54,158 bases of DNA, from assembly GCF_020169415.1 (NCBI RefSeq), contig NZ_JAIULG010000031.1, positions 1 through 54,158 of the forward strand. Reading direction: 5' to 3'. Made by a program: the position numbers and the translations under genes. This DNA is from Tsukamurella sp. M9C (GTDB lineage: Bacteria > Actinomycetota > Actinomycetes > Mycobacteriales > Mycobacteriaceae). This document shows positions 1 to 54,158 of this stretch, piece after piece. How positions within the stretch are numbered: the first letter of the stretch is position 1; each line of letters opens with the position of its first letter. The notes under the pieces were generated by a model. The model ran no database searches. It saw only the letters and a program-made list of their open reading frames with translations, and was not told the origin of the DNA.

Positions 1-1170
1 ACCCTCTCCCAGCCCGCCGTACCGCCGACCCCGGTGCAGCACACCCGCGCCGAGACCATGCACGAGCCGCTGCCGTCCGAGACCGCGTCGCAGCCCTGGA
101 CGCCGCCGCGGAAGAACCGCGCGAAGTCGTGGATCATCGTCGCGCTCATCGCCGTCGTCTCGCTGCTGCTCGCGTTCGGGGGTTGGTGGCTGGCCTCCGG
201 CCAGTACACGACGGTGCCCAACGTGACGGGCATGGACCGCGCTGCGGCGGAGAAGTCGATCAAGGACGCCGGCCTCGACGTCGAGCTGGCGGGCACGTAC
301 AGCAACGACATCACCGAGGACACGATCACCCGCGTCGACCCGTCCGCGGGCAGCCGGATCAGCCGCTTCGGGACCGTCACCATCGAGTACTCGCGGGGCC
401 GGCCGACCGTCCCCCAGTTCCGCCCCGGCGACAGCCCGGAGAACGTCGAGAAGCAGCTGCGCGACAACGGCCTCGTGCCCAAGCGCGGCCCCGCGCAGTT
501 CAGCCGCGACATCGCACAGGGCGGCGTCATCGGCCTCTCGCCCACGCCCGGCACCCGCGTCGCCGTCGGCGCGACGGTGACCGTGGTCGCCTCCGCCGGC
601 AACCAGCCCGTCGACATCCCCGACGTCCGTGGCCGGACGCCCGAGGAGGCGACGGCGCTGCTGCGTGCGGCGGGCCTCACGGTCAAGGAGACCCAGCAGC
701 AGTTCGACTCCGGCACCGAGGCCGGGAAGGTCTTCGGCACGGACCCATCGGGTCAGGTCAACAAGGGCGGCAGCGTGACGCTGCTCGTCTCGAACGCGCT
801 GACGGTGCCCGACGTGATCGGCAAGACGTCCGCCGAGGCGCAGCAGCTGCTGCAGCGCGCGGGCCTGGTCGCCGAGCTCACGGGCGAGACCGGCTCCGGC
901 TCCGTGGTCACCTCGACGAGCCCGTCCGCGGGCGGCCGCGTCGACCCGGCGAACAAGCGCGTCACCGTCACCATGGCCTCCCGGGTCACGGTGCCCTCGG
1001 TGACCGGGATGAACGTGGGCCAGGCCCGCTCCGTGCTGCGCGACGCCGGACTGCAGGTCAAGGTGAACGGCATCTTCGCCTCCGACAAGTCCCAGGTCAT
1101 CTGGCAGGATCCGGGCGGGGGCACGCGCGTGCAGGCCGGGTCGACGGTGACCGTCACGGCCCTGCCGTGA
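1..1170 (+). CDS. pknL: PASTA-domain Ser/Thr protein kinase, C-terminal part (PknL-like)
   Basis: Partial: the frame is open to the left edge, so the kinase domain lies outside the window. What remains is a Pro-rich juxtamembrane stretch, one transmembrane helix (bases about 130-190, WIIVALIAVVSLLL) and about five extracellular PASTA repeats, each opening with a V-P-x-V/F-x-G-type motif (TVPNVTGM, TVPQFRPG, VDIPDVRG, TVPDVIGK, TVPSVTGM). PASTA repeats in this family sense muropeptides or lipid II. The name rests on position upstream of the aroG-plsC block, where pknL sits in Mycobacteriales; to my memory the M. tuberculosis PknL lacks PASTA repeats whereas corynebacterial PknL has them. The stop is 16 bases before the next start, so it probably shares a transcript with the alarmone synthetase gene. 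Confidence 0.85.
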   Translation, partial: TLSQPAVPPTPVQHTRAETMHEPLPSETASQPWTPPRKNRAKSWIIVALIAVVSLLLAFGGWWLASGQYTTVPNVTGMDRAAAEKSIKDAGLDVELAGTYSNDITEDTITRVDPSAGSRISRFGTVTIEYSRGRPTVPQFRPGDSPENVEKQLRDNGLVPKRGPAQFSRDIAQGGVIGLSPTPGTRVAVGATVTVVASAGNQPVDIPDVRGRTPEEATALLRAAGLTVKETQQQFDSGTEAGKVFGTDPSGQVNKGGSVTLLVSNALTVPDVIGKTSAEAQQLLQRAGLVAELTGETGSGSVVTSTSPSAGGRVDPANKRVTVTMASRVTVPSVTGMNVGQARSVLRDAGLQVKVNGIFASDKSQVIWQDPGGGTRVQAGSTVTVTALP

Positions 1171-1186
1171 CGTCCGGGAACCGTCG

Positions 1187-1954
1187 ATGAGCAGCCCCGC
1201 GCCGTTCGATCCCGGCTTCGTGCCCGACGCCGCGACGCTGGCGCAGGCGCGCCGCATGCGCGACGAGCTGACGCGCTTCCTCATGGAGTACCAGTTCGCC
1301 GTGAAGGAGGTGCTCACCAAGGTGACGATCCTCCGCGAGGAGTTCCTGCAGCTGCACCGGTACAACCCGATCGAGCACGTCACCTCGCGGATCAAGAAGC
1401 CCGAGAGCATCGTCAAGAAGGTGGCGCGCCGCGGCATCGCCCCCGAGCTGCCGCTGATCCGCGAGGCGATCACCGACATCGCGGGCATCCGGATCACGTG
1501 CAGCTTCATCGCCGACACCTACCGGATCCTGGAGACCATCACCGCGCAGAACGACGTGCGCGTCGTCGTGGTGAAGGACTACATCGCGGAGCCGAAGCCC
1601 AACGGCTACAAGAGTCTCCACGCGATCATCGAGATCCCCGTCTTCCTCTCCACCGGCCCCGTGCACGTGCCGGTCGAACTGCAGATCCGCACCATCGCCA
1701 TGGACTTCTGGGCCAGCTTGGAACACAAGATCTTCTACAAGTACGACGGTGCCGTCCCCGGCCACCTGCAGGACGAGCTGTCCGCGGCCGCGGCCATCGC
1801 CGAACAGCTGGACCGGCGCATGGAGCAGCTGCACACCCAGGTGCACGGGGAGCACGACGCCGCCGTCGCCGCCGACCGCGACGCCGCGGAGACCGAGCTC
1901 GCCGGCGACGAGCTGCTCGGCCGCCTGCTCAAGCTCGCTCAGCGCGCGGACTGA
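1187..1954 (+). CDS. Small alarmone synthetase, RelA/SpoT synthetase-domain protein (RelQ-like)
   Basis: 255 aa, synthetase domain only: no HD hydrolase and no TGS/ACT regulatory region, the layout of stand-alone (p)ppGpp synthetases (SAS). Visible motifs in order: RIKKPESIVKK (ATP-binding basic segment), DIAGIRI, KDYIAEPKPNGYKSLH (G-loop region contacting GDP/GTP), VELQIRTIAMDFWASLEHK (conserved catalytic/structural block with the E-Q-R and W-A-x-x-E-H signatures). An acidic/Ala-rich C-terminal helix follows. It would transfer pyrophosphate from ATP to GDP or GTP in the cytoplasm. The ATG is 16 bases after the kinase stop, with only a weak GGGAA ahead of it. The neighbouring wall-sensing kinase suggests a link between envelope state and alarmone level, which is inference. 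Confidence 0.88.
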   Translation: MSSPAPFDPGFVPDAATLAQARRMRDELTRFLMEYQFAVKEVLTKVTILREEFLQLHRYNPIEHVTSRIKKPESIVKKVARRGIAPELPLIREAITDIAGIRITCSFIADTYRILETITAQNDVRVVVVKDYIAEPKPNGYKSLHAIIEIPVFLSTGPVHVPVELQIRTIAMDFWASLEHKIFYKYDGAVPGHLQDELSAAAAIAEQLDRRMEQLHTQVHGEHDAAVAADRDAAETELAGDELLGRLLKLAQRAD

Positions 1955-1981
1955 TCCCCGGCGGGGCCCCGGCACGCGGGA

Positions 1982-1987
1982 TAGCGT
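1982..1987 (+). promoter_or_regulatory. Candidate -10 box (TAGCGT) for a leaderless lipoprotein transcript
   Basis: TAGCGT ends 7 bases before the ATG at 1995 and no Shine-Dalgarno sequence precedes that ATG. Spacing fits transcription starting on the A of the start codon. No convincing -35 is seen. Confidence 0.35.
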
Positions 1988-1994
1988 GGGCGCC

Positions 1995-3104
1995 ATGAAC
2001 CGGACCTCCGTCCTGACCCGCGCGGTCGCCCTCGCCGCGGTCGCCGCGATCACGCTCGCCGGCTGCACCGCGAACTCGTCCGACGGTGCGCCGACGTCCT
2101 CGTCGGCGTCCTCGTCGGCCGCCGCCCGCGGGGTCGCGAGCCAGGTGGCCGCGCTGCTCGCCGAGGCCAAGGACGCCTTCGACAACCCCACCCGCACGTC
2201 CACCGCGGGCAACACCGACAAGACCGTCGACAACATGGCGGTCGTCGAGCAGAAGCTGCTCGAGGCCTCCGCGCTCGCGCCGTACCGCGCCGACCTGCTG
2301 TTCAGCGCGGCGTCGGCCCGGATCGCGCAGAAGAACGTCCCCGGCGCCCTGGAGCTCTACCGCCAGGTCCTGGCCTTCGCGCCGGACGACGACGATGCGC
2401 ACACCTACCTCGCGGTGTGGAACCGCTTCCTGGGCGACGCCGCGGGCTCGGCCGCCGAGGTCGAACAGCTACGCCGGGTCGCGCCGGACCGGGTCCCGGA
2501 GGTCGAGGCGCTGTTCGCCGCGATCGATCAGGCCGTCGCGTCCACGCTGACCGACTCGTCGCCGCGGATCGCCCCGCCGACCACCGGCATCGTCGTGCTC
2601 GGTTACGCGCTGAAGAAGGACGGCACGATGGACGCGCCGCTGATCCAGCGCCTGGAGAAGACCCTGGAGGTGGCGCGGGCCCTGCCCGCGGCGCCGATCG
2701 TGGTGACCGGCGGCGTGGAGCAGGCCGGGAAGACGGAGGGCAGGCTGATGAAGACCTGGCTCGTCGAGCGGGGCGTCGACGCCGCGCGGATCACCGACGA
2801 GAACTTCGCCCGCACCACCGTCGAGAACGCGCTGTACAGCTCGTACGTGCTCGCGACGAAGCGCGTCGAGCACGCGATCGTGGTGAGCTCCGCGAGCCAC
2901 GTGCGGCGCGGCACCGTCGACCTGATCCTCGCGGCGCGGGAGAACCTGCCCGCGACGTTCACCGTGAGTTCGGTGGCGGCCGTGGACAAGCCGCTCGCCG
3001 ACCTGGCGACGCCGTCGGCGGACGAGCTGCGCAGCATCTACCGCGACGCGCTGAGCACGATCGGCCTGTGGAGCTACCGCAGCGCGCCGCTGCTGCAGCG
3101 CTGA
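1995..3104 (+). CDS. Lipoprotein with TPR-like segment and DUF218 (SanA/YdcF-like) domain
   Basis: 369 aa. The N-terminus has a basic start, a hydrophobic core and the lipobox LAGC (Cys about residue 20), so it should be lipid-anchored on the outer face of the membrane. Residues about 75-150 look like TPR helices (ALELYRQVLAFAPDDDDAHTYLAVW). Residues about 195-340 carry the DUF218 fold: GIVVLGYALKKDG, PIVVTGGVEQ, EGRLMKTWLVERGV, TTVENALYSS, AIVVSSASHVRR. DUF218 proteins are linked to envelope barrier function but the reaction is not settled. An upstream in-frame extension to 1749 was discarded because the lipobox fixes the start; TAGCGT at 1982-1987 lies 7 bases before the ATG, fitting a leaderless promoter of its own. 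It ends 4 bases from the convergent prpE. Confidence 0.8.
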   Translation: MNRTSVLTRAVALAAVAAITLAGCTANSSDGAPTSSSASSSAAARGVASQVAALLAEAKDAFDNPTRTSTAGNTDKTVDNMAVVEQKLLEASALAPYRADLLFSAASARIAQKNVPGALELYRQVLAFAPDDDDAHTYLAVWNRFLGDAAGSAAEVEQLRRVAPDRVPEVEALFAAIDQAVASTLTDSSPRIAPPTTGIVVLGYALKKDGTMDAPLIQRLEKTLEVARALPAAPIVVTGGVEQAGKTEGRLMKTWLVERGVDAARITDENFARTTVENALYSSYVLATKRVEHAIVVSSASHVRRGTVDLILAARENLPATFTVSSVAAVDKPLADLATPSADELRSIYRDALSTIGLWSYRSAPLLQR

Positions 3105-3108
3105 GGGC

Positions 3109-4983
3109 TCACCCGCGGAGCACGCCCCGCAGGTCGTCGAGGACGGCCGGGTTCTCGATCGTCGACGGGACCGCCTCGTCGCGGCCCTCGGCGATGGCGC
3201 GCATGCTGCGGCGAAGGATCTTGCCGGAGCGCGTCTTCGGCAGCGCCGCGACGATCGCGACCTCCTTGAGCGCGGCGACGGCGCCGATCGTCTCGCGCAC
3301 CTGCTGCACGATCTCCGCGCGCACCGCGTCGTGGTCCCAGTCGCCGCCGGCCTTGAGCGCCACCAGGGCCCGCGGCAGCTGCCCCTTGAGCTGATCCGCC
3401 ACGCCGATCACCGCGCACTCCGCGACCGCCGGGTGCCCGGCGATCGCCGCCTCCAGTGCGCCGGTCGAGAGGCGGTGGCCCGCGACGTTGATCACGTCGT
3501 CGGTGCGGCCCATGACGAAGAGGTAGCCGTCGTCGTCGAGGTAGCCGCCGTCGCCGGTGAGGTAGTTGCCGGGGAAGGTCGAGAGGTACGAGTCGATGTA
3601 GCGCTGGTCGGTGCCCCACAGCGTCGGCAGGGTCCCGGGCGGCAGGGGCAGCGAGATCACCACGGCGCCTTCGGCGCCCGCGGCCACGTCCTGCCCGGCG
3701 TCGTCGACGATCCGCACCCCGAACCCGGGCACCGGGACGGTGGCGCTGCCCGGCTTGACCGGCATGGACTCCACGCCGCGCAGGTTGGCCGCGATGGGCC
3801 AGCCGGTCTCCGTCTGCCACCAGTGGTCGATCACCGGCACGCCCAGCTTCGCGGCGGCCCACTCGTAGGTGTCGGGGTCGAGCCGCTCCCCCGCCATGAA
3901 CAGCGTCCGCAGGCTGGAGACGTCGGAGCGCGTGAGGAATTCGGCGTCCGGATCCTCCTTGCGGATGGCGCGCAGTGCCGTCGGCGCGGTGAACAGGTTG
4001 CTCACGCCGTGCCGCTCGATCACCCGCCAGAAGGCGCCGGCGTCGGGGGTGCCGACGGGCTTGCCCTCGTACACCACCGTCGTGGCGCCGATCAGCAGCG
4101 GCGCGTAGACGATGTAGCTGTGGCCCACGACCCAGCCCACGTCGGACGCCGTCCACCACACCTCGCCCGGGTGCGCGTCGTAGATCGCCCGCATCGAATA
4201 GGCCAGCGCCACCGCGTGTCCGCCGTTGTCGCGCACCACGCCCTTGGGCTTACCGGTGGTGCCGGAGGTGTAGAGGATATACAGCGGATCGGTGGCCTTC
4301 ACCGCGACCGGGTCCGCGGGCCGCGCCGCCGTCTCCGCCGCGGCCCAATCGTGATCGCGCGGGCCCAGTTCCGCCGTCAGCTGCGGGCGCTGCCACACCA
4401 CCACGGCGTCCGGTTTCGCCGTCGCAGCGTCGATCGCCGCGTGCACGATCGGCAGGTACGGCAACACTTTGGAGCCCTCGAGCCCGCACGACGCGGTGAC
4501 GATCGCCTTCGGTTGCGCGTCGTCCAGCCGCGCCGCGAGCTCGGGCGCCGCGAAGCCGCCGAAGACTACCGAGTGCACCGCCCCGATCCGCGCGCACGCG
4601 AGCATCGCGACCACGGCCTCGGTGATCATCGGCAGGTACACGACGACCCGGTCGCCCTTGCCCACGCCGAGTCCGGCGAGCACGCCTGCGAACTTCGCGA
4701 CCCGGTCCAGCAGTTGCGCGTAGGTGAGCGTCTGCACCTCGCCGGTGATCGCGGAGTCGTGGATCACCGCCGGCTGATCCCCCCGTCCGGCCGCGACGTG
4801 CCGGTCCACGGCGTTCACGCAGGTGTTCAGCTCCGCGTCCGGGAACCACCGGTAGAGGGGCGCATCAGCGTCGTCGAGGACCCGCGACGGCGGGACGATC
4901 CAGTCGATCGCGGCGGCCTGTTCGGCCCAGAACCCCTCCGGATCGGACATGCTGCGGCGGTACTCGTCGGCGTAGGCACCCAT
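3109..4983 (-). CDS. prpE: Propionyl-/acetyl-CoA synthetase (AMP-forming), PrpE-like
   Basis: 624 aa acyl-adenylate-forming enzyme: acid + ATP + CoA gives acyl-CoA + AMP + PPi. Order of motifs: N-terminal ACAS segment (DPEGFWAEQAAAIDW), P-loop-like YILYTSGTTGKPKG, DHWWQTETGWP (acyl pocket), GDGGYLDDDGYLFVMGRTDD (adenylate-binding Asp), INVAGHRLSTGALEAAI, and the C-terminal KTRSGKILRR with the Lys that is acetylated to switch off this family. The W-W-Q-T-E-T-G-W signature and overall similarity favour propionate over acetate, but substrate cannot be fixed from sequence. I chose ATG at 4983 because the protein there begins with the family's short leader; an in-frame GTG at 5013 is possible and neither has a good ribosome-binding site. 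Confidence 0.87.
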   Translation of the reverse strand: MGAYADEYRRSMSDPEGFWAEQAAAIDWIVPPSRVLDDADAPLYRWFPDAELNTCVNAVDRHVAAGRGDQPAVIHDSAITGEVQTLTYAQLLDRVAKFAGVLAGLGVGKGDRVVVYLPMITEAVVAMLACARIGAVHSVVFGGFAAPELAARLDDAQPKAIVTASCGLEGSKVLPYLPIVHAAIDAATAKPDAVVVWQRPQLTAELGPRDHDWAAAETAARPADPVAVKATDPLYILYTSGTTGKPKGVVRDNGGHAVALAYSMRAIYDAHPGEVWWTASDVGWVVGHSYIVYAPLLIGATTVVYEGKPVGTPDAGAFWRVIERHGVSNLFTAPTALRAIRKEDPDAEFLTRSDVSSLRTLFMAGERLDPDTYEWAAAKLGVPVIDHWWQTETGWPIAANLRGVESMPVKPGSATVPVPGFGVRIVDDAGQDVAAGAEGAVVISLPLPPGTLPTLWGTDQRYIDSYLSTFPGNYLTGDGGYLDDDGYLFVMGRTDDVINVAGHRLSTGALEAAIAGHPAVAECAVIGVADQLKGQLPRALVALKAGGDWDHDAVRAEIVQQVRETIGAVAALKEVAIVAALPKTRSGKILRRSMRAIAEGRDEAVPSTIENPAVLDDLRGVLRG

Positions 4984-5145
4984 GTACGCATGGTCCCAGG
5001 ACTCCGGCGGCACGGTCAGGAGATTGCCCCGATTGTGGCCCGTTCCTCCCGGTTCCGCGTCGCCGGAACGGGAAGCGCCGGCACATCGCACTTGCTAGCC
5101 TCGACCCAGCGGTGGTTCCGGGCGCACCTGGGAATGGATGATGCT

Positions 5146-6099
5146 ATGACACACAACGATTCCCCTTCGTCCCGGCGGTGCGCCGCGGACGTCATGCCCG
5201 CCGAGGACCTGCGCGCCATCGAACAGTCCGACTCGGTCCGGTCGCTCCTGACCATCCGGTTCCACGGCGGCCTGGTGGGCGTCCTGTTGCCGGTGGCGCT
5301 GATCGCGGTCGACTTCCTCGCCCTCGGCGAGGGCTGCGTGCGCGTGCGCGACTCGCTGAGCGCGTACTACCACTCCGGGGCGCGCGACGTCTTCGTCATC
5401 GGGCTCGGCATCGTCGGCTTCCTGCTGTTCTCCTACAAGCTCAACCGGCGATCGGTGGCGAACGCGGCGAGCACCGTGGCCGGCGTCGCGGCCGTGCTCG
5501 TGGCCGTCTTCCCGACGAAGCTGCCCGGCCCGATCCCCGTCGGCGAATGCGGCGCGGGATCGGCGATCCCCCTGCCCACGCCCCTCCAGCAGCGGCTGCC
5601 CTTCGACACGTCGGTCGTGCACCTGAGTGCCGCAGCCGTCGTGTTCGGCATGTTCGTCCTCATGTGCGTGCTGACGGCACTGCACGACCGGCGGAACCCG
5701 TTCCTGCGGCCGGCGCTCGCCCCGACCGGAAGCGGGCGGCTGACGCGGCTCCTCGCGCAGGTGTCGAACCGTCTCGGCTGGCGGTTCCACCTCGGGTGCG
5801 CGCTGACGATCGTGGTGGTCGGCGGCCTGTGCCTGCTCGCGTCGCGGACGCACACGACGCTGCCCCTGCACTTCGGCCCGCTCTGGGTGGCCGAGGTCGT
5901 CGGCATCCTGGCGTTCTCGGCGTCGTGGTTCGTCAAGGGCCTGGACGACATGTTCTTCCGCCGCGAGCCGTGGTCGCGGCGGGAGATGTCCGACATCCGG
6001 ATGGCCGTCGCGCGCGGCGAATCCCTCACCGTGACGCCCGGCGGCGACGGGCTCCCGGCGGGCGAGTCCGCCGTCCGGGAGGTCCGCTACCTCGTGTGA
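5146..6099 (+). CDS. Polytopic membrane protein of unknown function
   Basis: 317 aa with about six or seven hydrophobic helices (first at bases about 5250-5310, last at about 5880-5945). A conserved-looking loop RDSLSAYYHSGARDVFV follows the first helix; I have seen similar R-D-S-I/L-S-A-Y-Y segments in uncharacterised actinobacterial membrane proteins (DUF998-like), but I cannot name a function. The tail is hydrophilic and ends with its stop touching that of aroG (TGA at 6097-6099, opposite-strand stop at 6100-6102), so the two genes are convergent with zero spacing. ATG 5146 was preferred to ATG 5134 for its slightly better upstream GGA-rich stretch; either is possible. Confidence 0.7.
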   Translation: MTHNDSPSSRRCAADVMPAEDLRAIEQSDSVRSLLTIRFHGGLVGVLLPVALIAVDFLALGEGCVRVRDSLSAYYHSGARDVFVIGLGIVGFLLFSYKLNRRSVANAASTVAGVAAVLVAVFPTKLPGPIPVGECGAGSAIPLPTPLQQRLPFDTSVVHLSAAAVVFGMFVLMCVLTALHDRRNPFLRPALAPTGSGRLTRLLAQVSNRLGWRFHLGCALTIVVVGGLCLLASRTHTTLPLHFGPLWVAEVVGILAFSASWFVKGLDDMFFRREPWSRREMSDIRMAVARGESLTVTPGGDGLPAGESAVREVRYLV

Positions 6100-7524
<1,425 letters not shown>

Positions 7525-8001
7525 CTATCCGCCCGTGATCGCCCGGTACTTGGCGAGGTTGTGCCGGGCGTCGGCGAGCGCGTCGTGCGCGTCCGCCGGT
7601 GCCGCGGGCAGGTGCGGCCGGCCCTGCTCGTCCCACAGCTGCTTGAGTTCGCGGGTGAACCGCGGCATGGACCGCGGCAGCGCCGTCATCGGTCCCCAGA
7701 GCTGGCACAGCGCCACGTGGTCGTAGGCCGCGACCCACGCCCACAGCTCGATGTCGCCGGGGCCGGCGGTGAGGAAGTCGAGCACGCCGTCGCGGATCGC
7801 GGCGCGCGACCGCCACGACTTGCTCGCGGGCGGCGGCAGCTTGGGCAGCACGTTGGCGCGCACCCACGGCCCGGCGCGCTCGGGATCGAACTCGGTGGAG
7901 ACGGCGTAGAACTCGCGCCCGTCCTCGCCGACGATGCCGATCGAGACCAGCTCGATGGTCGTCCCGTCCTCGATGAACTCCGAGTCGTAGAAATATTTCA
8001 C
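7525..8001 (-). CDS. 3'-5' exoribonuclease of the RNase AS type
   Basis: 158 aa, single DEDD-family exonuclease domain. The first metal pair is in YDSEF (Asp6, Glu8 close to the N-terminus), a second Asp in WAWVAAYDHVAL, and the C-terminal DAHDALADARH supplies the last His/Asp. This is the pattern of M. tuberculosis Rv2179c, described as a polyadenylate-specific 3' exoribonuclease, which also lies between aroG and plsC. It lacks the features of oligoribonuclease Orn. The start is GTG, 11 bases after the plsC stop, so it is likely co-transcribed with plsC. The gap to aroG is 21 bases. Confidence 0.82.
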   Translation of the reverse strand: MKYFYDSEFIEDGTTIELVSIGIVGEDGREFYAVSTEFDPERAGPWVRANVLPKLPPPASKSWRSRAAIRDGVLDFLTAGPGDIELWAWVAAYDHVALCQLWGPMTALPRSMPRFTRELKQLWDEQGRPHLPAAPADAHDALADARHNLAKYRAITGG

Positions 8002-8012
8002 GGGGGTCGACG

Positions 8013-8723
8013 CTACGCTGCGCCGGCCTCGCGCTCGTCGCCCGGGACGACGACGCCGTCCTTCACGTCCTGCGCGTAGACGTCCACGTACGCCTGGCCG
8101 GAGAGCTTCATCAGCTCGTACATCACCTCGTCGGTGATGGCGCGCTCGATGAACCGGTTGCCGGACATGCCCTCGAACCGGGAGAAGTCCAGCGGCTCAC
8201 CGATGCGGATCTGCACCTTCGTGGGGTGCGGCAGCGTCGAACCGGGCGGGTTGAACTTCTCGGTGTCGACCATCGCCACGGGAACGATCGGTGCGCCGGT
8301 CTCCAGTGCCATGCGGGCCATGCCCGTCTTGCCCTTGTACAGCCGGCCGTCGGGGCTGCGCGTGCCCTCCGGGTACAGCCCGAGGAGCTGGCCGTCCTGG
8401 AGCGCACCGACGCCGGCGTTGAGCGCGTCCTGCGCCGCGCTCGCGCTGCCGCGCTTGATCGGGATGCAGCCGACGGAGGAGAAGAACCACTTCTTGAAGG
8501 CGCCCTTGAGGCCCTTACCGGTGAAGTACTCGCTCTTCGCGAGGAACTTGATCGGCCGGGGAACCATGAGCGGCAGGAAGAACGAGTCCATCACCGCGAG
8601 GTGATTGCTCGCGAGGATCGCGGGGCCGTCCTTGGGCAGGTTCTCGACGCCGACCACGCGCGGGCGCCCCAGCAGGCGCAGTACCGGTCCGATGAGGACC
8701 CACTTGAAGACCATCCACCACAT
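8013..8723 (-). CDS. plsC: 1-acyl-sn-glycerol-3-phosphate acyltransferase (PlsC family)
   Basis: 236 aa. It should acylate lysophosphatidic acid to phosphatidic acid at the inner membrane. The four acyltransferase blocks are visible: NHLAVMDS (the H-x4-D catalytic pair), KRGSASAAQDALNAG (block II-like), YPEGTRSPDGRLYKGKTGMARMAL (phosphate-binding EGTR), and APIVPVAMVDTEK (block IV). The N-terminal WWMVFKWVLIGPVLRLLG is hydrophobic and membrane-associating. ATG 8723 was chosen because AGGAG lies 8 bases upstream; an in-frame start 14 codons earlier has no such signal. A 16-base perfect palindrome (8781-8796) lies between glk and this gene and might be a weak terminator or a processing site. 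Confidence 0.88.
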   Translation of the reverse strand: MWWMVFKWVLIGPVLRLLGRPRVVGVENLPKDGPAILASNHLAVMDSFFLPLMVPRPIKFLAKSEYFTGKGLKGAFKKWFFSSVGCIPIKRGSASAAQDALNAGVGALQDGQLLGLYPEGTRSPDGRLYKGKTGMARMALETGAPIVPVAMVDTEKFNPPGSTLPHPTKVQIRIGEPLDFSRFEGMSGNRFIERAITDEVMYELMKLSGQAYVDVYAQDVKDGVVVPGDEREAGAA

Positions 8724-8780
8724 GTGACCTGCTCCTGATCCCCGACCCGACGTGCTGCGCTTCACTCTACCGAGGGCGCG

Positions 8781-8796
8781 CGCACGGCGCCGTGCG
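8781..8796. repeat. Perfect 16-base palindrome after glk
   Basis: CGCACGGCGCCGTGCG reads identically on both strands and begins one base from the glk stop. As RNA it gives only a 6-bp stem with a 4-base loop, with no T-run, so terminator function is doubtful. It may equally be a protein site or chance in GC-rich DNA. Confidence 0.45.
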
Positions 8797-8797
8797 A

Positions 8798-9748
8798 TCA
8801 GGCGCGGACCGCGTCCCGCGCGAGGGCGGCGGCGCCGAGCATGCCGGCGCGTTCGCCGAGCTCGGTGGCGCGGATGCGGGCCTTGCGGCGGTACCTACCG
8901 CCGGTGAGCTGCTGCGCGTAGTGATCCCGGGCGTCGTCGAGGAACAGCCGCGACGAGGCTCCGACGCCGCCGGAGAGCACGATGAGGTCCGGGTCGAAGA
9001 CGTCGCTGACCATCGCGAGGCCGACGCCCAGCCAGCGGGCCAGCTCGCCCACCGCCTCCTGCGCGACGGGGTCGCCGGCCTCCGCGGCGGCGGCGACCTT
9101 GCGCCCCGTCAGCGAGCCCGGGTCGTCCGCGAGCTCCCGCGCGAGCAGCACGCCGCGCGAGCCCTGCCCGCCCATCAGGTCGATCGCCGTCTCCACCAGG
9201 GCGGTGCCGCTGCAGTAGCGCTCCCAGCACCCCCGCTTGCCGCACTCGCACGGCCTACCGTCGGGAACCACCTGCAGGTGGCCGAGCTCCGGCGCGACCC
9301 CGAAGGCCCCGCGGTACAGCGAGCCGTCGATGAGCAGGCCCGCACCGATGCCGGTGCCGAGCGCGACGACGCACGTGACCCGCGACTGCCGCGCCGGACC
9401 GTGGACGAACTCGGCCCACGCCGCGGAGTTCGCGTCGTGCTCCATGACCACCGGCAGGCCGATCCGCTCGGTCATCTCGGCGGGCACCGCCGCATCACGC
9501 CACGGCAGGTGCGGCGCGAACGCCACCGTCCGGCGCGCCGGATCCAGGAAGCCGGCGACGGCGAGGCCCACGGCCTTCACGTCGTGCTCCACGCACAGTT
9601 CCTGGACCACGCGGTCCAGGCAGCGCTCCAGGGCGCGGGCGCTGCGCGGGGTCTCCGCCCGCGCCGTGTCGACGACGGTGCCGTCGTCCGTCACGACACC
9701 CGCGCGGACCGAGGTGCCGCCGATGTCGATGCCGATCGTCAGCGTCAT
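8798..9748 (-). CDS. glk: ROK-family glucokinase
   Basis: 316 aa. ATP-dependent phosphorylation of glucose in the cytoplasm. Motifs: IGIDIGGTSVRAG (phosphate 1 loop), EHDANSAAWAE (catalytic Asp, sugar contact), ALGTGIGAGLL (phosphate 2), ELGHLQVVPDG followed by CECGKRGCWERYCSG, the ROK zinc-binding Cys cluster with the sugar-contacting Glu and His, and LSGGVGAS (adenosine). There is no N-terminal DNA-binding domain, so it is a kinase rather than a NagC/Mlc-type repressor. The gene directly upstream of plsC is glk in corynebacteria as well (from memory). Its ATG overlaps the stop of the upstream gene as ATGA, so the two are translationally coupled. Confidence 0.9.
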   Translation of the reverse strand: MTLTIGIDIGGTSVRAGVVTDDGTVVDTARAETPRSARALERCLDRVVQELCVEHDVKAVGLAVAGFLDPARRTVAFAPHLPWRDAAVPAEMTERIGLPVVMEHDANSAAWAEFVHGPARQSRVTCVVALGTGIGAGLLIDGSLYRGAFGVAPELGHLQVVPDGRPCECGKRGCWERYCSGTALVETAIDLMGGQGSRGVLLARELADDPGSLTGRKVAAAAEAGDPVAQEAVGELARWLGVGLAMVSDVFDPDLIVLSGGVGASSRLFLDDARDHYAQQLTGGRYRRKARIRATELGERAGMLGAAALARDAVRA

Positions 9749-10197
9749 GCGGAAGGGTCCTCCTCGGAGGCGGTCAGCCGGACGTCGATGCGCTCGTACC
9801 CGCTCGCCTGCGATGAGGGAGCGGGGGGCTCGGCGGGTTCGGCGGCGGGTGCCTGCGGGTCCACCGGGGGCTCACCGCCCACGGTCGCGAGGTAGTCGGC
9901 CGCCACGGCCGCCGCGGCGATCCGCGCGCTGCCCAGCAGTTCCTCGGCGAGCCGCAGGAGGTCGGCCAGCACCTCGTCGGCGAAGTGGCCGAAGGACTTC
10001 GAGGCCTCGGCGGCGAAGGGCTCGATGTGCCGGCCCACGGCACCGCCGAGCGCGCACAACCGGCAGCCGCCGGGCTCGCCGTCCGGGTGCGCGGAGTGTT
10101 CGGCGAGGGCCGCGGCGATCCAGGGCCGGGCGGTCTCGAACAGGCGCGCAGCGGAGGTCAGGAACTCCTCGGAGGGATCGGGTGTCGGATCAGCCAC
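9745..10197 (-). CDS. Small conserved actinobacterial protein of unknown function
   Basis: 150 aa, probably cytoplasmic. The N-terminal two-thirds is helical with a short Cys/Gly-rich segment, GGCRLCALGG (a C-x2-C pair); the C-terminal third is low-complexity Pro/Ala/Glu. I do not recognise a fold. It occupies the place of Rv2183c in the conserved glk/ArsA-like/SRPBCC block. Its GTG start has a strong GGAGGTG 8 bases upstream and lies inside the end of the ArsA-like gene (8-base overlap); its stop overlaps glk's ATG. The tight packing says it belongs to the same operon and probably the same process. Confidence 0.7.
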   Translation of the reverse strand: MADPTPDPSEEFLTSAARLFETARPWIAAALAEHSAHPDGEPGGCRLCALGGAVGRHIEPFAAEASKSFGHFADEVLADLLRLAEELLGSARIAAAAVAADYLATVGGEPPVDPQAPAAEPAEPPAPSSQASGYERIDVRLTASEEDPSA

Positions 10198-11416
10198 GGG
10201 GCCACACCTCCGGATCGGGGACGAAGGTCACGCGCAACTCCCCTTCCTCGTACGTGGCGCCCGCAACGACGCAGCGGCGCAACACAGACGGTAGCCGGAT
10301 CCGGCGCCGCACACCCTGGGCTTCGACGACGACGTCCTCCTCGACCCGGCCCAGCCCGATCGTCGCGGGGTCGACCAGCGGCAGCGCGACCGACCACTCG
10401 TACCGCGCGTCGAGGCCCGCGCCGCCCAGCGGGCGGACCTCCGGCACGGGCACGACCGCGGGCGCGGCGTCGAGGATCGCGGCCGCGTCCCAGTCCAGCG
10501 TCCCCGCTGCGGCGGGCGTGACGACGGGATCGGCCGACTCCGCCACTTCGACGACGGGGCGGTCGAGCACCGTCGCCACCTCGGCGAGCGACTCCCGCGC
10601 GTCGTCCTGCGCGGCCACCCGCGACCGCACGAGGCGCACCGCGGGGTGCGGCAGGTCCAGGGCGAACCGGTCGTCGACGGCGATCAGCCGGTTGAGCACG
10701 AGCGCCACCGGGCGCAGTCCGAGCACCTCCAGCGCGGCCAGTTCCTCGCGGGCGCGGGCCGGGCGGCCGGGATCGCCGGTCACGACGTGCACCAGCTCGA
10801 GCGCCGCCCGATCCGCCACGAACGCCGCCAGCTGGTCGGCGAGCCCCGCGAGCGGCTCGGCGAGCAGCAGCGCGGCGAGCGCCCCCGCGGCGGGGCCGGC
10901 CGCGGGCCCGGAGAGCCGGACGTGCCGCGGCCACACCCGCTCCAGGTACGCGGCCAGCGACGACGGGGCTGTGAGCAGGGAGACCAGGCCGTCGAACGCG
11001 GGGCCGTCGACCACGACGGTGCGGTACGCGCCTGATTCCACGTGCCCGCGGATCGCCCGGAGCACCAGGACGTGCTCGGCGTCGGCGAGCCCCGTCAGTT
11101 CTGGCGGCTCGAGGGCGAAGGGGTCGAATCCGGACGCCCCGGCGTCGGCACCGTCGGCCAGCCCGCGGCCGGCTCGGACGGTGGCCGACAGGCCCGCCCA
11201 CCACTGCGCGAGCAGTTCGACGGGGTTGAGGTGGACGTGGTCGAACGGCCCCGTCCCGTCGGCCAGGAGCGGATCGACGACCCGCCCGACGGTGACGAGC
11301 AGGGTGCGCCCGCGACCGGCCGCGCGGGACGCCAGTGCCGTCGCCAGGACCGTCCGGCCCGCTCCCCCGGCCCCGGACACCAGCAGCAGGCGGGTCGCGG
11401 TGCCCTCCCCGGACAT
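10190..11416 (-). CDS. ArsA-like (SIMIBI-class) ATPase relative with degenerate P-loop
   Basis: 408 aa. The fold is suggested by the N-terminal LLLVSGAGGAGRT followed by RTLLVTVGRVVDPLL, by TVVVDGPAFDGLVSLLTAPSSLAAYLERVWP (Walker B-like then an ArsA-like stretch), ALVLNRL, and a C-terminal all-beta domain resembling Hsp20/IbpA tails (VRRRIRLPSVLRRCVVAGATYEEGELRVTFVP). The canonical deviant P-loop G-K-G-G-x-G-K-T is replaced: both lysines are missing (G-A-G-G-A-G-R-T, bases about 11338-11385, checked codon by codon). Unless another residue substitutes, ATP hydrolysis would be impaired. It corresponds in position to Rv2184c. Its ATG overlaps the SRPBCC gene's stop by one base (TGATG). Confidence 0.72.
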   Translation of the reverse strand: MSGEGTATRLLLVSGAGGAGRTVLATALASRAAGRGRTLLVTVGRVVDPLLADGTGPFDHVHLNPVELLAQWWAGLSATVRAGRGLADGADAGASGFDPFALEPPELTGLADAEHVLVLRAIRGHVESGAYRTVVVDGPAFDGLVSLLTAPSSLAAYLERVWPRHVRLSGPAAGPAAGALAALLLAEPLAGLADQLAAFVADRAALELVHVVTGDPGRPARAREELAALEVLGLRPVALVLNRLIAVDDRFALDLPHPAVRLVRSRVAAQDDARESLAEVATVLDRPVVEVAESADPVVTPAAAGTLDWDAAAILDAAPAVVPVPEVRPLGGAGLDARYEWSVALPLVDPATIGLGRVEEDVVVEAQGVRRRIRLPSVLRRCVVAGATYEEGELRVTFVPDPEVWPRG

Positions 11417-11880
11417 CAGGATTGCGCCGCCGACTCGCCCTCGACGTGGCGCTTGAGCTCCTTGAGGGCGGTATCGGTGATCGCCTTCTCCGCCTTGCGG
11501 CGGAGCATCCCGAGCATCGGGATCTGCAGGGTCACCTCGAGGGTGTACGTCACGGTGGTGCCGGCACCGTCGGCGGTCGGGGTCAGGTCGTACCGGCCGT
11601 GCTGGGTGCTCTGCAGGGTGCTCGCCGCGAGGTCCCACTCGACGGACCGGCCGCCGGGCGCCCAGCGGTACTCAAGCTCGTAGGTGTCGCGGAGGAAGCC
11701 CTCCTCCAGCACGAACCGCACGCGCCGGGGCAGCCCCTCGTTCGTGGTCTCGAGGACGGTGACCTCGCGCGCCGCGGAGACCCACTCGGGGTAGCGGTCG
11801 AAGGCGGAGATCGCGGCCATGATCCGCTCCGGCGGCGCCGCGATGACGATGGATTCGCGGGTGCGCTCCGCGTCAGACAC
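11416..11880 (-). CDS. SRPBCC (START-like, polyketide cyclase/dehydrase-type) ligand-binding protein
   Basis: 154 aa, cytoplasmic helix-grip fold: opening strand ESIVIAAPPERIMAAISAFDRYPEWVSAAREVTVL, central strands with ELEYRWAPGGRSVEWDL, then TTVTYTLEVTLQIPMLGMLRRKAEKAI leading into the long C-terminal helix. The family binds hydrophobic ligands in a central cavity; the ligand here is unknown. Position matches Rv2185c (TB16.3). The GTG start has GGGAGG upstream. It overlaps the upstream SRPBCC-like gene by 8 bases and the ArsA-like gene by one, so all are one operon. Confidence 0.8.
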   Translation of the reverse strand: MSDAERTRESIVIAAPPERIMAAISAFDRYPEWVSAAREVTVLETTNEGLPRRVRFVLEEGFLRDTYELEYRWAPGGRSVEWDLAASTLQSTQHGRYDLTPTADGAGTTVTYTLEVTLQIPMLGMLRRKAEKAITDTALKELKRHVEGESAAQS

Positions 11881-12265
11881 GCTCCACCTCCCCGGCGGCG
11901 GGGCCGCCCAGGACGCGGCCGTTCTCGGCGGTGAACTTCACGTCGAACATGACGTCGTGCCCGCGGACCCGGCGCTCGCGCACGTCGGCGACGATCTGCT
12001 CGGGGGTCATGGGCGCCTTCGGCTCGGCGTGCAGGAAGTAGTGCAGCAGGCTCCCGTCGAGGTGCGGCTCGATCCAGAACTCCGAGGTCCCGGTGACGGG
12101 ACCGTCGACCTTCCAGCGGATCCCGAGATCACCCCGGTCCTCCGTGACGGTCATCCGCAGGTCGGGGAACCAGCCGCGCCACCGCTGCGCGCCCGCCATC
12201 GCGGCGGCCACGGCACTCGGGTGGGCGGCGACGAACGCGACGTCGGCCACTTGGATGGTGCTCAC
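11873..12265 (-). CDS. Second SRPBCC-like protein
   Basis: 130 aa, related in outline to its neighbour: an opening strand (VADVAFVAAHPSAVAAAMAGAQRWRGWFPDLRMTV), a central GIRWKVDGPVTGTSEFWIEPHLDGSLLHYFLHAE, and a helix after it (MTPEQIVADVRERRVRGHDVMFDVKF). Position corresponds to Rv2186c. It is the first gene of the leftward operon running through to glk or further. The start is unusual: AGGAG abuts the GTG used here (zero spacing), whereas AGGAGGTGAGCACC is ideally spaced for an ATC two codons later; a GTG five codons downstream is the other candidate. Confidence 0.68.
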   Translation of the reverse strand: MSTIQVADVAFVAAHPSAVAAAMAGAQRWRGWFPDLRMTVTEDRGDLGIRWKVDGPVTGTSEFWIEPHLDGSLLHYFLHAEPKAPMTPEQIVADVRERRVRGHDVMFDVKFTAENGRVLGGPAAGEVERV

Positions 12266-12387
12266 CTCCTAAGCTTCACACATCCGGCCGCGGGGCGGAC
12301 GGTGCCGGGTCGGTTCGGGCCCGGAAGGCGCCTCGAACAGCGGTGTAAGGTTCACCACAACACCACCGTTTGCGACCCGGAGGATTC

Positions 12388-14190
12388 GTGCGCGAGATCA
12401 GCGTTCCCGCCAACTACACCATCGACCCCTCGGCCTCCACGGTCGACGTCGTCTTCGATGTGGCCCGCACGGACCCGGACAGCGTCCGGATCAAGCGTCT
12501 CGTCGCGGGTACCTGGGAGCCGGTGACCTCGAAGCAGTACGAGCAGGAGATCCTCGGTGTCGCCAAGGGCCTCGTCGCGCAGGGCGTGAAGCCGGGCGAC
12601 CGCGTCGCGCTGGTCTCGTCGACCCGGTACGAGTGGCCGCTCATCGATTTCGCGATCTGGGCCGTCGGCGCGGTCACCGTGCCGGTCTACGAGACCAGCT
12701 CGTCGGGGCAGATCGACTGGATCCTCGAGGATTCCGACGCGGTCCTCATGATCATCGAGGGCCCGAAGCAGGCGGCCGAGGTCGCGGAGCTCAAGGGCCT
12801 GCACAACGTGCAGCGGGTGCTGCAGATCGACCCCACCGACGGGGACCCGGGCGCCGTCGCGACCCTCACCGCCGAGGGCTCGGCGATCACCGAGGAGCAG
12901 GTGCACGCCGGTCGCGCCGACGTCACCGCCGCGGACCTCGCGACCCTGATCTACACCTCCGGCACCACCGGACGACCCAAGGGCTGCGAGCTGACCCACT
13001 CGAACCTCATGAGCGAGGCCGAGGCGATCCTCAGCTCGCCCTTCGGTGAGGCCATCCGCGGCGGCTCGAACGTGATGTTCCTGCCGCTGGCGCACGTGCT
13101 CGCCCGGGCCGTCAACATCGCCTGCTTCAAGGGCGGCGCGCTGGTCGGCCATTTCAACGACACCAAGAACCTGGTGCCGCAGTTCTCGATCTTCAAGCCC
13201 ACGCTGATCCTCTCGGTCCCGCGCGTCTTCGAGAAGGTCTACGCCTCCGCGCAGCAGAGCGCCGTCGACGGCGGCAAGGGCAAGATCTTCGACGCCGCCG
13301 TGCAGACCGCGATCGAGTACAGCCAGGCGCAGGACACCGGCGGCGCGGGCCTGATCCTCAAGGCGAAGCACACCCTCTTCGACAAGCTCGTCTACGGCAA
13401 GCTCAAGGCCGCGCTCGGCGGGAACTGCAAGGTCGCGATCTCGGGCGGCGCTCCCCTGGGCGCGCGGCTCGGCCACTTCTTCCGCGGCGTGGGCGTCACG
13501 GTCATGGAGGGCTACGGCCTCACCGAGACCACCGCGGCCATCACCGTGAACGTCGCGGGCGCGCAGAAGATCGGCACCGTCGGGCGACCGCTGGCCGGCC
13601 AGGCCGCGAAGATCGCCGAGGACGGCGAGATCCTGCTCAAGGGCTCCGTGGTCTTCCGCGGCTACTGGCACAACGAGGAGGCCACCAGGACGGCGATCGA
13701 GGACGGCTGGTTCCACACCGGCGACCTGGGCTCCATCGACGACGACGGCTACCTGTCGATCACCGGCCGCAAGAAGGAACTGATCGTGACCGCGGGCGGC
13801 AAGAACGTCTCCCCCGCCGGCCTCGAGGACGCGCTGCGCAGCAACCCGCTGATCTCGCAGGCCATGGTCGTCGGCGACGCGCAGCCGTACATCGCAGCGC
13901 TGGTCACCATCGACCCGGAGGCCTTCCCGCAGTGGAAGGCCGCGAACGGCAAGCCGGAATCGGCCACCGTCACCGACCTGCGCAACGATCCCGACCTGCT
14001 GGCCGAGATCAACAAGGCCGTCGCGGCCGCCAACGAGACCGTCTCCAAGGCCGAGGCCATCAAGAAGGTGCGCATCCTGCCCGAGGACTTCTCCGAGGAG
14101 ACCGGCGAGATGACGCCGACCATGAAGGTCAAGCGGAACGTCGTCTCGCAGAAGTACGCCGACGACATCGCCGAGCTGTACGCGAAGTAG
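12388..14190 (+). CDS. fadD15: Long-chain fatty-acid-CoA ligase (FadD15-type)
   Basis: 600 aa. Activates long-chain fatty acids to acyl-CoA through an acyl-adenylate. Motifs: LIYTSGTTGRPKGCELTHSNL (ATP/AMP signature), FLPLAHVLAR, EGYGLTETTAAITVN (acyl/linker motif), WFHTGDLGSIDDDGYLSITGRKKELIVTAGGKNVSPAGLEDAL (adenylate-binding Asp and hinge), and MTPTMKVKRNVV with the C-terminal catalytic Lys. The start is GTG at 12388, giving the N-terminus MREISVPA typical of mycobacterial FadD15, with GGAGG four bases upstream; a TTG six codons earlier is in frame but lies before that GGAGG. TAAGGT at about 12346 may be its -10. Position corresponds to Rv2187. Confidence 0.92.
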   Translation: MREISVPANYTIDPSASTVDVVFDVARTDPDSVRIKRLVAGTWEPVTSKQYEQEILGVAKGLVAQGVKPGDRVALVSSTRYEWPLIDFAIWAVGAVTVPVYETSSSGQIDWILEDSDAVLMIIEGPKQAAEVAELKGLHNVQRVLQIDPTDGDPGAVATLTAEGSAITEEQVHAGRADVTAADLATLIYTSGTTGRPKGCELTHSNLMSEAEAILSSPFGEAIRGGSNVMFLPLAHVLARAVNIACFKGGALVGHFNDTKNLVPQFSIFKPTLILSVPRVFEKVYASAQQSAVDGGKGKIFDAAVQTAIEYSQAQDTGGAGLILKAKHTLFDKLVYGKLKAALGGNCKVAISGGAPLGARLGHFFRGVGVTVMEGYGLTETTAAITVNVAGAQKIGTVGRPLAGQAAKIAEDGEILLKGSVVFRGYWHNEEATRTAIEDGWFHTGDLGSIDDDGYLSITGRKKELIVTAGGKNVSPAGLEDALRSNPLISQAMVVGDAQPYIAALVTIDPEAFPQWKAANGKPESATVTDLRNDPDLLAEINKAVAAANETVSKAEAIKKVRILPEDFSEETGEMTPTMKVKRNVVSQKYADDIAELYAK

Positions 14191-14206
14191 TCGCACCCGA
14201 ACAACC

Positions 14207-14237
14207 AACCGCCGCACCGGATCCCGGTGCGGCGGTT
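14207..14237. terminator. Strong bidirectional hairpin between fadD15 and pimB'
   Basis: A perfect 14-bp stem (AACCGCCGCACCGG, 14207-14220) with the 3-base loop ATC and its exact complement at 14224-14237, followed rightward by a pyrimidine-rich tract (CTGTTCCTCTG). It lies between two convergent stops and can serve either strand. Confidence 0.88.
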
Positions 14238-14264
14238 CTGTTCCTCTGTCCGACGGTCCGCGGA

Positions 14265-15395
14265 TCAGTACGGGTTGAGCAGGGTCTGGAGGCGGTGGCC
14301 GAGACGACGCCAGTCGAAGTGCTCGGCCACGAGCTCGCGCCCGCGGGCGCCCATCGCCGCGGCCCGGTCGGGGTCGGCGAGGAGGCCCGCGACGGCGTCG
14401 GCGATCGCCTCGACGTCGCGGCCGGGCACCACGTGGCCCGACTCGCCCTCCCACACGGTCTCTGGCGCACCGCCGGAATCGCCCGCCACCACGGGCTTCC
14501 CCGTCGCGGAGGCCTCGAGGAAGACGATGCCGAGACCCTCCACGTCGAGGCCGGCGCCGCGGGTGCGGCACGGCATGGCGAAGACGTCGCCCACGTTGTG
14601 GTGCGCCGCGAGCTCGTCGAACGGGACCGTCCCGGTGAAGATCACCTGATCCTCGACGCCGGTCTCCCGCGCCAGCTTGTGCAGCGTGTCCGCGTAGGGG
14701 CCGCCGCCCACGATCAGCAGCGTGGCGCCGGGCACCTGCTTCCGGATCCGCGGCAGGGCGCGGATCAGCATGTCCTGCCCCTTGCGCGGCACGAGCCGCG
14801 AGAGGCACAGCACGACGGGCTCGTCCTCGCCGAGGCCGTAGCGGGCGCGCAGGGCCGAGCGGGCGGCATCGTCGGGCCGGAAGACGTCGGTGTCGACGCC
14901 GGGCGGGAGGTGCTCCAGCGCGGCGCGCGGGCCGAAGGCGGCGGCGAACCGGCCGCGGGTGTACTTGCTGACGTACGTGGTCACGTCGGTGGTGTCGCCG
15001 ATCCGGCGCAGGCAGGCGCGCGACGGCGGCAGCATCGACCAGCCCACCTCGTGGCCGTGGGTGGAGGCGACGGTGCGCAGCGCGCCGGCGTCCTTGAGCG
15101 GGGCGCCCAAGAGCGCGAGCGGCGCGGCGGCGCCGAACCAGACGGTCTCGATGTCGCGGGAGCGCACCAGGTCCCGGGCGCGGGAGAACGCGTCGGGGGT
15201 GGGTACCAGCAGGGTCGTAGGGTGCCGGACCACCTCGAAGGGCTGTGCGGCGTCGTACTCCTCGCTGCCGCGCCAGCGCGAGGCGTAGACCACGAGCTCG
15301 TCGGCGGGCAGCTGCCGGACGAAGGCCTGGAGGTAGGTCTGGATGCCTCCGGGGCGGGGCGGGAAGTCGTTGGTGACCAGCAGCGTGCGCGGCAT
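14265..15395 (-). CDS. pimB: Phosphatidylinositol mannoside mannosyltransferase PimB' (GT4)
   Basis: 376 aa GT-B glycosyltransferase of family GT4. In Mycobacteriales PimB' adds the second mannose, from GDP-mannose, to PIM1 on the cytoplasmic face of the membrane, an early step to PIMs, lipomannan and lipoarabinomannan. Visible: N-terminal TNDFPPRPGGIQTYL (acceptor-domain Gly loop), STHGHEVGWSMLP, PGVDTDVFRP, LCLSRLVPRKGQDMLIRALP (nucleotide-sugar contacts R and K), and EGLGIVFLEASATGKPVVAGDSGGAPE, the E-x7-E motif. Position matches Rv2188c, between fadD15 and the ripC-like gene. It is separated from fadD15 by the terminator hairpin. The two upstream genes run in the same direction. Confidence 0.92.
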   Translation of the reverse strand: MPRTLLVTNDFPPRPGGIQTYLQAFVRQLPADELVVYASRWRGSEEYDAAQPFEVVRHPTTLLVPTPDAFSRARDLVRSRDIETVWFGAAAPLALLGAPLKDAGALRTVASTHGHEVGWSMLPPSRACLRRIGDTTDVTTYVSKYTRGRFAAAFGPRAALEHLPPGVDTDVFRPDDAARSALRARYGLGEDEPVVLCLSRLVPRKGQDMLIRALPRIRKQVPGATLLIVGGGPYADTLHKLARETGVEDQVIFTGTVPFDELAAHHNVGDVFAMPCRTRGAGLDVEGLGIVFLEASATGKPVVAGDSGGAPETVWEGESGHVVPGRDVEAIADAVAGLLADPDRAAAMGARGRELVAEHFDWRRLGHRLQTLLNPY

Positions 15396-15430
15396 GCGTC
15401 AACCGTACTGGGCGCCCCGTCCCCGACAGC

Positions 15431-17149
15431 TCAGGGGCGCATCTCGTGGGCGCCGTCGTACGCCGCGACCTGGTCCCACACCCGGTCGAAGGTCGCCTGA
15501 TCCGCGACGGGTCGGCGCACGGCGTCGAGCGCCCACTGCTGCTGGGCCGCCGTGGCTCCGGGCTTGCCGTACAGGCCGACGGCGTACGCCGAGAAGTCGC
15601 GGATCTGCACGTCGAAGATGCGGCTCAGCAGGCTCCGATCGAGCCCCGTCAGGGCCGCCTGCTCCAGGATCAGCTGGCCGTAGACGACGAGCGAGAAGAG
15701 GTGCCCGACGTTGAGGACGAAATCGAGGTCCTCGGCCTGTGCCTTGTCGGGCGGCGCGGTGAGCAGGAAGTCGCGCAGCGCCTTCGCCTGCTCGTAGAAG
15801 ATCGCGACGTTGGGCTCGTCCGACGCCGCCTCGTACGCGGTCGTCCAGTCCGCGAACGGCACCTTGCTCGCGCCGCCCAGCGGCCCCTGGGCGAAGAAGA
15901 AGGCGTCGTCGGCGGCGTCGAGCCGGGTGCCGACCTCGGGGTACTCGGCCGGGTTGAGGAGGTAGTTGGGCATGTACTTGAGGATCTGCGCCACGTTCAC
16001 GTGCACGGTGCCCTCGAGTCGCGGCATCCAGCCGATGTACCGGTTGGCCTGGTGGAAGTACGTGGTCTTCTCGTACCCCTTGGCGGCGATGACGTCGAGC
16101 AGCAGGGTCACGACCTTCTCCCCCTCGGACGTGACCTTCGACTTCGTCATCGGGTTGAACAGCAGGTACCGGCGGTCCTCGCGGCTGGCGCTGCGGAAGT
16201 AGTCGACGGAGCGGTCGCTGAACAGTTTCATCGCGGCGAGCCGGGCGTAGGCGTCGACGAAATTGGCGCGCACGTGGCTGAAGTCGGTGACGGGGTGGCC
16301 GTACAGGATCCGGTTGTTGGCGTGCGTGATCGCCTCGTAGAAGGCGTGCTCGCCGATGCCGATCGCGCCGTGGCAGAGGTTGAACTTGCCCACGTTGACG
16401 GTGTTGAGCGCGGCGGCGAAGGCGTCGGGCCCGGTGTGCAGGACGTCCTCGGCGGAGACGGGGTAGTCGTGCAACGCGAACGTCGAGACGAACATCTGCG
16501 AGTGCACGACGTTGTCGATCAGCTCGTACGCCGGGTGGCCGCTGTCCGCGGCGAAGAAGACGTAGCCCTCGGGCCCCTCGACGTCGGCGCGGCGGCCGAA
16601 CACCGAGACCATCCCGGCCACGTTGCCGTTGCCGATGTAGTACTTGGTGCCGGACGCGGTGAAGCCGCCGTCGCCCGTGGGGGTCAGGATCATGTCGGTG
16701 TCGTAGACGTCGGCGCCGTGCGCGCGCTCGGAGAGGCCGAAGGCCATGACGCCGCCGTCGGCGAGCTGCCGCGCGGCCTTGCGCTTGGCCTCCTCGTTGG
16801 CGCTCATCCAGATCGGCCCCAGGCCGAGGATGGTGACCTGTTCGGCGTACCAGTACGAGAGGCCGTAGAAGCCGAGGATCTCGCTGAGCGCGGCGTTACG
16901 GGCGGCGTCCCAGCGGCGGTTCGGGTCCCCGTCGGCGTAGGCCGCGGGCGTGAGGAACGTGGCGAACAGCTTCTCGCGCTTCTCGAACGCGAGGAAGTCC
17001 GCCACCCAGTCGGCGTCGAGATCGGCCTGCAGGAGGCGCTTCTTGCCGTACGACTCGAAGAAGTCGACGGTGGCCCGCAGCAGCCGCCGCGTCTCCTCGT
17101 CGAAGTGCGCGTAGTCGGCGGTTTGCGGATTCAACAGGAAAGCGGCCAT
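15431..17149 (-). CDS. Acyl-CoA dehydrogenase / oxidase family flavoprotein
   Basis: 572 aa, longer than ordinary acyl-CoA dehydrogenases (about 380-400 aa) because of extended N- and C-terminal helical parts. FAD-binding and core signatures: MAFGLSERAHGADVYDTDMILTP (flavin loop), GTKYYIGNGNVAGMVSVFGRR, NVGKFNLCHGAIGIGEHAFYEAI, and RLEGTVHVNVAQILKYM, where E-G-T is the position of the catalytic Glu in medium-chain enzymes. It should alpha,beta-dehydrogenate an acyl-CoA; the substrate is not predictable. I do not recall an equivalent between pimB' and ripC in M. tuberculosis, so it is an addition relative to that order. ATG 17149; 35 bases separate its stop from pimB'. Confidence 0.83.
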   Translation of the reverse strand: MAAFLLNPQTADYAHFDEETRRLLRATVDFFESYGKKRLLQADLDADWVADFLAFEKREKLFATFLTPAAYADGDPNRRWDAARNAALSEILGFYGLSYWYAEQVTILGLGPIWMSANEEAKRKAARQLADGGVMAFGLSERAHGADVYDTDMILTPTGDGGFTASGTKYYIGNGNVAGMVSVFGRRADVEGPEGYVFFAADSGHPAYELIDNVVHSQMFVSTFALHDYPVSAEDVLHTGPDAFAAALNTVNVGKFNLCHGAIGIGEHAFYEAITHANNRILYGHPVTDFSHVRANFVDAYARLAAMKLFSDRSVDYFRSASREDRRYLLFNPMTKSKVTSEGEKVVTLLLDVIAAKGYEKTTYFHQANRYIGWMPRLEGTVHVNVAQILKYMPNYLLNPAEYPEVGTRLDAADDAFFFAQGPLGGASKVPFADWTTAYEAASDEPNVAIFYEQAKALRDFLLTAPPDKAQAEDLDFVLNVGHLFSLVVYGQLILEQAALTGLDRSLLSRIFDVQIRDFSAYAVGLYGKPGATAAQQQWALDAVRRPVADQATFDRVWDQVAAYDGAHEMRP

Positions 17150-17191
17150 GGCTCACTGTAGCGCCGCGGACGCCGCCCGCACCGCGGATGG

Positions 17192-18235
17192 CTAGTAGCG
17201 GACCGCCGAGTTGTACGGGCCGGCGGCGTCGATCGGCACGACCTGCACGGGCACACCGAACGTGGAGGCGTGCACGACCTTTCCGTCGCCGACGTACATG
17301 CCGACGTGGGTGGCCGCGGAGTAGTAGACGATGATGTCGCCCGGCTGCAGCTCGCCGCGCGAGACGGGACGCCCACCGTTGAGCTGGGCCTGCGAGGTGC
17401 GCGGCAGGGACTTGCCGGACTGCTGGTACGCCCACACCATGAGCCCCGAGCAGTCGAACTGGCCCGGGCCGGTGCCGCCCCAGGCGTAGGGGCTGCCGAC
17501 GCGGGTGAGCGCGGCCCGCACGGCGGCGAGCTCCGCGGTGCTCCCCGGCGGCACCTTGCTGGGGTCGAAGGGCGTGGGCGGGCCGATGAGCGTCTGGCGC
17601 TGGGCGCCGGTAAGCCGGTCGTAGATCGCCTTGATCCGGGCGATCTCCTGCGCCAGGCGCGACTTCTTCTGCCGGAGGTCCGCCGCCTTGCGCTCGGCTT
17701 CGGTGCGGGTGTCCTCGGCCGACTTGGCGGCGTCGGCGGCGCGGGTGGCCGCGGAATCGGCGGCGGCCTTCGACTTCTTGTAGGCGTCGACGGTGGCGAC
17801 GACGTCGCGGTTGACGAAGTCGAGCGTCGACATCTGGTCGAGCATCTGCTGCGGCGAATCGCTCACCAGCAGCGCGTACGTGCGGTTGGTGCGCGAGCCC
17901 TTGTAGTTGGCGACGACGACGGCGTCGATCTGCGGCTGCAGGGCCGCCTTCCGCGCCTGCACGGCGGCGACCTCGCGCTTCGCGGCCACCAGCGTGGCAT
18001 CGGCGGCGCGCTTGGCGGCGGTGGCCTTCTCGGCGTCCTCCTGCGCGGCCTTCGCGGCCTCGTTGGTGCCGGAGGCCTGCTCCGAGAGCGCCTCGTACTG
18101 CTTGAGAGCGGCGTCGGCGGTGTCGGGATCCGCGGTCGCGCTACCGGTGACGGTCAGCCCGGCCACGAGGGCGACCACGGCGGACGCGACGGAACCGCGC
18201 AACACGAGCGAGCGGGAGGGGGAGGTCGATGACAC
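17192..18235 (-). CDS. ripC: Secreted NlpC/P60 peptidoglycan endopeptidase with coiled coil (RipC-like)
   Basis: 347 aa from the GTG chosen. Signal peptide (basic SRSLVLRG, hydrophobic core, cleavage near SATADPD), then a long coiled coil rich in Ala/Lys/Glu (residues about 35-220; heptad-like AAKAAQEDAEKATAAKRAADA), then NlpC/P60 with the catalytic Cys in QFDCSGLMVWAYQQ and His in ATHVGMYVGDGKVVH. The enzyme cuts D-Glu-mDAP stem-peptide bonds; the coiled coil often contacts the FtsEX transporter, as known for M. tuberculosis RipC (Rv2190c). An in-frame start 16 codons earlier would place extra residues before the signal peptide. A near-perfect palindrome (18266-18281) lies in its leader. It follows the riboswitch-controlled NlpC/P60 gene in the same direction. 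Confidence 0.87.
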   Translation of the reverse strand: MSSTSPSRSLVLRGSVASAVVALVAGLTVTGSATADPDTADAALKQYEALSEQASGTNEAAKAAQEDAEKATAAKRAADATLVAAKREVAAVQARKAALQPQIDAVVVANYKGSRTNRTYALLVSDSPQQMLDQMSTLDFVNRDVVATVDAYKKSKAAADSAATRAADAAKSAEDTRTEAERKAADLRQKKSRLAQEIARIKAIYDRLTGAQRQTLIGPPTPFDPSKVPPGSTAELAAVRAALTRVGSPYAWGGTGPGQFDCSGLMVWAYQQSGKSLPRTSQAQLNGGRPVSRGELQPGDIIVYYSAATHVGMYVGDGKVVHASTFGVPVQVVPIDAAGPYNSAVRY

Positions 18236-18265
18236 GGCCGAGCGGGTCCTTCCAAGCTGGAGCAC

Positions 18266-18281
18266 GATTGCGAACGCAATC
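18266..18281. repeat. Inverted repeat GATTGCG-AA-CGCAATC in the ripC leader
   Basis: A 7-bp perfect inverted repeat with a 2-base centre, between the stop of the upstream NlpC/P60 gene and the ripC-like GTG. The size and symmetry suit an operator for a dimeric regulator better than a terminator, since the loop is too tight and there is no T-run. The regulator is unknown. Confidence 0.45.
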
Positions 18282-18295
18282 ACTGCCAGGTTACG

Positions 18296-18973
18296 TCAGT
18301 AACGACGAGCGGAGTAGACCGACATCTCGTTGAGCGGGCTCACCTTGACCGGGATGCCGTAGTTCACCGAGTGCACGACCTTGCCGTTGCCGATGTACAG
18401 CGCGGCGTGGCTGCCGCCGTTGTAGATCACGATATCGCCGGCCTGCAGGTCCGAGATCGGGATCGAGCGGCCACCGCCGAGCTGGCCGTAGCTGTCGCGC
18501 GGCACCGTGATGCCGGCCTGCTTCATGGACCAGTAGACGAGGCCCGAGCAGTCGAACGAGTTGGGGCCGGCGGAGCCGTACGAGTAGGGCAGGCCGGTGC
18601 GCGACAGCGCGGCCTGGACGACCTTGGCCTTCGCGCCGCCCGGCTGCGCGCCGGCGACGGTGGTGACGCCCGGCTTCGGGGCGATCGCGACGCCGCTCAC
18701 GACGTTCGGGCGCGCGGTGGTGTTGCGGGTGGCGACGGTCTGCGCGGGCTTCGCGGCCGGCTTGGCCTTCCCTGCGGCGACCGCGGGCTTCACGCCGGGC
18801 GCGGGGGCGGGCTTCGCGTTGGGCGCGACCGGCGCCGGCGCCGCGGGGGCGGGCGCTGCGAACGCGGCCGCGGGTACCGCGAGCGTGCCGAGGGTCACGG
18901 CGCCCGCTGCGAGGGCACCGCGGGCGACGGTGGCACCCCGGCTGGGCTGCGGCTGAAGTCGGTGTTTCGCCAC
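18296..18973 (-). CDS. Secreted NlpC/P60 hydrolase with Ala/Pro-rich linker, under c-di-AMP riboswitch
   Basis: 225 aa. Basic N-terminus and hydrophobic core with a signal cleavage site near AAAFAAPAPAAP, a low-complexity Ala/Pro/Lys linker to about residue 110, then a C-terminal NlpC/P60 domain with SFDCSGLVYWSMKQAG (Cys nucleophile) and GSHAALYIGNGKVVHS (His). There is no coiled coil, unlike its neighbour. It should cleave peptidoglycan stem peptides outside the cell. The GTG start has AGGAG nine bases upstream. Its 200-base leader contains a ydaO-type c-di-AMP aptamer, so expression should fall when c-di-AMP is high, as known for this riboswitch class upstream of other actinobacterial wall hydrolases. 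Confidence 0.88.
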   Translation of the reverse strand: MAKHRLQPQPSRGATVARGALAAGAVTLGTLAVPAAAFAAPAPAAPAPVAPNAKPAPAPGVKPAVAAGKAKPAAKPAQTVATRNTTARPNVVSGVAIAPKPGVTTVAGAQPGGAKAKVVQAALSRTGLPYSYGSAGPNSFDCSGLVYWSMKQAGITVPRDSYGQLGGGRSIPISDLQAGDIVIYNGGSHAALYIGNGKVVHSVNYGIPVKVSPLNEMSVYSARRY

Positions 18974-18994
18974 GAAGCGATTCTCCTAAGTTTC

Positions 18995-19140
18995 TTCCCG
19001 ACCGCCGACCGAGTTAGCTGACGGGTTCGGGCGAGGAAGATGCCCTACCCCGGAGGCTCGAAGAACCTCCGGCGATTCACCCCGGATAACACGTGTGGGT
19101 CCCCGGCGAGGCCTCGCGGCCTCTTAGGCGGTGACCTCGG
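18995..19140 (-). ncRNA. ydaO/yuaA-type c-di-AMP riboswitch
   Basis: Minus-strand leader of the NlpC/P60 gene. Hallmarks of the class in the right order: GGGGACCC (about 19100), GGGGTGAATC (19074-19083), a GC hairpin (GCCGGAGG...CCTCCGG), GGGGTAGGGCA (19041-19051), and the very conserved CGAACCCGTCAGCTAACTCG (19010-19029). A closing helix can form between ACCGCC (19127-19132) and GGCGGT (19001-19006). I saw no intrinsic terminator between aptamer and start, so control may act by masking the AGGAG at 18983-18987; this is inference. The exact 5' and 3' limits are approximate. Confidence 0.93.
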
Positions 19141-19186
19141 GAGACGGGGCGTGTTTCGCTCCGGGCTCCTCCGCAAGGTCTCAGAA

Positions 19187-19215
19187 AGATTACGAAACGG
19201 AAACGCGCCTGTCTA
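19187..19215 (-). promoter_or_regulatory. Promoter of the riboswitch/NlpC-P60 transcript
   Basis: On the minus strand: -35 TAGACA (19210-19215), a 17-base spacer, and -10 TAATCT (19187-19192), close to the sigma-70 consensus. Transcription would begin near 19180, giving a leader of about 205 bases that contains the whole aptamer. The 12-mer around the -10 (19183-19194) is identical to that upstream of aroG. Confidence 0.6.
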
Positions 19216-19261
19216 GCCGGACGCGCCGGGGAACCACCCCGAGACACCCCCGAGGAGCACC

Positions 19262-19501
19262 CTATCCGGCCTGTTTTGCCTGGTCAGGGACCACCCTGAG
19301 GCGGGGCAACATTCCCTCGTTCGCGAATGCGGCGATTGCGTCACTCAGACCCGGTTCCGTGACCGAAGCGTCCCCGCTGCCGCCGGGCCCCGGCCCGGTC
19401 GGCGCGGACACGACGACCGGGCCGAGCAGGAAGCCGACGGAGCAGTCGCCGCACGCTCGCGGCTTGGCGGGGCAGGTGGAGCAGTCGATGTGCAGCGTCA
19501 T
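19262..19501 (-). CDS. Small Cys-rich conserved actinobacterial protein
   Basis: 79 aa. The N-terminus is MTLHIDCSTCPAKPRACGDC: a C-x2-C pair followed seven residues later by another C-x2-C, arranged like a metal- or cluster-binding site. A hydrophobic VGFLLGPVVV follows, then a Gly/Pro linker and an amphipathic helix with the tail LPRLRVVPD. I have seen this family (C-x2-C-P...C-G-D-C...L-L-G) in other actinobacteria but know no function. ATG 19501 was preferred because AAGGG precedes it and the Cys motif begins at once; an in-frame extension upstream is unlikely. It lies just upstream of the riboswitch promoter and is divergent from the nuclease gene. Confidence 0.72.
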   Translation of the reverse strand: MTLHIDCSTCPAKPRACGDCSVGFLLGPVVVSAPTGPGPGGSGDASVTEPGLSDAIAAFANEGMLPRLRVVPDQAKQAG

Positions 19502-19608
19502 GGTGCATCCCTTCGTTGACGGGGTCTCGATGCCGGCGACGCTAGGCGCGGTGACCGACAAGTTTCGAGTGCGCGTTCGGTCGGCGAAAACCTGTCGGTG
19601 GGGTGTTC

Positions 19609-19614
19609 TACGGT
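19609..19614 (+). promoter_or_regulatory. Candidate -10 box (TACGGT) for leaderless nuclease gene
   Basis: TACGGT ends six bases before the ATG at 19621; no ribosome-binding site is present there. No clear -35. Confidence 0.3.
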
Positions 19615-19620
19615 CCTCGC

Positions 19621-21447
19621 ATGCAGCTCAGCCTGGACGATTGCGAGACGGGCACCGTCGACCCGCCCCTGCGGGAGGTGACCTTCGTGGTGGTCGACCT
19701 GGAGACCACGGGCGGTTCCCCCAAGGGCGGGGACGCGATCACCGAGATCGGCGCCGTCAAGGTGCGCGGCGGCGAGGTCCTGGGCGAGTTCGCGACGCTG
19801 GTGGATCCCGGCTGCGGCATCTCCCCGCACATCACGCACCTCACCGGCATCACCACGGCGATGGTCACCGGCGCCCCGCGGATCGAATCGGTGCTCCCCT
19901 CCTTCCTCGAGTTCGCCCACGGCGCCGTCCTGGTCGCGCACAACGCCCGGTTCGACCTCGGCTTCCTCAAGGCCGCCGCGGCCGCCACCGGCACCCCGTG
20001 GCCGAAACCCGCGTCGCTGTGCACGGTCCAGCTCGCGCGCCGGGTGCTCACGCGGGACGAGGCGCCGTCGGTCAAGCTCAGCGAGCTCGCGCGCCTGTTC
20101 CGCACGGAGACCACGCCCAACCACCGCGCGCTCGACGACGCGCGGGCCACCGTCGAGGTGCTGCACGGGCTGATCGGCCGGGTGGGGAACCTGGGCATCC
20201 ACACCCTCGGGGAGTTGCGCGGGCATCTGCCGTCGGTCACGCCGCAGCAGCGCGCCAAGCGCCATCTCGCCGATCCGCTGCCCGAGCGGCCGGGCGTGTA
20301 CCTGTTCCGCGGGCCCGGGAACGAGGTGCTCTACGTCGGCACGTCGGGGAACCTGCACCGCCGGGTGCGCAGCTACTTCACCGCCGGCGAGACGCGGGGC
20401 CGGATCAAGGAGATGGTGGGCCTCGCGGAGCGGGTGGACCACGTGGAGTGCGCGCACGCGCTGGAGGCGGCCGCGCGCGAGCTGCGGCTCATCGCCGCGC
20501 ACACTCCCCCGTACAACCGCCGGTCGAAGTACCCCAAGCGCGGCTGGTGGATCTGCCTCACCGCGGAGCCCTTCCCCCGGCTCGCGGTGAAGCGCTCCGC
20601 GCCGGCGGGCACGGCGTGCATCGGGCCGGTGCGCTCCCGCGCCGACGCGGCCGACCTCGCCGAGCTGCTCGCCGAGATGTGCGGCCTGCGCACGTGCACC
20701 ACCCGGCTGCGCGCCGGCGCGGTCCACCCGTGCGCCCTGGGACCCGACGGTGCGCGCCCCCTCGGCGGGTGCCAGGCCTCCGTCGCCGAGCCCGAACCCG
20801 CCGCCCTGTACCGGCCGCGGGCCGAGCGGGCGGCGGCCGCGCTCACCGGACGCTCATCGGACGTCTTCGGCGCACTGGAGGAGCGCCTGGCGGCGCTGGC
20901 GGAACGGGAGTTCTTCGAATCGGCCGCGCGGCTGCGCGACCGCGCCGCCCGGCTGGTGGACGCCGTCGCCCGGTCGCACGCGCTGGTCGCCTTCGCGGAC
21001 GTGCCCGAGCTCTCGATCGCCCATCCCGACGGGGCCGGGGGCTGGGAGCTGTCGATCGTCCGCCACGGCAGGCTGGCCGCCGCCGGGGTCGCCCCGCGCG
21101 GGGTGCCGCCGATGCCCGTCTTCGACCGGCTGCGCGCGGGCGCCGAGTCGGTCTACGAGGCGTGCGGCGACCTCGCCGCGCCGGACGTGCCCGACACCCT
21201 CTTCCCCGCCGACACCCTGCACGGCGCGAGCCCCGAGGAGGCCGCGCTCCTGCGCCGCTGGGCACTCCGGCCGGGTACGCGCATCGTCGACGTGCAGGGC
21301 ACGTGGGGCGAGCCGCGGGCCGGCGCGGGGCGCTGGCTCGAGTGGGCCGAGCGGGCCTCCGAAGCGGGCCGCGACGCCCGTGCGGCCGCGGCGCATCCGC
21401 GCGGGACCGCCAGGCAATACAGTGAGGAGGCCACGCACGCCGCGTGA
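19621..21447 (+). CDS. DEDDh exonuclease fused to UvrC-like GIY-YIG nuclease
   Basis: 608 aa. Residues about 18-190 are a DnaQ-like 3'-5' exonuclease: VVDLETTG (Asp/Glu), AHNARFDLGFL (Asp), NHRALDDARAT (His/Asp). Residues about 220-300 are a GIY-YIG domain like the UvrC N-terminus: RPGVYLFRGPGNEVLYVGTSGNLHRRVRSYF with the metal Glu in ALEAAARELRLI. Then CTTRLRAGAVHPCALGPDGARPLGGC recalls the UvrC Cys-rich segment, and LEERLAALAEREFFESAARLRDRA a UvrB-binding motif. The C-terminal third is unassigned. This is the Rv2191-type protein of Mycobacteriales. It probably cuts and trims damaged DNA, but whether it works with UvrAB is unknown. ATG 19621 was chosen over GTG 19603 as a leaderless start. 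Confidence 0.88.
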   Translation: MQLSLDDCETGTVDPPLREVTFVVVDLETTGGSPKGGDAITEIGAVKVRGGEVLGEFATLVDPGCGISPHITHLTGITTAMVTGAPRIESVLPSFLEFAHGAVLVAHNARFDLGFLKAAAAATGTPWPKPASLCTVQLARRVLTRDEAPSVKLSELARLFRTETTPNHRALDDARATVEVLHGLIGRVGNLGIHTLGELRGHLPSVTPQQRAKRHLADPLPERPGVYLFRGPGNEVLYVGTSGNLHRRVRSYFTAGETRGRIKEMVGLAERVDHVECAHALEAAARELRLIAAHTPPYNRRSKYPKRGWWICLTAEPFPRLAVKRSAPAGTACIGPVRSRADAADLAELLAEMCGLRTCTTRLRAGAVHPCALGPDGARPLGGCQASVAEPEPAALYRPRAERAAAALTGRSSDVFGALEERLAALAEREFFESAARLRDRAARLVDAVARSHALVAFADVPELSIAHPDGAGGWELSIVRHGRLAAAGVAPRGVPPMPVFDRLRAGAESVYEACGDLAAPDVPDTLFPADTLHGASPEEAALLRRWALRPGTRIVDVQGTWGEPRAGAGRWLEWAERASEAGRDARAAAAHPRGTARQYSEEATHAA

Positions 21448-21474
21448 ACGCCAGATCGACCGGAAGGCCCCGCA

Positions 21475-21750
21475 GTGATCACCGCGATCGTCCTCATCAA
21501 CGCCGACGTGCACCGCATCCCCGAGACCGCGCAGGCCGTCGCGAACATCGAGGGCGTGACCGAGGTGTACTCCTGCGCCGGCGATATCGACCTCATCGCG
21601 AAGGTCCGCGTGCGCGAGCACGATCAGATCGCCGAGGTGGTCACGGAGAAGATCAACCGCATCGACGGCGTCGCGAGCACGTCCACCCACATCGCGTTCC
21701 GCGAGTACGCCTCGGCGGACGTCGACGCGGGCTTCGACATCGGGAACTGA
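21475..21750 (+). CDS. Stand-alone Lrp/AsnC ligand-binding (RAM) domain
   Basis: 91 aa, consisting only of the AsnC/Lrp effector domain with no helix-turn-helix: MITAIVLINADVHRIPETAQAVANIEGV, EVYSCAGDIDLIAKVRV (the G-x-x-D-L/Y turn that binds amino acids between subunits), KINRIDGVASTSTHIAF. Such SAM-type proteins form dimers/octamers and bind amino acids; partners are unknown. The start is GTG, 27 bases after the nuclease stop, so it is likely co-transcribed. It ends 3 bases from the convergent gene. Confidence 0.85.
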   Translation: MITAIVLINADVHRIPETAQAVANIEGVTEVYSCAGDIDLIAKVRVREHDQIAEVVTEKINRIDGVASTSTHIAFREYASADVDAGFDIGN

Positions 21751-21753
21751 CGC

Positions 21754-22671
21754 CTACTCGCCGTTGATGATCTCCAGGAGCTCCGGCGGCGGAGTGACGT
21801 TCAGCGCGTCGTCGGCGATGCTGCTGATCTGCGTCACCGTACCGTCACGCCAGTAGTAGACGTTCGGCGATACCGGGCCCACCCCGTCGGAGTAGCCGTT
21901 GGCGGCGAACACGGGCAGCAGCATGAGCCCGCCGAGCGCGGCCTCCGCACTCGAGCAGGCGGCGAACGCCAGCTGGTTGCGGAAGGGCACGGCGAACAGC
22001 ACGCCGCCGCTCACGTCGATGCCCGGCACCCACCGCGGGAGCAGTTCGGGCAGGAGTAGCGCGCCGCTGGCGGTGAACACGGATTCACTGAGAGCGCACT
22101 GGAATCGGTGACCGTCGTGCTCCACGGTCTCGACGCGGACCTCGGCCGTCTCGGTCAGCTCGCGGAACAGGTTCCGTCGCGCCCGGTCGTACCAGGGCCC
22201 GAGCGGCGCCAGGTCGCGGACCGAGCCGTCGCCGAGCATGCTCACATGGTCGGGGTGATCCACCACCAGGATCTCCGCGACGCCCGGCTGCCAGGGCGAC
22301 GCGTAGTCGAAGGTCAGCCTCGGGTCGCCGGAGCCCACGGAGACGTCGAGCAGCCGCGCCACGATCCGGGTCAGCAGGTCATCGCCGGTGGGGTCCTCAC
22401 TGGGCCTGAGCAGCGCCGCCAGGTGCGAGCGGACGATCCGGTCCCACTCCTCACCGTCGGCGGCGCGGACCTTGCGCACGAGGTTGTCGAGCCCCAGCGT
22501 TCGCCCGTCGGCGAGAGCGAGGTGGTCACCGAGCACCTGCGCCTCGAACCCGTTCTCCGCCAGCACAGTCCGCGTGAGCGCCCGCAGCCGGTCCGCGTCG
22601 CGGATCGTCAGCAGATCCAGGTACGGGTCCGGCTGGTCCTCGACCGACTTCTTCCTCCCGAACAACCCCAT
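21754..22671 (-). CDS. Hypothetical protein
   Basis: 305 aa, soluble, with a Lys/Arg-rich N-terminus (MGLFGRKKSVEDQPDPYLDLL). The middle contains FDYASPWQPGVAEILVVDHPDHVSML and a stretch ending LFAVPFRNQLAFAACSSAEAALGGLMLLPVFAANGY; the C-terminus carries VYYWRDGTVTQISSIAD. The layout resembles proteins of the DUF1444 type, but I cannot assign it. ATG 22671. It follows the CitE-like gene by 22 bases on the same strand and may share its transcript. Confidence 0.65.
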   Translation of the reverse strand: MGLFGRKKSVEDQPDPYLDLLTIRDADRLRALTRTVLAENGFEAQVLGDHLALADGRTLGLDNLVRKVRAADGEEWDRIVRSHLAALLRPSEDPTGDDLLTRIVARLLDVSVGSGDPRLTFDYASPWQPGVAEILVVDHPDHVSMLGDGSVRDLAPLGPWYDRARRNLFRELTETAEVRVETVEHDGHRFQCALSESVFTASGALLLPELLPRWVPGIDVSGGVLFAVPFRNQLAFAACSSAEAALGGLMLLPVFAANGYSDGVGPVSPNVYYWRDGTVTQISSIADDALNVTPPPELLEIINGE

Positions 22672-22693
22672 GCCCCGAGAGTAGGCCGTGCGG

Positions 22694-23545
22694 TCAGTAG
22701 CCGCTGTGGCTGACCTCCGCGGCCTCGACCTCGATGCCGAAGTCGACGGCCTGCTGCACGATCTTCTGGGCCCGCGCCAGGCGCGGGAGGTCCGAGCCGT
22801 CGGTGATCTTGCCGCCGGACTTCTCGAAGGCGTCGATGAAGCCGTGCGCCCACGCCACCTCCGACTCGCTCGGGCTGAGGCCGCTGTTGATGACGCCGGC
22901 GTGCTCCGGCGTGAGGCACAGCTTCCCGGACATGCCCATCTCCTTCGCCAGGGCGGTCCCGGTGGGCAGGTGCGCGATGTTCAGGGTCGGCCCGTCGATC
23001 GGCGCGGGCAGGCGCGCCGCGCGCGACGCGATGACCAGCTGCGAGCGCGCGTAGGCCAGGGCGATCGGATCCTCGCCGACGGCGGTGTCGCGCTTGAAAT
23101 CGCCCGTGCCGAAAGCGATCCGGAAGGTCGACGGCGCGGAGGCGATCCGCGCGACGTTCTGCATCCCACGGGCCGTCTCGACGAGCGCGAGGATCGGCGT
23201 GCCGTCGGGGAGACGGTCCGCGGTGTCGTCGAGGTGGCTCGATCCCTCGGACTTCGCGAGCATCACGCCCTCGAGGCCGGCGCACTGTTTGAGCGCGGCG
23301 CAGTCGGCGCTCCAGTACTCGCTCGCCGCGTCGTTGATGCGTACCCAGGCACGGTGGCCGGTCGACAGCCACTCGACGGTGTCGGCCCGCGCCTGCTCCT
23401 TGTCCTTCGCGGCGACGGCGTCCTCGAGGTCGATGATCACGGCGTCGGCGTCGCTTGCCTGCGCAACGGCGAAGGACTCGGGATGGGAGGCCGGGACGAG
23501 CAGCCAGGAACGGGCGATCTGCGGGGAGACGGTGCGCTTACTCAC
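22694..23545 (-). CDS. HpcH/HpaI aldolase / citrate-lyase beta-subunit (CitE-like) protein
   Basis: 283 aa TIM-barrel lyase. Motifs: LLVPASHPESFAVAQASDADAVIIDLEDAVA (substrate loop and Asp/Glu metal site), WVRIND (Arg), GVMLAKSE, ILALVETARGMQNVARIA (metal Glu), and FRIAFGTGDFKRDTAVGEDP in the place of the second metal Asp. Mycobacterial and actinobacterial CitE-like proteins act on acyl-CoA thioesters such as malyl-CoA rather than in a citrate-lyase complex; no other lyase subunits are present here. I chose the GTG at 23545; an in-frame GTG at 23572 would overlap two 10-base-phased repeats (23570-23587) that look regulatory. Neither start has a Shine-Dalgarno. Confidence 0.8.
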   Translation of the reverse strand: MSKRTVSPQIARSWLLVPASHPESFAVAQASDADAVIIDLEDAVAAKDKEQARADTVEWLSTGHRAWVRINDAASEYWSADCAALKQCAGLEGVMLAKSEGSSHLDDTADRLPDGTPILALVETARGMQNVARIASAPSTFRIAFGTGDFKRDTAVGEDPIALAYARSQLVIASRAARLPAPIDGPTLNIAHLPTGTALAKEMGMSGKLCLTPEHAGVINSGLSPSESEVAWAHGFIDAFEKSGGKITDGSDLPRLARAQKIVQQAVDFGIEVEAAEVSHSGY

Positions 23546-23569
23546 GCCGACAAGGGTAGGCGGGCGGAA

Positions 23570-23587
23570 CACGGAATTCCACGGAAT
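23570..23587. repeat. 10-bp-phased direct repeats ATTCCGTG upstream of the CitE-like gene
   Basis: CACGGAAT occurs at 23570-23577 and again at 23580-23587 (ATTCCGTG on the minus strand), exactly one helical turn apart, just upstream of the preferred GTG. A third partial copy (GGAAT) follows at 23588. Direct repeats one turn apart suit a regulator binding in tandem. Confidence 0.4.
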
Positions 23588-23614
23588 GGAATTTTGTGCG
23601 TTCTGTTCGCGCGC

Positions 23615-24082
23615 CTAGTCGGAGATGTCGGCGACGGTCGCGCCGTACGCCGCGATGAGGGCGTCGGCGTCGACGATCGCGCTGTGCCCGTGCGCGCCGG
23701 CACCGAGGGCCACCGTCGCGCCGACGATCCGCTCGTCGACGTACACCGGCCAATCTCCGCGCGCCCCGACGGGCGTGATCGTGCCGCGCTCGTACCCCGT
23801 GGCCTCGAGGGCCTCGGCGGCGGGCGGCATGGCGAGCCGGTTCACGCCGACGACGGCGCGCAACTTGGGCCAGGCGATCGAGCGGTCGCCGGGGACCAGC
23901 GCGAACAGGTAGGCGCCCTCGCCGCGGCGCACGACGAGTGACTTCACCAGTTGCGACGGCGGCAGGTCCATCAGTGCGGCCGCCTCCTCCAGGCTCCGCG
24001 CCGCCGGGCGCTCGCGGACGGTCACCGTCAGGCCCCGGGCTGCGGCGTCGGCGCGCATCCGGTCCAGTCCCGACCCGCTCAC
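23615..24082 (-). CDS. YbaK/ProX-type aminoacyl-tRNA deacylase
   Basis: 155 aa, the full length of a single YbaK domain. Conserved features: a first helix-strand unit with RSLEEAAALMDLPPSQLVKSLVVRR (the Lys of L-V-K-S is the invariant active-site residue), YLFALVPGDRSIAWPKLRAVVG, RLAMPPAAEALEATGYERGTITPVG, and GATVALGAGAHGHSAIVDADALI. The family hydrolyses mischarged tRNA such as Cys- or Ala-tRNA(Pro). Its GTG overlaps the trpD stop as GTGA, so its translation is probably coupled to trpD; no functional link with tryptophan synthesis is obvious. Confidence 0.85.
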   Translation of the reverse strand: MSGSGLDRMRADAAARGLTVTVRERPAARSLEEAAALMDLPPSQLVKSLVVRRGEGAYLFALVPGDRSIAWPKLRAVVGVNRLAMPPAAEALEATGYERGTITPVGARGDWPVYVDERIVGATVALGAGAHGHSAIVDADALIAAYGATVADISD

Positions 24083-25125
24083 GCGCCCGCGATCTCCTGC
24101 GAGAGCGCGATCCAGCGGTCGAGCAGCGCGGCCGCGGCGCCCGAGTCGACGGCCTCGGCGACCCGCGGCAGGTGCGCGGCGATCGAGTCCTGCACCGACT
24201 CCCCCGCGGTCAGCCCCTCGTACGCGGCGACGGCGCCGGCCGAGTTGAGCAGCACGGCGTCACGCACCGCGCCGGTCTCGCCGGCGAGGAAGGCGCGCGC
24301 GATGGCCGCGTTCACGGTCGCGTCGCCGCCGCGCAGGTCCTCCATCGCGACCCGGGTCAGGCCCAGCTCGCGCGGGTCGACCGATTCGACCCCGACGCCG
24401 TCCTCCTGCACCCGCCAGACGGTGGAGGTCGACGTGGTGGTCAGCTCGTCCAGCCCGTCGTCGCCGCGGACGACGATCACGTGGTCCTGGCCGCCGCGGT
24501 CGGCGAAGGCCTGCGCCACGACGGGGGCGAGGTCGGCGAAGGCGCAGCCGATGAGGCCGGCGGAGGGGCGGCCGGGGTTGGTCAGCGGCCCGAGCACGTT
24601 GAAGACGGTGGGGATGCCGATCTCCTTACGGGTCGCGCCGGCGAAGCGCAGGCCCGAGTGGAAGACGGAGGCGAGGCAGAAGCCGATGCCCAGCTCGGTC
24701 GTGGTGCGCGCGACGCCGTCGGCGTTCAGCCCGATGGCCACGCCCAGCGCCTCGAGGCAGTCCGCGCCGCCCGACTTCGACGACGCCGCCCGGTTGCCGT
24801 GCTTGAGGACGGGCACGCCCGCGGCGGCCACGACGATCGAGCTCATGGTGGAGATGTTCACCGAGTGCGAGCGGTCGCCGCCGGTGCCGACGATGTCGAC
24901 GGCGCGGGCGTCGAAGGGCACGGGGGTGGTGAGCGAGAGCATCACGTCGGCCAGCGCCCGCACCTCGACGGGCGACGGGCCCTTCATCTTCATGGCGACG
25001 CCGAACGCGGAGATCTGCGACGGGGTCGCCCCGTCACTCATGATCTCGGACATCGCCCACCGCGCCTGCTCCGCGCTGAGGTCGCGCTGGGAGGTGAGCT
25101 CGGTGAGAACCGTCGGCCAATCCAT
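24079..25125 (-). CDS. trpD: Anthranilate phosphoribosyltransferase
   Basis: 348 aa. Second step of the tryptophan branch: anthranilate + PRPP gives N-(5-phosphoribosyl)-anthranilate + PPi. Signatures: AFGVAMKMKG, DIVGTGGDRSHSVNISTMSSIV (PRPP/pyrophosphate Gly loop, D-x-x-G-T-G-G-D), KHGNRAASSKSGGADCLEALG (the K-H-G-N-R motif and anthranilate contacts), FAGATRKEIGIPTVFNVLGPLTNP. ATG 25125 gives the family's usual N-terminus (MDWPTVLTEL); an upstream in-frame start would add 17 unrelated residues. It stands apart from the other trp genes, as trpD does in M. tuberculosis (Rv2192c). Confidence 0.95.
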   Translation of the reverse strand: MDWPTVLTELTSQRDLSAEQARWAMSEIMSDGATPSQISAFGVAMKMKGPSPVEVRALADVMLSLTTPVPFDARAVDIVGTGGDRSHSVNISTMSSIVVAAAGVPVLKHGNRAASSKSGGADCLEALGVAIGLNADGVARTTTELGIGFCLASVFHSGLRFAGATRKEIGIPTVFNVLGPLTNPGRPSAGLIGCAFADLAPVVAQAFADRGGQDHVIVVRGDDGLDELTTTSTSTVWRVQEDGVGVESVDPRELGLTRVAMEDLRGGDATVNAAIARAFLAGETGAVRDAVLLNSAGAVAAYEGLTAGESVQDSIAAHLPRVAEAVDSGAAAALLDRWIALSQEIAGA

Positions 25126-25148
25126 GGCCGCAACTGTAATCGGGGCGG

Positions 25149-25595
25149 TCAACCCGGTATCTGGAGCACCTGCCACAGGACGGCCCGTCCGCCGTGCCGC
25201 GCGGTGACGCCCGCCATCCGCGAGCGCTCCTGCGAGACGTGCAGCGCGTCGACCCTCTGCACCCGCGCCACCGCCACCGTCTCCAGGCCCTCGCCGGACG
25301 GCGCACCGTCGGGCACGCGCTCGTACCGGTCCTGCGCGACGAGCCGCAGCACCTCGTCGACCTCCCCGCGCGGGATCTCGAGCACGTGCCGCAGCACGCT
25401 CTGTGCCTCCGGATCGAAGCCCGGGGAGGCGTCGAGGACCGACGACGAGGCCGCCGCGTCGTCGCCCGATTCGGCCACGGGAACCAAACCGGGGTCCCCG
25501 GGCGTTAACTCCTCGACGGTGCGCGTGGACAGGCGGCCGAGAAGGCGGCCCAGACGGGTCCGCTGCTCGGGTCTGCCATTGAGGTCGTAGGGCAA
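25149..25595 (-). CDS. Hypothetical actinobacterial protein
   Basis: 148 aa, charged and soluble, without a recognised domain; segments LPYDLNGRPEQRTRLGRLLGRL and VLDASPGFDPEAQSVLRHVLEIPRGEVDEVLRLVAQDRYERV. I chose the TTG at 25595 because AAGG lies six bases upstream and the longer in-frame reading (to 25715) has low-complexity basic residues typical of non-coding GC-rich frames. It is 23 bases upstream of trpD in the same direction and divergent from ctaE, with about 150 bases between them for both promoters. Confidence 0.6.
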   Translation of the reverse strand: MPYDLNGRPEQRTRLGRLLGRLSTRTVEELTPGDPGLVPVAESGDDAAASSSVLDASPGFDPEAQSVLRHVLEIPRGEVDEVLRLVAQDRYERVPDGAPSGEGLETVAVARVQRVDALHVSQERSRMAGVTARHGGRAVLWQVLQIPG

Positions 25596-25732
25596 GGTAT
25601 GCCTTATCTGCTGGTGCCGATCAGGCCGTTGACGTGGCGTTTCGAGTCGTCGAGCGGGAGGTCCTGAACCTGCCCGCGATATTCGACGCGCCCAATCTGC
25701 GACCCGGGTAGGCATTCGATACTACGACCGGT

Positions 25733-25738
25733 CATACT
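25733..25738 (+). promoter_or_regulatory. Candidate -10 box (CATACT) for leaderless ctaE
   Basis: CATACT ends six bases before the ctaE GTG. GGAG is present, but only one base before the GTG, too close for a ribosome-binding site. The same hexamer is found at the asnB start. Confidence 0.35.
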
Positions 25739-25744
25739 TGCGGA

Positions 25745-26359
25745 GTGACTAGCGCCGCACCGACCTCAGCTACAGCCATCACCCAGCGCGTGCACTCACT
25801 CAACCGGCCCAACATGGTCAGCGTCGGGACCATCGTCTGGCTGTCGAGCGAGCTCATGTTCTTCGCCGGGCTCTTCGCCATGTACTTCGTGGCGCGGGCC
25901 GGAGCTGGGGAGAACGGATGGCCCCCCGTCGACACGAACGTCAGCCTGATGGCGGCGCTGCCGCCGACCATCGTGCTGATCGCCTCGTCGGTCACCTGCC
26001 AGCTGGGCGTCTTCGCCGCGGAGAAGGGCGACGTCTTCAAGTTCCGCATCTGGTACCTGGTCTCGCTGATCATGGGTGCCCTGTTCGTCGCGGGCCAGCT
26101 CAACGAGTACAAGACCCTGATCGGCGAGGGCCTCACGCTCAGCTCCTCGGTCTACGGCTCGGTGTTCTACATGGCCACCGGCTTCCACGGCCTGCACGTG
26201 ATGGGCGGCCTGGTGGCCTTCATCTTCATCCTGGCCCGCAGTCGCGCCTCGAAGTTCACGCCCGCCCAGGCGACTTCGGCGATCGTCGTCAGCTACTACT
26301 GGCACTTCGTCGACGTGGTGTGGATCGGCCTCTTCGCCGTCATTTACATCATTCGCTAA
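25745..26359 (+). CDS. ctaE: Cytochrome c oxidase (aa3-type) subunit III
   Basis: 204 aa, the short five-helix actinobacterial form. Membrane segments include [89 protein letters not shown] and the last helix [26 protein letters not shown]. The conserved E-L-M-F-F, T-G-F-H-G-L-H and Y-W-H-F-V-D-x-x-W patterns are those of COX3. GTG start. It heads the cluster ctaE-qcrC-qcrA-qcrB, the standard arrangement in Mycobacteriales, whose products assemble into one bc1-aa3 supercomplex. Confidence 0.95.
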
Positions 26360-26397
26360 AGACGTTTATCTCAGTCGCCATCACAGAGGGATAGCAG

Positions 26398-27318
26398 ATG
26401 AGTTCAGCCAACTTTGAGCCCGCCGGCGAGGGAGGCGAGCCCGACGGTGCCGGGCGCGCGCCCGTCGCCTCGGCACAGAAGGCCCGGAAGCAGCGCAAGC
26501 TCCGCCGCAAGTTCGCGAGCGCGGCGCTGCTGGTCGGAGGCCTCCTCGCCGCGGGCGGTGTCGCCACGATCGCCAGCCCGACCCCGCAGGTCGCGATCGC
26601 CGACGACTTCGACGCCGCGCAGGTCGAGAACGGCAAGCGCCTGTACGAGACCTCGTGCATCAGCTGCCACGGCGCCAGCCTCGAGGGCGTGAAGGACCGC
26701 GGTCCGAGCCTCGTCGGCGTCGGCGACTCGGCCGTGTACTTCCAGGTGCACTCGGGCCGCATGCCCGCGACGGTCAACTCGGCGCAGATCGTGCGCAAGC
26801 CGGCCAAGTTCGACGCGAAGCAGATCGACGCCATGGGCGCGTACATCCAGTCGATCGGCGGCGGCCCGTCGATCGTGTGGGAGTACAACCCGGACGGCTC
26901 GATCAAGCGCGACGAGAACGGCAACCGCGTCATCGCGCAGGAGTCGCTGCGCGGCAAGAACCTCGGCGCCGGCGCCGAGCTCTTCCGCCTCAACTGCGCG
27001 TCGTGCCACAACTTCACCGGCCGGGGCGGCGCCCTGTCCGGTGGCAAGTTCGCGCCGCCGCTGGATCCCGCGAACGAGCAGGAGATCTACGCCGCGATGC
27101 TGACCGGCCCGCAGAACATGCCCAAGTTCTCGGACCGTGCACTGTCGCCTGAAGAGAAGAAGAACATCATCGGCTTCATCAAGAACGTCGGCGAGACCCA
27201 GTCCCCCGGCGGCCACGGCCTCGGCGGTTTCGGTACCGCGTCCGAGGGCATGGTGATGTGGGTGACCGGGATGATCGCCGTCGTCGGCGCCGCGATGTGG
27301 GTTGGGAGCAGGAATTGA
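26398..27318 (+). CDS. qcrC: Dihaem cytochrome c1 subunit of the bc1 complex
   Basis: 306 aa. A cytoplasmic Lys/Arg-rich tail, an N-terminal membrane anchor ([20 protein letters not shown]), two cytochrome c folds outside the membrane with haem motifs CISCH (bases about 26656-26670) and CASCH (about 26995-27010), and a C-terminal helix ([20 protein letters not shown]). The dihaem form is characteristic of actinobacteria, where it replaces soluble cytochrome c and passes electrons straight to the CuA centre of CtaC. GAGGG lies eight bases before the ATG. Its stop overlaps the qcrA start. Confidence 0.96.
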
Positions 27319-28496
27319 CCGCCAAGCCGTTGAACAACGTCCCGTCGGACGACGAACTGGACAACCTGTCCCACGAAGAGCTGGTGAAGCTCGGTACCAA
27401 CCTCGACGGTGTCGAGCTGGTCTACCGCGAGCCCCGCTGGCCCGTCCCCGGCACCCGCGCGGAGAAGCGCGCCGAGCGCACCGTCGCCCTGTGGTTCGTG
27501 CTGGCCGGGATCTTCGGCGCCGCGCTGCTCGGCGTCTTCCTGTTCTGGCCGTGGAAGTACCAGGGCATCGATGACGCCCACTACTGGTGGTACACGCTGT
27601 ACACCCCGATGCTGGGCATCACCTTCGGGCTGTCGCTGCTCTGCGTCTTCGCGGGCACCGTGCAGTTCACCAAGAAGTTCATCCCCGAGGAGATCGCGGT
27701 CCAGCAGCGGCACGACGCCGGCGGCTCGTCCAAGGTCGACAAGGCCACCACGGCCGCGCTGTTCAAGGACGCGCTGGAGACCTCCACGCTCCCCCGCCGC
27801 AAGATGATCATGGCCTCGGCCGGATTCGGTGTCGGCGTCCTCGGCCTCGGTGCCGCGGCCGGCTTCATCGGCGGCCTGGTGAAGAACCCGTGGGCCAAGC
27901 GCGAGGCCTCGCCGCTGTGGCACACCGGCTGGTCGCCGTACTGGAACTCGCTGGACAACGACTTCTCGAGCGACCTCAACCACGAGGCCGTGTTCCTGCG
28001 CAACGACGTCGGCGACCCCTACAAGGTCAAGCTGGTGCGCGCCGAGGACCTCGACGCCGGCGGCATGATGACGGTCTTCCCGTGGCGCGTCTCGGACGGC
28101 TTCGGCGAGACCGAGGAGTCGCGCCTCAAGCTGCTCCACGGCCTCAAGGGCATCCGCAACCCCGTCATGCTGATCCGCCTGCGTCCCGAGGACGCCGTGC
28201 GCGCGATCAAGCGTGAGGGCCAGGAGAGCTTCAACTACGGCGACTACTGGGCCTACACCAAGGTCTGCAGCCACTTCGGCTGCCCCACCTCGCTGTACGA
28301 GCAGCAGACCAACCGCATCCTCTGCCCCTGCCACCAGTCGCAGTTCAACGCGCTCGAGTACGGCAAGCCGGTCTTCGGTCCCGCCGCCCGTGCCCTCGCG
28401 CAGCTGCCGATCTCGGTCAACGAGCAGGGTTACATGGTCGCCAACGGCGACTTCATCGAACAGGTCGGACCGGCCTTCTGGGAGGCGACGCACTGA
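27315..28496 (+). CDS. qcrA: Rieske iron-sulphur subunit of the bc1 complex
   Basis: 393 aa. Three N-terminal membrane helices ([62 protein letters not shown]), which is the actinobacterial form, then a Rieske domain with the 2Fe-2S ligands in CSHFGCPTS and CPCHQSQF. I take the TTG at 27315 as start: it overlaps the qcrC stop as TTGA and has AGGA just upstream. An in-frame GTG at 27300 is the alternative. The stop overlaps the qcrB ATG by one base (TGATG), so the three qcr genes are translationally coupled. Confidence 0.93.
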
Positions 28497-30121
28497 TGAC
28501 CACACTCGGAGATCGGATCGGCCACCAGGCCAACGATCTGGATTCGCGGTACCACTTCGCGCCCGGGATCCGTCGCCAGATCAACAAGGTCTTCCCCACG
28601 CACTGGTCGTTCATGCTGGGCGAGATCGCGCTGTACAGCTTCGTGATCCTGCTGCTGTCGGGCGTGTACCTCACCCTGTTCTTCGACCCGTCGCTGTCGG
28701 AGGTCCACTACGAGGGCGCTTACGAGCCGCTGCACGGCGTCGCGATGTCGCGCGCCTACGCCACCACCCTGGACATCTCCTTCGAGGTGCGCGGCGGCCT
28801 GTTCGTCCGCCAGATCCACCACTGGGCCGCGCTGATGTTCGCCGCGTCGATCATCATCCACATGGCCCGCATCTTCTTCACCGGTGCGTTCCGCCGCCCG
28901 CGTGAGGCCAACTGGGTCATCGGCTGCGCGCTGCTGATGCTCGCGATGTTCGAGGGCTTCTTCGGCTACTCGATCCCGGACGACCTGCTCTCGGGCACCG
29001 GCGTCCGCGCCGCGATGTCGGGCATCGTCGTCGGCCTCCCCGTGGTCGGCACCTGGGTCCACTGGGCGCTGTTCGGCGGGGACTTCCCCGGCGAGCTGCT
29101 GATCCCGCGCCTGTACGTGCTGCACATCCTGCTCTTCCCGGGCATCATCCTGGCGCTGATCGCGGGCCACCTCGCCCTCGTCTGGTACCAGAAGCACACC
29201 CAGTTCGCGGGCCCCGGCCGCACCGAGGAGAACGTGGTGGGTGTCCGCATCCTCCCCGTCTTCGCGGTCAAGACCGGCGCCTACTTCGCCGCCACCTTCG
29301 GCATCCTCGCCCTCATGGCGGGCATCTTCACGATCAACCCCGTGTGGACGATCGGCCCGTACGATCCGGCGAAGGTCTCCGCGGGCGTGCAGCCCGACGT
29401 CTACATGATGTGGACGGACGGTCTGGCCCGTCTGTGGCCGGCGTGGGAGCTCTACATCTGGGGCCACACCGTTCCGGGCGCCGCGTTCGTGGCGATCATC
29501 ATCGGCGTGATCGTGGGCCTGATGTTCGGTTACCCGTGGATCGAGAAGAAGCTCACCGGCGACGATGCGCACCACAACATCCTGCAGCGTCCCCGCGACG
29601 TGCCGGTGCGTACCGCGATCGGCGCCATGGCGCTCGCGTTCTACATCGTGCTCACGCTCTCCTGCGTGAACGACGTCATCGCGCTGAAGTTCCACATCTC
29701 GCTCAACGCGATGACGTGGATCGGCCGCATCGGCCTGGTCGTGGCACCGCCGGTCGCCTACTGGCTGACCTACCGGTTCTGCATCGGCCTGCAGCGCGCC
29801 GACCGCGCGGTGCTGGAACACGGCATCGAGACCGGCGTCATCGTGCGCCGTCCGAACGGTGAGTTCATCGAGCTCCACCAGCCGCTCGGCCCCGTCGACG
29901 ACCACGGCCACGCCGTGCCGCTCCCCTACGAGGGCGCTGTCGTCCCGACCAAGGCCAACCAGCTCGGTGCCGCCGGCCAGCCCGGCACGGGCTCGTTCCT
30001 GCGGGCCGACTCGGCCGAGGAGCAGCGCGACAACGCCGCTCGCGATCACGCGAACGAGGTCAAGGCGCTCGAGGCCCTCAAGAAGGTCCAGGACAACGGC
30101 GGCAAGCTCGACGTCGAGTAG
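28496..30121 (+). CDS. qcrB: Cytochrome b subunit of the bc1 complex
   Basis: 541 aa with about eight or nine helices. Haem-b ligand His residues are visible in [22 protein letters not shown] and in [25 protein letters not shown], about 100 residues apart. The quinol-site P-E-W of mitochondrial enzymes corresponds to the region around [17 protein letters not shown], as in other actinobacteria. A hydrophilic cytoplasmic C-terminus of about 130 residues follows the last helix. QcrB is the target of telacebec-type inhibitors in M. tuberculosis. It ends the operon at a strong terminator. Confidence 0.96.
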
Positions 30122-30135
30122 GTCCTGACAACGCC

Positions 30136-30173
30136 ACTGCGGCCCCTCCCCCACCCCGGGGAGGGGCCGCAGT
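30136..30173 (+). terminator. Terminator after the ctaE-qcrCAB operon
   Basis: A perfect 15-bp stem (ACTGCGGCCCCTCCC at 30136-30150 with its complement at 30159-30173), an eight-base loop, then CGTTTCC. It starts 15 bases after the qcrB stop. Confidence 0.9.
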
Positions 30174-30201
30174 CGTTTCCGGTGTCCGACGGTCCGCCAC
30201 A

Positions 30202-30792
30202 ATGGACGCCGTGAGCACCTGCGAGGTCCCGGTCGTCCCGGAGGTCCATCCCGCCGTTCTGCGCCGCCACAGCCCGATGGCCTTCGCGCCCGACGTCGAG
30301 ATCGGCGACGCCGCGCTCGACACGATCCTCGATGCCGGCCGCCTCGCCCCTTCGGCCGGGAACTCGCAGCCCTGGGCCTTCATCGTGGGGCGCCGCGGCG
30401 ACGGCGTGCACGCACGGATCGTCCGGCACCTCGCGGGTAGCTCGGCACGCTGGGCGCCCGACGCCTCCGCGATCGTCGTGAACCTCGCCCGGGTCCTCGT
30501 CGAGGACACCGACTGGGAGTACTCGGAGTTCGCCCGCTACGACCTCGGCCAGGCCGTGGCGCACATGACGCTGCAGGCCCTCTCGATCGGCTTCGACGCG
30601 CACCAGTTCCGGGCGTTCGACCGCGACGCCGTCGCCGCCGATTTCGGGGTGCCGCGGGAGTGGGAGGTGGCGTCGATGACGGCCTTCGGGGTCGCGGCGC
30701 ACGCACCGGGCACGGTCGTCGGGGTCGGGCGCGAACGACGCACCCGGGACGACGTGACATGGACGCGCGCCCGCGGCGACGCCCGTCGCTGA
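30202..30792 (+). CDS. Nitroreductase-family flavoprotein
   Basis: 196 aa. The FMN-binding N-terminal signature LRRHSPMAF (R-R-S type) and LDAGRLAPSAGNSQPWAFIVGRR (A-P-S-x-x-N-x-Q-P-W) are clear; HMTLQALSIGFDAHQFRAFD and the C-terminal FGVAAHA complete a short single-domain nitroreductase. It would reduce nitro, quinone or similar acceptors with NAD(P)H, substrate unknown. The start is either ATG 30202 or GTG 30211, the latter with ACAAT eight bases upstream as for a leaderless message. In M. tuberculosis this place (after qcrB) holds Rv2197c and mmpS3, which are absent here. It converges 1 base from the GyrI-like gene. Confidence 0.82.
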   Translation: MDAVSTCEVPVVPEVHPAVLRRHSPMAFAPDVEIGDAALDTILDAGRLAPSAGNSQPWAFIVGRRGDGVHARIVRHLAGSSARWAPDASAIVVNLARVLVEDTDWEYSEFARYDLGQAVAHMTLQALSIGFDAHQFRAFDRDAVAADFGVPREWEVASMTAFGVAAHAPGTVVGVGRERRTRDDVTWTRARGDARR

Positions 30793-30793
30793 T

Positions 30794-31516
30794 TCAGGCC
30801 AGACGCAGGCGCAGCAGGTAGCTGTTCTCCCCCACCGGGGCGCCGGGCTCGCCGAGGCAGACCTCGTGCCAGGCACCGTCGACGGCGGTCAGTCCCCGCT
30901 CGCGCAGCTGCACGGCGAAGGCCTTCGCCGTGGGCGTCAGGGCGGCCGACCACCGCCCGTCGACGCGGGTCTGCAGGTACGACGACGCCGGCAGGTCCAG
31001 GCAGTGCACGCGGGCGAGACTCAGCCCCTTGCTGACCTCGAGCTGTTCGAGCACGTCCCCCACCTCGGCCTCATCGATCCACGCGGGCCGGCGCAGCAGC
31101 AGCGTCCAGCGGGCGCTGTCGGTGTCCTGCGGCGCCACGTCGCCGCGGAGACGCTCGAGCGGGGGCATCCGGAAGTCACTGCGAGCCGCGTCGTCGGCGC
31201 CGGGGGTGCCGCGGCGGTAGAGGGCCTTGTTGCGCACCTTGACGCCGTACGCGGCCGCGTAGAGGGCCTCCGCGGCCACGCGGAAGTCCTCGGAGGTCCG
31301 GGGGCTGCCGACGGTGTCCACTGCCAGGTAGGCGCGCTCGGGAGCGTGGACGACGCCGGTGTGCCCGACGGTGCCGTAGGCCCCGTCGCCGTACGCCTCG
31401 GGCTCCGCCTCCGCGAAGTCGAGCTTGGCCTTCGGCGGAGCGACGGTGCCGCCCCGGCCGCGCACCTCGTCGGCGGTGAGCTTGCGTACGGACAGCCCGG
31501 CTCTGGCCTGCGTCAT
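30794..31516 (-). CDS. GyrI-like small-molecule-binding domain protein
   Basis: 240 aa, soluble. The pattern fits the stand-alone GyrI-like/effector-binding proteins: KLDFAEAEPEAYG, AYLAVDTVGSPRTSEDFRVAAEALYAAAYGVKV, FRMPPLERLRGDVA, ARWTLLLRRPAWIDEAEVGDVLEQLEVSKGL, and the tail VDGAWHEVCLGEP. There is no DNA-binding domain. Such proteins bind, and some hydrolyse, small toxic compounds; ligand unknown. ATG 31516 was chosen; the same frame stays open for another 1.5 kb upstream antisense to nothing but through ctaF/ctaC on another frame, which is a GC artefact. Confidence 0.72.
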   Translation of the reverse strand: MTQARAGLSVRKLTADEVRGRGGTVAPPKAKLDFAEAEPEAYGDGAYGTVGHTGVVHAPERAYLAVDTVGSPRTSEDFRVAAEALYAAAYGVKVRNKALYRRGTPGADDAARSDFRMPPLERLRGDVAPQDTDSARWTLLLRRPAWIDEAEVGDVLEQLEVSKGLSLARVHCLDLPASSYLQTRVDGRWSAALTPTAKAFAVQLRERGLTAVDGAWHEVCLGEPGAPVGENSYLLRLRLA

Positions 31517-31580
31517 GGGTGCATGCAACCAGCCCGAGACGACCCGCGGACGGCGCCGCGGTGAACGCGGACGAAAGAAC

Positions 31581-31614
31581 GACGCCCGCCCCGGTGAATT
31601 CCGGTGCGGGCGTC
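31581..31614 (-). terminator. Terminator after ctaC-ctaF
   Basis: A 14-bp stem with one mismatch (GACGCCCGCCCCGG at 31581-31594 against 31601-31614), loop TGAATT. Read on the minus strand it is followed by GTTCTTTCGTCC, and it starts 16 bases after the ctaF stop. Confidence 0.8.
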
Positions 31615-31629
31615 GCTGAAGAACGTGTC

Positions 31630-32061
31630 CTAGTGCTTCTCGGGACCCTTGTGGTACTCGAAGACGAGGCCCCACGCGGCGCCCACGACGAGCAGGCCGC
31701 CGAAGAACCAGAGCCAGTAGAGCTGCAGGGCGACGGAGATGCCGACCACGGCGACCGAGGCCGAGAGCAGGATGGGCCACCACGAGTGCGGGCTGAAGAA
31801 GCCCAGCTCGCCGGCACCGTCGGACACCTCGGCGTCCTCGTAGTCCTCGGGGCGGGTGTCGACGCGGTTCGACACGAACCGGAAGTACGTGCCGATGATC
31901 AGCGTCAGGCCGCCGGTGAGGAACATGCCGGTCACGCCGACCCACTCCACGGCGCCGTAGCCGTAGCCCGGGCCCCAGATCGCGGTCGCGACGGTGTACA
32001 GGATGCCCGCGAGGAAGAAGAACGCGGTGAGGAACTCGAAGAGTTTCGCTTCGACCTTCAT
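31630..32061 (-). CDS. ctaF: Cytochrome c oxidase polypeptide 4 (actinobacterial)
   Basis: 143 aa with four predicted helices ([91 protein letters not shown]). Matches the actinobacterial subunit IV encoded next to ctaC (Rv2199c position). It stabilises the aa3 oxidase in the supercomplex. ATG start 3 bases after the ctaC stop. Confidence 0.92.
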
Positions 32062-32064
32062 GGG

Positions 32065-33171
32065 TCAGTTCGCTCCTTCTGCGTTCACGGGCGCGGTGCT
32101 GTTGCCCGACGGGGTGCGGCCGGTGCGGCGGGTGTCGAACGGGAACGTGCTCGTGGAGACGCCCACCTCGCCGATCGACTCGAGCGCGGCGACGTTGTCC
32201 TTGCCGCCCTGGCGCGCCTCGATGTACTTCTTGAAGTTCTCCGGCGTCACGGCGCGGATCTCGAAGTTCATCATGGAGTGGTAGTCGCCGCACATCTCGG
32301 CGCAGCGGCCGACGAAGGCGCCGGGCCGGTCGATGCTGGACACCTGGAACTTGTTCTGGGTGTGGTTCTGCACCGGGTTCGGCATCACGTCGCGCTTGAA
32401 GGCGAACTGCGGGACGTAGAACGAGTGGACGACGTCGGCCGAGGCCAGGTCGAACTGGATGCGGGTGTCGGTCGGCAGCACCAGGACGGGGATCTCGGCG
32501 GACGAGCCCTGCACCTCGACGGTGCTGAACTTCAGGTAGTCGCGGATCTCCTGGAAGCGGCCGTGGTTCGGGCCACGCTCGGGCTGCGCCTCGACGTGCC
32601 CGTGCTCCTTCATCTTCTCGGCTTCTTCGTTGAGCTTCGCGATGTCGGGCTGCTTGCCGTACGGGTTCTCCCGCTCGAGCTTGATCTTGGTGCCGTTGAG
32701 GGTGACCTCGCGGTACGCGAAACGCCAGTTCCACTGGAAGGCGGTGACGTCGACGGTCACGCCCGGGTTGTCCTCGATCTTCTCGACCTTGGTCTGCACG
32801 ACCACGGTGAAGTAGAAGAGGACGGCGATGATGAGGAACGGGATCGCGGTGTACAGCAGCTCCAGCGGCACGTTGTACGCGGTCTGCCGGGGGAAATCGG
32901 GCGAGTCCGCCTTGCGCCGGTGGAACGTGATGGTCCAGAACGTGAGGGCCCAGACGAGGACACCCATGATCAGGGCGGCCACGACGGACCAGCTCCACAG
33001 CTCAGTCATGTCACGGGCCTCGGGGGTAACACCCTCGGGCCAACCGAAACGCATCACCTCGTCGGCCGAGCAGCCCGCCAGAGCGAACATGCCAGCGACG
33101 AGCCCGGCGGCCAGAACCAGGCGCTTACGCCAGGACGCGGCCCCACCGTGGGCGTTACTTCCGGGTGCCAA
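32065..33171 (-). CDS. ctaC: Cytochrome c oxidase subunit II, lipoprotein with CuA site
   Basis: 368 aa. Signal peptide with lipobox ALAGC, two membrane helices (ELWSWSVVAALIMGVLVWALTFW and LLYTAIPFLIIAVLFYFTVVV), then the cupredoxin domain. CuA ligands are present: His in VVHSFYVPQF, and Cys-Glu-Cys-His-Met in GRCAEMCGDYHSMM. An insertion rich in charged residues (KMKEHGHVEAQPERG) in the extracellular domain fits the actinobacterial form that contacts the dihaem c1. The TTG at 33171 is the start: GGAAGG lies seven bases upstream and the signal peptide follows correctly; longer readings add about 60 residues without a signal. Divergent from asnB across a 231-base region with repeated motifs. 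Confidence 0.94.
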   Translation of the reverse strand: MAPGSNAHGGAASWRKRLVLAAGLVAGMFALAGCSADEVMRFGWPEGVTPEARDMTELWSWSVVAALIMGVLVWALTFWTITFHRRKADSPDFPRQTAYNVPLELLYTAIPFLIIAVLFYFTVVVQTKVEKIEDNPGVTVDVTAFQWNWRFAYREVTLNGTKIKLERENPYGKQPDIAKLNEEAEKMKEHGHVEAQPERGPNHGRFQEIRDYLKFSTVEVQGSSAEIPVLVLPTDTRIQFDLASADVVHSFYVPQFAFKRDVMPNPVQNHTQNKFQVSSIDRPGAFVGRCAEMCGDYHSMMNFEIRAVTPENFKKYIEARQGGKDNVAALESIGEVGVSTSTFPFDTRRTGRTPSGNSTAPVNAEGAN

Positions 33172-33207
33172 TGTCGCGCCTTCCTGCTGAAACACGGTCA
33201 GTGCTAC

Positions 33208-33388
33208 GGGGCCCGTTCCGGACCGTCTCCCCGTCCGGGAACTCACGGCCGGGGCTGCACGTTCCCCTTGTACTACGCAGCGTAGACCAACGGGACGGGG
33301 TACACGTTGCGGGGTCGCCAAATGGCGCGTCGTTTCGTGTGTCCGGCGCACGGGCCTGCACCGTTCCGGGTGCAGGGGCCCGTTCCGG
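33208..33388. repeat. Iterated CCGTTCCGG motifs between ctaC and asnB
   Basis: CCGTTCCGG occurs three times: 33213-33221, 33361-33369 and 33380-33388. The first and last are part of an exact 14-base direct repeat GGGGCCCGTTCCGG (33208-33221 and 33375-33388). A separate inverted repeat, CTACG-CAG-CGTAG, sits at 33273-33285. The last copy ends at the proposed asnB -10. They look like binding sites for a regulator of either or both divergent genes. Confidence 0.5.
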
Positions 33389-33394
33389 CATACT
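33389..33394 (+). promoter_or_regulatory. Candidate -10 box (CATACT) for leaderless asnB
   Basis: CATACT ends eight bases before the asnB GTG, which has no ribosome-binding site. It immediately follows the third CCGTTCCGG copy, so a protein bound there would touch the promoter. Confidence 0.4.
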
Positions 33395-33402
33395 GGTCAA
33401 CC

Positions 33403-35367
33403 GTGTGTGGCCTCCTGGGATTCCTGTCCGCCGATCAGCACGCGGGCGACGTCGTCGACGCGGTGACCGCCGCCGGCCGGTGCATGCGGCACCGCGGCCC
33501 CGACGAGTTCGGCGGGTCGTGGCACGACGACGACCTGGCGCTGAGCTTCAACCGCCTCGCCTTCATCGACATCGAGCACGCCCATCAGCCGCTGCGCTGG
33601 GGCCCGCCCGAGAGCCCCGACCGGTACGCGCTGACCTTCAACGGCGAGATCTACAACTACCTTGAGCTGCGCCGGCGCCTGACCGACGAGTTCGGCGCCG
33701 AGTTCCGCACCGAGGGCGACGGCGAGCCGATCGTCGCCGGCTTCCACCACTGGGGCATCGACGGGGTGCTCGCCGAACTGCGGGGCATGTTCGCCTTCGC
33801 GATCTGGGACACCGAGAAGCGGGAGCTGACGCTCGCCCGCGACCAGTTCGGCATCAAGCCCCTGTACGTCGCGACCGGGTCGAAGGGCACCGTCTTCTCG
33901 TCGGAGAAGAAGTCCGTGCTCGCGCTGGCCGACGAGGCGGGCCTGAAGCCGGGCCTCGACGCCCGCGCCGTGCAGCACTACACCGTGCTGCAGTACGTGC
34001 CCGAGCCCGAGTCGCTGCACCTGGGCATCCGCCGCCTCGAGTCGGGCTGTTACGCCACGCTCTCCCCCGGCGGCACCATCGAGGCGAAGCGCTACTTCGA
34101 GCCCCGCTTCCCCGTGAAACCCGTCACCGGCGGCCTCGAGTCCGCCGAGGCGAAGGCCGTCTACCGCGACATCGCCGACGCGCTGCGCGACTCGGTGAAG
34201 ATGCACATGCGCGCCGACGTCACCGTCGGGTCCTTCCTCTCCGGCGGCATCGACTCGACCGCCGTCGCGGCGCTGGCGATCCAGCACAACCCCGACCTGA
34301 TCACCATCACCACCGGTTTCCAGCGCGAGGGCTACAGCGAGGTCGACGTGGCCGCCGAGTCGGCCGAGGCGATCGGCGCCCGCCATGTGGTCAAGACGGT
34401 CTCGCCGGAGGAGTTCCGCGACGCGATCCCCGCCATCGTCTGGTACCTCGACGATCCGGTGGCCGACCCGTCGCTCGTCCCCCTCTACTACCTCGCGCGC
34501 GAGGCCCGCAAGCACGTCAAGGTCGTGCTGTCGGGCGAGGGCGCCGACGAACTGTTCGGCGGCTACACCATCTACAAGGAGCCGCTCTCCCTCGCGCCCT
34601 TCGACAAGCTGCCCGCCTGGGCGCGACGCACCGCCGGGAGGATCGGCGACCGCATGCCCGAGGGCAAGCGCGGCAAGTCGCTGCTGCAGCGCGGCTCACT
34701 GCCGCTCGAGGAGCGGTACTACGGCAACGCGCGCTCGTTCAACGACGCGCAGCTGGACTACGTGCTGCGCGACTTCCGGCCGGAGTGGACGCACACCGAC
34801 GTGACCGCGCCGATCTACGCCAAGACCCGCGGCTGGGGCCCCGTCGAGCGGATGCAGCACCTGGACCAGTTCACCTGGCTCCGCGGCGACATCCTGGTCA
34901 AGGCCGACAAGATGACGATGGCCAACTCGCTCGAGCTGCGCGTGCCCTTCCTGGACAAGGAGGTCTTCCGCGTCGCGGAGACCCTCCCCGCCGACCTCAA
35001 GCTGGCCGGCGGCACGTCGAAGTACGCGCTGCGCCGCGCGCTGGAGGAGATCATCCCGCCGCACGTGCTGCACCGGAAGAAGCTGGGCTTCCCCGTGCCG
35101 CTGCGGCACTGGCTGGCCGGCCCGGAGCTCTACGACTGGGCCCGGAACGTCATCGAGGAGTCGCAGACCGACGAGTGGATCGACCGGCGCGCGGTGCTCG
35201 CCATGCTCGACGAGCACAAGGCGAAGGCCCCCGAGGGCTGGCCGGGCGGCACCGACCACTCCCGCCGGATCTGGACCGTCCTGGTGTTCATGGTCTGGCA
35301 CGGCATCTTCGTCGAGGACCGCATCCACCCGGCCATCGAGGAGCCGGACTACCCGGTCCGCCTGTAG
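33403..35367 (+). CDS. asnB: Asparagine synthetase (glutamine-hydrolysing)
   Basis: 654 aa. The GTG start puts Cys at position 2 (M-C-G-L-L-G-F-L), which becomes the N-terminal nucleophile of the class II glutaminase domain; this fixes the start. Glutaminase contacts: HRGPDEFG, SFNRLAFIDI, FNGEIYNY. The synthetase domain has the pyrophosphate loop FLSGGIDSTA, then LSGEGADELFGGY and the Lys-rich region around DKMTMANSLELRVPFLD. It makes asparagine from aspartate, glutamine and ATP. In Mycobacteriales the Rv2201 homologue also affects amidation and antibiotic tolerance in some reports; the reaction here is inferred from family only. Confidence 0.94.
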   Translation: MCGLLGFLSADQHAGDVVDAVTAAGRCMRHRGPDEFGGSWHDDDLALSFNRLAFIDIEHAHQPLRWGPPESPDRYALTFNGEIYNYLELRRRLTDEFGAEFRTEGDGEPIVAGFHHWGIDGVLAELRGMFAFAIWDTEKRELTLARDQFGIKPLYVATGSKGTVFSSEKKSVLALADEAGLKPGLDARAVQHYTVLQYVPEPESLHLGIRRLESGCYATLSPGGTIEAKRYFEPRFPVKPVTGGLESAEAKAVYRDIADALRDSVKMHMRADVTVGSFLSGGIDSTAVAALAIQHNPDLITITTGFQREGYSEVDVAAESAEAIGARHVVKTVSPEEFRDAIPAIVWYLDDPVADPSLVPLYYLAREARKHVKVVLSGEGADELFGGYTIYKEPLSLAPFDKLPAWARRTAGRIGDRMPEGKRGKSLLQRGSLPLEERYYGNARSFNDAQLDYVLRDFRPEWTHTDVTAPIYAKTRGWGPVERMQHLDQFTWLRGDILVKADKMTMANSLELRVPFLDKEVFRVAETLPADLKLAGGTSKYALRRALEEIIPPHVLHRKKLGFPVPLRHWLAGPELYDWARNVIEESQTDEWIDRRAVLAMLDEHKAKAPEGWPGGTDHSRRIWTVLVFMVWHGIFVEDRIHPAIEEPDYPVRL

Positions 35368-35369
35368 TT

Positions 35370-36026
35370 TCAGCGCAGCAGCGTGATCCACATCGCGACG
35401 TAGTGGCACAGCGCCGCGACGACGGTGGCGGCGTGGAAGAACTCGTGGTGCCCGAAGACGCCGGGCCACGGGTTCGGCCAGCGGGTGGCGTAGAGCACCG
35501 CTCCCCCGCTGTAGAGCACGCCGCCGACCGCGAGCAGGATCGATGCGGTCCAGCCGGCGCCGCGCACGAGATCTCCCGCGACGGCGACGACCACCCAGCC
35601 GAGCGCGATGTACAGCGGCACGCCGACCCACCGCGGGGCGTGGGGCCACAGCAGCTTGAGCGCGACGCCGGCGAGGGCGCCGCCCCAGACCACGGCGAGC
35701 ACCCAGCGGGCGACGCCGGACGGCAGCGCCAGCACGGCGATCGGCGTGTAGCTGCCGGCGATGAAGACGAAGATCATGCAGTGGTCGGCGCGCTTCATCC
35801 AGACGCGCTGCGCGTCGGTCCACTTCCCGCGGTGGTAGGCGGCGCTGACCCCGAAGACGCCGATCACCGTGATCGCGTACACGAGCAGCGCGAGCCCGGC
35901 GGCTGTGCTCTCCCGGAAGCCCGCGATCACGAGCGGGATCCCCAGAACCGCGGCGCCGATCGCCCCGAACTGATGGATCACGCCCCGCAGGCGCGGCTTG
36001 GCCTCGGGCACACCTGCGATCGTCAT
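35370..36026 (-). CDS. HlyIII/PAQR-family membrane protein
   Basis: 218 aa with seven helices, a complete haemolysin III/YqfA-type protein. Conserved metal-site motifs: SAAYHRGKW (S-x3-H in helix 2), DHCMIFVFIAGSYTP (Asp in helix 3), and GHHEFFHAATVVAALCHYV (H-x3-H at the C-terminus). PAQR relatives bind zinc and act in lipid metabolism; the bacterial role is unclear. The ATG has no ribosome-binding site and lies very close to a likely promoter whose -35/-10 spacer is filled by the palindrome TTACCGGCGAGTAA, so it is probably repressed by a TetR- or GntR-like regulator. It converges with asnB, 2 bases apart. Confidence 0.87.
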   Translation of the reverse strand: MTIAGVPEAKPRLRGVIHQFGAIGAAVLGIPLVIAGFRESTAAGLALLVYAITVIGVFGVSAAYHRGKWTDAQRVWMKRADHCMIFVFIAGSYTPIAVLALPSGVARWVLAVVWGGALAGVALKLLWPHAPRWVGVPLYIALGWVVVAVAGDLVRGAGWTASILLAVGGVLYSGGAVLYATRWPNPWPGVFGHHEFFHAATVVAALCHYVAMWITLLR

Positions 36027-36029
36027 GAA

Positions 36030-36071
36030 CCTACGATACCGTAGGTTACTCGCCGGTAATCACAATTGTGA
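36030..36071 (-). promoter_or_regulatory. Promoter/operator region of the HlyIII gene with three palindromic elements
   Basis: Within 42 bases: CCTAC-N6-GTAGG (36030-36045), TTAC-N6-GTAA (36046-36059, TTACCGGCGAGTAA on the minus strand) and the perfect 12-base palindrome TCACAATTGTGA (36060-36071). On the minus strand TTGTGA (36060-36065), 16 bases, and TACGGT (36038-36043) make a plausible -35/-10, with the middle palindrome occupying exactly the spacer. The same 14-mer recurs at 53747-53760. Confidence 0.6.
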
Positions 36072-36072
36072 C

Positions 36073-37140
<1,068 letters not shown>

Positions 37141-37151
37141 TCAGTCGTGCG

Positions 37152-37502
37152 TCAGTTGAACGAGTCGCCGCAGGCGCACGAGCCGGTGGCGTTCGGGTTA
37201 TCGATGGTGAAACCCTGCTTCTCGATCGAGTCGACGAAGTCGATCTTCGCGCCGATCAGGAACGGCACGCTCATCCGGTCGACCGACAGCTTCACGCCGC
37301 CGAACTCGGACAGCACGTCGCCGTCGAGCGACCGGTCGTCGAAGTACAGCTGGTACCGCAGGCCCGCGCATCCGCCCGGCTGCACCTCGATGCGCAGCGC
37401 CAGGTCGTCACGACCCTCCTGGTCCAGCAGCGCCTTCGCCTTCGAGGCAGCGGCCTCGGTCAGCACCACACCGGTGGTTTCGCTCTCAGCAGCAGTAGTC
37501 AT
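37152..37502 (-). CDS. erpA: A-type iron-sulphur carrier (HesB/IscA/ErpA family)
   Basis: 116 aa. The three conserved cysteines are present: one in QPGGCAGLRYQLYFDD, and two in the C-terminal GSCACGDSF (C-x-C). Residues between them (GVKLSVDRMSVPFLIGAKIDFVDS) match the family. The protein carries 2Fe-2S or 4Fe-4S clusters to client enzymes; position corresponds to Rv2204c. The ATG has GAGGAGA seven bases upstream. It is divergent from the DUF3043 gene and lies upstream of adoK on the same strand. Confidence 0.9.
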   Translation of the reverse strand: MTTAAESETTGVVLTEAAASKAKALLDQEGRDDLALRIEVQPGGCAGLRYQLYFDDRSLDGDVLSEFGGVKLSVDRMSVPFLIGAKIDFVDSIEKQGFTIDNPNATGSCACGDSFN

Positions 37503-37610
37503 AGGTTCTCCTCACAGACGCACGTCGGTGTCTGGTTCAACGGTACTCCCCCGCCCCGCATTCCCGGGAGTCACCATCACCCGCGTCGTCGCGCACCCGG
37601 CGGGATCGAA

Positions 37611-37616
37611 TAGGCT
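37611..37616 (+). promoter_or_regulatory. Candidate -10 box (TAGGCT) for leaderless DUF3043 gene
   Basis: TAGGCT ends seven bases before the GTG at 37624, which lacks a ribosome-binding site. Confidence 0.45.
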
Positions 37617-37623
37617 GGACGGC

Positions 37624-38310
37624 GTGAAACTCCCCTGGCAGAAGGCCGACGATTCGACCTCCGAGGCGGCGGAGTCCGCGGCAGCCGACACCGTCGACGA
37701 TACCGCTGCGGATCCGCTCGCCAAGCCCGCGCAGACGGCGGGCAAGGGCCGCCCCACGCCCAGCCGCCGCGAGGCGCAGGGCCGCAAGCGCGGCCCCGTC
37801 GCCCCCGCGCCGATGACGCGGGCCGAGGCCCGGGCGCGGAAGAAGGAGCTGCGCAACTCCATGAGCAAGGAGGAGCGCAAGGCGGCCGCGGCGGATCGCC
37901 GCACGCAGGCCAACGAGCGCCGCGAGCTCATGATGCAGGGCGACGAGCGGTACCTGCCGGTCCGTGACAAGGGCCCCGTCAAGGCGTACGTGCGCGACCT
38001 GGTGGACGCCAAGCGCCACATCTCCACCATGTTCATCCCGTTCGCGGTCGCGGTGATGGTGTTCATGTTCGTCACCGTCAACCGGCCGGAGCTCGCGGGC
38101 ATCCCGATGCTGATCCTGCTGGTCATGGTCGCGGTCATGGCGATCGAGGGCATCCTCACCGGCCGCCGCGTCAACAACCGCGTCCGCGAGCGCTGGCCGG
38201 ACACCACCGAGACGGGCTTCCGCCTCGGCTGGTACGCCTTCATGCGCTCCACGCAGCTGCGGCGCATGCGCATCCCGCGGCCGCAGGTCAAGCCGGGCGA
38301 CGCGGTCTAG
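37624..38310 (+). CDS. DUF3043-family membrane protein
   Basis: 228 aa. A hydrophilic, Lys/Arg/Glu-rich N-terminal half (residues 1-115, with RAEARARKKELRNSMSKEERKAAA likely helical), then HISTMFIPFAVAVMVFMFVTV and GIPMLILLVMVAVMAIEGIL as two membrane helices, and a basic C-terminal tail ending RRMRIPRPQVKPG. This is the Rv2206-type protein found next to cobT in Mycobacteriales. Function unknown. The GTG is leaderless-like. Its stop is three bases before the cobUT start, so it is in one transcript with the corrin genes. Confidence 0.82.
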   Translation: MKLPWQKADDSTSEAAESAAADTVDDTAADPLAKPAQTAGKGRPTPSRREAQGRKRGPVAPAPMTRAEARARKKELRNSMSKEERKAAAADRRTQANERRELMMQGDERYLPVRDKGPVKAYVRDLVDAKRHISTMFIPFAVAVMVFMFVTVNRPELAGIPMLILLVMVAVMAIEGILTGRRVNNRVRERWPDTTETGFRLGWYAFMRSTQLRRMRIPRPQVKPGDAV

Positions 38311-38313
38311 CCC

Positions 38314-39987
38314 GTGGCGCTCACCCTCGTTATCGGTGGGGTCCGCTCGGGCAAGTCCGCGCGCGCCGAGCAGCTGATCGCCGGGTCCGGCGCCCTCGTC
38401 CGGTACGTCGCCACGGCGCCGCGGCCCGACGGTGACCCCGACCTCACGGCGCGGGTGGCCGCGCACCGCGAGCGACGCCCGTCGTCGTGGTCCACCGTCG
38501 AGACGCAGGACCTCCGCGCGGTCCTGTCCGAGGGCTCCGCCCCGACGCTGATCGACGACCTCGGCGGCTGGCTCGCCGCGCGCCTCGACGCGGCCGGCTG
38601 GGAGACCCCCGAGAACGTGCAGCCCGATCTCGACGGCCTCGTGGCCGCCGCGGCGGCGTACGCGGGCGAGCTGGTCATCGTGAGCCCCGAGGTGGGCCTG
38701 TCGCTGGTCGCCGAGACGCACGCGGGCCGCGTCTTCCAGGACCTGCTGGGCACGCTCAACGGCCGGCTCGCGGCGATCGCCGACCGGGCCGAGCTCGTCG
38801 TCGCCGGGATCCCCGTCCTGCTCGACGGTGCGCCCTCCCCCGTGGCCGCGGCGGCCCCCGCCGCGAGCCTGGTCAAGCCCGTGCCGGAGGTGCCGCAGGC
38901 GCCGCCGATCGTGCTCCCGCCGTTCGAGCCGGGCGCCGACCCGCTGGCCTTCCCGCAGCTCTCCCCGCCGGATCCGTTCGTGGGCCGCGAGGCGCGCGAC
39001 CGCCAGTTGGAGCTGACCAAGCCGGCGGGCTCGCTGGGCCGCCTGGAGCAGCTCGGCGAGTGGATCGCCGCGTGCCAGGGCGTGTGCCCGCCGAAGCAGT
39101 TCGAGCGCGCGCGCATCGTGGTCTTCGCCGGGGATCACGGCGTGGCCGCGGGCGGCGTCTCGGCCTACCCGCCGGAGGTCACGGCGCAGATGGTGGCGAA
39201 CTTCGCCGCCGACGGCGCTGCGATCAACGTGCTCGCCGCGCAGGCCGGCGCGACGGTCCGCATCGAGGACATCGCCGTCGCCGGCGATACCCGCGAGGAC
39301 CTGAGCCGCAACAAGATCCGCCGCTCGTCGGGCGACATCGCCGTGACCGACGCGCTCACCGACGAGGAGACGATCGCCGCGATCGCCGCGGGCCGCCGGA
39401 TCGCCGACGAGGAGATCGACTCCGGCGCCGACCTGCTCATCGCCGGCGACATGGGCATCGGCAACACGACGCCCGCCGCGGTGCTGGTCGGCGCGCTCAC
39501 CGACACCGAGCCCGTTCTCGTCGTGGGCCGCGGTACCGGCATCGACGACAACGCCTGGATGCGCAAGGCCGCCGCGATCCGCGACGGCATGTACCGCGCG
39601 CGCCCGCACGTCGGCAACCCGAAGGCGCTGCTGCGCACCGTCGCCGGGGCGGACCTGGCCGCGATGGCCGGGTTCCTGGCGCAGGCCGCGGTGCGGCGCA
39701 CGCCGGTGATCCTCGACGGCGTCGTGGTCACGGCGGCCGCACTGGTCGCGAACGACCTCGCCCCCGGTGCGGTGAGCTGGTGGGTCGCCGGGCACAAGAG
39801 CCCCGAGCCCGCGCACGCCCTCGCGCTGCACCGCCTGGACCTCGAGCCCCTGCTCGACCTCGGCCTGCGGCTCGGCGAGGGCAGCGGCGCGGCGCTCGCG
39901 CTGCCCCTGGTGCGCTCGGCCGTGGCCGTCCTCGGCGAGATGGCGACCTTCGATGCGGCCGGCGTGTCCGGGAAGGCCGCCGACTGA
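38314..39987 (+). CDS. cobUT: Fused adenosylcobinamide kinase/guanylyltransferase (CobU) and DMB phosphoribosyltransferase (CobT)
   Basis: 557 aa, two enzymes in one chain. Residues 1-175 are CobU: P-loop [39 protein letters not shown] with the His that is guanylylated, [12 protein letters not shown], and [24 protein letters not shown] Pro/Ala linker (about 180-220) leads to Cob[59 protein letters not shown], and [16 protein letters not shown] with the catalytic Glu. Together they activate cobinamide and make alpha-ribazole phosphate. In M. tuberculosis cobU (Rv0254c) and cobT (Rv2207) are separate genes. GTG start. The fusion sits at the cobT site, so cobU appears to have joined cobT here. 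Confidence 0.92.
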
Positions 39988-39988
39988 C

Positions 39989-40756
39989 GTGCGGCACCTC
40001 GCCGCCACCGTCGCCTGGATGACGGTGCTGCCCGTGCCCGGTTCGCTGCAGCCGAGCCCGGTCACGCGGGCCGACGGTGCCCGCATCATCGCCCTCGTGC
40101 CCCTCGCCGGCGCGCTCGTCGGCGCCGCCGTGGCCGCGGTCGCCTGGGCCGCCCACGCCGCGGGCCTGCCGGCGGTGCTCGTCGGCGCCCTGGCCGTCGG
40201 CGCCGGGGCGCTCCTGACGCGCGGCATGCACCTCGATGGCTTCGCGGACTGCGTCGACGGTCTCGGCAGCTACGGATCGCCGGAGCGGGCGCGGGAGATC
40301 ATGCGGCAGGGCACCGTCGGGCCGTTCGGCGCCGCCGCGCTGGCACTGCTGCTGATCGCGGGGTCCGCGGCCGTCGGCGGGCTCGCGGACCGCGGGGCGT
40401 GGCTCGCGATCGGTGTCGCCGTGGGCGCCGCCCGGACGGCCGCGGTGCTCGGCTGCCGGCGCGGCTGGGCACCGTCGAACCCCGACGGCTTCGGCGCGCT
40501 GACGGCGGGCACGCAGGGCCTTGCGACGCAGGGGTCCTGGGTCGTGATCGCGCTGGCCGCGGCCGTCCCGGCGGTGCCCGGGCGCCCGTGGCAGGGGCCG
40601 CTCGCCGTCGCGGTGGGGCTGCTCGTCGCGGCCCTCGCGATGCGGCACTGCGTGCGCCGGTTCGGCGGGATGAGCGGCGACGTCCTGGGTTTCGGCATCG
40701 AGCTCGCGACGGTGAGTGCCCTGGTGGGACTGAGCGTGACGGAGGGATGGATGTGA
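39989..40756 (+). CDS. cobS: Adenosylcobinamide-GDP ribazoletransferase (cobalamin synthase)
   Basis: 255 aa integral membrane enzyme that joins adenosylcobinamide-GDP and alpha-ribazole(-phosphate). The conserved acidic, metal-binding signature is clear: RGMHLDGFADCVDGLGSYGSPERAREIMRQGTVGPFG, with further family stretches LPVP near the N-terminus and GCRRGWAPSNPDGFGALTAG. About six helices follow. GTG 39989 starts 1 base after the cobUT stop. Its stop overlaps the next gene's start. No other cobalamin genes lie in the window, so only the lower-loop assembly steps are here. Confidence 0.93.
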   Translation: MRHLAATVAWMTVLPVPGSLQPSPVTRADGARIIALVPLAGALVGAAVAAVAWAAHAAGLPAVLVGALAVGAGALLTRGMHLDGFADCVDGLGSYGSPERAREIMRQGTVGPFGAAALALLLIAGSAAVGGLADRGAWLAIGVAVGAARTAAVLGCRRGWAPSNPDGFGALTAGTQGLATQGSWVVIALAAAVPAVPGRPWQGPLAVAVGLLVAALAMRHCVRRFGGMSGDVLGFGIELATVSALVGLSVTEGWM

Positions 40757-41607
40757 TCGACTCGCGATTGCGGGACCTGGGACCGAGTGCGTCGGCGGAC
40801 GAGCTGGAAGCGGCGTTCTTCCGCAGCGTGGTGTATGCGCCGCTGCGCGGTCTGAACAAGCGCGGCGCGGGCCCGCGGGACTTCGTCACGCGGTCGGTGG
40901 CGAAAGTTCCGCATGTCCGCGTCTTCGTCGACGAGGCGCAGCTGAGGTCCACCCCGCGGGTGGGCTCGTGGTTCGAGCGGATGACGGGTCGCGAGCTGCT
41001 CACGCTCGTACCTCCAGGGCAGGGCATCGAGCTCACGATCGGCGACCGGGTCGCGCGTGCAGCCGCGGGGACGGTCGAGGAGGTCTCAGCGTTGGCGGCC
41101 GAACGGATCCGGCAGTCCCGCGCGCGGTTCACGCCTCCGGCGTCGCGGGGCCTGTCGCCGATGGCGTTCAGGGACTTCCAGGACTCGATCTTCGCGATGC
41201 TCGCGGTGTTCACCTCGACGTTCCGCGCGGCGCATCCGACCGCCGAGGAGGCGTCGATCGTGGTGCGCTACGCCGGCACGGCGGCGCAGGGGCGGGTGAC
41301 CTTCGTCGATCAGGACGGCGTTGCGCGCGTCGAGCCGGTCGCGGATGACGCACTGGCCTCGGCCGCCCGGCTCCGCACCGGCACGGCGGCCGATTCGGTG
41401 GGCGCGTGGTTCTCGTTGTACTCGGAGTTCGACCCGCGCCAGTCGGGAGGAACCTTCGTCTACCCCAAGTTCAATTGGGACCACGAACCGCACTGGGACC
41501 CGGAGATTCCCGCGGTCCACTACGCCGACGAGCTCCGGCAGCACCCGCGCGACCTGCGGTTCGTTCCCGACTGGCTGCTGCTGCGCTGCGAGGAGGCGAC
41601 CCGATGA
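40753..41607 (+). CDS. SseB-like N-terminal / YezG-like C-terminal protein (immunity-like, tentative)
   Basis: 284 aa, soluble. The N-terminal half resembles SseB-type domains (ADELEAAFFRSVVYAPLRG, FVDEAQL, LTLVPPGQGIELTIGD); the C-terminal half has an alpha/beta pattern and the aromatic stretch VGAWFSLYSEFDPRQSGGTFVYPKFNWDHEPHW, which recalls DUF600/YezG antitoxins. These assignments are from pattern memory and are weak. GTG 40753 was chosen because GGAGGG lies six bases upstream and it overlaps the cobS stop as GTGA; ATG 40747 would sit on the Shine-Dalgarno. It is coupled to the next gene by a 4-base ATGA overlap. Confidence 0.62.
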   Translation: MIDSRLRDLGPSASADELEAAFFRSVVYAPLRGLNKRGAGPRDFVTRSVAKVPHVRVFVDEAQLRSTPRVGSWFERMTGRELLTLVPPGQGIELTIGDRVARAAAGTVEEVSALAAERIRQSRARFTPPASRGLSPMAFRDFQDSIFAMLAVFTSTFRAAHPTAEEASIVVRYAGTAAQGRVTFVDQDGVARVEPVADDALASAARLRTGTAADSVGAWFSLYSEFDPRQSGGTFVYPKFNWDHEPHWDPEIPAVHYADELRQHPRDLRFVPDWLLLRCEEATR

Positions 41608-42212
41608 CCGATCACGGCGACATGATGGAATACCGCCACCAGGCGCGGGATTCGAGCTACGAGGAGTTCGTGCGGAAGGTCGACGTCGCCCGTGTCGTAC
41701 GCCTCCAGCACGACCTGGATCTCGACCCGGAGAACGGGTGGACCAACGTCCTGCACGGGGCGCTCCGGAACGACTCGATCGAAGCCCGGGTCCGGATCAC
41801 CGAGGCGCTGCTCGACGCCGGGTGGAAGGTCGGCCGGATCGACCTCGCGATCATGTTCGAACACCACGTTCACGATGCGGAGCTGGAACTGCCGTTGCTG
41901 GCCCGCCTGCTGGACGGGGGCAGCGATCCGCTGGCCGTCGTGAAGGGCGGCGACCGAGCGATCCAGCTGCTCGGCATGGGCCGCGGGGGCCCCTTCGGAA
42001 GCGAACGGGATCCGCTCCGCGACCTCCTGTTCGATCGCCCCGGGATGGACTTCACCCGACGGACCACCGACGGCTCGACGATCCTGCGCACACACCTGCG
42101 CAGCCGCCCGTACACGATGGACTCACTCACCCGGGTCCTGGACTACATGGAGCGGTTCGGCCCCGCCGCACCGAGACTCGGCGAGGACCCGCGGGACAAC
42201 TTCCCGGTCTGA
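41604..42212 (+). CDS. Unknown soluble protein with ankyrin-like helices
   Basis: 202 aa, acidic, no signal peptide or membrane helix. Helical pairs such as NGWTNVLHGALRNDSIEARVRITEALLDAGWKV, IDLAIMFEHHVHDAELELPLLARLLDGGSDPLAV, and DGSTILRTHLRSRPYTMDSLTRVLDYM look like degenerate ankyrin repeats (the T-x-L-H and L-L-x-x-G patterns). Ankyrin-like solenoids are frequent among immunity proteins of polymorphic toxin systems. No toxin gene is adjacent. Its ATG overlaps the previous stop (ATGA), so both are one translational unit. Confidence 0.62.
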   Translation: MTDHGDMMEYRHQARDSSYEEFVRKVDVARVVRLQHDLDLDPENGWTNVLHGALRNDSIEARVRITEALLDAGWKVGRIDLAIMFEHHVHDAELELPLLARLLDGGSDPLAVVKGGDRAIQLLGMGRGGPFGSERDPLRDLLFDRPGMDFTRRTTDGSTILRTHLRSRPYTMDSLTRVLDYMERFGPAAPRLGEDPRDNFPV

Positions 42213-42286
42213 GCCGAGCGGCCCGGGGGGTTCGCACGCAACCGGTCCGCAAGCGCCCGCCAAGCACGGTGAGCGAGGCTCACGAC

Positions 42287-42721
42287 ATGACCTACGACGA
42301 CGCCGGGTGGCACTCCGATACCATCGCCGAGCTGGGCCTGCCCGAGGAGGCGGCGGGTACGCACATCGGCATGTTCTACGCGTGGGCCCGCGCCCGCGGC
42401 CTGGCGAGCGGCACGCACCTGGAGCACGGCGTCGACGGCGAGGTTCCCGACGAGTCCCTCCCGCTGCTCGACGAGCGCACGATCACCCCCGGCGCGTACC
42501 TGGACCAGTACCTCGACGGACAGCTCGACCCCAGCTTCCTCACCGCCGAGGGCTGCGCGTTCGTCGAGGCGGAGTACGACGCCTACCTCGAGTCCTACGA
42601 GCGGATCCCCGCCGTCGCGGCGGCCGCCAGCATGTACGCCGCGCCCGACACGTGGCTGCTCTACAACGCGGTCGAGCCGGTGCTCGACGAGCTCTACGCG
42701 CAGTGGAAGGGCCGTCGCTGA
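42287..42721 (+). CDS. DUF7832-like small protein
   Basis: 144 aa. The pattern YDDAGWHS, GTHIGMFYAWARARGLAS, ERTITPGAYLDQYLDGQLDPSFLTAEGCAFVEAEYDAYLESYE and PDTWLLYNAVEPVLDELYAQWK matches what I recall of DUF7832 proteins, a family seen in immunity-gene neighbourhoods. Function unproven. ATG 42287 gives the family N-terminus; a GTG six codons earlier is in frame. It lies 74 bases after the ankyrin-like gene on the same strand, making the third small soluble gene in a row. Confidence 0.68.
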   Translation: MTYDDAGWHSDTIAELGLPEEAAGTHIGMFYAWARARGLASGTHLEHGVDGEVPDESLPLLDERTITPGAYLDQYLDGQLDPSFLTAEGCAFVEAEYDAYLESYERIPAVAAAASMYAAPDTWLLYNAVEPVLDELYAQWKGRR

Positions 42722-42783
42722 CCGGTTGGGGTCCGCCTGCCGGGGACTCGACAACAGGCGTTGTCAGGAGTAGACACAGGGGT

Positions 42784-43998
42784 GTGACGACAGTGGACAC
42801 CCCGAGGCCCATCCCCGCGCGCCACCCCGCGCGACCGCGGCGGGTGCCGCCGGGTATCCGCATGGTGAGCGCGGCGCTCCGCCTCCCCGAGCCCACCGAC
42901 GCCGAGTTCCGGCGGTTCGGCGAGCTGCTCACCGTCGGGGACGCGCCGATGGACGAGCTCGTCGAGTGGATCTACGAGGACCGCGAGACACGCAAGCCGA
43001 TGTTCGACCGCGCCCTGAACGAGGGCATCGCGTCCGTCCCGGAGGCTCCCGGCATGCTGCGGGCGTTCTTCGAGGACATGGAGACCGCCCCGGAGTGGGT
43101 CGACTGGGACAAGATCCTCCTCGGCGGCCAGCTCATGCGCAGCGGCGGCGCGGACGGCTTCTCGATCGCGCGCGACGTCGCCCTGATGGGCGGGTACCTC
43201 TTCTCGGGCTTCAACCAGACCCTGCTGCGCACGGGCGCGCTGGAGAAGGGCTCGAACAAGCGGTTCGCGGAGACCTCGCAGTGGGCGCTCGACGTGATCG
43301 TGCCGGAGGGCCTGCGGCCCGGCGGCGCCGGCTACCGGTCCACGCTGCACGTGCGGTTCATCCACTCGATGGTGCGCCGGCACGTCATGGCCCTGCCGGA
43401 CTGGGACTACGAGACCTACGGCCTGCCGATCAACCAGACGGACATGGCGGCCACGCTGGTCGGCGCGCTGATCGCCCCGGTCGCCACCGGGACCGGCATC
43501 GGGATGGTCGCCAGCCCGCGCGAGTACGAGGCGGCCGCGCACCTCACGCGGTACGTCGGCCGACTGATGGGCGTGCACGACGACTTCCTGCCGCACAGCT
43601 TCCGCGACAGCCTTCGGATCCTGTTCCAGACCTCGCGGGCGCTCTCGACCCCCGACGACACCAGCAAGGCGCTCGCGCAGCCGATGGCCGACGACCCCAT
43701 GCTGTGGCGGTACGGCCACCTCACGGGGCTGCGGCGCCGGATCGCGCGCTCGCAGCACCTGTCGATCGCGACCGCCTACCTGGGCACGGCGGCGATGAAG
43801 GAGCTCGGCGTCCCGTCGACCCTCCCCTGGTACCCGGCGCTCCGGATCCCGTACCACCTCGTCGAATCGGTGCTCAACCAGCTCCCCGGGGGCCGCGAGC
43901 GCGCCGCCCGCCGCGGCGACGTGGGTCAGGCCAAGTTCATGCGCACGCTGAACGAGGAGGCCGCCGTCGGCCACTCCGCCCAGCACGTCACGCACTAG
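42784..43998 (+). CDS. Oxygenase MpaB / rubber-oxygenase-like (DUF2236) haem protein
   Basis: 404 aa, mostly helical. The DUF2236 core is seen in ALMGGYLFSGFNQTLLRTGALEKGSNKRFAETSQWALDV (Gly-Lys region before the haem pocket), YRSTLHVRFIHSMVRRHVM (the R-V-R-x-x-H-x-x-V-R signature with the presumed haem His) and WDYETYGLPINQTDMAATLVG. Members include latex-clearing protein Lcp and fungal MpaB; the natural substrate in actinobacteria is usually unknown. There is no signal peptide, so it is probably intracellular, unlike secreted Lcp. GTG 42784 was chosen; a second GTG at 42793 is possible. Two inverted repeats lie just downstream. Confidence 0.82.
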   Translation: MTTVDTPRPIPARHPARPRRVPPGIRMVSAALRLPEPTDAEFRRFGELLTVGDAPMDELVEWIYEDRETRKPMFDRALNEGIASVPEAPGMLRAFFEDMETAPEWVDWDKILLGGQLMRSGGADGFSIARDVALMGGYLFSGFNQTLLRTGALEKGSNKRFAETSQWALDVIVPEGLRPGGAGYRSTLHVRFIHSMVRRHVMALPDWDYETYGLPINQTDMAATLVGALIAPVATGTGIGMVASPREYEAAAHLTRYVGRLMGVHDDFLPHSFRDSLRILFQTSRALSTPDDTSKALAQPMADDPMLWRYGHLTGLRRRIARSQHLSIATAYLGTAAMKELGVPSTLPWYPALRIPYHLVESVLNQLPGGRERAARRGDVGQAKFMRTLNEEAAVGHSAQHVTH

Positions 43999-44005
43999 CC
44001 GACAC

Positions 44006-44061
44006 CTTTCGAAGCATTCTGCGACGATTCCGGCAGATTCGGCCGCACAGCGCTTCGAAAG
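44006..44061. repeat. Long-armed inverted repeat after the MpaB-like gene
   Basis: CTTTCGAAGC (44006-44015) and GCTTCGAAAG (44052-44061), exact inverse complements 36 bases apart; with one mismatch they extend by three more pairs (ACA at 44002-44004 with TGT at 44063-44065). The loop is too long for a classic terminator, and the core TTTCGAA is AT-richer than the surroundings. Confidence 0.55.
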
Positions 44062-44088
44062 ATGTTCCGGCGGAGTGCTGTCCGAGAC

Positions 44089-44127
44089 GCCGTCGGCCCG
44101 CACCGGGATCCGGCGCGGGCCGACGGC
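44089..44127. terminator. Bidirectional terminator between the MpaB-like gene and ilvE
   Basis: An 18-bp stem with one mismatch (GCCGTCGGCCCGCACCGG at 44089-44106, partner at 44110-44127), loop GAT. It lies 14 bases from the ilvE stop and between two convergent genes. Confidence 0.85.
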
Positions 44128-44141
44128 GGCGGGGGTGAGCG

Positions 44142-45245
44142 TCAGCTCAGGGTGTGCATCCAGCCGTGGGTGTCGGGGACGGTGCCGCGCTGGATGCCGG
44201 TGAGGGTCTCGCGCAGCGCCATCGTGATCTCGCCGGGCTCGCCGTCGCCGATCACGAAGTCCTCGGACGCCCCCTTGACCCGCCCGACGGGCGTGATGAC
44301 GGCGGCGGTGCCGCAGGCGAAGACCTCGGTGATGGCGCCGGACGCGACGCCTTCCTTGAGCTCGTCGACGGTGATGCGACGCTCCTCGGTCTCGAAGCCG
44401 GCGTCGCGGGCGAGCTGGAGCAGCGAGCTGCGGGTCACGCCGGGGAGCAGCGATCCGGACAGCTCCGGCGTGACGATCCGGGCCGAGGAGCCCGAGCCGA
44501 GGACGAAGAACAGGTTCATGCCGCCCATCTCCTCGATCGCCTCGTGCTCGATGGCGTCGAGCCACACGACCTGGTCGCAGCCCTGCTGCGCGGCCTGGGC
44601 CTGCGCGACGAGCGACGCGGCGTAGTTGCCGCCGCACTTGGCGAAGCCGGTGCCACCGGGCGCGGCGCGCACGTACTCCCGCGAGAGCCACACGGAGACG
44701 GGCTTCACGCCGCCCGCGAAGTAGGCGCCGGCGGGCGAGGCGATCACCAGGAAGCGGTAGCTGTTCGACGGCTTGACGCCGAGGGTCTCCTCGTCGGCGA
44801 AGATGAACGGCCGGAAGTACAGGGCCTCCTCGCCGCCGGCCGCGGGCACCCACTCGCCGTCGATGGCCACGAGCTGCTTGAGCGACTCCACGAAGACGTC
44901 CTCGGGCAGCGGCGGGATCGCGAGCCGCTCGGCGGAGCGCTGGAAGCGCGCGGCGTTGGCCTCGGGCCGGAAGGTGGCGACGGAACCGTCGGGCTGGCGG
45001 TAGGCCTTGAGACCCTCGAAGATCTCCTGCGCGTAGTGCAGCACCGACGCCGAGGGCTCCATCGGGATGGGCCCGTAGGGCAGCACCTCGGGCGCGTGCC
45101 AGCCCTCGGCCTCGTTCCAGCGGAGCGAGATCATGTGGTCGGTGAAGTACCTGCCGAATCCCGGGTTCGCCAGGATCTCGGAGCGCTCAGCCGCAGAGCG
45201 GGGGTGGTCGTTGCGGGTGAGGGCGAAGGCCGTGCCAGTTGTCAT
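44142..45245 (-). CDS. ilvE: Branched-chain amino acid aminotransferase
   Basis: 367 aa fold-type IV PLP enzyme; last step of valine, leucine and isoleucine synthesis, and the first of their breakdown. Features: [19 protein letters not shown] (substrate loop), [32 protein letters not shown] with the PLP-binding Lys in [19 protein letters not shown], and [11 protein letters not shown]. The large bacterial/eukaryote-like subtype (about 365 aa), as in mycobacteria (Rv2210c). ATG start. A weak hairpin (45303-45322) lies between it and gcvT, which is read in the same direction 87 bases upstream. Confidence 0.94.
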
Positions 45246-45332
45246 GGGACCTGATTCTACGACCCGCGCGGGTGGGCGCGGGCCGTACCAATCAGTAGGA
45301 ACCCCGAGTATTTTTTCGGGGCCTCCGCGGGA

Positions 45333-46433
45333 CTACTTGGTGTTCGCCTCGACGAACGGCGGGAGGACCACCTCGCACTCGATCGCGCGGCCGCGCACGT
45401 CCACGCTCACCGGCGTCCCCTTCTCGACGCCCGCCGCGGAATCGATGAGCGCCAGGGCGATTCCGGTCTTGAGGCTGGGGCTGAAGGTGCCCGACGTGGT
45501 GGTGCCGATCGGCGCGCCGTCGGCGGAGAGCACCGTGAGGTCGGCGCGCAGCACGCCCTTGCCGGTGGCGCGCAGGCCCCAGAGCTTGCGGGCCGGGCCG
45601 GCCTCCTTCTCCGCCAGGAGGGCCTCGCGGCCGACGAACTCGGGCTTCTTCCACCCGACGGCCCAGCCGGCCCGGGCCTGGACGGGCGTGATGTCGACGG
45701 TGAGCTCGTGCCCGTGCAGCGGGTAGCCCATCTCGGTGCGGAGGGTGTCGCGGGCGCCGAGCCCGGCGGGCTGGCCGCCGCGCGAGGTGATCTCCGGGAG
45801 CAACGCGCGGAAGACGGTCTCGGCGTCGCCCCAGGCGGGAATCAGCTCGTAACCGTGCTCGCCCGTGTACCCGGTGCGGCAGACGCGCACGGGGGTGCCG
45901 TTCAGGGAGGCGTCCTCGTAGGCCATGTACTCCATCTCGGTGGGCAGCCCGACGGCCGCCAGCACCTCCGCCGACTTCGGGCCCTGCACGGCGAGCACGG
46001 CGTAGTCGCGGTGCTGGTCGGTGACGGTGATCCCCTCGGGCGCGCGCGCGACGAGGTGCGCGACCACCGCGGCCGTGTTGGCGGCGTTGGGCACGAGGAA
46101 GAGCTCGTCGTCGGAGACGTAGTAGACGATGAGGTCGTCGATCACACCGCCGGATTCGTTGGTGCACAGGGTGTACTGCGCCTTGCCGGGGTGGATCTTG
46201 CCGAGGTCGGCGGTGAGCACGCGGTTGACGAAGTCCTTGGCGCCGGGCCCGGCGACGGTGGCCTTGCCGAGGTGGCTGACGTCGAAGATGCCCACGGCTT
46301 CGCGGACGGCGGTGTGCTCGCCGACGGTGCCCGCGTACTTGACGGGCATCGACCAGCCGCCGAACGGCGCGAACGCCGCCCCCAGCTCGACGTGCACGGC
46401 GTTCAGGGGGCCCTCGATCAGCGTCTCACTCAT
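45333..46433 (-). CDS. gcvT: Aminomethyltransferase (glycine cleavage T-protein)
   Basis: 366 aa. Transfers the methylene of glycine-derived aminomethyl-lipoyl GcvH to tetrahydrofolate, releasing ammonia. Conserved: [60 protein letters not shown] (with the folate-site Asp), [31 protein letters not shown] (Arg/Glu), and [14 protein letters not shown]. The ATG at 46433 is chosen (MSETLIEG); three upstream residues in frame are not needed. No gcvH, gcvP or glycine riboswitch is adjacent; in M. tuberculosis gcvT (Rv2211c) also stands beside ilvE apart from the other gcv genes. Confidence 0.94.
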
Positions 46434-46469
46434 GCCTCGCACCTTAGACGACGCGCCCCACCGCGGGGG

Positions 46470-47051
46470 TCACAGCAGGGTGGCGGTCGACCCGTCGATC
46501 CGGAAGCCGTTCTGCTCGGCGAGCTCGGCCGCGGCGAGGCGCACCGCCGCGAGCTCGGGCGGCGCACTCGTCGCCGCGGGCACGAAGTCGATCGTCCTCT
46601 GCAGCTCGGCGCAGCGGGCGTTGTACGACTGCATGAAGTCCGCGATCTCCGCCTCCGTGGGTAGGCGGACCTCCCTCGCTCGGCGCACCATCGATCCGAC
46701 GACCGCAGTCCCGATCACCGCACCGACCGCGAGCACGACCCACGGAATGACGAACCCGTAGTCCGACGCCATCTCCTCATAGGTGCGCGTCTTGATCTGG
46801 CGCGTCCCCGAATAGACCTGGCAGACATCGCCGGGCTGCATCGGGATGCCGTGGCATTCAGTCTCCCAGCTGTTCCACCAATACCAGGCCCACCCGCCGC
46901 ACACGAAGCAGACCGCCGTGGCCGTGACGATCATCCGCCACAACCAGCCCGAGGGCCCGCCGGGCAGTGCCTGCGGCCAGGTCGGCCACTGCGCGACCTG
47001 GCGTCGCGCGCTCCTCATCGTGTAGTTGTCGACGTGTGCCGGCTCGGTCAT
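46470..47051 (-). CDS. Hypothetical protein with two membrane helices
   Basis: 193 aa. A Trp/Arg-rich N-terminal segment precedes WRMIVTATAVCFVCGGWAWYWW (helix 1), then an extracytoplasmic loop with two cysteines (ETECHGIPMQPGDVCQVYSG, perhaps disulphide-linked), GFVIPWVVLAVGAVIGTAVVGSMV (helix 2) and a cytoplasmic C-terminal coiled region (EAEIADFMQSYNARCAELQRTID). The topology resembles small Mycobacteriales membrane proteins with a C-x11-C loop between two helices, but I know no function. ATG 47051; it is 58 bases downstream of the uracil permease gene. Confidence 0.68.
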   Translation of the reverse strand: MTEPAHVDNYTMRSARRQVAQWPTWPQALPGGPSGWLWRMIVTATAVCFVCGGWAWYWWNSWETECHGIPMQPGDVCQVYSGTRQIKTRTYEEMASDYGFVIPWVVLAVGAVIGTAVVGSMVRRAREVRLPTEAEIADFMQSYNARCAELQRTIDFVPAATSAPPELAAVRLAAAELAEQNGFRIDGSTATLL

Positions 47052-47109
47052 GCGGCGACCCTACGATGATGCACTTGCACACCGCTTGCGATCGCCTGAT
47101 GCCCGTCGG

Positions 47110-48360
47110 TCAGTCCAGCGCGGCGCTCCCGGACCGGCCCAACAGCCGCATCCCCTGGTAGATGACGATCGCGGCGACAGAGCCGAGCGCGATGCCGGTG
47201 AAGGTGACGTCGCCGACGGACCAGGTGAAGTCGGCGATGCCGATGATCAGCGGCACGGCCGCGGTCAACTGGTTGATCGGCTGCGAGAAGTCGACGCGCG
47301 CCTCCACCCAGATCCGCACGCCGAGGATGCCGACGAGGCCGTACAGCGCCGTCGTGATGCCGCCGAGCACGCCGGGCGGGATCGACGCGATCACGGCGCC
47401 CACCTTCGGCGACATGCCGAGCAGGATCGCGGCGACACCGGCCACCCAGTACGCGGCCGTCGAGTAGACGCGGGTCGCGGCCATGACGCCGATGTTCTCC
47501 GCGTAGGTCGTGGTGGCGGATCCGCCGCCGGCGCCCGCGAGCACGGTCGCGAGGCCGTCGGAGGCGAGCGCGCGCCCCATCACCGGGTCGTAGTCCTCGC
47601 CGGTCATCTGCGCGACGGACCGCACGTGCCCGACGTTCTCGGCCACGAGCACGAGGACCACGGGCAGGAACATGGGCAGCACGGCCCAGGAGAACGACGG
47701 GGCGTGGAACTCCGGGAAGCCGACCCAGGACGCCGCGGAGACCTTCGAGAAGTCGACCTCGCCGCGGATCCACGCGACCGCGTAGCCGATGAGTACCGAG
47801 GTGAAGATCGCGAGGCGCCCGAGCATGCCCTTGAACAGGGCGAGGGAGAGGATGAGGCAGACCAGCGTGATCGTGGCCGTCACGGCGGCCTTCTCGTAGT
47901 TCGCCTTCGCCGCGGGCGCCAGGTTGAGGCCGATCAGCGCGACGATCGCGCCCGTCACGACGGGCGGCATCAGCTTCTCGATCCATGCGGTGCCCACGAG
48001 ATGCACCACGCCGCCGACCAGGATCAACAGCGCGCCCACGGCGACGATGCCGCCCAGCGCGCTCCCCATCCCCTGCGAGGCCGTCGCCGCGGTGATCGGC
48101 GAGATCACCGCGAAGCTCGACCCCAGGTAGCTGGGCAGCCGGTTGCCGGTGATGAGCAGGAACAGCAGGGTGCCCACACCGGAGAACAGCAGCGTCGTCG
48201 CCGGCGGGAAGCCGGTGAGCACCGGCACCAGGAACGTGGAGCCGAACATCGCCACCACGTGCTGCACGCCGATGCCCAACGTCTTGGGCCAGCTCAGCCG
48301 CTCACCGGGCCCCACCACGCCCGCGCCATCAGTGGTCGGCGTCCAGCCGAATGTCTTCAT
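47110..48360 (-). CDS. uraA: NCS2-family uracil/xanthine permease
   Basis: 416 aa, about 12-14 helices. Family signatures: LGIGVQHVVAMFGSTFLVPVLTGFPPATTLLFSGVGT (the Q-H motif), SLGYAVAW-type gate region, GGSATTTYAENIGVMAATRVYSTAAYWVAGVAAILLG (the N-x4-T/E-N-I-G motif of UraA-type transporters), KVGAVIASIPPGVLGGITTALYGLV. Uracil is favoured by the A-E-N-I-G motif; xanthine cannot be excluded. It sits 20 bases after the oxidase gene in the same direction, an unusual partner. Confidence 0.87.
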   Translation of the reverse strand: MKTFGWTPTTDGAGVVGPGERLSWPKTLGIGVQHVVAMFGSTFLVPVLTGFPPATTLLFSGVGTLLFLLITGNRLPSYLGSSFAVISPITAATASQGMGSALGGIVAVGALLILVGGVVHLVGTAWIEKLMPPVVTGAIVALIGLNLAPAAKANYEKAAVTATITLVCLILSLALFKGMLGRLAIFTSVLIGYAVAWIRGEVDFSKVSAASWVGFPEFHAPSFSWAVLPMFLPVVLVLVAENVGHVRSVAQMTGEDYDPVMGRALASDGLATVLAGAGGGSATTTYAENIGVMAATRVYSTAAYWVAGVAAILLGMSPKVGAVIASIPPGVLGGITTALYGLVGILGVRIWVEARVDFSQPINQLTAAVPLIIGIADFTWSVGDVTFTGIALGSVAAIVIYQGMRLLGRSGSAALD

Positions 48361-48380
48361 GGCCGGAAATCATGCACGAG

Positions 48381-49718
48381 TCAGCGGCCGAGCACAGCGT
48401 CCAGGTGGTCGTTGGCGAACACGCGGTCCGGGTCGAGCTCGTCGCGCACGGCCAGGAACTCCTCGAACCGGGGGTACGCGCCGCGGAAGAACTCGGCGGT
48501 GCGCGTGTGCATCTTGCCCCAGTGCGGGCGACCGCCGTGCTCGATCATGATCCGCTCGACCTCGGCGAAGTAGTCGCTGGGCTTGTCGCGGATGTAGCGG
48601 TGCGCGGCGATGTACCCGGACTGCCGGCCCGAGGCCGTCGACAGCATCAGGTCGTCGGCGGCCGCGACGCGCACCTCGATCGGGAAGGTGAGGTTCCAGT
48701 CGTGCTTCTCGGTCGCCGCCTTGAGCGCGGCGAACGCCGGCATCGTGTTCTCCAGTGGCACGGCCCATTCCGTCTCGCGGAAGCGCACGGAACGGTCGGT
48801 CGTGAGCACGTTCGTGGAGTAGTCGATCTCGGTGTGCTCGGAGAGCATCGACGTGGCGAGCGAGACCAGCCGGGGCGTCAGCGACGGGACCGCACGCCCC
48901 GCCTCGCACACGGCCATCAGGGCGCCGGTGCCGACCACCTTGTCGTCGACGAACCGCCGCACCGTCCCGATCGGCTTGCGCTTGTGGTCGCCCGGGCGGC
49001 GGATCTGCGATTTGGTGAGCGTGCCGTCGGAACCGGGGAACCAGAAGAACTCGAAGTGGTCCACGCCGCGCACCCGCTCGACGAACCCGTCCACCGTCTC
49101 CGCCAGCGACATCGGCGCCTCGGTCGCCTCGAGCACGAACCGGTCCACGCACTGCAGCGTGACCTCGACCAGGATCCCCAGCGCGCCGAGCCCGAGGGCA
49201 ACAGCCTGCAGCCGCGGGTCGTTCTCGCCGACGGTGACCACCTCCCCGGTCCCGGAGACGAGGGTCGCCCCGACCACCTGGGTCGCGATGCCGCCGAAGC
49301 CCAGCCCGGTGCCGTGCGTGCCGGTCGAGATCGCGCCCGCGACGGTCTGCCGGTCGATGTCGCCCAGGTTCGCCATGGCGAGCCCGTAGGGCTCGAGCAG
49401 CGCCGGCACGTCGTACAGGCGGGTGCCGGCGCGCAGCGTCACCCGCTTGGCGTCGACGTCGACGGTGACCAACCCGCCCTGGTGGTCGGGCGCCAGCGCC
49501 ACATCGCGCGGGGCGGAGATCGCCGTGAACGAGTGCCCGGCGCCGAGCGCCTTGACGGTGCCGCCGCGCTCGCGGGCCCGCTCGACGGTGCGCACCACGT
49601 CCTCGATCTTCGCCGGCCGCGAGACGTACGAGGGAAAAGCGGAGGCGGTGCGCCCCCAGTTCCGCCACTCGCCCACGTTGCCGGTCAGCTGATCCAGGCT
49701 CGGGATCCACTTGTTCAC
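48381..49718 (-). CDS. FAD-linked D-arabinono-1,4-lactone / L-gulono-lactone oxidase family
   Basis: 445 aa. N-terminal FAD domain with KALGAGHSFTAIS (the His that carries covalent FAD in this family), TVAGAISTGTHGTGLGFGGIATQVV and GALGILVEVTLQ; C-terminal domain with the active-site HWGK (PHWGKMHT). It oxidises an aldono-lactone to a reductone such as ascorbate, reducing oxygen or an acceptor. A similar gene (Rv1771) next to Rv1769 forms the same pair in M. tuberculosis, elsewhere on its chromosome (from memory). GTG 49718 was preferred because it overlaps the upstream stop as GTGA; GTG 49727 is possible. Confidence 0.85.
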   Translation of the reverse strand: MNKWIPSLDQLTGNVGEWRNWGRTASAFPSYVSRPAKIEDVVRTVERARERGGTVKALGAGHSFTAISAPRDVALAPDHQGGLVTVDVDAKRVTLRAGTRLYDVPALLEPYGLAMANLGDIDRQTVAGAISTGTHGTGLGFGGIATQVVGATLVSGTGEVVTVGENDPRLQAVALGLGALGILVEVTLQCVDRFVLEATEAPMSLAETVDGFVERVRGVDHFEFFWFPGSDGTLTKSQIRRPGDHKRKPIGTVRRFVDDKVVGTGALMAVCEAGRAVPSLTPRLVSLATSMLSEHTEIDYSTNVLTTDRSVRFRETEWAVPLENTMPAFAALKAATEKHDWNLTFPIEVRVAAADDLMLSTASGRQSGYIAAHRYIRDKPSDYFAEVERIMIEHGGRPHWGKMHTRTAEFFRGAYPRFEEFLAVRDELDPDRVFANDHLDAVLGR

Positions 49719-51031
49719 AGGAAGCACTTCCCCTCGCCGCGGTAGGTCGGGACCGTGGCGTGCACGGCACCGTCGGAGACGATCACCAGATCGTCGGCGT
49801 GTTCGGCCGGCTCCCCGGCCTTGGTGTGCCGGAACCAGATCCGGTCACCGAGCGAGATCCGCTCGGCGCGCTCACCGGTCAGCGGCGTCTGCACCTCGCC
49901 GGCGCCCTCGCGACCGGTGAGCTTGAGTCCCTCGGGCCACACCGGCCGCGGCAGGCGGTCGGAGCCCGCGGCGCCCGAGGCGATCCAGCCGCCGCCGTGG
50001 CAGGTCACGGTGTCCGCGTCCGGGCGGCGCACCACCGCGAGCCCGAAACCCATGGCGGGCGCCGGGCGGAAGTGGGAGTAGCCGTCGAAGAGGTGCGGCC
50101 CGTACAGGCCGCTGCCGGCGGCGATGTCGGTGACGTTGGGGTCCTCGGCGTTGCGCTCCAGGGAGCCGGTGCCGCCGCCGTTGACGAACTCGAGGTCGGC
50201 GATCCGGCGCAGGTCCGTGAGGATCTCCCGGCGGCGCGTCACCAGCTCGTCCCAGGACGCGCGCTGCATGGTCCGCAGCAGGGCCCCGGCGCCGGGCCGG
50301 CGGATGCTCAGGTCACCGACGCCCGCGATCTGGGCGTCGTAGGTCATCACGCCGACGAGCCGGAACCCCTTGCGCCCCGCCACCGTCGCCGCGAGGACCG
50401 AGGCCTCGCCGCGCGTGCGGATCGGGGAGCGCCGCGCGCCGATCGCGCCCAGCGCGGGGGCGTGGTACGAGGCGTCGACGTCGATGCAGACCCGCAGTTC
50501 GGGGCGGCGGCTCGGCGGCGCGGCGGCGTCGATGAGGTCGAGCTGCTCGGCGTCGTCGATCATCAGGGTCACCCGCATCGCGGCGGCCGGATCGGCGGCC
50601 AGCGCCGCGATCGCGCCAAGGTCGGCGCTCGGGTACGCGACCAGCACGTCGGTGCACCCCGGCCGATCGGCGCCGTCGTGGTCGACGCCGTCGGCCGCGA
50701 GCCACTGCGCCTCCGCCACGTCGTAGGCGAGCACGCCCGCATAACCGGGCACGCGCAGCAGCGCGTCGAGCACGGGGCGGGAGCGGATCGACTTCGAGGC
50801 CACCCGGATCGGCTTCCCGCCCGCGCGCCGCAGCATGTCGGCCACGTTGTAGCGCAGCGCATCGAGGTCCGCGGCGAGGATCGGCGCGTCGAGACCGTGC
50901 GTGGCGGCGTCGATGGTCGCCCAGTACGCGGCCGGGTCGATCTCCCAGTCCCGGTCGAGGGACGACGGTGCCGCCGCCAGGTCCAGTGCGCCCGCTCCGG
51001 TCGTGGTCTCGCCCGTGCCGTTTCCCGTCAT
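49715..51031 (-). CDS. Alanine-racemase-N-domain / D-threonine aldolase-like protein
   Basis: 438 aa PLP fold-type III protein. LDAPILAADLDALRYNVADML and IRVASKSIRSRPVLDALL (the PLP Lys in V-A-S-K-S) start the barrel; GVLAYDVAEAQWLAADG, LRVCIDVDASYHAP, LVGVMTYDAQIAG and LEFVNGGGTGSLE (Gly loop for the PLP phosphate) follow; a beta domain with SLGDRIWFRHTKAGEPAEHAD ends it. The annotation in relatives is amino acid deaminase/aldolase. It is followed by a lactone oxidase and preceded by an AraC regulator, which suggests one small pathway; the substrate is unknown. ATG 51031; no clear ribosome-binding site. Confidence 0.82.
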   Translation of the reverse strand: MTGNGTGETTTGAGALDLAAAPSSLDRDWEIDPAAYWATIDAATHGLDAPILAADLDALRYNVADMLRRAGGKPIRVASKSIRSRPVLDALLRVPGYAGVLAYDVAEAQWLAADGVDHDGADRPGCTDVLVAYPSADLGAIAALAADPAAAMRVTLMIDDAEQLDLIDAAAPPSRRPELRVCIDVDASYHAPALGAIGARRSPIRTRGEASVLAATVAGRKGFRLVGVMTYDAQIAGVGDLSIRRPGAGALLRTMQRASWDELVTRRREILTDLRRIADLEFVNGGGTGSLERNAEDPNVTDIAAGSGLYGPHLFDGYSHFRPAPAMGFGLAVVRRPDADTVTCHGGGWIASGAAGSDRLPRPVWPEGLKLTGREGAGEVQTPLTGERAERISLGDRIWFRHTKAGEPAEHADDLVIVSDGAVHATVPTYRGEGKCFL

Positions 51032-51062
51032 GAGCACCGATCGTACGGGCGCAGGTGCCACC

Positions 51063-52157
51063 TCAGCTCGGCGTGACCGCAGATCCCCCCTCGCCCGTCC
51101 GGATCCCCCCGGCGGCCCGGACCTGGGCGGGAGTACTCCCGGTCCACTGTGCGAAGGCCCGTCGGAAGTCACGGACGTCGGCGAAGCCGACCGCCTCGGC
51201 CACGGACCGCACCGGCAGGTCGGTCGAGCGCAGCAGGGCCTCGGCGCGCTCGCGCCGGACCCGGGTGTGGATCGACCGGAAGGACTCGCCCGCTTCCACC
51301 AGGTGCCGGCGCAGTGTCCGCTCGGTGGTGTTGAGCTGTCGGGCCACGCCGGCCATCGCGAACGGGCGGCGCAGGTCGGCCCGGAGCAGCTGCTCGACGG
51401 CCCAGACGTGGTCGAGGTCGCGCGCCTCCGCCCTCGTCCCGGTGAGCGCCCGGCAGGCCGCCAGCGCGGCGGCGTGCACCGCGGGCTCACGCTGGGGCAG
51501 GGGCGTGCCGAGCAGGCTCCGCGGCACTGTCATCCGCCCGGACGGGGCGTCGAAGCGCACGGCGCCCCCGAAGGAGCGGGGGTACTCGGCGGCGTACGAC
51601 GGCGCCGGGTACGGCAGCTCGACCAGCACGGGCGCCCAGCGCTCGTCCCCGAGCGCGGAGCGCAGCAGGGTCGTGACGCTGAGCAGGGTCTCCTCGCAGA
51701 GGAAGGGCAGGAGGTCCGGGTCCGTGGAGCGCGGCACCACGGCGAGGCGGAGGGCGTCGCCGTCGGCGTCCACGTCGAAGTCCACCAGGCTGCCCGCCGC
51801 CTGGTGGTACTGCAGACCGACGGCGACGGCGCCCTCCACGTCGTCGGCGGTCTGCACCGCCACCCCGAGCATCCCGAAGGACTGCAGCAACGGCCGAGCG
51901 CCCGCCTGCAGTCCCAGGGGCCGGTCCGGGAGCGCACGGACCACTTCGGTGAGGAACTGCACGACCTGCGGGAACGCGAGTACGAGGTCGACGGAGGGGT
52001 CGGTCCGGCGGATCCCGGCGCGCGCCGCCCACGCGGGTACCGGGTGCCCCTCCCGCCCGAGCGTCTCCATCAGATGCGCGACGACTGGAGCGGGCATCGC
52101 GGCCGCATAGCCGGCGGCCCCGGGCGGCGGCGCGCCCCACAGTCCCAGGCGTAACAT
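51063..52157 (-). CDS. AraC-family transcriptional regulator
   Basis: 364 aa. An arabinose-binding-like N-terminal region (residues about 25-210, with [26 protein letters not shown]) is followed by two helix-turn-helices: [56 protein letters not shown] and [31 protein letters not shown], the conserved AraC tail. This is the OruR/ArgR-like subclass common in Mycobacteriales. It lies 31 bases upstream of the aldolase-like gene on the same strand and probably controls that pair. ATG 52157 leaves only 44 bases to the divergent pepB; an internal ATG at 52097 would leave more and is possible. Confidence 0.85.
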
Positions 52158-52201
52158 CCGTACAGGCAAGCACACCCGCCGCCCCGACGAGAGGAAACCC
52201 C

Positions 52202-53728
52202 TTGAGCACGCCGTTCACCGGACCCGCCATCACGCTGACCGACGATCTCGCGGCGACGACCGACGCGCTCGTCGTGGGCGTGTACTCCGCGGAGGGCGAC
52301 GGGCCGATCACGCTCGACGCCGGCGTCCCGGAGGCCGCGCGCGGTCCGGTCGCGGAGTCGCTCGCGCTCCTCGGCGCCGAGGGCAAGGCCGGCGAGGCCG
52401 TCCGGATCGCCACGCCTGCCGGGACCGGCCTGGGCGCGGCGACGGTGCTGGGCGTGGGGCTCGGCGCCGCGGCGTCGGTGACCCCGGAGACGGTGCGCCG
52501 CGCCGCGGGCGTCGCGAGCCGCGCTCTCGAGGGCGTCGCCGCAGCGGCCACCACCCTCTCCTCGGTCGACTTGGCGGCCACCGTCGAGGGCGCGATCCTG
52601 GGCGCGTACCGGTTCGCCGAGTTCCGCACCACCTCCACGCCGAAGAAGGCGACGCTCGGCGCGCTCGCGCTGCTGTCCGCCCCCGCGTCCGAGGCGCTCG
52701 CGGACGAGGTGCGCGGCACCGTCGAGCAGGCCCGGCTGACGGCCGGCGCGGTGGCGCTGGCCCGCGACTTCGTCAACACCCCGCCGAACGTCCTCTCCCC
52801 CGGCGAGTTCGCCGACCGCGCCCAGCGCCTCGGCACCGCGGCAGGCCTCGAGGTGGAGGTCTTCGACGAGCAGTACCTCGACGCGAACGGTTACGGCGGC
52901 ATCGTCGGGGTCGGCAAGGGCAGCTCGCGCCCGCCGCGCCTCGTGCGCCTGCGGCACGTCTCGGGCGTCGACGGTGCCAAGCACGTCGCGCTGGTCGGCA
53001 AGGGCATCACCTTCGACACCGGCGGCATCTCGATCAAGCCGGCCGCGGGCATGGAGCAGATGACCTCCGACATGGGCGGCGCCGCAGCGGTCATCGCCAC
53101 GGTGATCCTGGCCGCGCAGCTCGGACTGCACGTCGACGTGACCGCGACGGTGCCGATGGCCGAGAACATGCCATCGCACACCGCGCAGCGCCCCGGCGAC
53201 GTGCTGACCCAGTACCCCGGCACGGAGAAGGGCGGCATCACCGTCGAGGTGATCAACACCGACGCCGAGGGCCGCCTGATCCTGGCCGACGCCATCGTCC
53301 GCGCCTGCGAGGACGGGCCCGACTACCTCATCGACACCGCGACGCTGACGGGCGCGCAGATGGTCGCGCTCGGCACCCGCACGCCCGGCGTCATGGGCAC
53401 CGACGACTTCCGCGACCGCGTCGCGGAGCTCTCCCGCTCCGTCGGCGAGAACGGCTGGGCGATGCCCTTCCCGGAGGAGCTGCGCGCCGACATCAACTCG
53501 CGCGTCGCGGATCTGGCGAACGTGAGCCCGAACCGGTGGGGCGGCATGCTCACCGCCGGCGTGTACCTCAAGGAGTTCGTGGCCGACGGGGTGCAGTGGG
53601 CGCACGTCGACGTCGCGGGCCCGGCGTTCAACACCGGCGGCCCCTTCGGCTACATCACCAAGGGTGGCACGGGCGTCCCGGTTCGCACGATGCTCGCGGT
53701 GCTCCGCGACATCGCGCAGCGGGGCTGA
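52202..53728 (+). CDS. pepB: Leucyl (cytosol) aminopeptidase, M17 family
   Basis: 508 aa. N-terminal regulatory domain (about 1-180), then the di-metal catalytic domain: [36 protein letters not shown] (metal Lys and Asp), [27 protein letters not shown] (the M17 signature N-T-D-A-E-G-R-L with metal Asp and Glu and catalytic Arg), IDTATLTGA, and GGPFGY. It removes N-terminal residues in the cytoplasm. The TTG start has GAGAGGAAA just upstream. Corresponds to Rv2213. Confidence 0.94.
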
Positions 53729-53746
53729 CGTCCCGACCCCTGGGAG

Positions 53747-53760
53747 TTACCGGCGAGTAA
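53747..53760. promoter_or_regulatory. Second copy of the TTACCGGCGAGTAA operator-like 14-mer
   Basis: Identical to the minus-strand sequence at 36046-36059 upstream of the HlyIII gene, here 18 bases after the pepB stop and 122 bases before the dlaT ATG. The half-sites TTAC and GTAA are inverse complements around six bases. It may serve dlaT, whose -10 candidate TAGGGT is at 53796-53801. Confidence 0.5.
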
Positions 53761-53795
53761 GCCCCCAACCGCCGCGCGGACCGGACCCCTGAGGG

Positions 53796-53801
53796 TAGGG
53801 T
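53796..53801 (+). promoter_or_regulatory. Candidate -10 box (TAGGGT) for dlaT
   Basis: TAGGGT sits about 80 bases before the dlaT ATG. It is one of the few TANNNT matches in the gap. No convincing -35 is seen. Confidence 0.3.
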
Positions 53802-53882
53802 CAGGTGTCGGTGGAGGCCACCAGCCGAAACCCGCGTTCAGCTCGTATCACAGCAGATAACCGAACCTGAGGAGTCAGAGGA

Positions 53883-54158
53883 AATGGCCTTCTCCGTCCA
53901 GATGCCGGCACTCGGCGAGAGCGTCACCGAAGGCACCGTCACCCGGTGGCTCAAGCAGGAGGGCGACACGATCACCGTCGACGAGCCCCTGCTCGAGGTC
54001 TCGACCGACAAGGTCGACACCGAGATCCCGGCTCCGGCTTCGGGTGTGCTGCTGAAGATCCTGGCGCAGGAGGACGACGTCGTCGAGGTCGGTGGCGATC
54101 TCGCCACCATCGGCGAGGCGGGCGAGTCCGCCCCCGCGGAGTCCACCCCCGCCCCCGC
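53883..54158 (+). CDS. dlaT: Dihydrolipoamide acyltransferase (E2), N-terminal lipoyl domain, partial
   Basis: 92 codons to the window edge. A lipoyl domain: [51 protein letters not shown] with the lipoylated Lys in D-K-V-D, and VGGDLATIG; a Glu/Pro/Ala linker then begins ([12 protein letters not shown]). The E2 is shared by pyruvate dehydrogenase and the peroxidase system in M. tuberculosis (Rv2215, annotated dlaT or sucB), and 2-oxoglutarate-type function is possible. The ATG has GAGGAG and AGAGGAA upstream. Confidence 0.9.

Follow-up and report, generated by a model that had tools for sequence, protein, structure and literature searches.

A and B, two adjacent genes between cobS and an MpaB-like gene in the 54,158-nucleotide stretch of DNA analysed here (the window), probably constitute an orphan immunity cassette of two genes that was captured at the cobS end, as judged from sequence comparison. 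Because their relatives directly adjoin genes for DNA-cutting toxins that are presumably secreted, A and B probably act as shields against toxins of neighbours that this strain probably does not produce. Gene C, which follows them, is a separate resident gene and lies outside this proposal. A previous reading made from the sequence alone (the sequence-only reading) had suggested that all three may be orphan immunity genes kept against the toxins of competitors; the neighbours of relatives and the variable slot speak for A and B, and the suggestion is not supported for C. Orphan immunity and polyimmunity loci are a known arrangement, and the place is new here. As in such loci, immunity-related genes occur without a toxin, here among CobU/CobT, cobS, DUF7832, MpaB-like, class IV aminotransferase and GcvT genes, and their placement is accessory and variable among close relatives. 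The features are summarized in Table 1.

Table 1 Features of the cobS-mpaB slot in the window.
Feature	Position	Strand	Remark
cobS frame	39953..40756	+	PF02654, E 3.6e-41; left flank of slot
GGAGGG, likely Shine-Dalgarno of gene A	40741..40746	+	Within the cobS end; predicted from the sequence
Gene A, 284 aa	40753..41607	+	Unmatched N-terminal half and YezG/EsaG-related C-terminal half
A C-terminal domain, residues 140-284	41170..41604	+	Common to genes after Endonuclea_NS_2 domains (sister species; elsewhere in order)
Gene B, 202 aa, ankyrin-like	41604..42212	+	Genus relative follows GH-E nuclease-tipped toxin gene
A+B insertion, cobS tail to leader of C	approx. 40733..42230		Ends are estimates
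Gene C, 144 aa, DUF7832	42287..42721	+	Older slot resident
MpaB-like gene	42769..43998	+	PF09995, E 3e-16; right flank of slot

The start of A overlaps the cobS stop as GTGA (40753-40756) and the start of B overlaps the stop of A as ATGA (41604-41607), as the sequence-only reading had stated. The cobS frame ends in TEGWM, a few codons beyond the stop of its relatives (junction alignment; tails of 15 relatives), and thereby runs into the ribosome-binding stretch of A. All three open frames have a gene-type pattern of G + C at the codon positions (GC1/GC2/GC3 of.71/.53/.89 for A,.73/.43/.89 for B, and.71/.47/.96 for C), and GC3 is 0.89 in A and B versus 0.94-0.98 in C and six measured flanking genes. 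The predicted acidity of the products was found for B (pI 5.5), C (pI 4.1) and the C-terminal half of A (pI 5.0), but not for whole A (pI 6.4).

The cobS-downstream slot is variable within the genus. Among 14 syntenic genomes, the cobS-mpaB slot holds A, B and C in one, C alone in three, C with two other genes in one, other genes in three, and only 41-204 bp between match ends in six. Thus, the trio is not fixed in the genus. The unrelated cargo in sister species comprises GGDEF, DUF222/HNH, RibD_C, and TetR with a hydrolase. The A-B pair is inserted gene-tight between cobS and C over about 1.5 kb, in one of the 14 genomes; the order at the junction is cobS tail, A, B, approximately 20 bp, and then sequence common with the cobS-C leader of G004, and no toxin remnant was seen in the junction alignment. 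In G002, G004, G005 and G010, C is present at the slot and A and B are absent. Because A and B were inserted beside this older resident, the three genes are not one cluster, contrary to what had been proposed. The stretch from cobS through mpaB to the aminotransferase gene is thereby marked as a site at which such genes are gained, lost and degraded.

A had been described as SseB/YezG-like. The C-terminal half is indeed a remote relative of YezG/EsaG, but the assignment of the N-terminal half to SseB_N was not supported, as residues 1-140 matched no Pfam family at E ≤ 10. These residues also matched no PDB sequence at E ≤ 10 and had no relative in the 121 genomes searched or in the loci fetched for comparison. 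Whole A matched no Pfam family at E ≤ 10, and its C-terminal domain matched none at E ≤ 1. When the members of the C-terminal alignment were scanned, YezG-like was the only Pfam family matched (three of seven members, best E 0.01), and two A-type members scanned individually against PF04634 scored 14.9 and 16.5 bits, below the curated cut-off of 21.7. Because this cut-off was not reached, A is termed a remote relative, not a member, of the YezG-like/EsaG family. The only PDB match of the C-terminal profile at E ≤ 1 was a weak one to EsaG (8guo, 8gup; E 0.071, profile positions 65-104).

The C-terminal profile of A gave five strong matches (E ≤ 1.6e-47) in 16 genomes of the genus, namely A itself and one each in G002, G003, G005 and G013. 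All four of the others lie downstream, on the same strand, of their genome's only Endonuclea_NS_2 match, at 28 bp (G002), 1345 bp (G003), 751 bp (G005) and 67 bp (G013), with other frames in between in G005 and G003. In G013, the nuclease domain contains two in-frame stops and the immunity-type gene is open. G012 and G015 have NS_2 domains and no A-type match in either genome, and two weak A-type matches were found, in G004 and G010, both of which have no NS_2 match. Outside the genus, the sample consisted of 20 stand-alone-looking A-type matches without inner stops (open frame ≤ 201 aa) on 18 stretches, among the matches listed. In 11 of these 18 stretches, the A-type match is directly preceded by a large same-strand frame (1237-1952 aa); no such frame was seen upstream in the other 7, among the matches listed. 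Within the same matches listed, the last 240 aa of the large frame matched Endonuclea_NS_2 in 7 of 11 cases (E 1.8e-16 to 1.8e-4; two above the cut-off and five below) and did not in the remaining 4. One of these loci also has EspC-type and WXG100-type T7SS domains. A of the window is itself not paired with an Endonuclea_NS_2 toxin gene, and is hence called an orphan. Its genome contains one Endonuclea_NS_2 domain (C33), which belongs to a different subfamily and precedes a SUKH-like gene; thus, a nuclease of that Pfam family does accompany A in its genome.

B alone matched no ankyrin Pfam family at E ≤ 10 and gave one PDB match (E 0.13), so that the earlier description of B as ankyrin-like holds only via its relatives. 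A profile built from three sequences, B and two relatives, matched ankyrin-repeat structures (e.g. 4qfv, E 2.8e-7), and the relative in L100 scored 20.9 bits with Ank_2, under the cut-off of 27.3. As the ankyrin Pfam cut-off was missed, B was not classified as Imm-Ank and is termed ankyrin-like. The sole relative found in the genus (G004) begins 22 bp downstream of a 1591-aa gene whose end encodes a GH-E nuclease domain (E 1.7e-10); this relative also overlaps another gene, which has a sub-cut-off SUFU match (E 0.0024). No toxin was recognised beside the other clear relative (L099, G089), so the toxin context of B applies to one of two relatives. No match was obtained when plasmids were searched with A and B or when phages were searched with B.

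Two sister species share a WXG100-linked toxin locus, which includes a relative of A in G005 and a relative of B in G004; in both, a WXG100 gene adjoins the toxin gene. The two toxins are 90-100% identical per 100 columns over the first 1400, and then 76, 40, 25 and 20%. The statement that no toxin or secretion gene is near was correct for the slot, since none was present among the genes identified there (CobU/CobT, cobS, MpaB-like, class IV aminotransferase, GcvT and PfkB; part of the window frames scanned). Elsewhere in the genome there is a polymorphic-toxin locus, which WXG100 and EccD genes adjoin. Its toxin is 93-98% identical to that of G004 over the first 600 columns and has an ADP-ribosyltransferase-like end domain. 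No GH-E domain was found in this genome (G000; 110 contigs, gaps possible).

We propose that the sister species carry, beside WXG100 genes, a polymorphic toxin with an exchangeable C-terminal nuclease tip, presumably secreted, and immunity-type genes just downstream. The window strain has its own copy of this locus with a different tip, and at another site it keeps genes related to those for immunity to two other tips. By analogy with the action of EsaG on EsaD, the YezG/EsaG-like half of A may bind an incoming Endonuclea_NS_2-type tip in the cytoplasm and inactivate it, and B, as an ankyrin-type binder, may act likewise on a nuclease tip of the GH-E type (HNH/Endo VII). A and B are probably expressed by read-through from cobS, with translational coupling at the GTGA and ATGA overlaps.

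Since the stopped nuclease and open immunity-type gene of G013 indicate that a decayed toxin with a kept immunity gene occurs in the genus, and relatives of both genes adjoin toxins, A and B could be the remains of a complete toxin-immunity module that was inserted after cobS and later lost its toxin by deletion. We consider this improbable, as the insertion is gene-tight with no trace of a toxin, and A and B match two different tip types. A and B might instead serve the cell in some function other than immunity and share only their folds with immunity proteins. The overlap of A with cobS, the L099 relative of B without a toxin neighbour, and the presence of the A-type domain as the N-terminal portion of TNT-domain proteins from a different family within the order fit this reading, to which we give little credence: NS_2 pairing was seen in all four strong genus relatives and in 7 of the 18 sampled outside (among the matches listed), full-length A was found in none of the 15 other genus genomes, and neither gene was found at their cobS-mpaB slot. 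This absence also indicates that A and B are not needed for cobalamin synthesis.

Captured immunity genes remain the preferred reading of A and B, with C as a neighbour of different history. The identification of C as DUF7832 was confirmed (PF25191, E 6.4e-19, 68.7 bits, cut-off 27). No toxin gene was recognised by eye beside DUF7832 in 26 loci outside the genus, and a WXG100 pair lies just upstream of it in one locus, L197. In a neighbouring slot, a second DUF7832 copy adjoins a SUKH gene or SUKH remnant in all four genus genomes having that copy. Neither the DUF7832 profile (E ≤ 0.1) nor a structure model of C in Foldseek (E ≤ 0.9) matched a solved structure, and the word DUF7832 was not found in the literature searched. 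That A, B and C are adjacent, short, on the same strand and matched by no PADLOC family at E ≤ 10 would be consistent with one undescribed system. This is highly improbable, as C occurs at the slot of four sister genomes by itself or with other genes, no other genome among the 121 has both A and B, and B is followed by a 74-bp gap before C, in contrast to the overlap of A and B. It is also rather unlikely, as a speculative extension, that the N-terminal half of A is a new immunity domain against a third tip, which would make A and B a shield against three toxin types swapped on one sister-species platform, and that DUF7832 is a further immunity family with a fold absent from solved structures.

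Orphan esaG genes are reported in Staphylococcus aureus strains without esaD (PMC9484751), and nuclease tips are reported to be inhibited by EsaG and YezG (PMC9616950). Zhang et al. 2012 (PMC3482391) describe polyimmunity loci and the Imm36, Imm-Ank, SuFu and SUKH families; the main partner of Imm36 (DUF600) is Tox-NucA, that of Imm-Ank is Tox-AHH, and SuFu partners include Tox-GHE. EsaG-type orphan immunity has been described for firmicutes, and the relatives found here are in mycolic-acid actinobacteria, where gene neighbourhood ties them to a polymorphic toxin that is WXG100-linked and has different tips in different sister species. As the tips in sister species are known and one strain has two predicted shields, a direct test is possible.

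A resembles EsaG/YezG (PF04634, DUF600, Imm36) in its weak profile match to EsaG and in the pairing of its relatives with Endonuclea_NS_2 nucleases, some beside WXG100 genes, but it falls below the Pfam cut-off and has an extra unmatched N-terminal half. Unlike orphan esaG, which lies at the 3' end of the secretion locus of a firmicute, A is located after cobS in a mycolic-acid actinobacterium. The relative of B pairs with a GH-E tip and not with AHH, unlike Imm-Ank as described in PMC3482391. Similar to the polyimmunity loci described there, the A-B pair combines different immunity-type genes in a small group that lacks a toxin; in contrast to those loci, the group here consists of only two genes, and the cobS slot carries unrelated cargo in sister species.

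The window corresponds to contig C35; the genome to which it belongs spans 4.73 Mb and is split over 110 contigs. Three genes, all with the codon-position pattern of genes, occupy the slot between cobS and the mpaB-like gene. Gene C was assigned to DUF7832 with a score well above the cut-off. Neither A nor B, which we read as a probable orphan immunity pair, matched any family at a meaningful score in Pfam, NCBIfam or PADLOC.

Genes in the slot between cobS and the mpaB-like gene
Gene	Position in the window	Start
A	40753-41607	GTGA, on the cobS stop
B	41604-42212	ATGA, on the stop of A
C	42287-42721	74 bp after B

We compared the slot across the genus. cobS was present in 16 of 16 genomes, and the best mpaB adjoined it in 14, the exceptions being G006 and G007. 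Only the window carries A, B and C together (1/14). C is alone in G002, G004 and G010 (3/14) and accompanied by TetR and alpha/beta-hydrolase genes in G005 (1/14); three slots hold other genes (GGDEF in G013, DUF222/HNH in G012, RibD_C in G014), and six are near-empty, with 41-204 bp separating the match ends (G001, G003, G008, G009, G011 and G015). When the two flanks were joined and aligned with G004 and G005, A and B fell after the tail of cobS and before the former leader of C, and the ribosome-binding stretch of A is formed by the last cobS codons (TEGWM). This alignment revealed no toxin remnant at the insertion, and no obvious repeat flanks the pair. On these comparisons, A and B look like a recent, gene-tight insertion beside the resident C. 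The GC3 values (0.89 for A and B, 0.96 for C and 0.94-0.98 for six flanking genes) agree with this reading. In G014, cobS and DUF7832 each match in two pieces (L087, G014:C1:2773627-2774360 and the DUF7832 downstream); with a completeness rating of 83% for this genome, the split may stem from sequencing error.

Among 121 genomes searched, A matched in 8, its own included, and the matches in other genomes covered the C-terminal half alone. This half aligns with sister-species proteins of about 140-155 aa that share the motifs G.WF, D.EP.WD, PR and P.W. Residues 1-140 had no match in Pfam, PDB sequences or the fetched loci. The profile built on the alignment had EsaG as its sole PDB match at E<=1 (E 0.071), and three of the seven aligned members touched the Pfam YezG-like family (best E 0.01). 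The single-sequence structure model of A was of no use. In the search of the 121 genomes, B had a single relative within the genus, at L100:8889-9431 in G004, and one more from elsewhere in the order, at L099 in G089, beside which no toxin was recognised; a third match was antisense and was dropped. Among 397 genomes the B profile added nothing but weak matches, and its three-row form matched ankyrin structures. As A scored under the PF04634 cut-off and B fell short of the ankyrin cut-offs, we say that each works like such proteins, not that it is one.

The strong argument for A is the neighbourhood of its relatives. The A-type profile matched 7 of 16 genomes of the genus, five strongly (E<=1.6e-47) and two weakly. 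All four strong relatives outside the window lie downstream, on the same strand, of their genome's only Endonuclea_NS_2 (NS_2) nuclease domain, at 28 bp (G002), 751 bp (G005), 1345 bp (G003) and 67 bp (G013); the computed chance of random placement within 2 kb is <1e-3 per genome. In G013 (L142, G013:C2:4113447-4114302) the nuclease domain contains two in-frame TAG stops, and the immunity-type gene after it is open. Two points count against the pairing: the profile search found no A-type partner for the NS_2 domains of G012, of G015 and of the window genome itself (the last on contig C33, with a SUKH-like gene after it), and both weak matches sit in genomes without an NS_2 match.

Across the order, 105 of 397 genomes matched the A-type profile, many times inside long frames. 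From among the matches listed outside the genus we sampled the 20, on 18 stretches, whose frame was open for at most 201 aa and free of inner stops; one match interrupted by such a stop was set aside. A large frame (1237-1952 aa) lay directly upstream on the same strand in 11 of the 18 stretches. Its last 240 aa matched Endonuclea_NS_2 in seven of these (E 1.8e-16 to 1.8e-4; two above the cut-off, five below) and gave no such match in four. EspC-type, PPE-like and WXG100-like matches mark one of these loci as T7SS-linked. Two of the remaining seven stretches adjoin a frame, which has a TNT-domain end in the one tested (L230). Large proteins ending in TNT (tuberculosis necrotizing toxin, PF14021) were seen at L094:7208-10789 (E 3.2e-31), L096:5994-9494 (1.4e-30) and L230:1835-5956 (8.8e-32); the N-terminal part of the L094 and L096 proteins is an A-type (YezG-like) domain, the immunity-like domain preceding the toxin domain within one chain.

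The B relative in G004 begins 22 bp past a 1591-aa gene with a GH-E nuclease domain at its end; it also overlaps a further gene, whose match to SUFU stays under the cut-off. The G004 and G005 toxin loci are one and the same locus, comprising a WXG100 gene, a small gene and the toxin gene (1591 aa or 1505 aa). The toxins are 90-100% identical per 100 columns over the first 1400, falling to 76, 40, 25 and 20% beyond, where the tip is NS_2 in G005 and GH-E in G004. An A relative follows the NS_2-tipped toxin after one other frame, and the B relative follows the GH-E-tipped one. The window genome has a copy of this platform on contig C22. Over the first 600 columns this copy shares 93-98% identity with that of G004, but it has an ADP-ribosyltransferase-like end, and WXG100 and EccD genes adjoin it; the G011 copy has a colicin-DNase/WHH end. 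Matches to the opening 900 residues of the platform occur in 11 of the 16 genomes, some of them partial. GH-E is present in 2 of 16 genomes of the genus and was not found in that of the window. Loci L131 (own genome, C22:241000-258000, also carrying EccD and DUF4185 genes), L100, L092 and L135 are copies of a WXG100-linked polymorphic-toxin locus whose tip varies between sister species.

DUF7832 was found in 12 of 121 relatives and, in the wider collection, at 32 loci, 6 of them in Tsukamurella. By eye, neighbours at the 26 others looked housekeeping or unrelated and included no recognised toxin; the sole secretion-linked neighbour was a pair of Pfam-confirmed WXG100 genes just upstream of the match in Nocardia sp. 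alder85J (L197:4923-6402). The structure model of C was confident and had no clear relative among solved and viral structures. Over the 32 sequences (alignment A4, including window 42287-42721), D4, D5, H26, I27, W33, F92 and W123 are invariant; the polar residues among them may make up a site for binding or catalysis. The gap after mpaB (L075, L083, L078, L087) is a second variable slot, with a second DUF7832 copy in G001, G005, G011 and G014. In G001 and G005 this copy is followed by a SUKH gene; in G014 the match that follows is shorter, and in G011 it covers 23 residues. The pair is intact in G005 and G001, has been split or shortened in G014 and is a remnant in G011.

By analogy with EsaG and YezG, A and B would be expressed and would protect the cell against secreted, delivered toxins, the C-terminal half of A binding an incoming NS_2 nuclease and B, as an ankyrin-type binder, a GH-E nuclease. 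In the literature searched we found no description of the place, host and pairings of A and B and no mention of DUF7832, and the listed literature on type VII secretion and polymorphic toxins did not mention Tsukamurella. The kind of arrangement is already known. In excerpts of the published accounts, EsaG and YezG inhibit nuclease tips (PMC9616950), orphan esaG genes occur in S. aureus strains that lack esaD (PMC9484751), and the work of Zhang et al. covers polyimmunity loci as well as the families Imm36 (DUF600), Imm-Ank and SuFu (PMC3482391).
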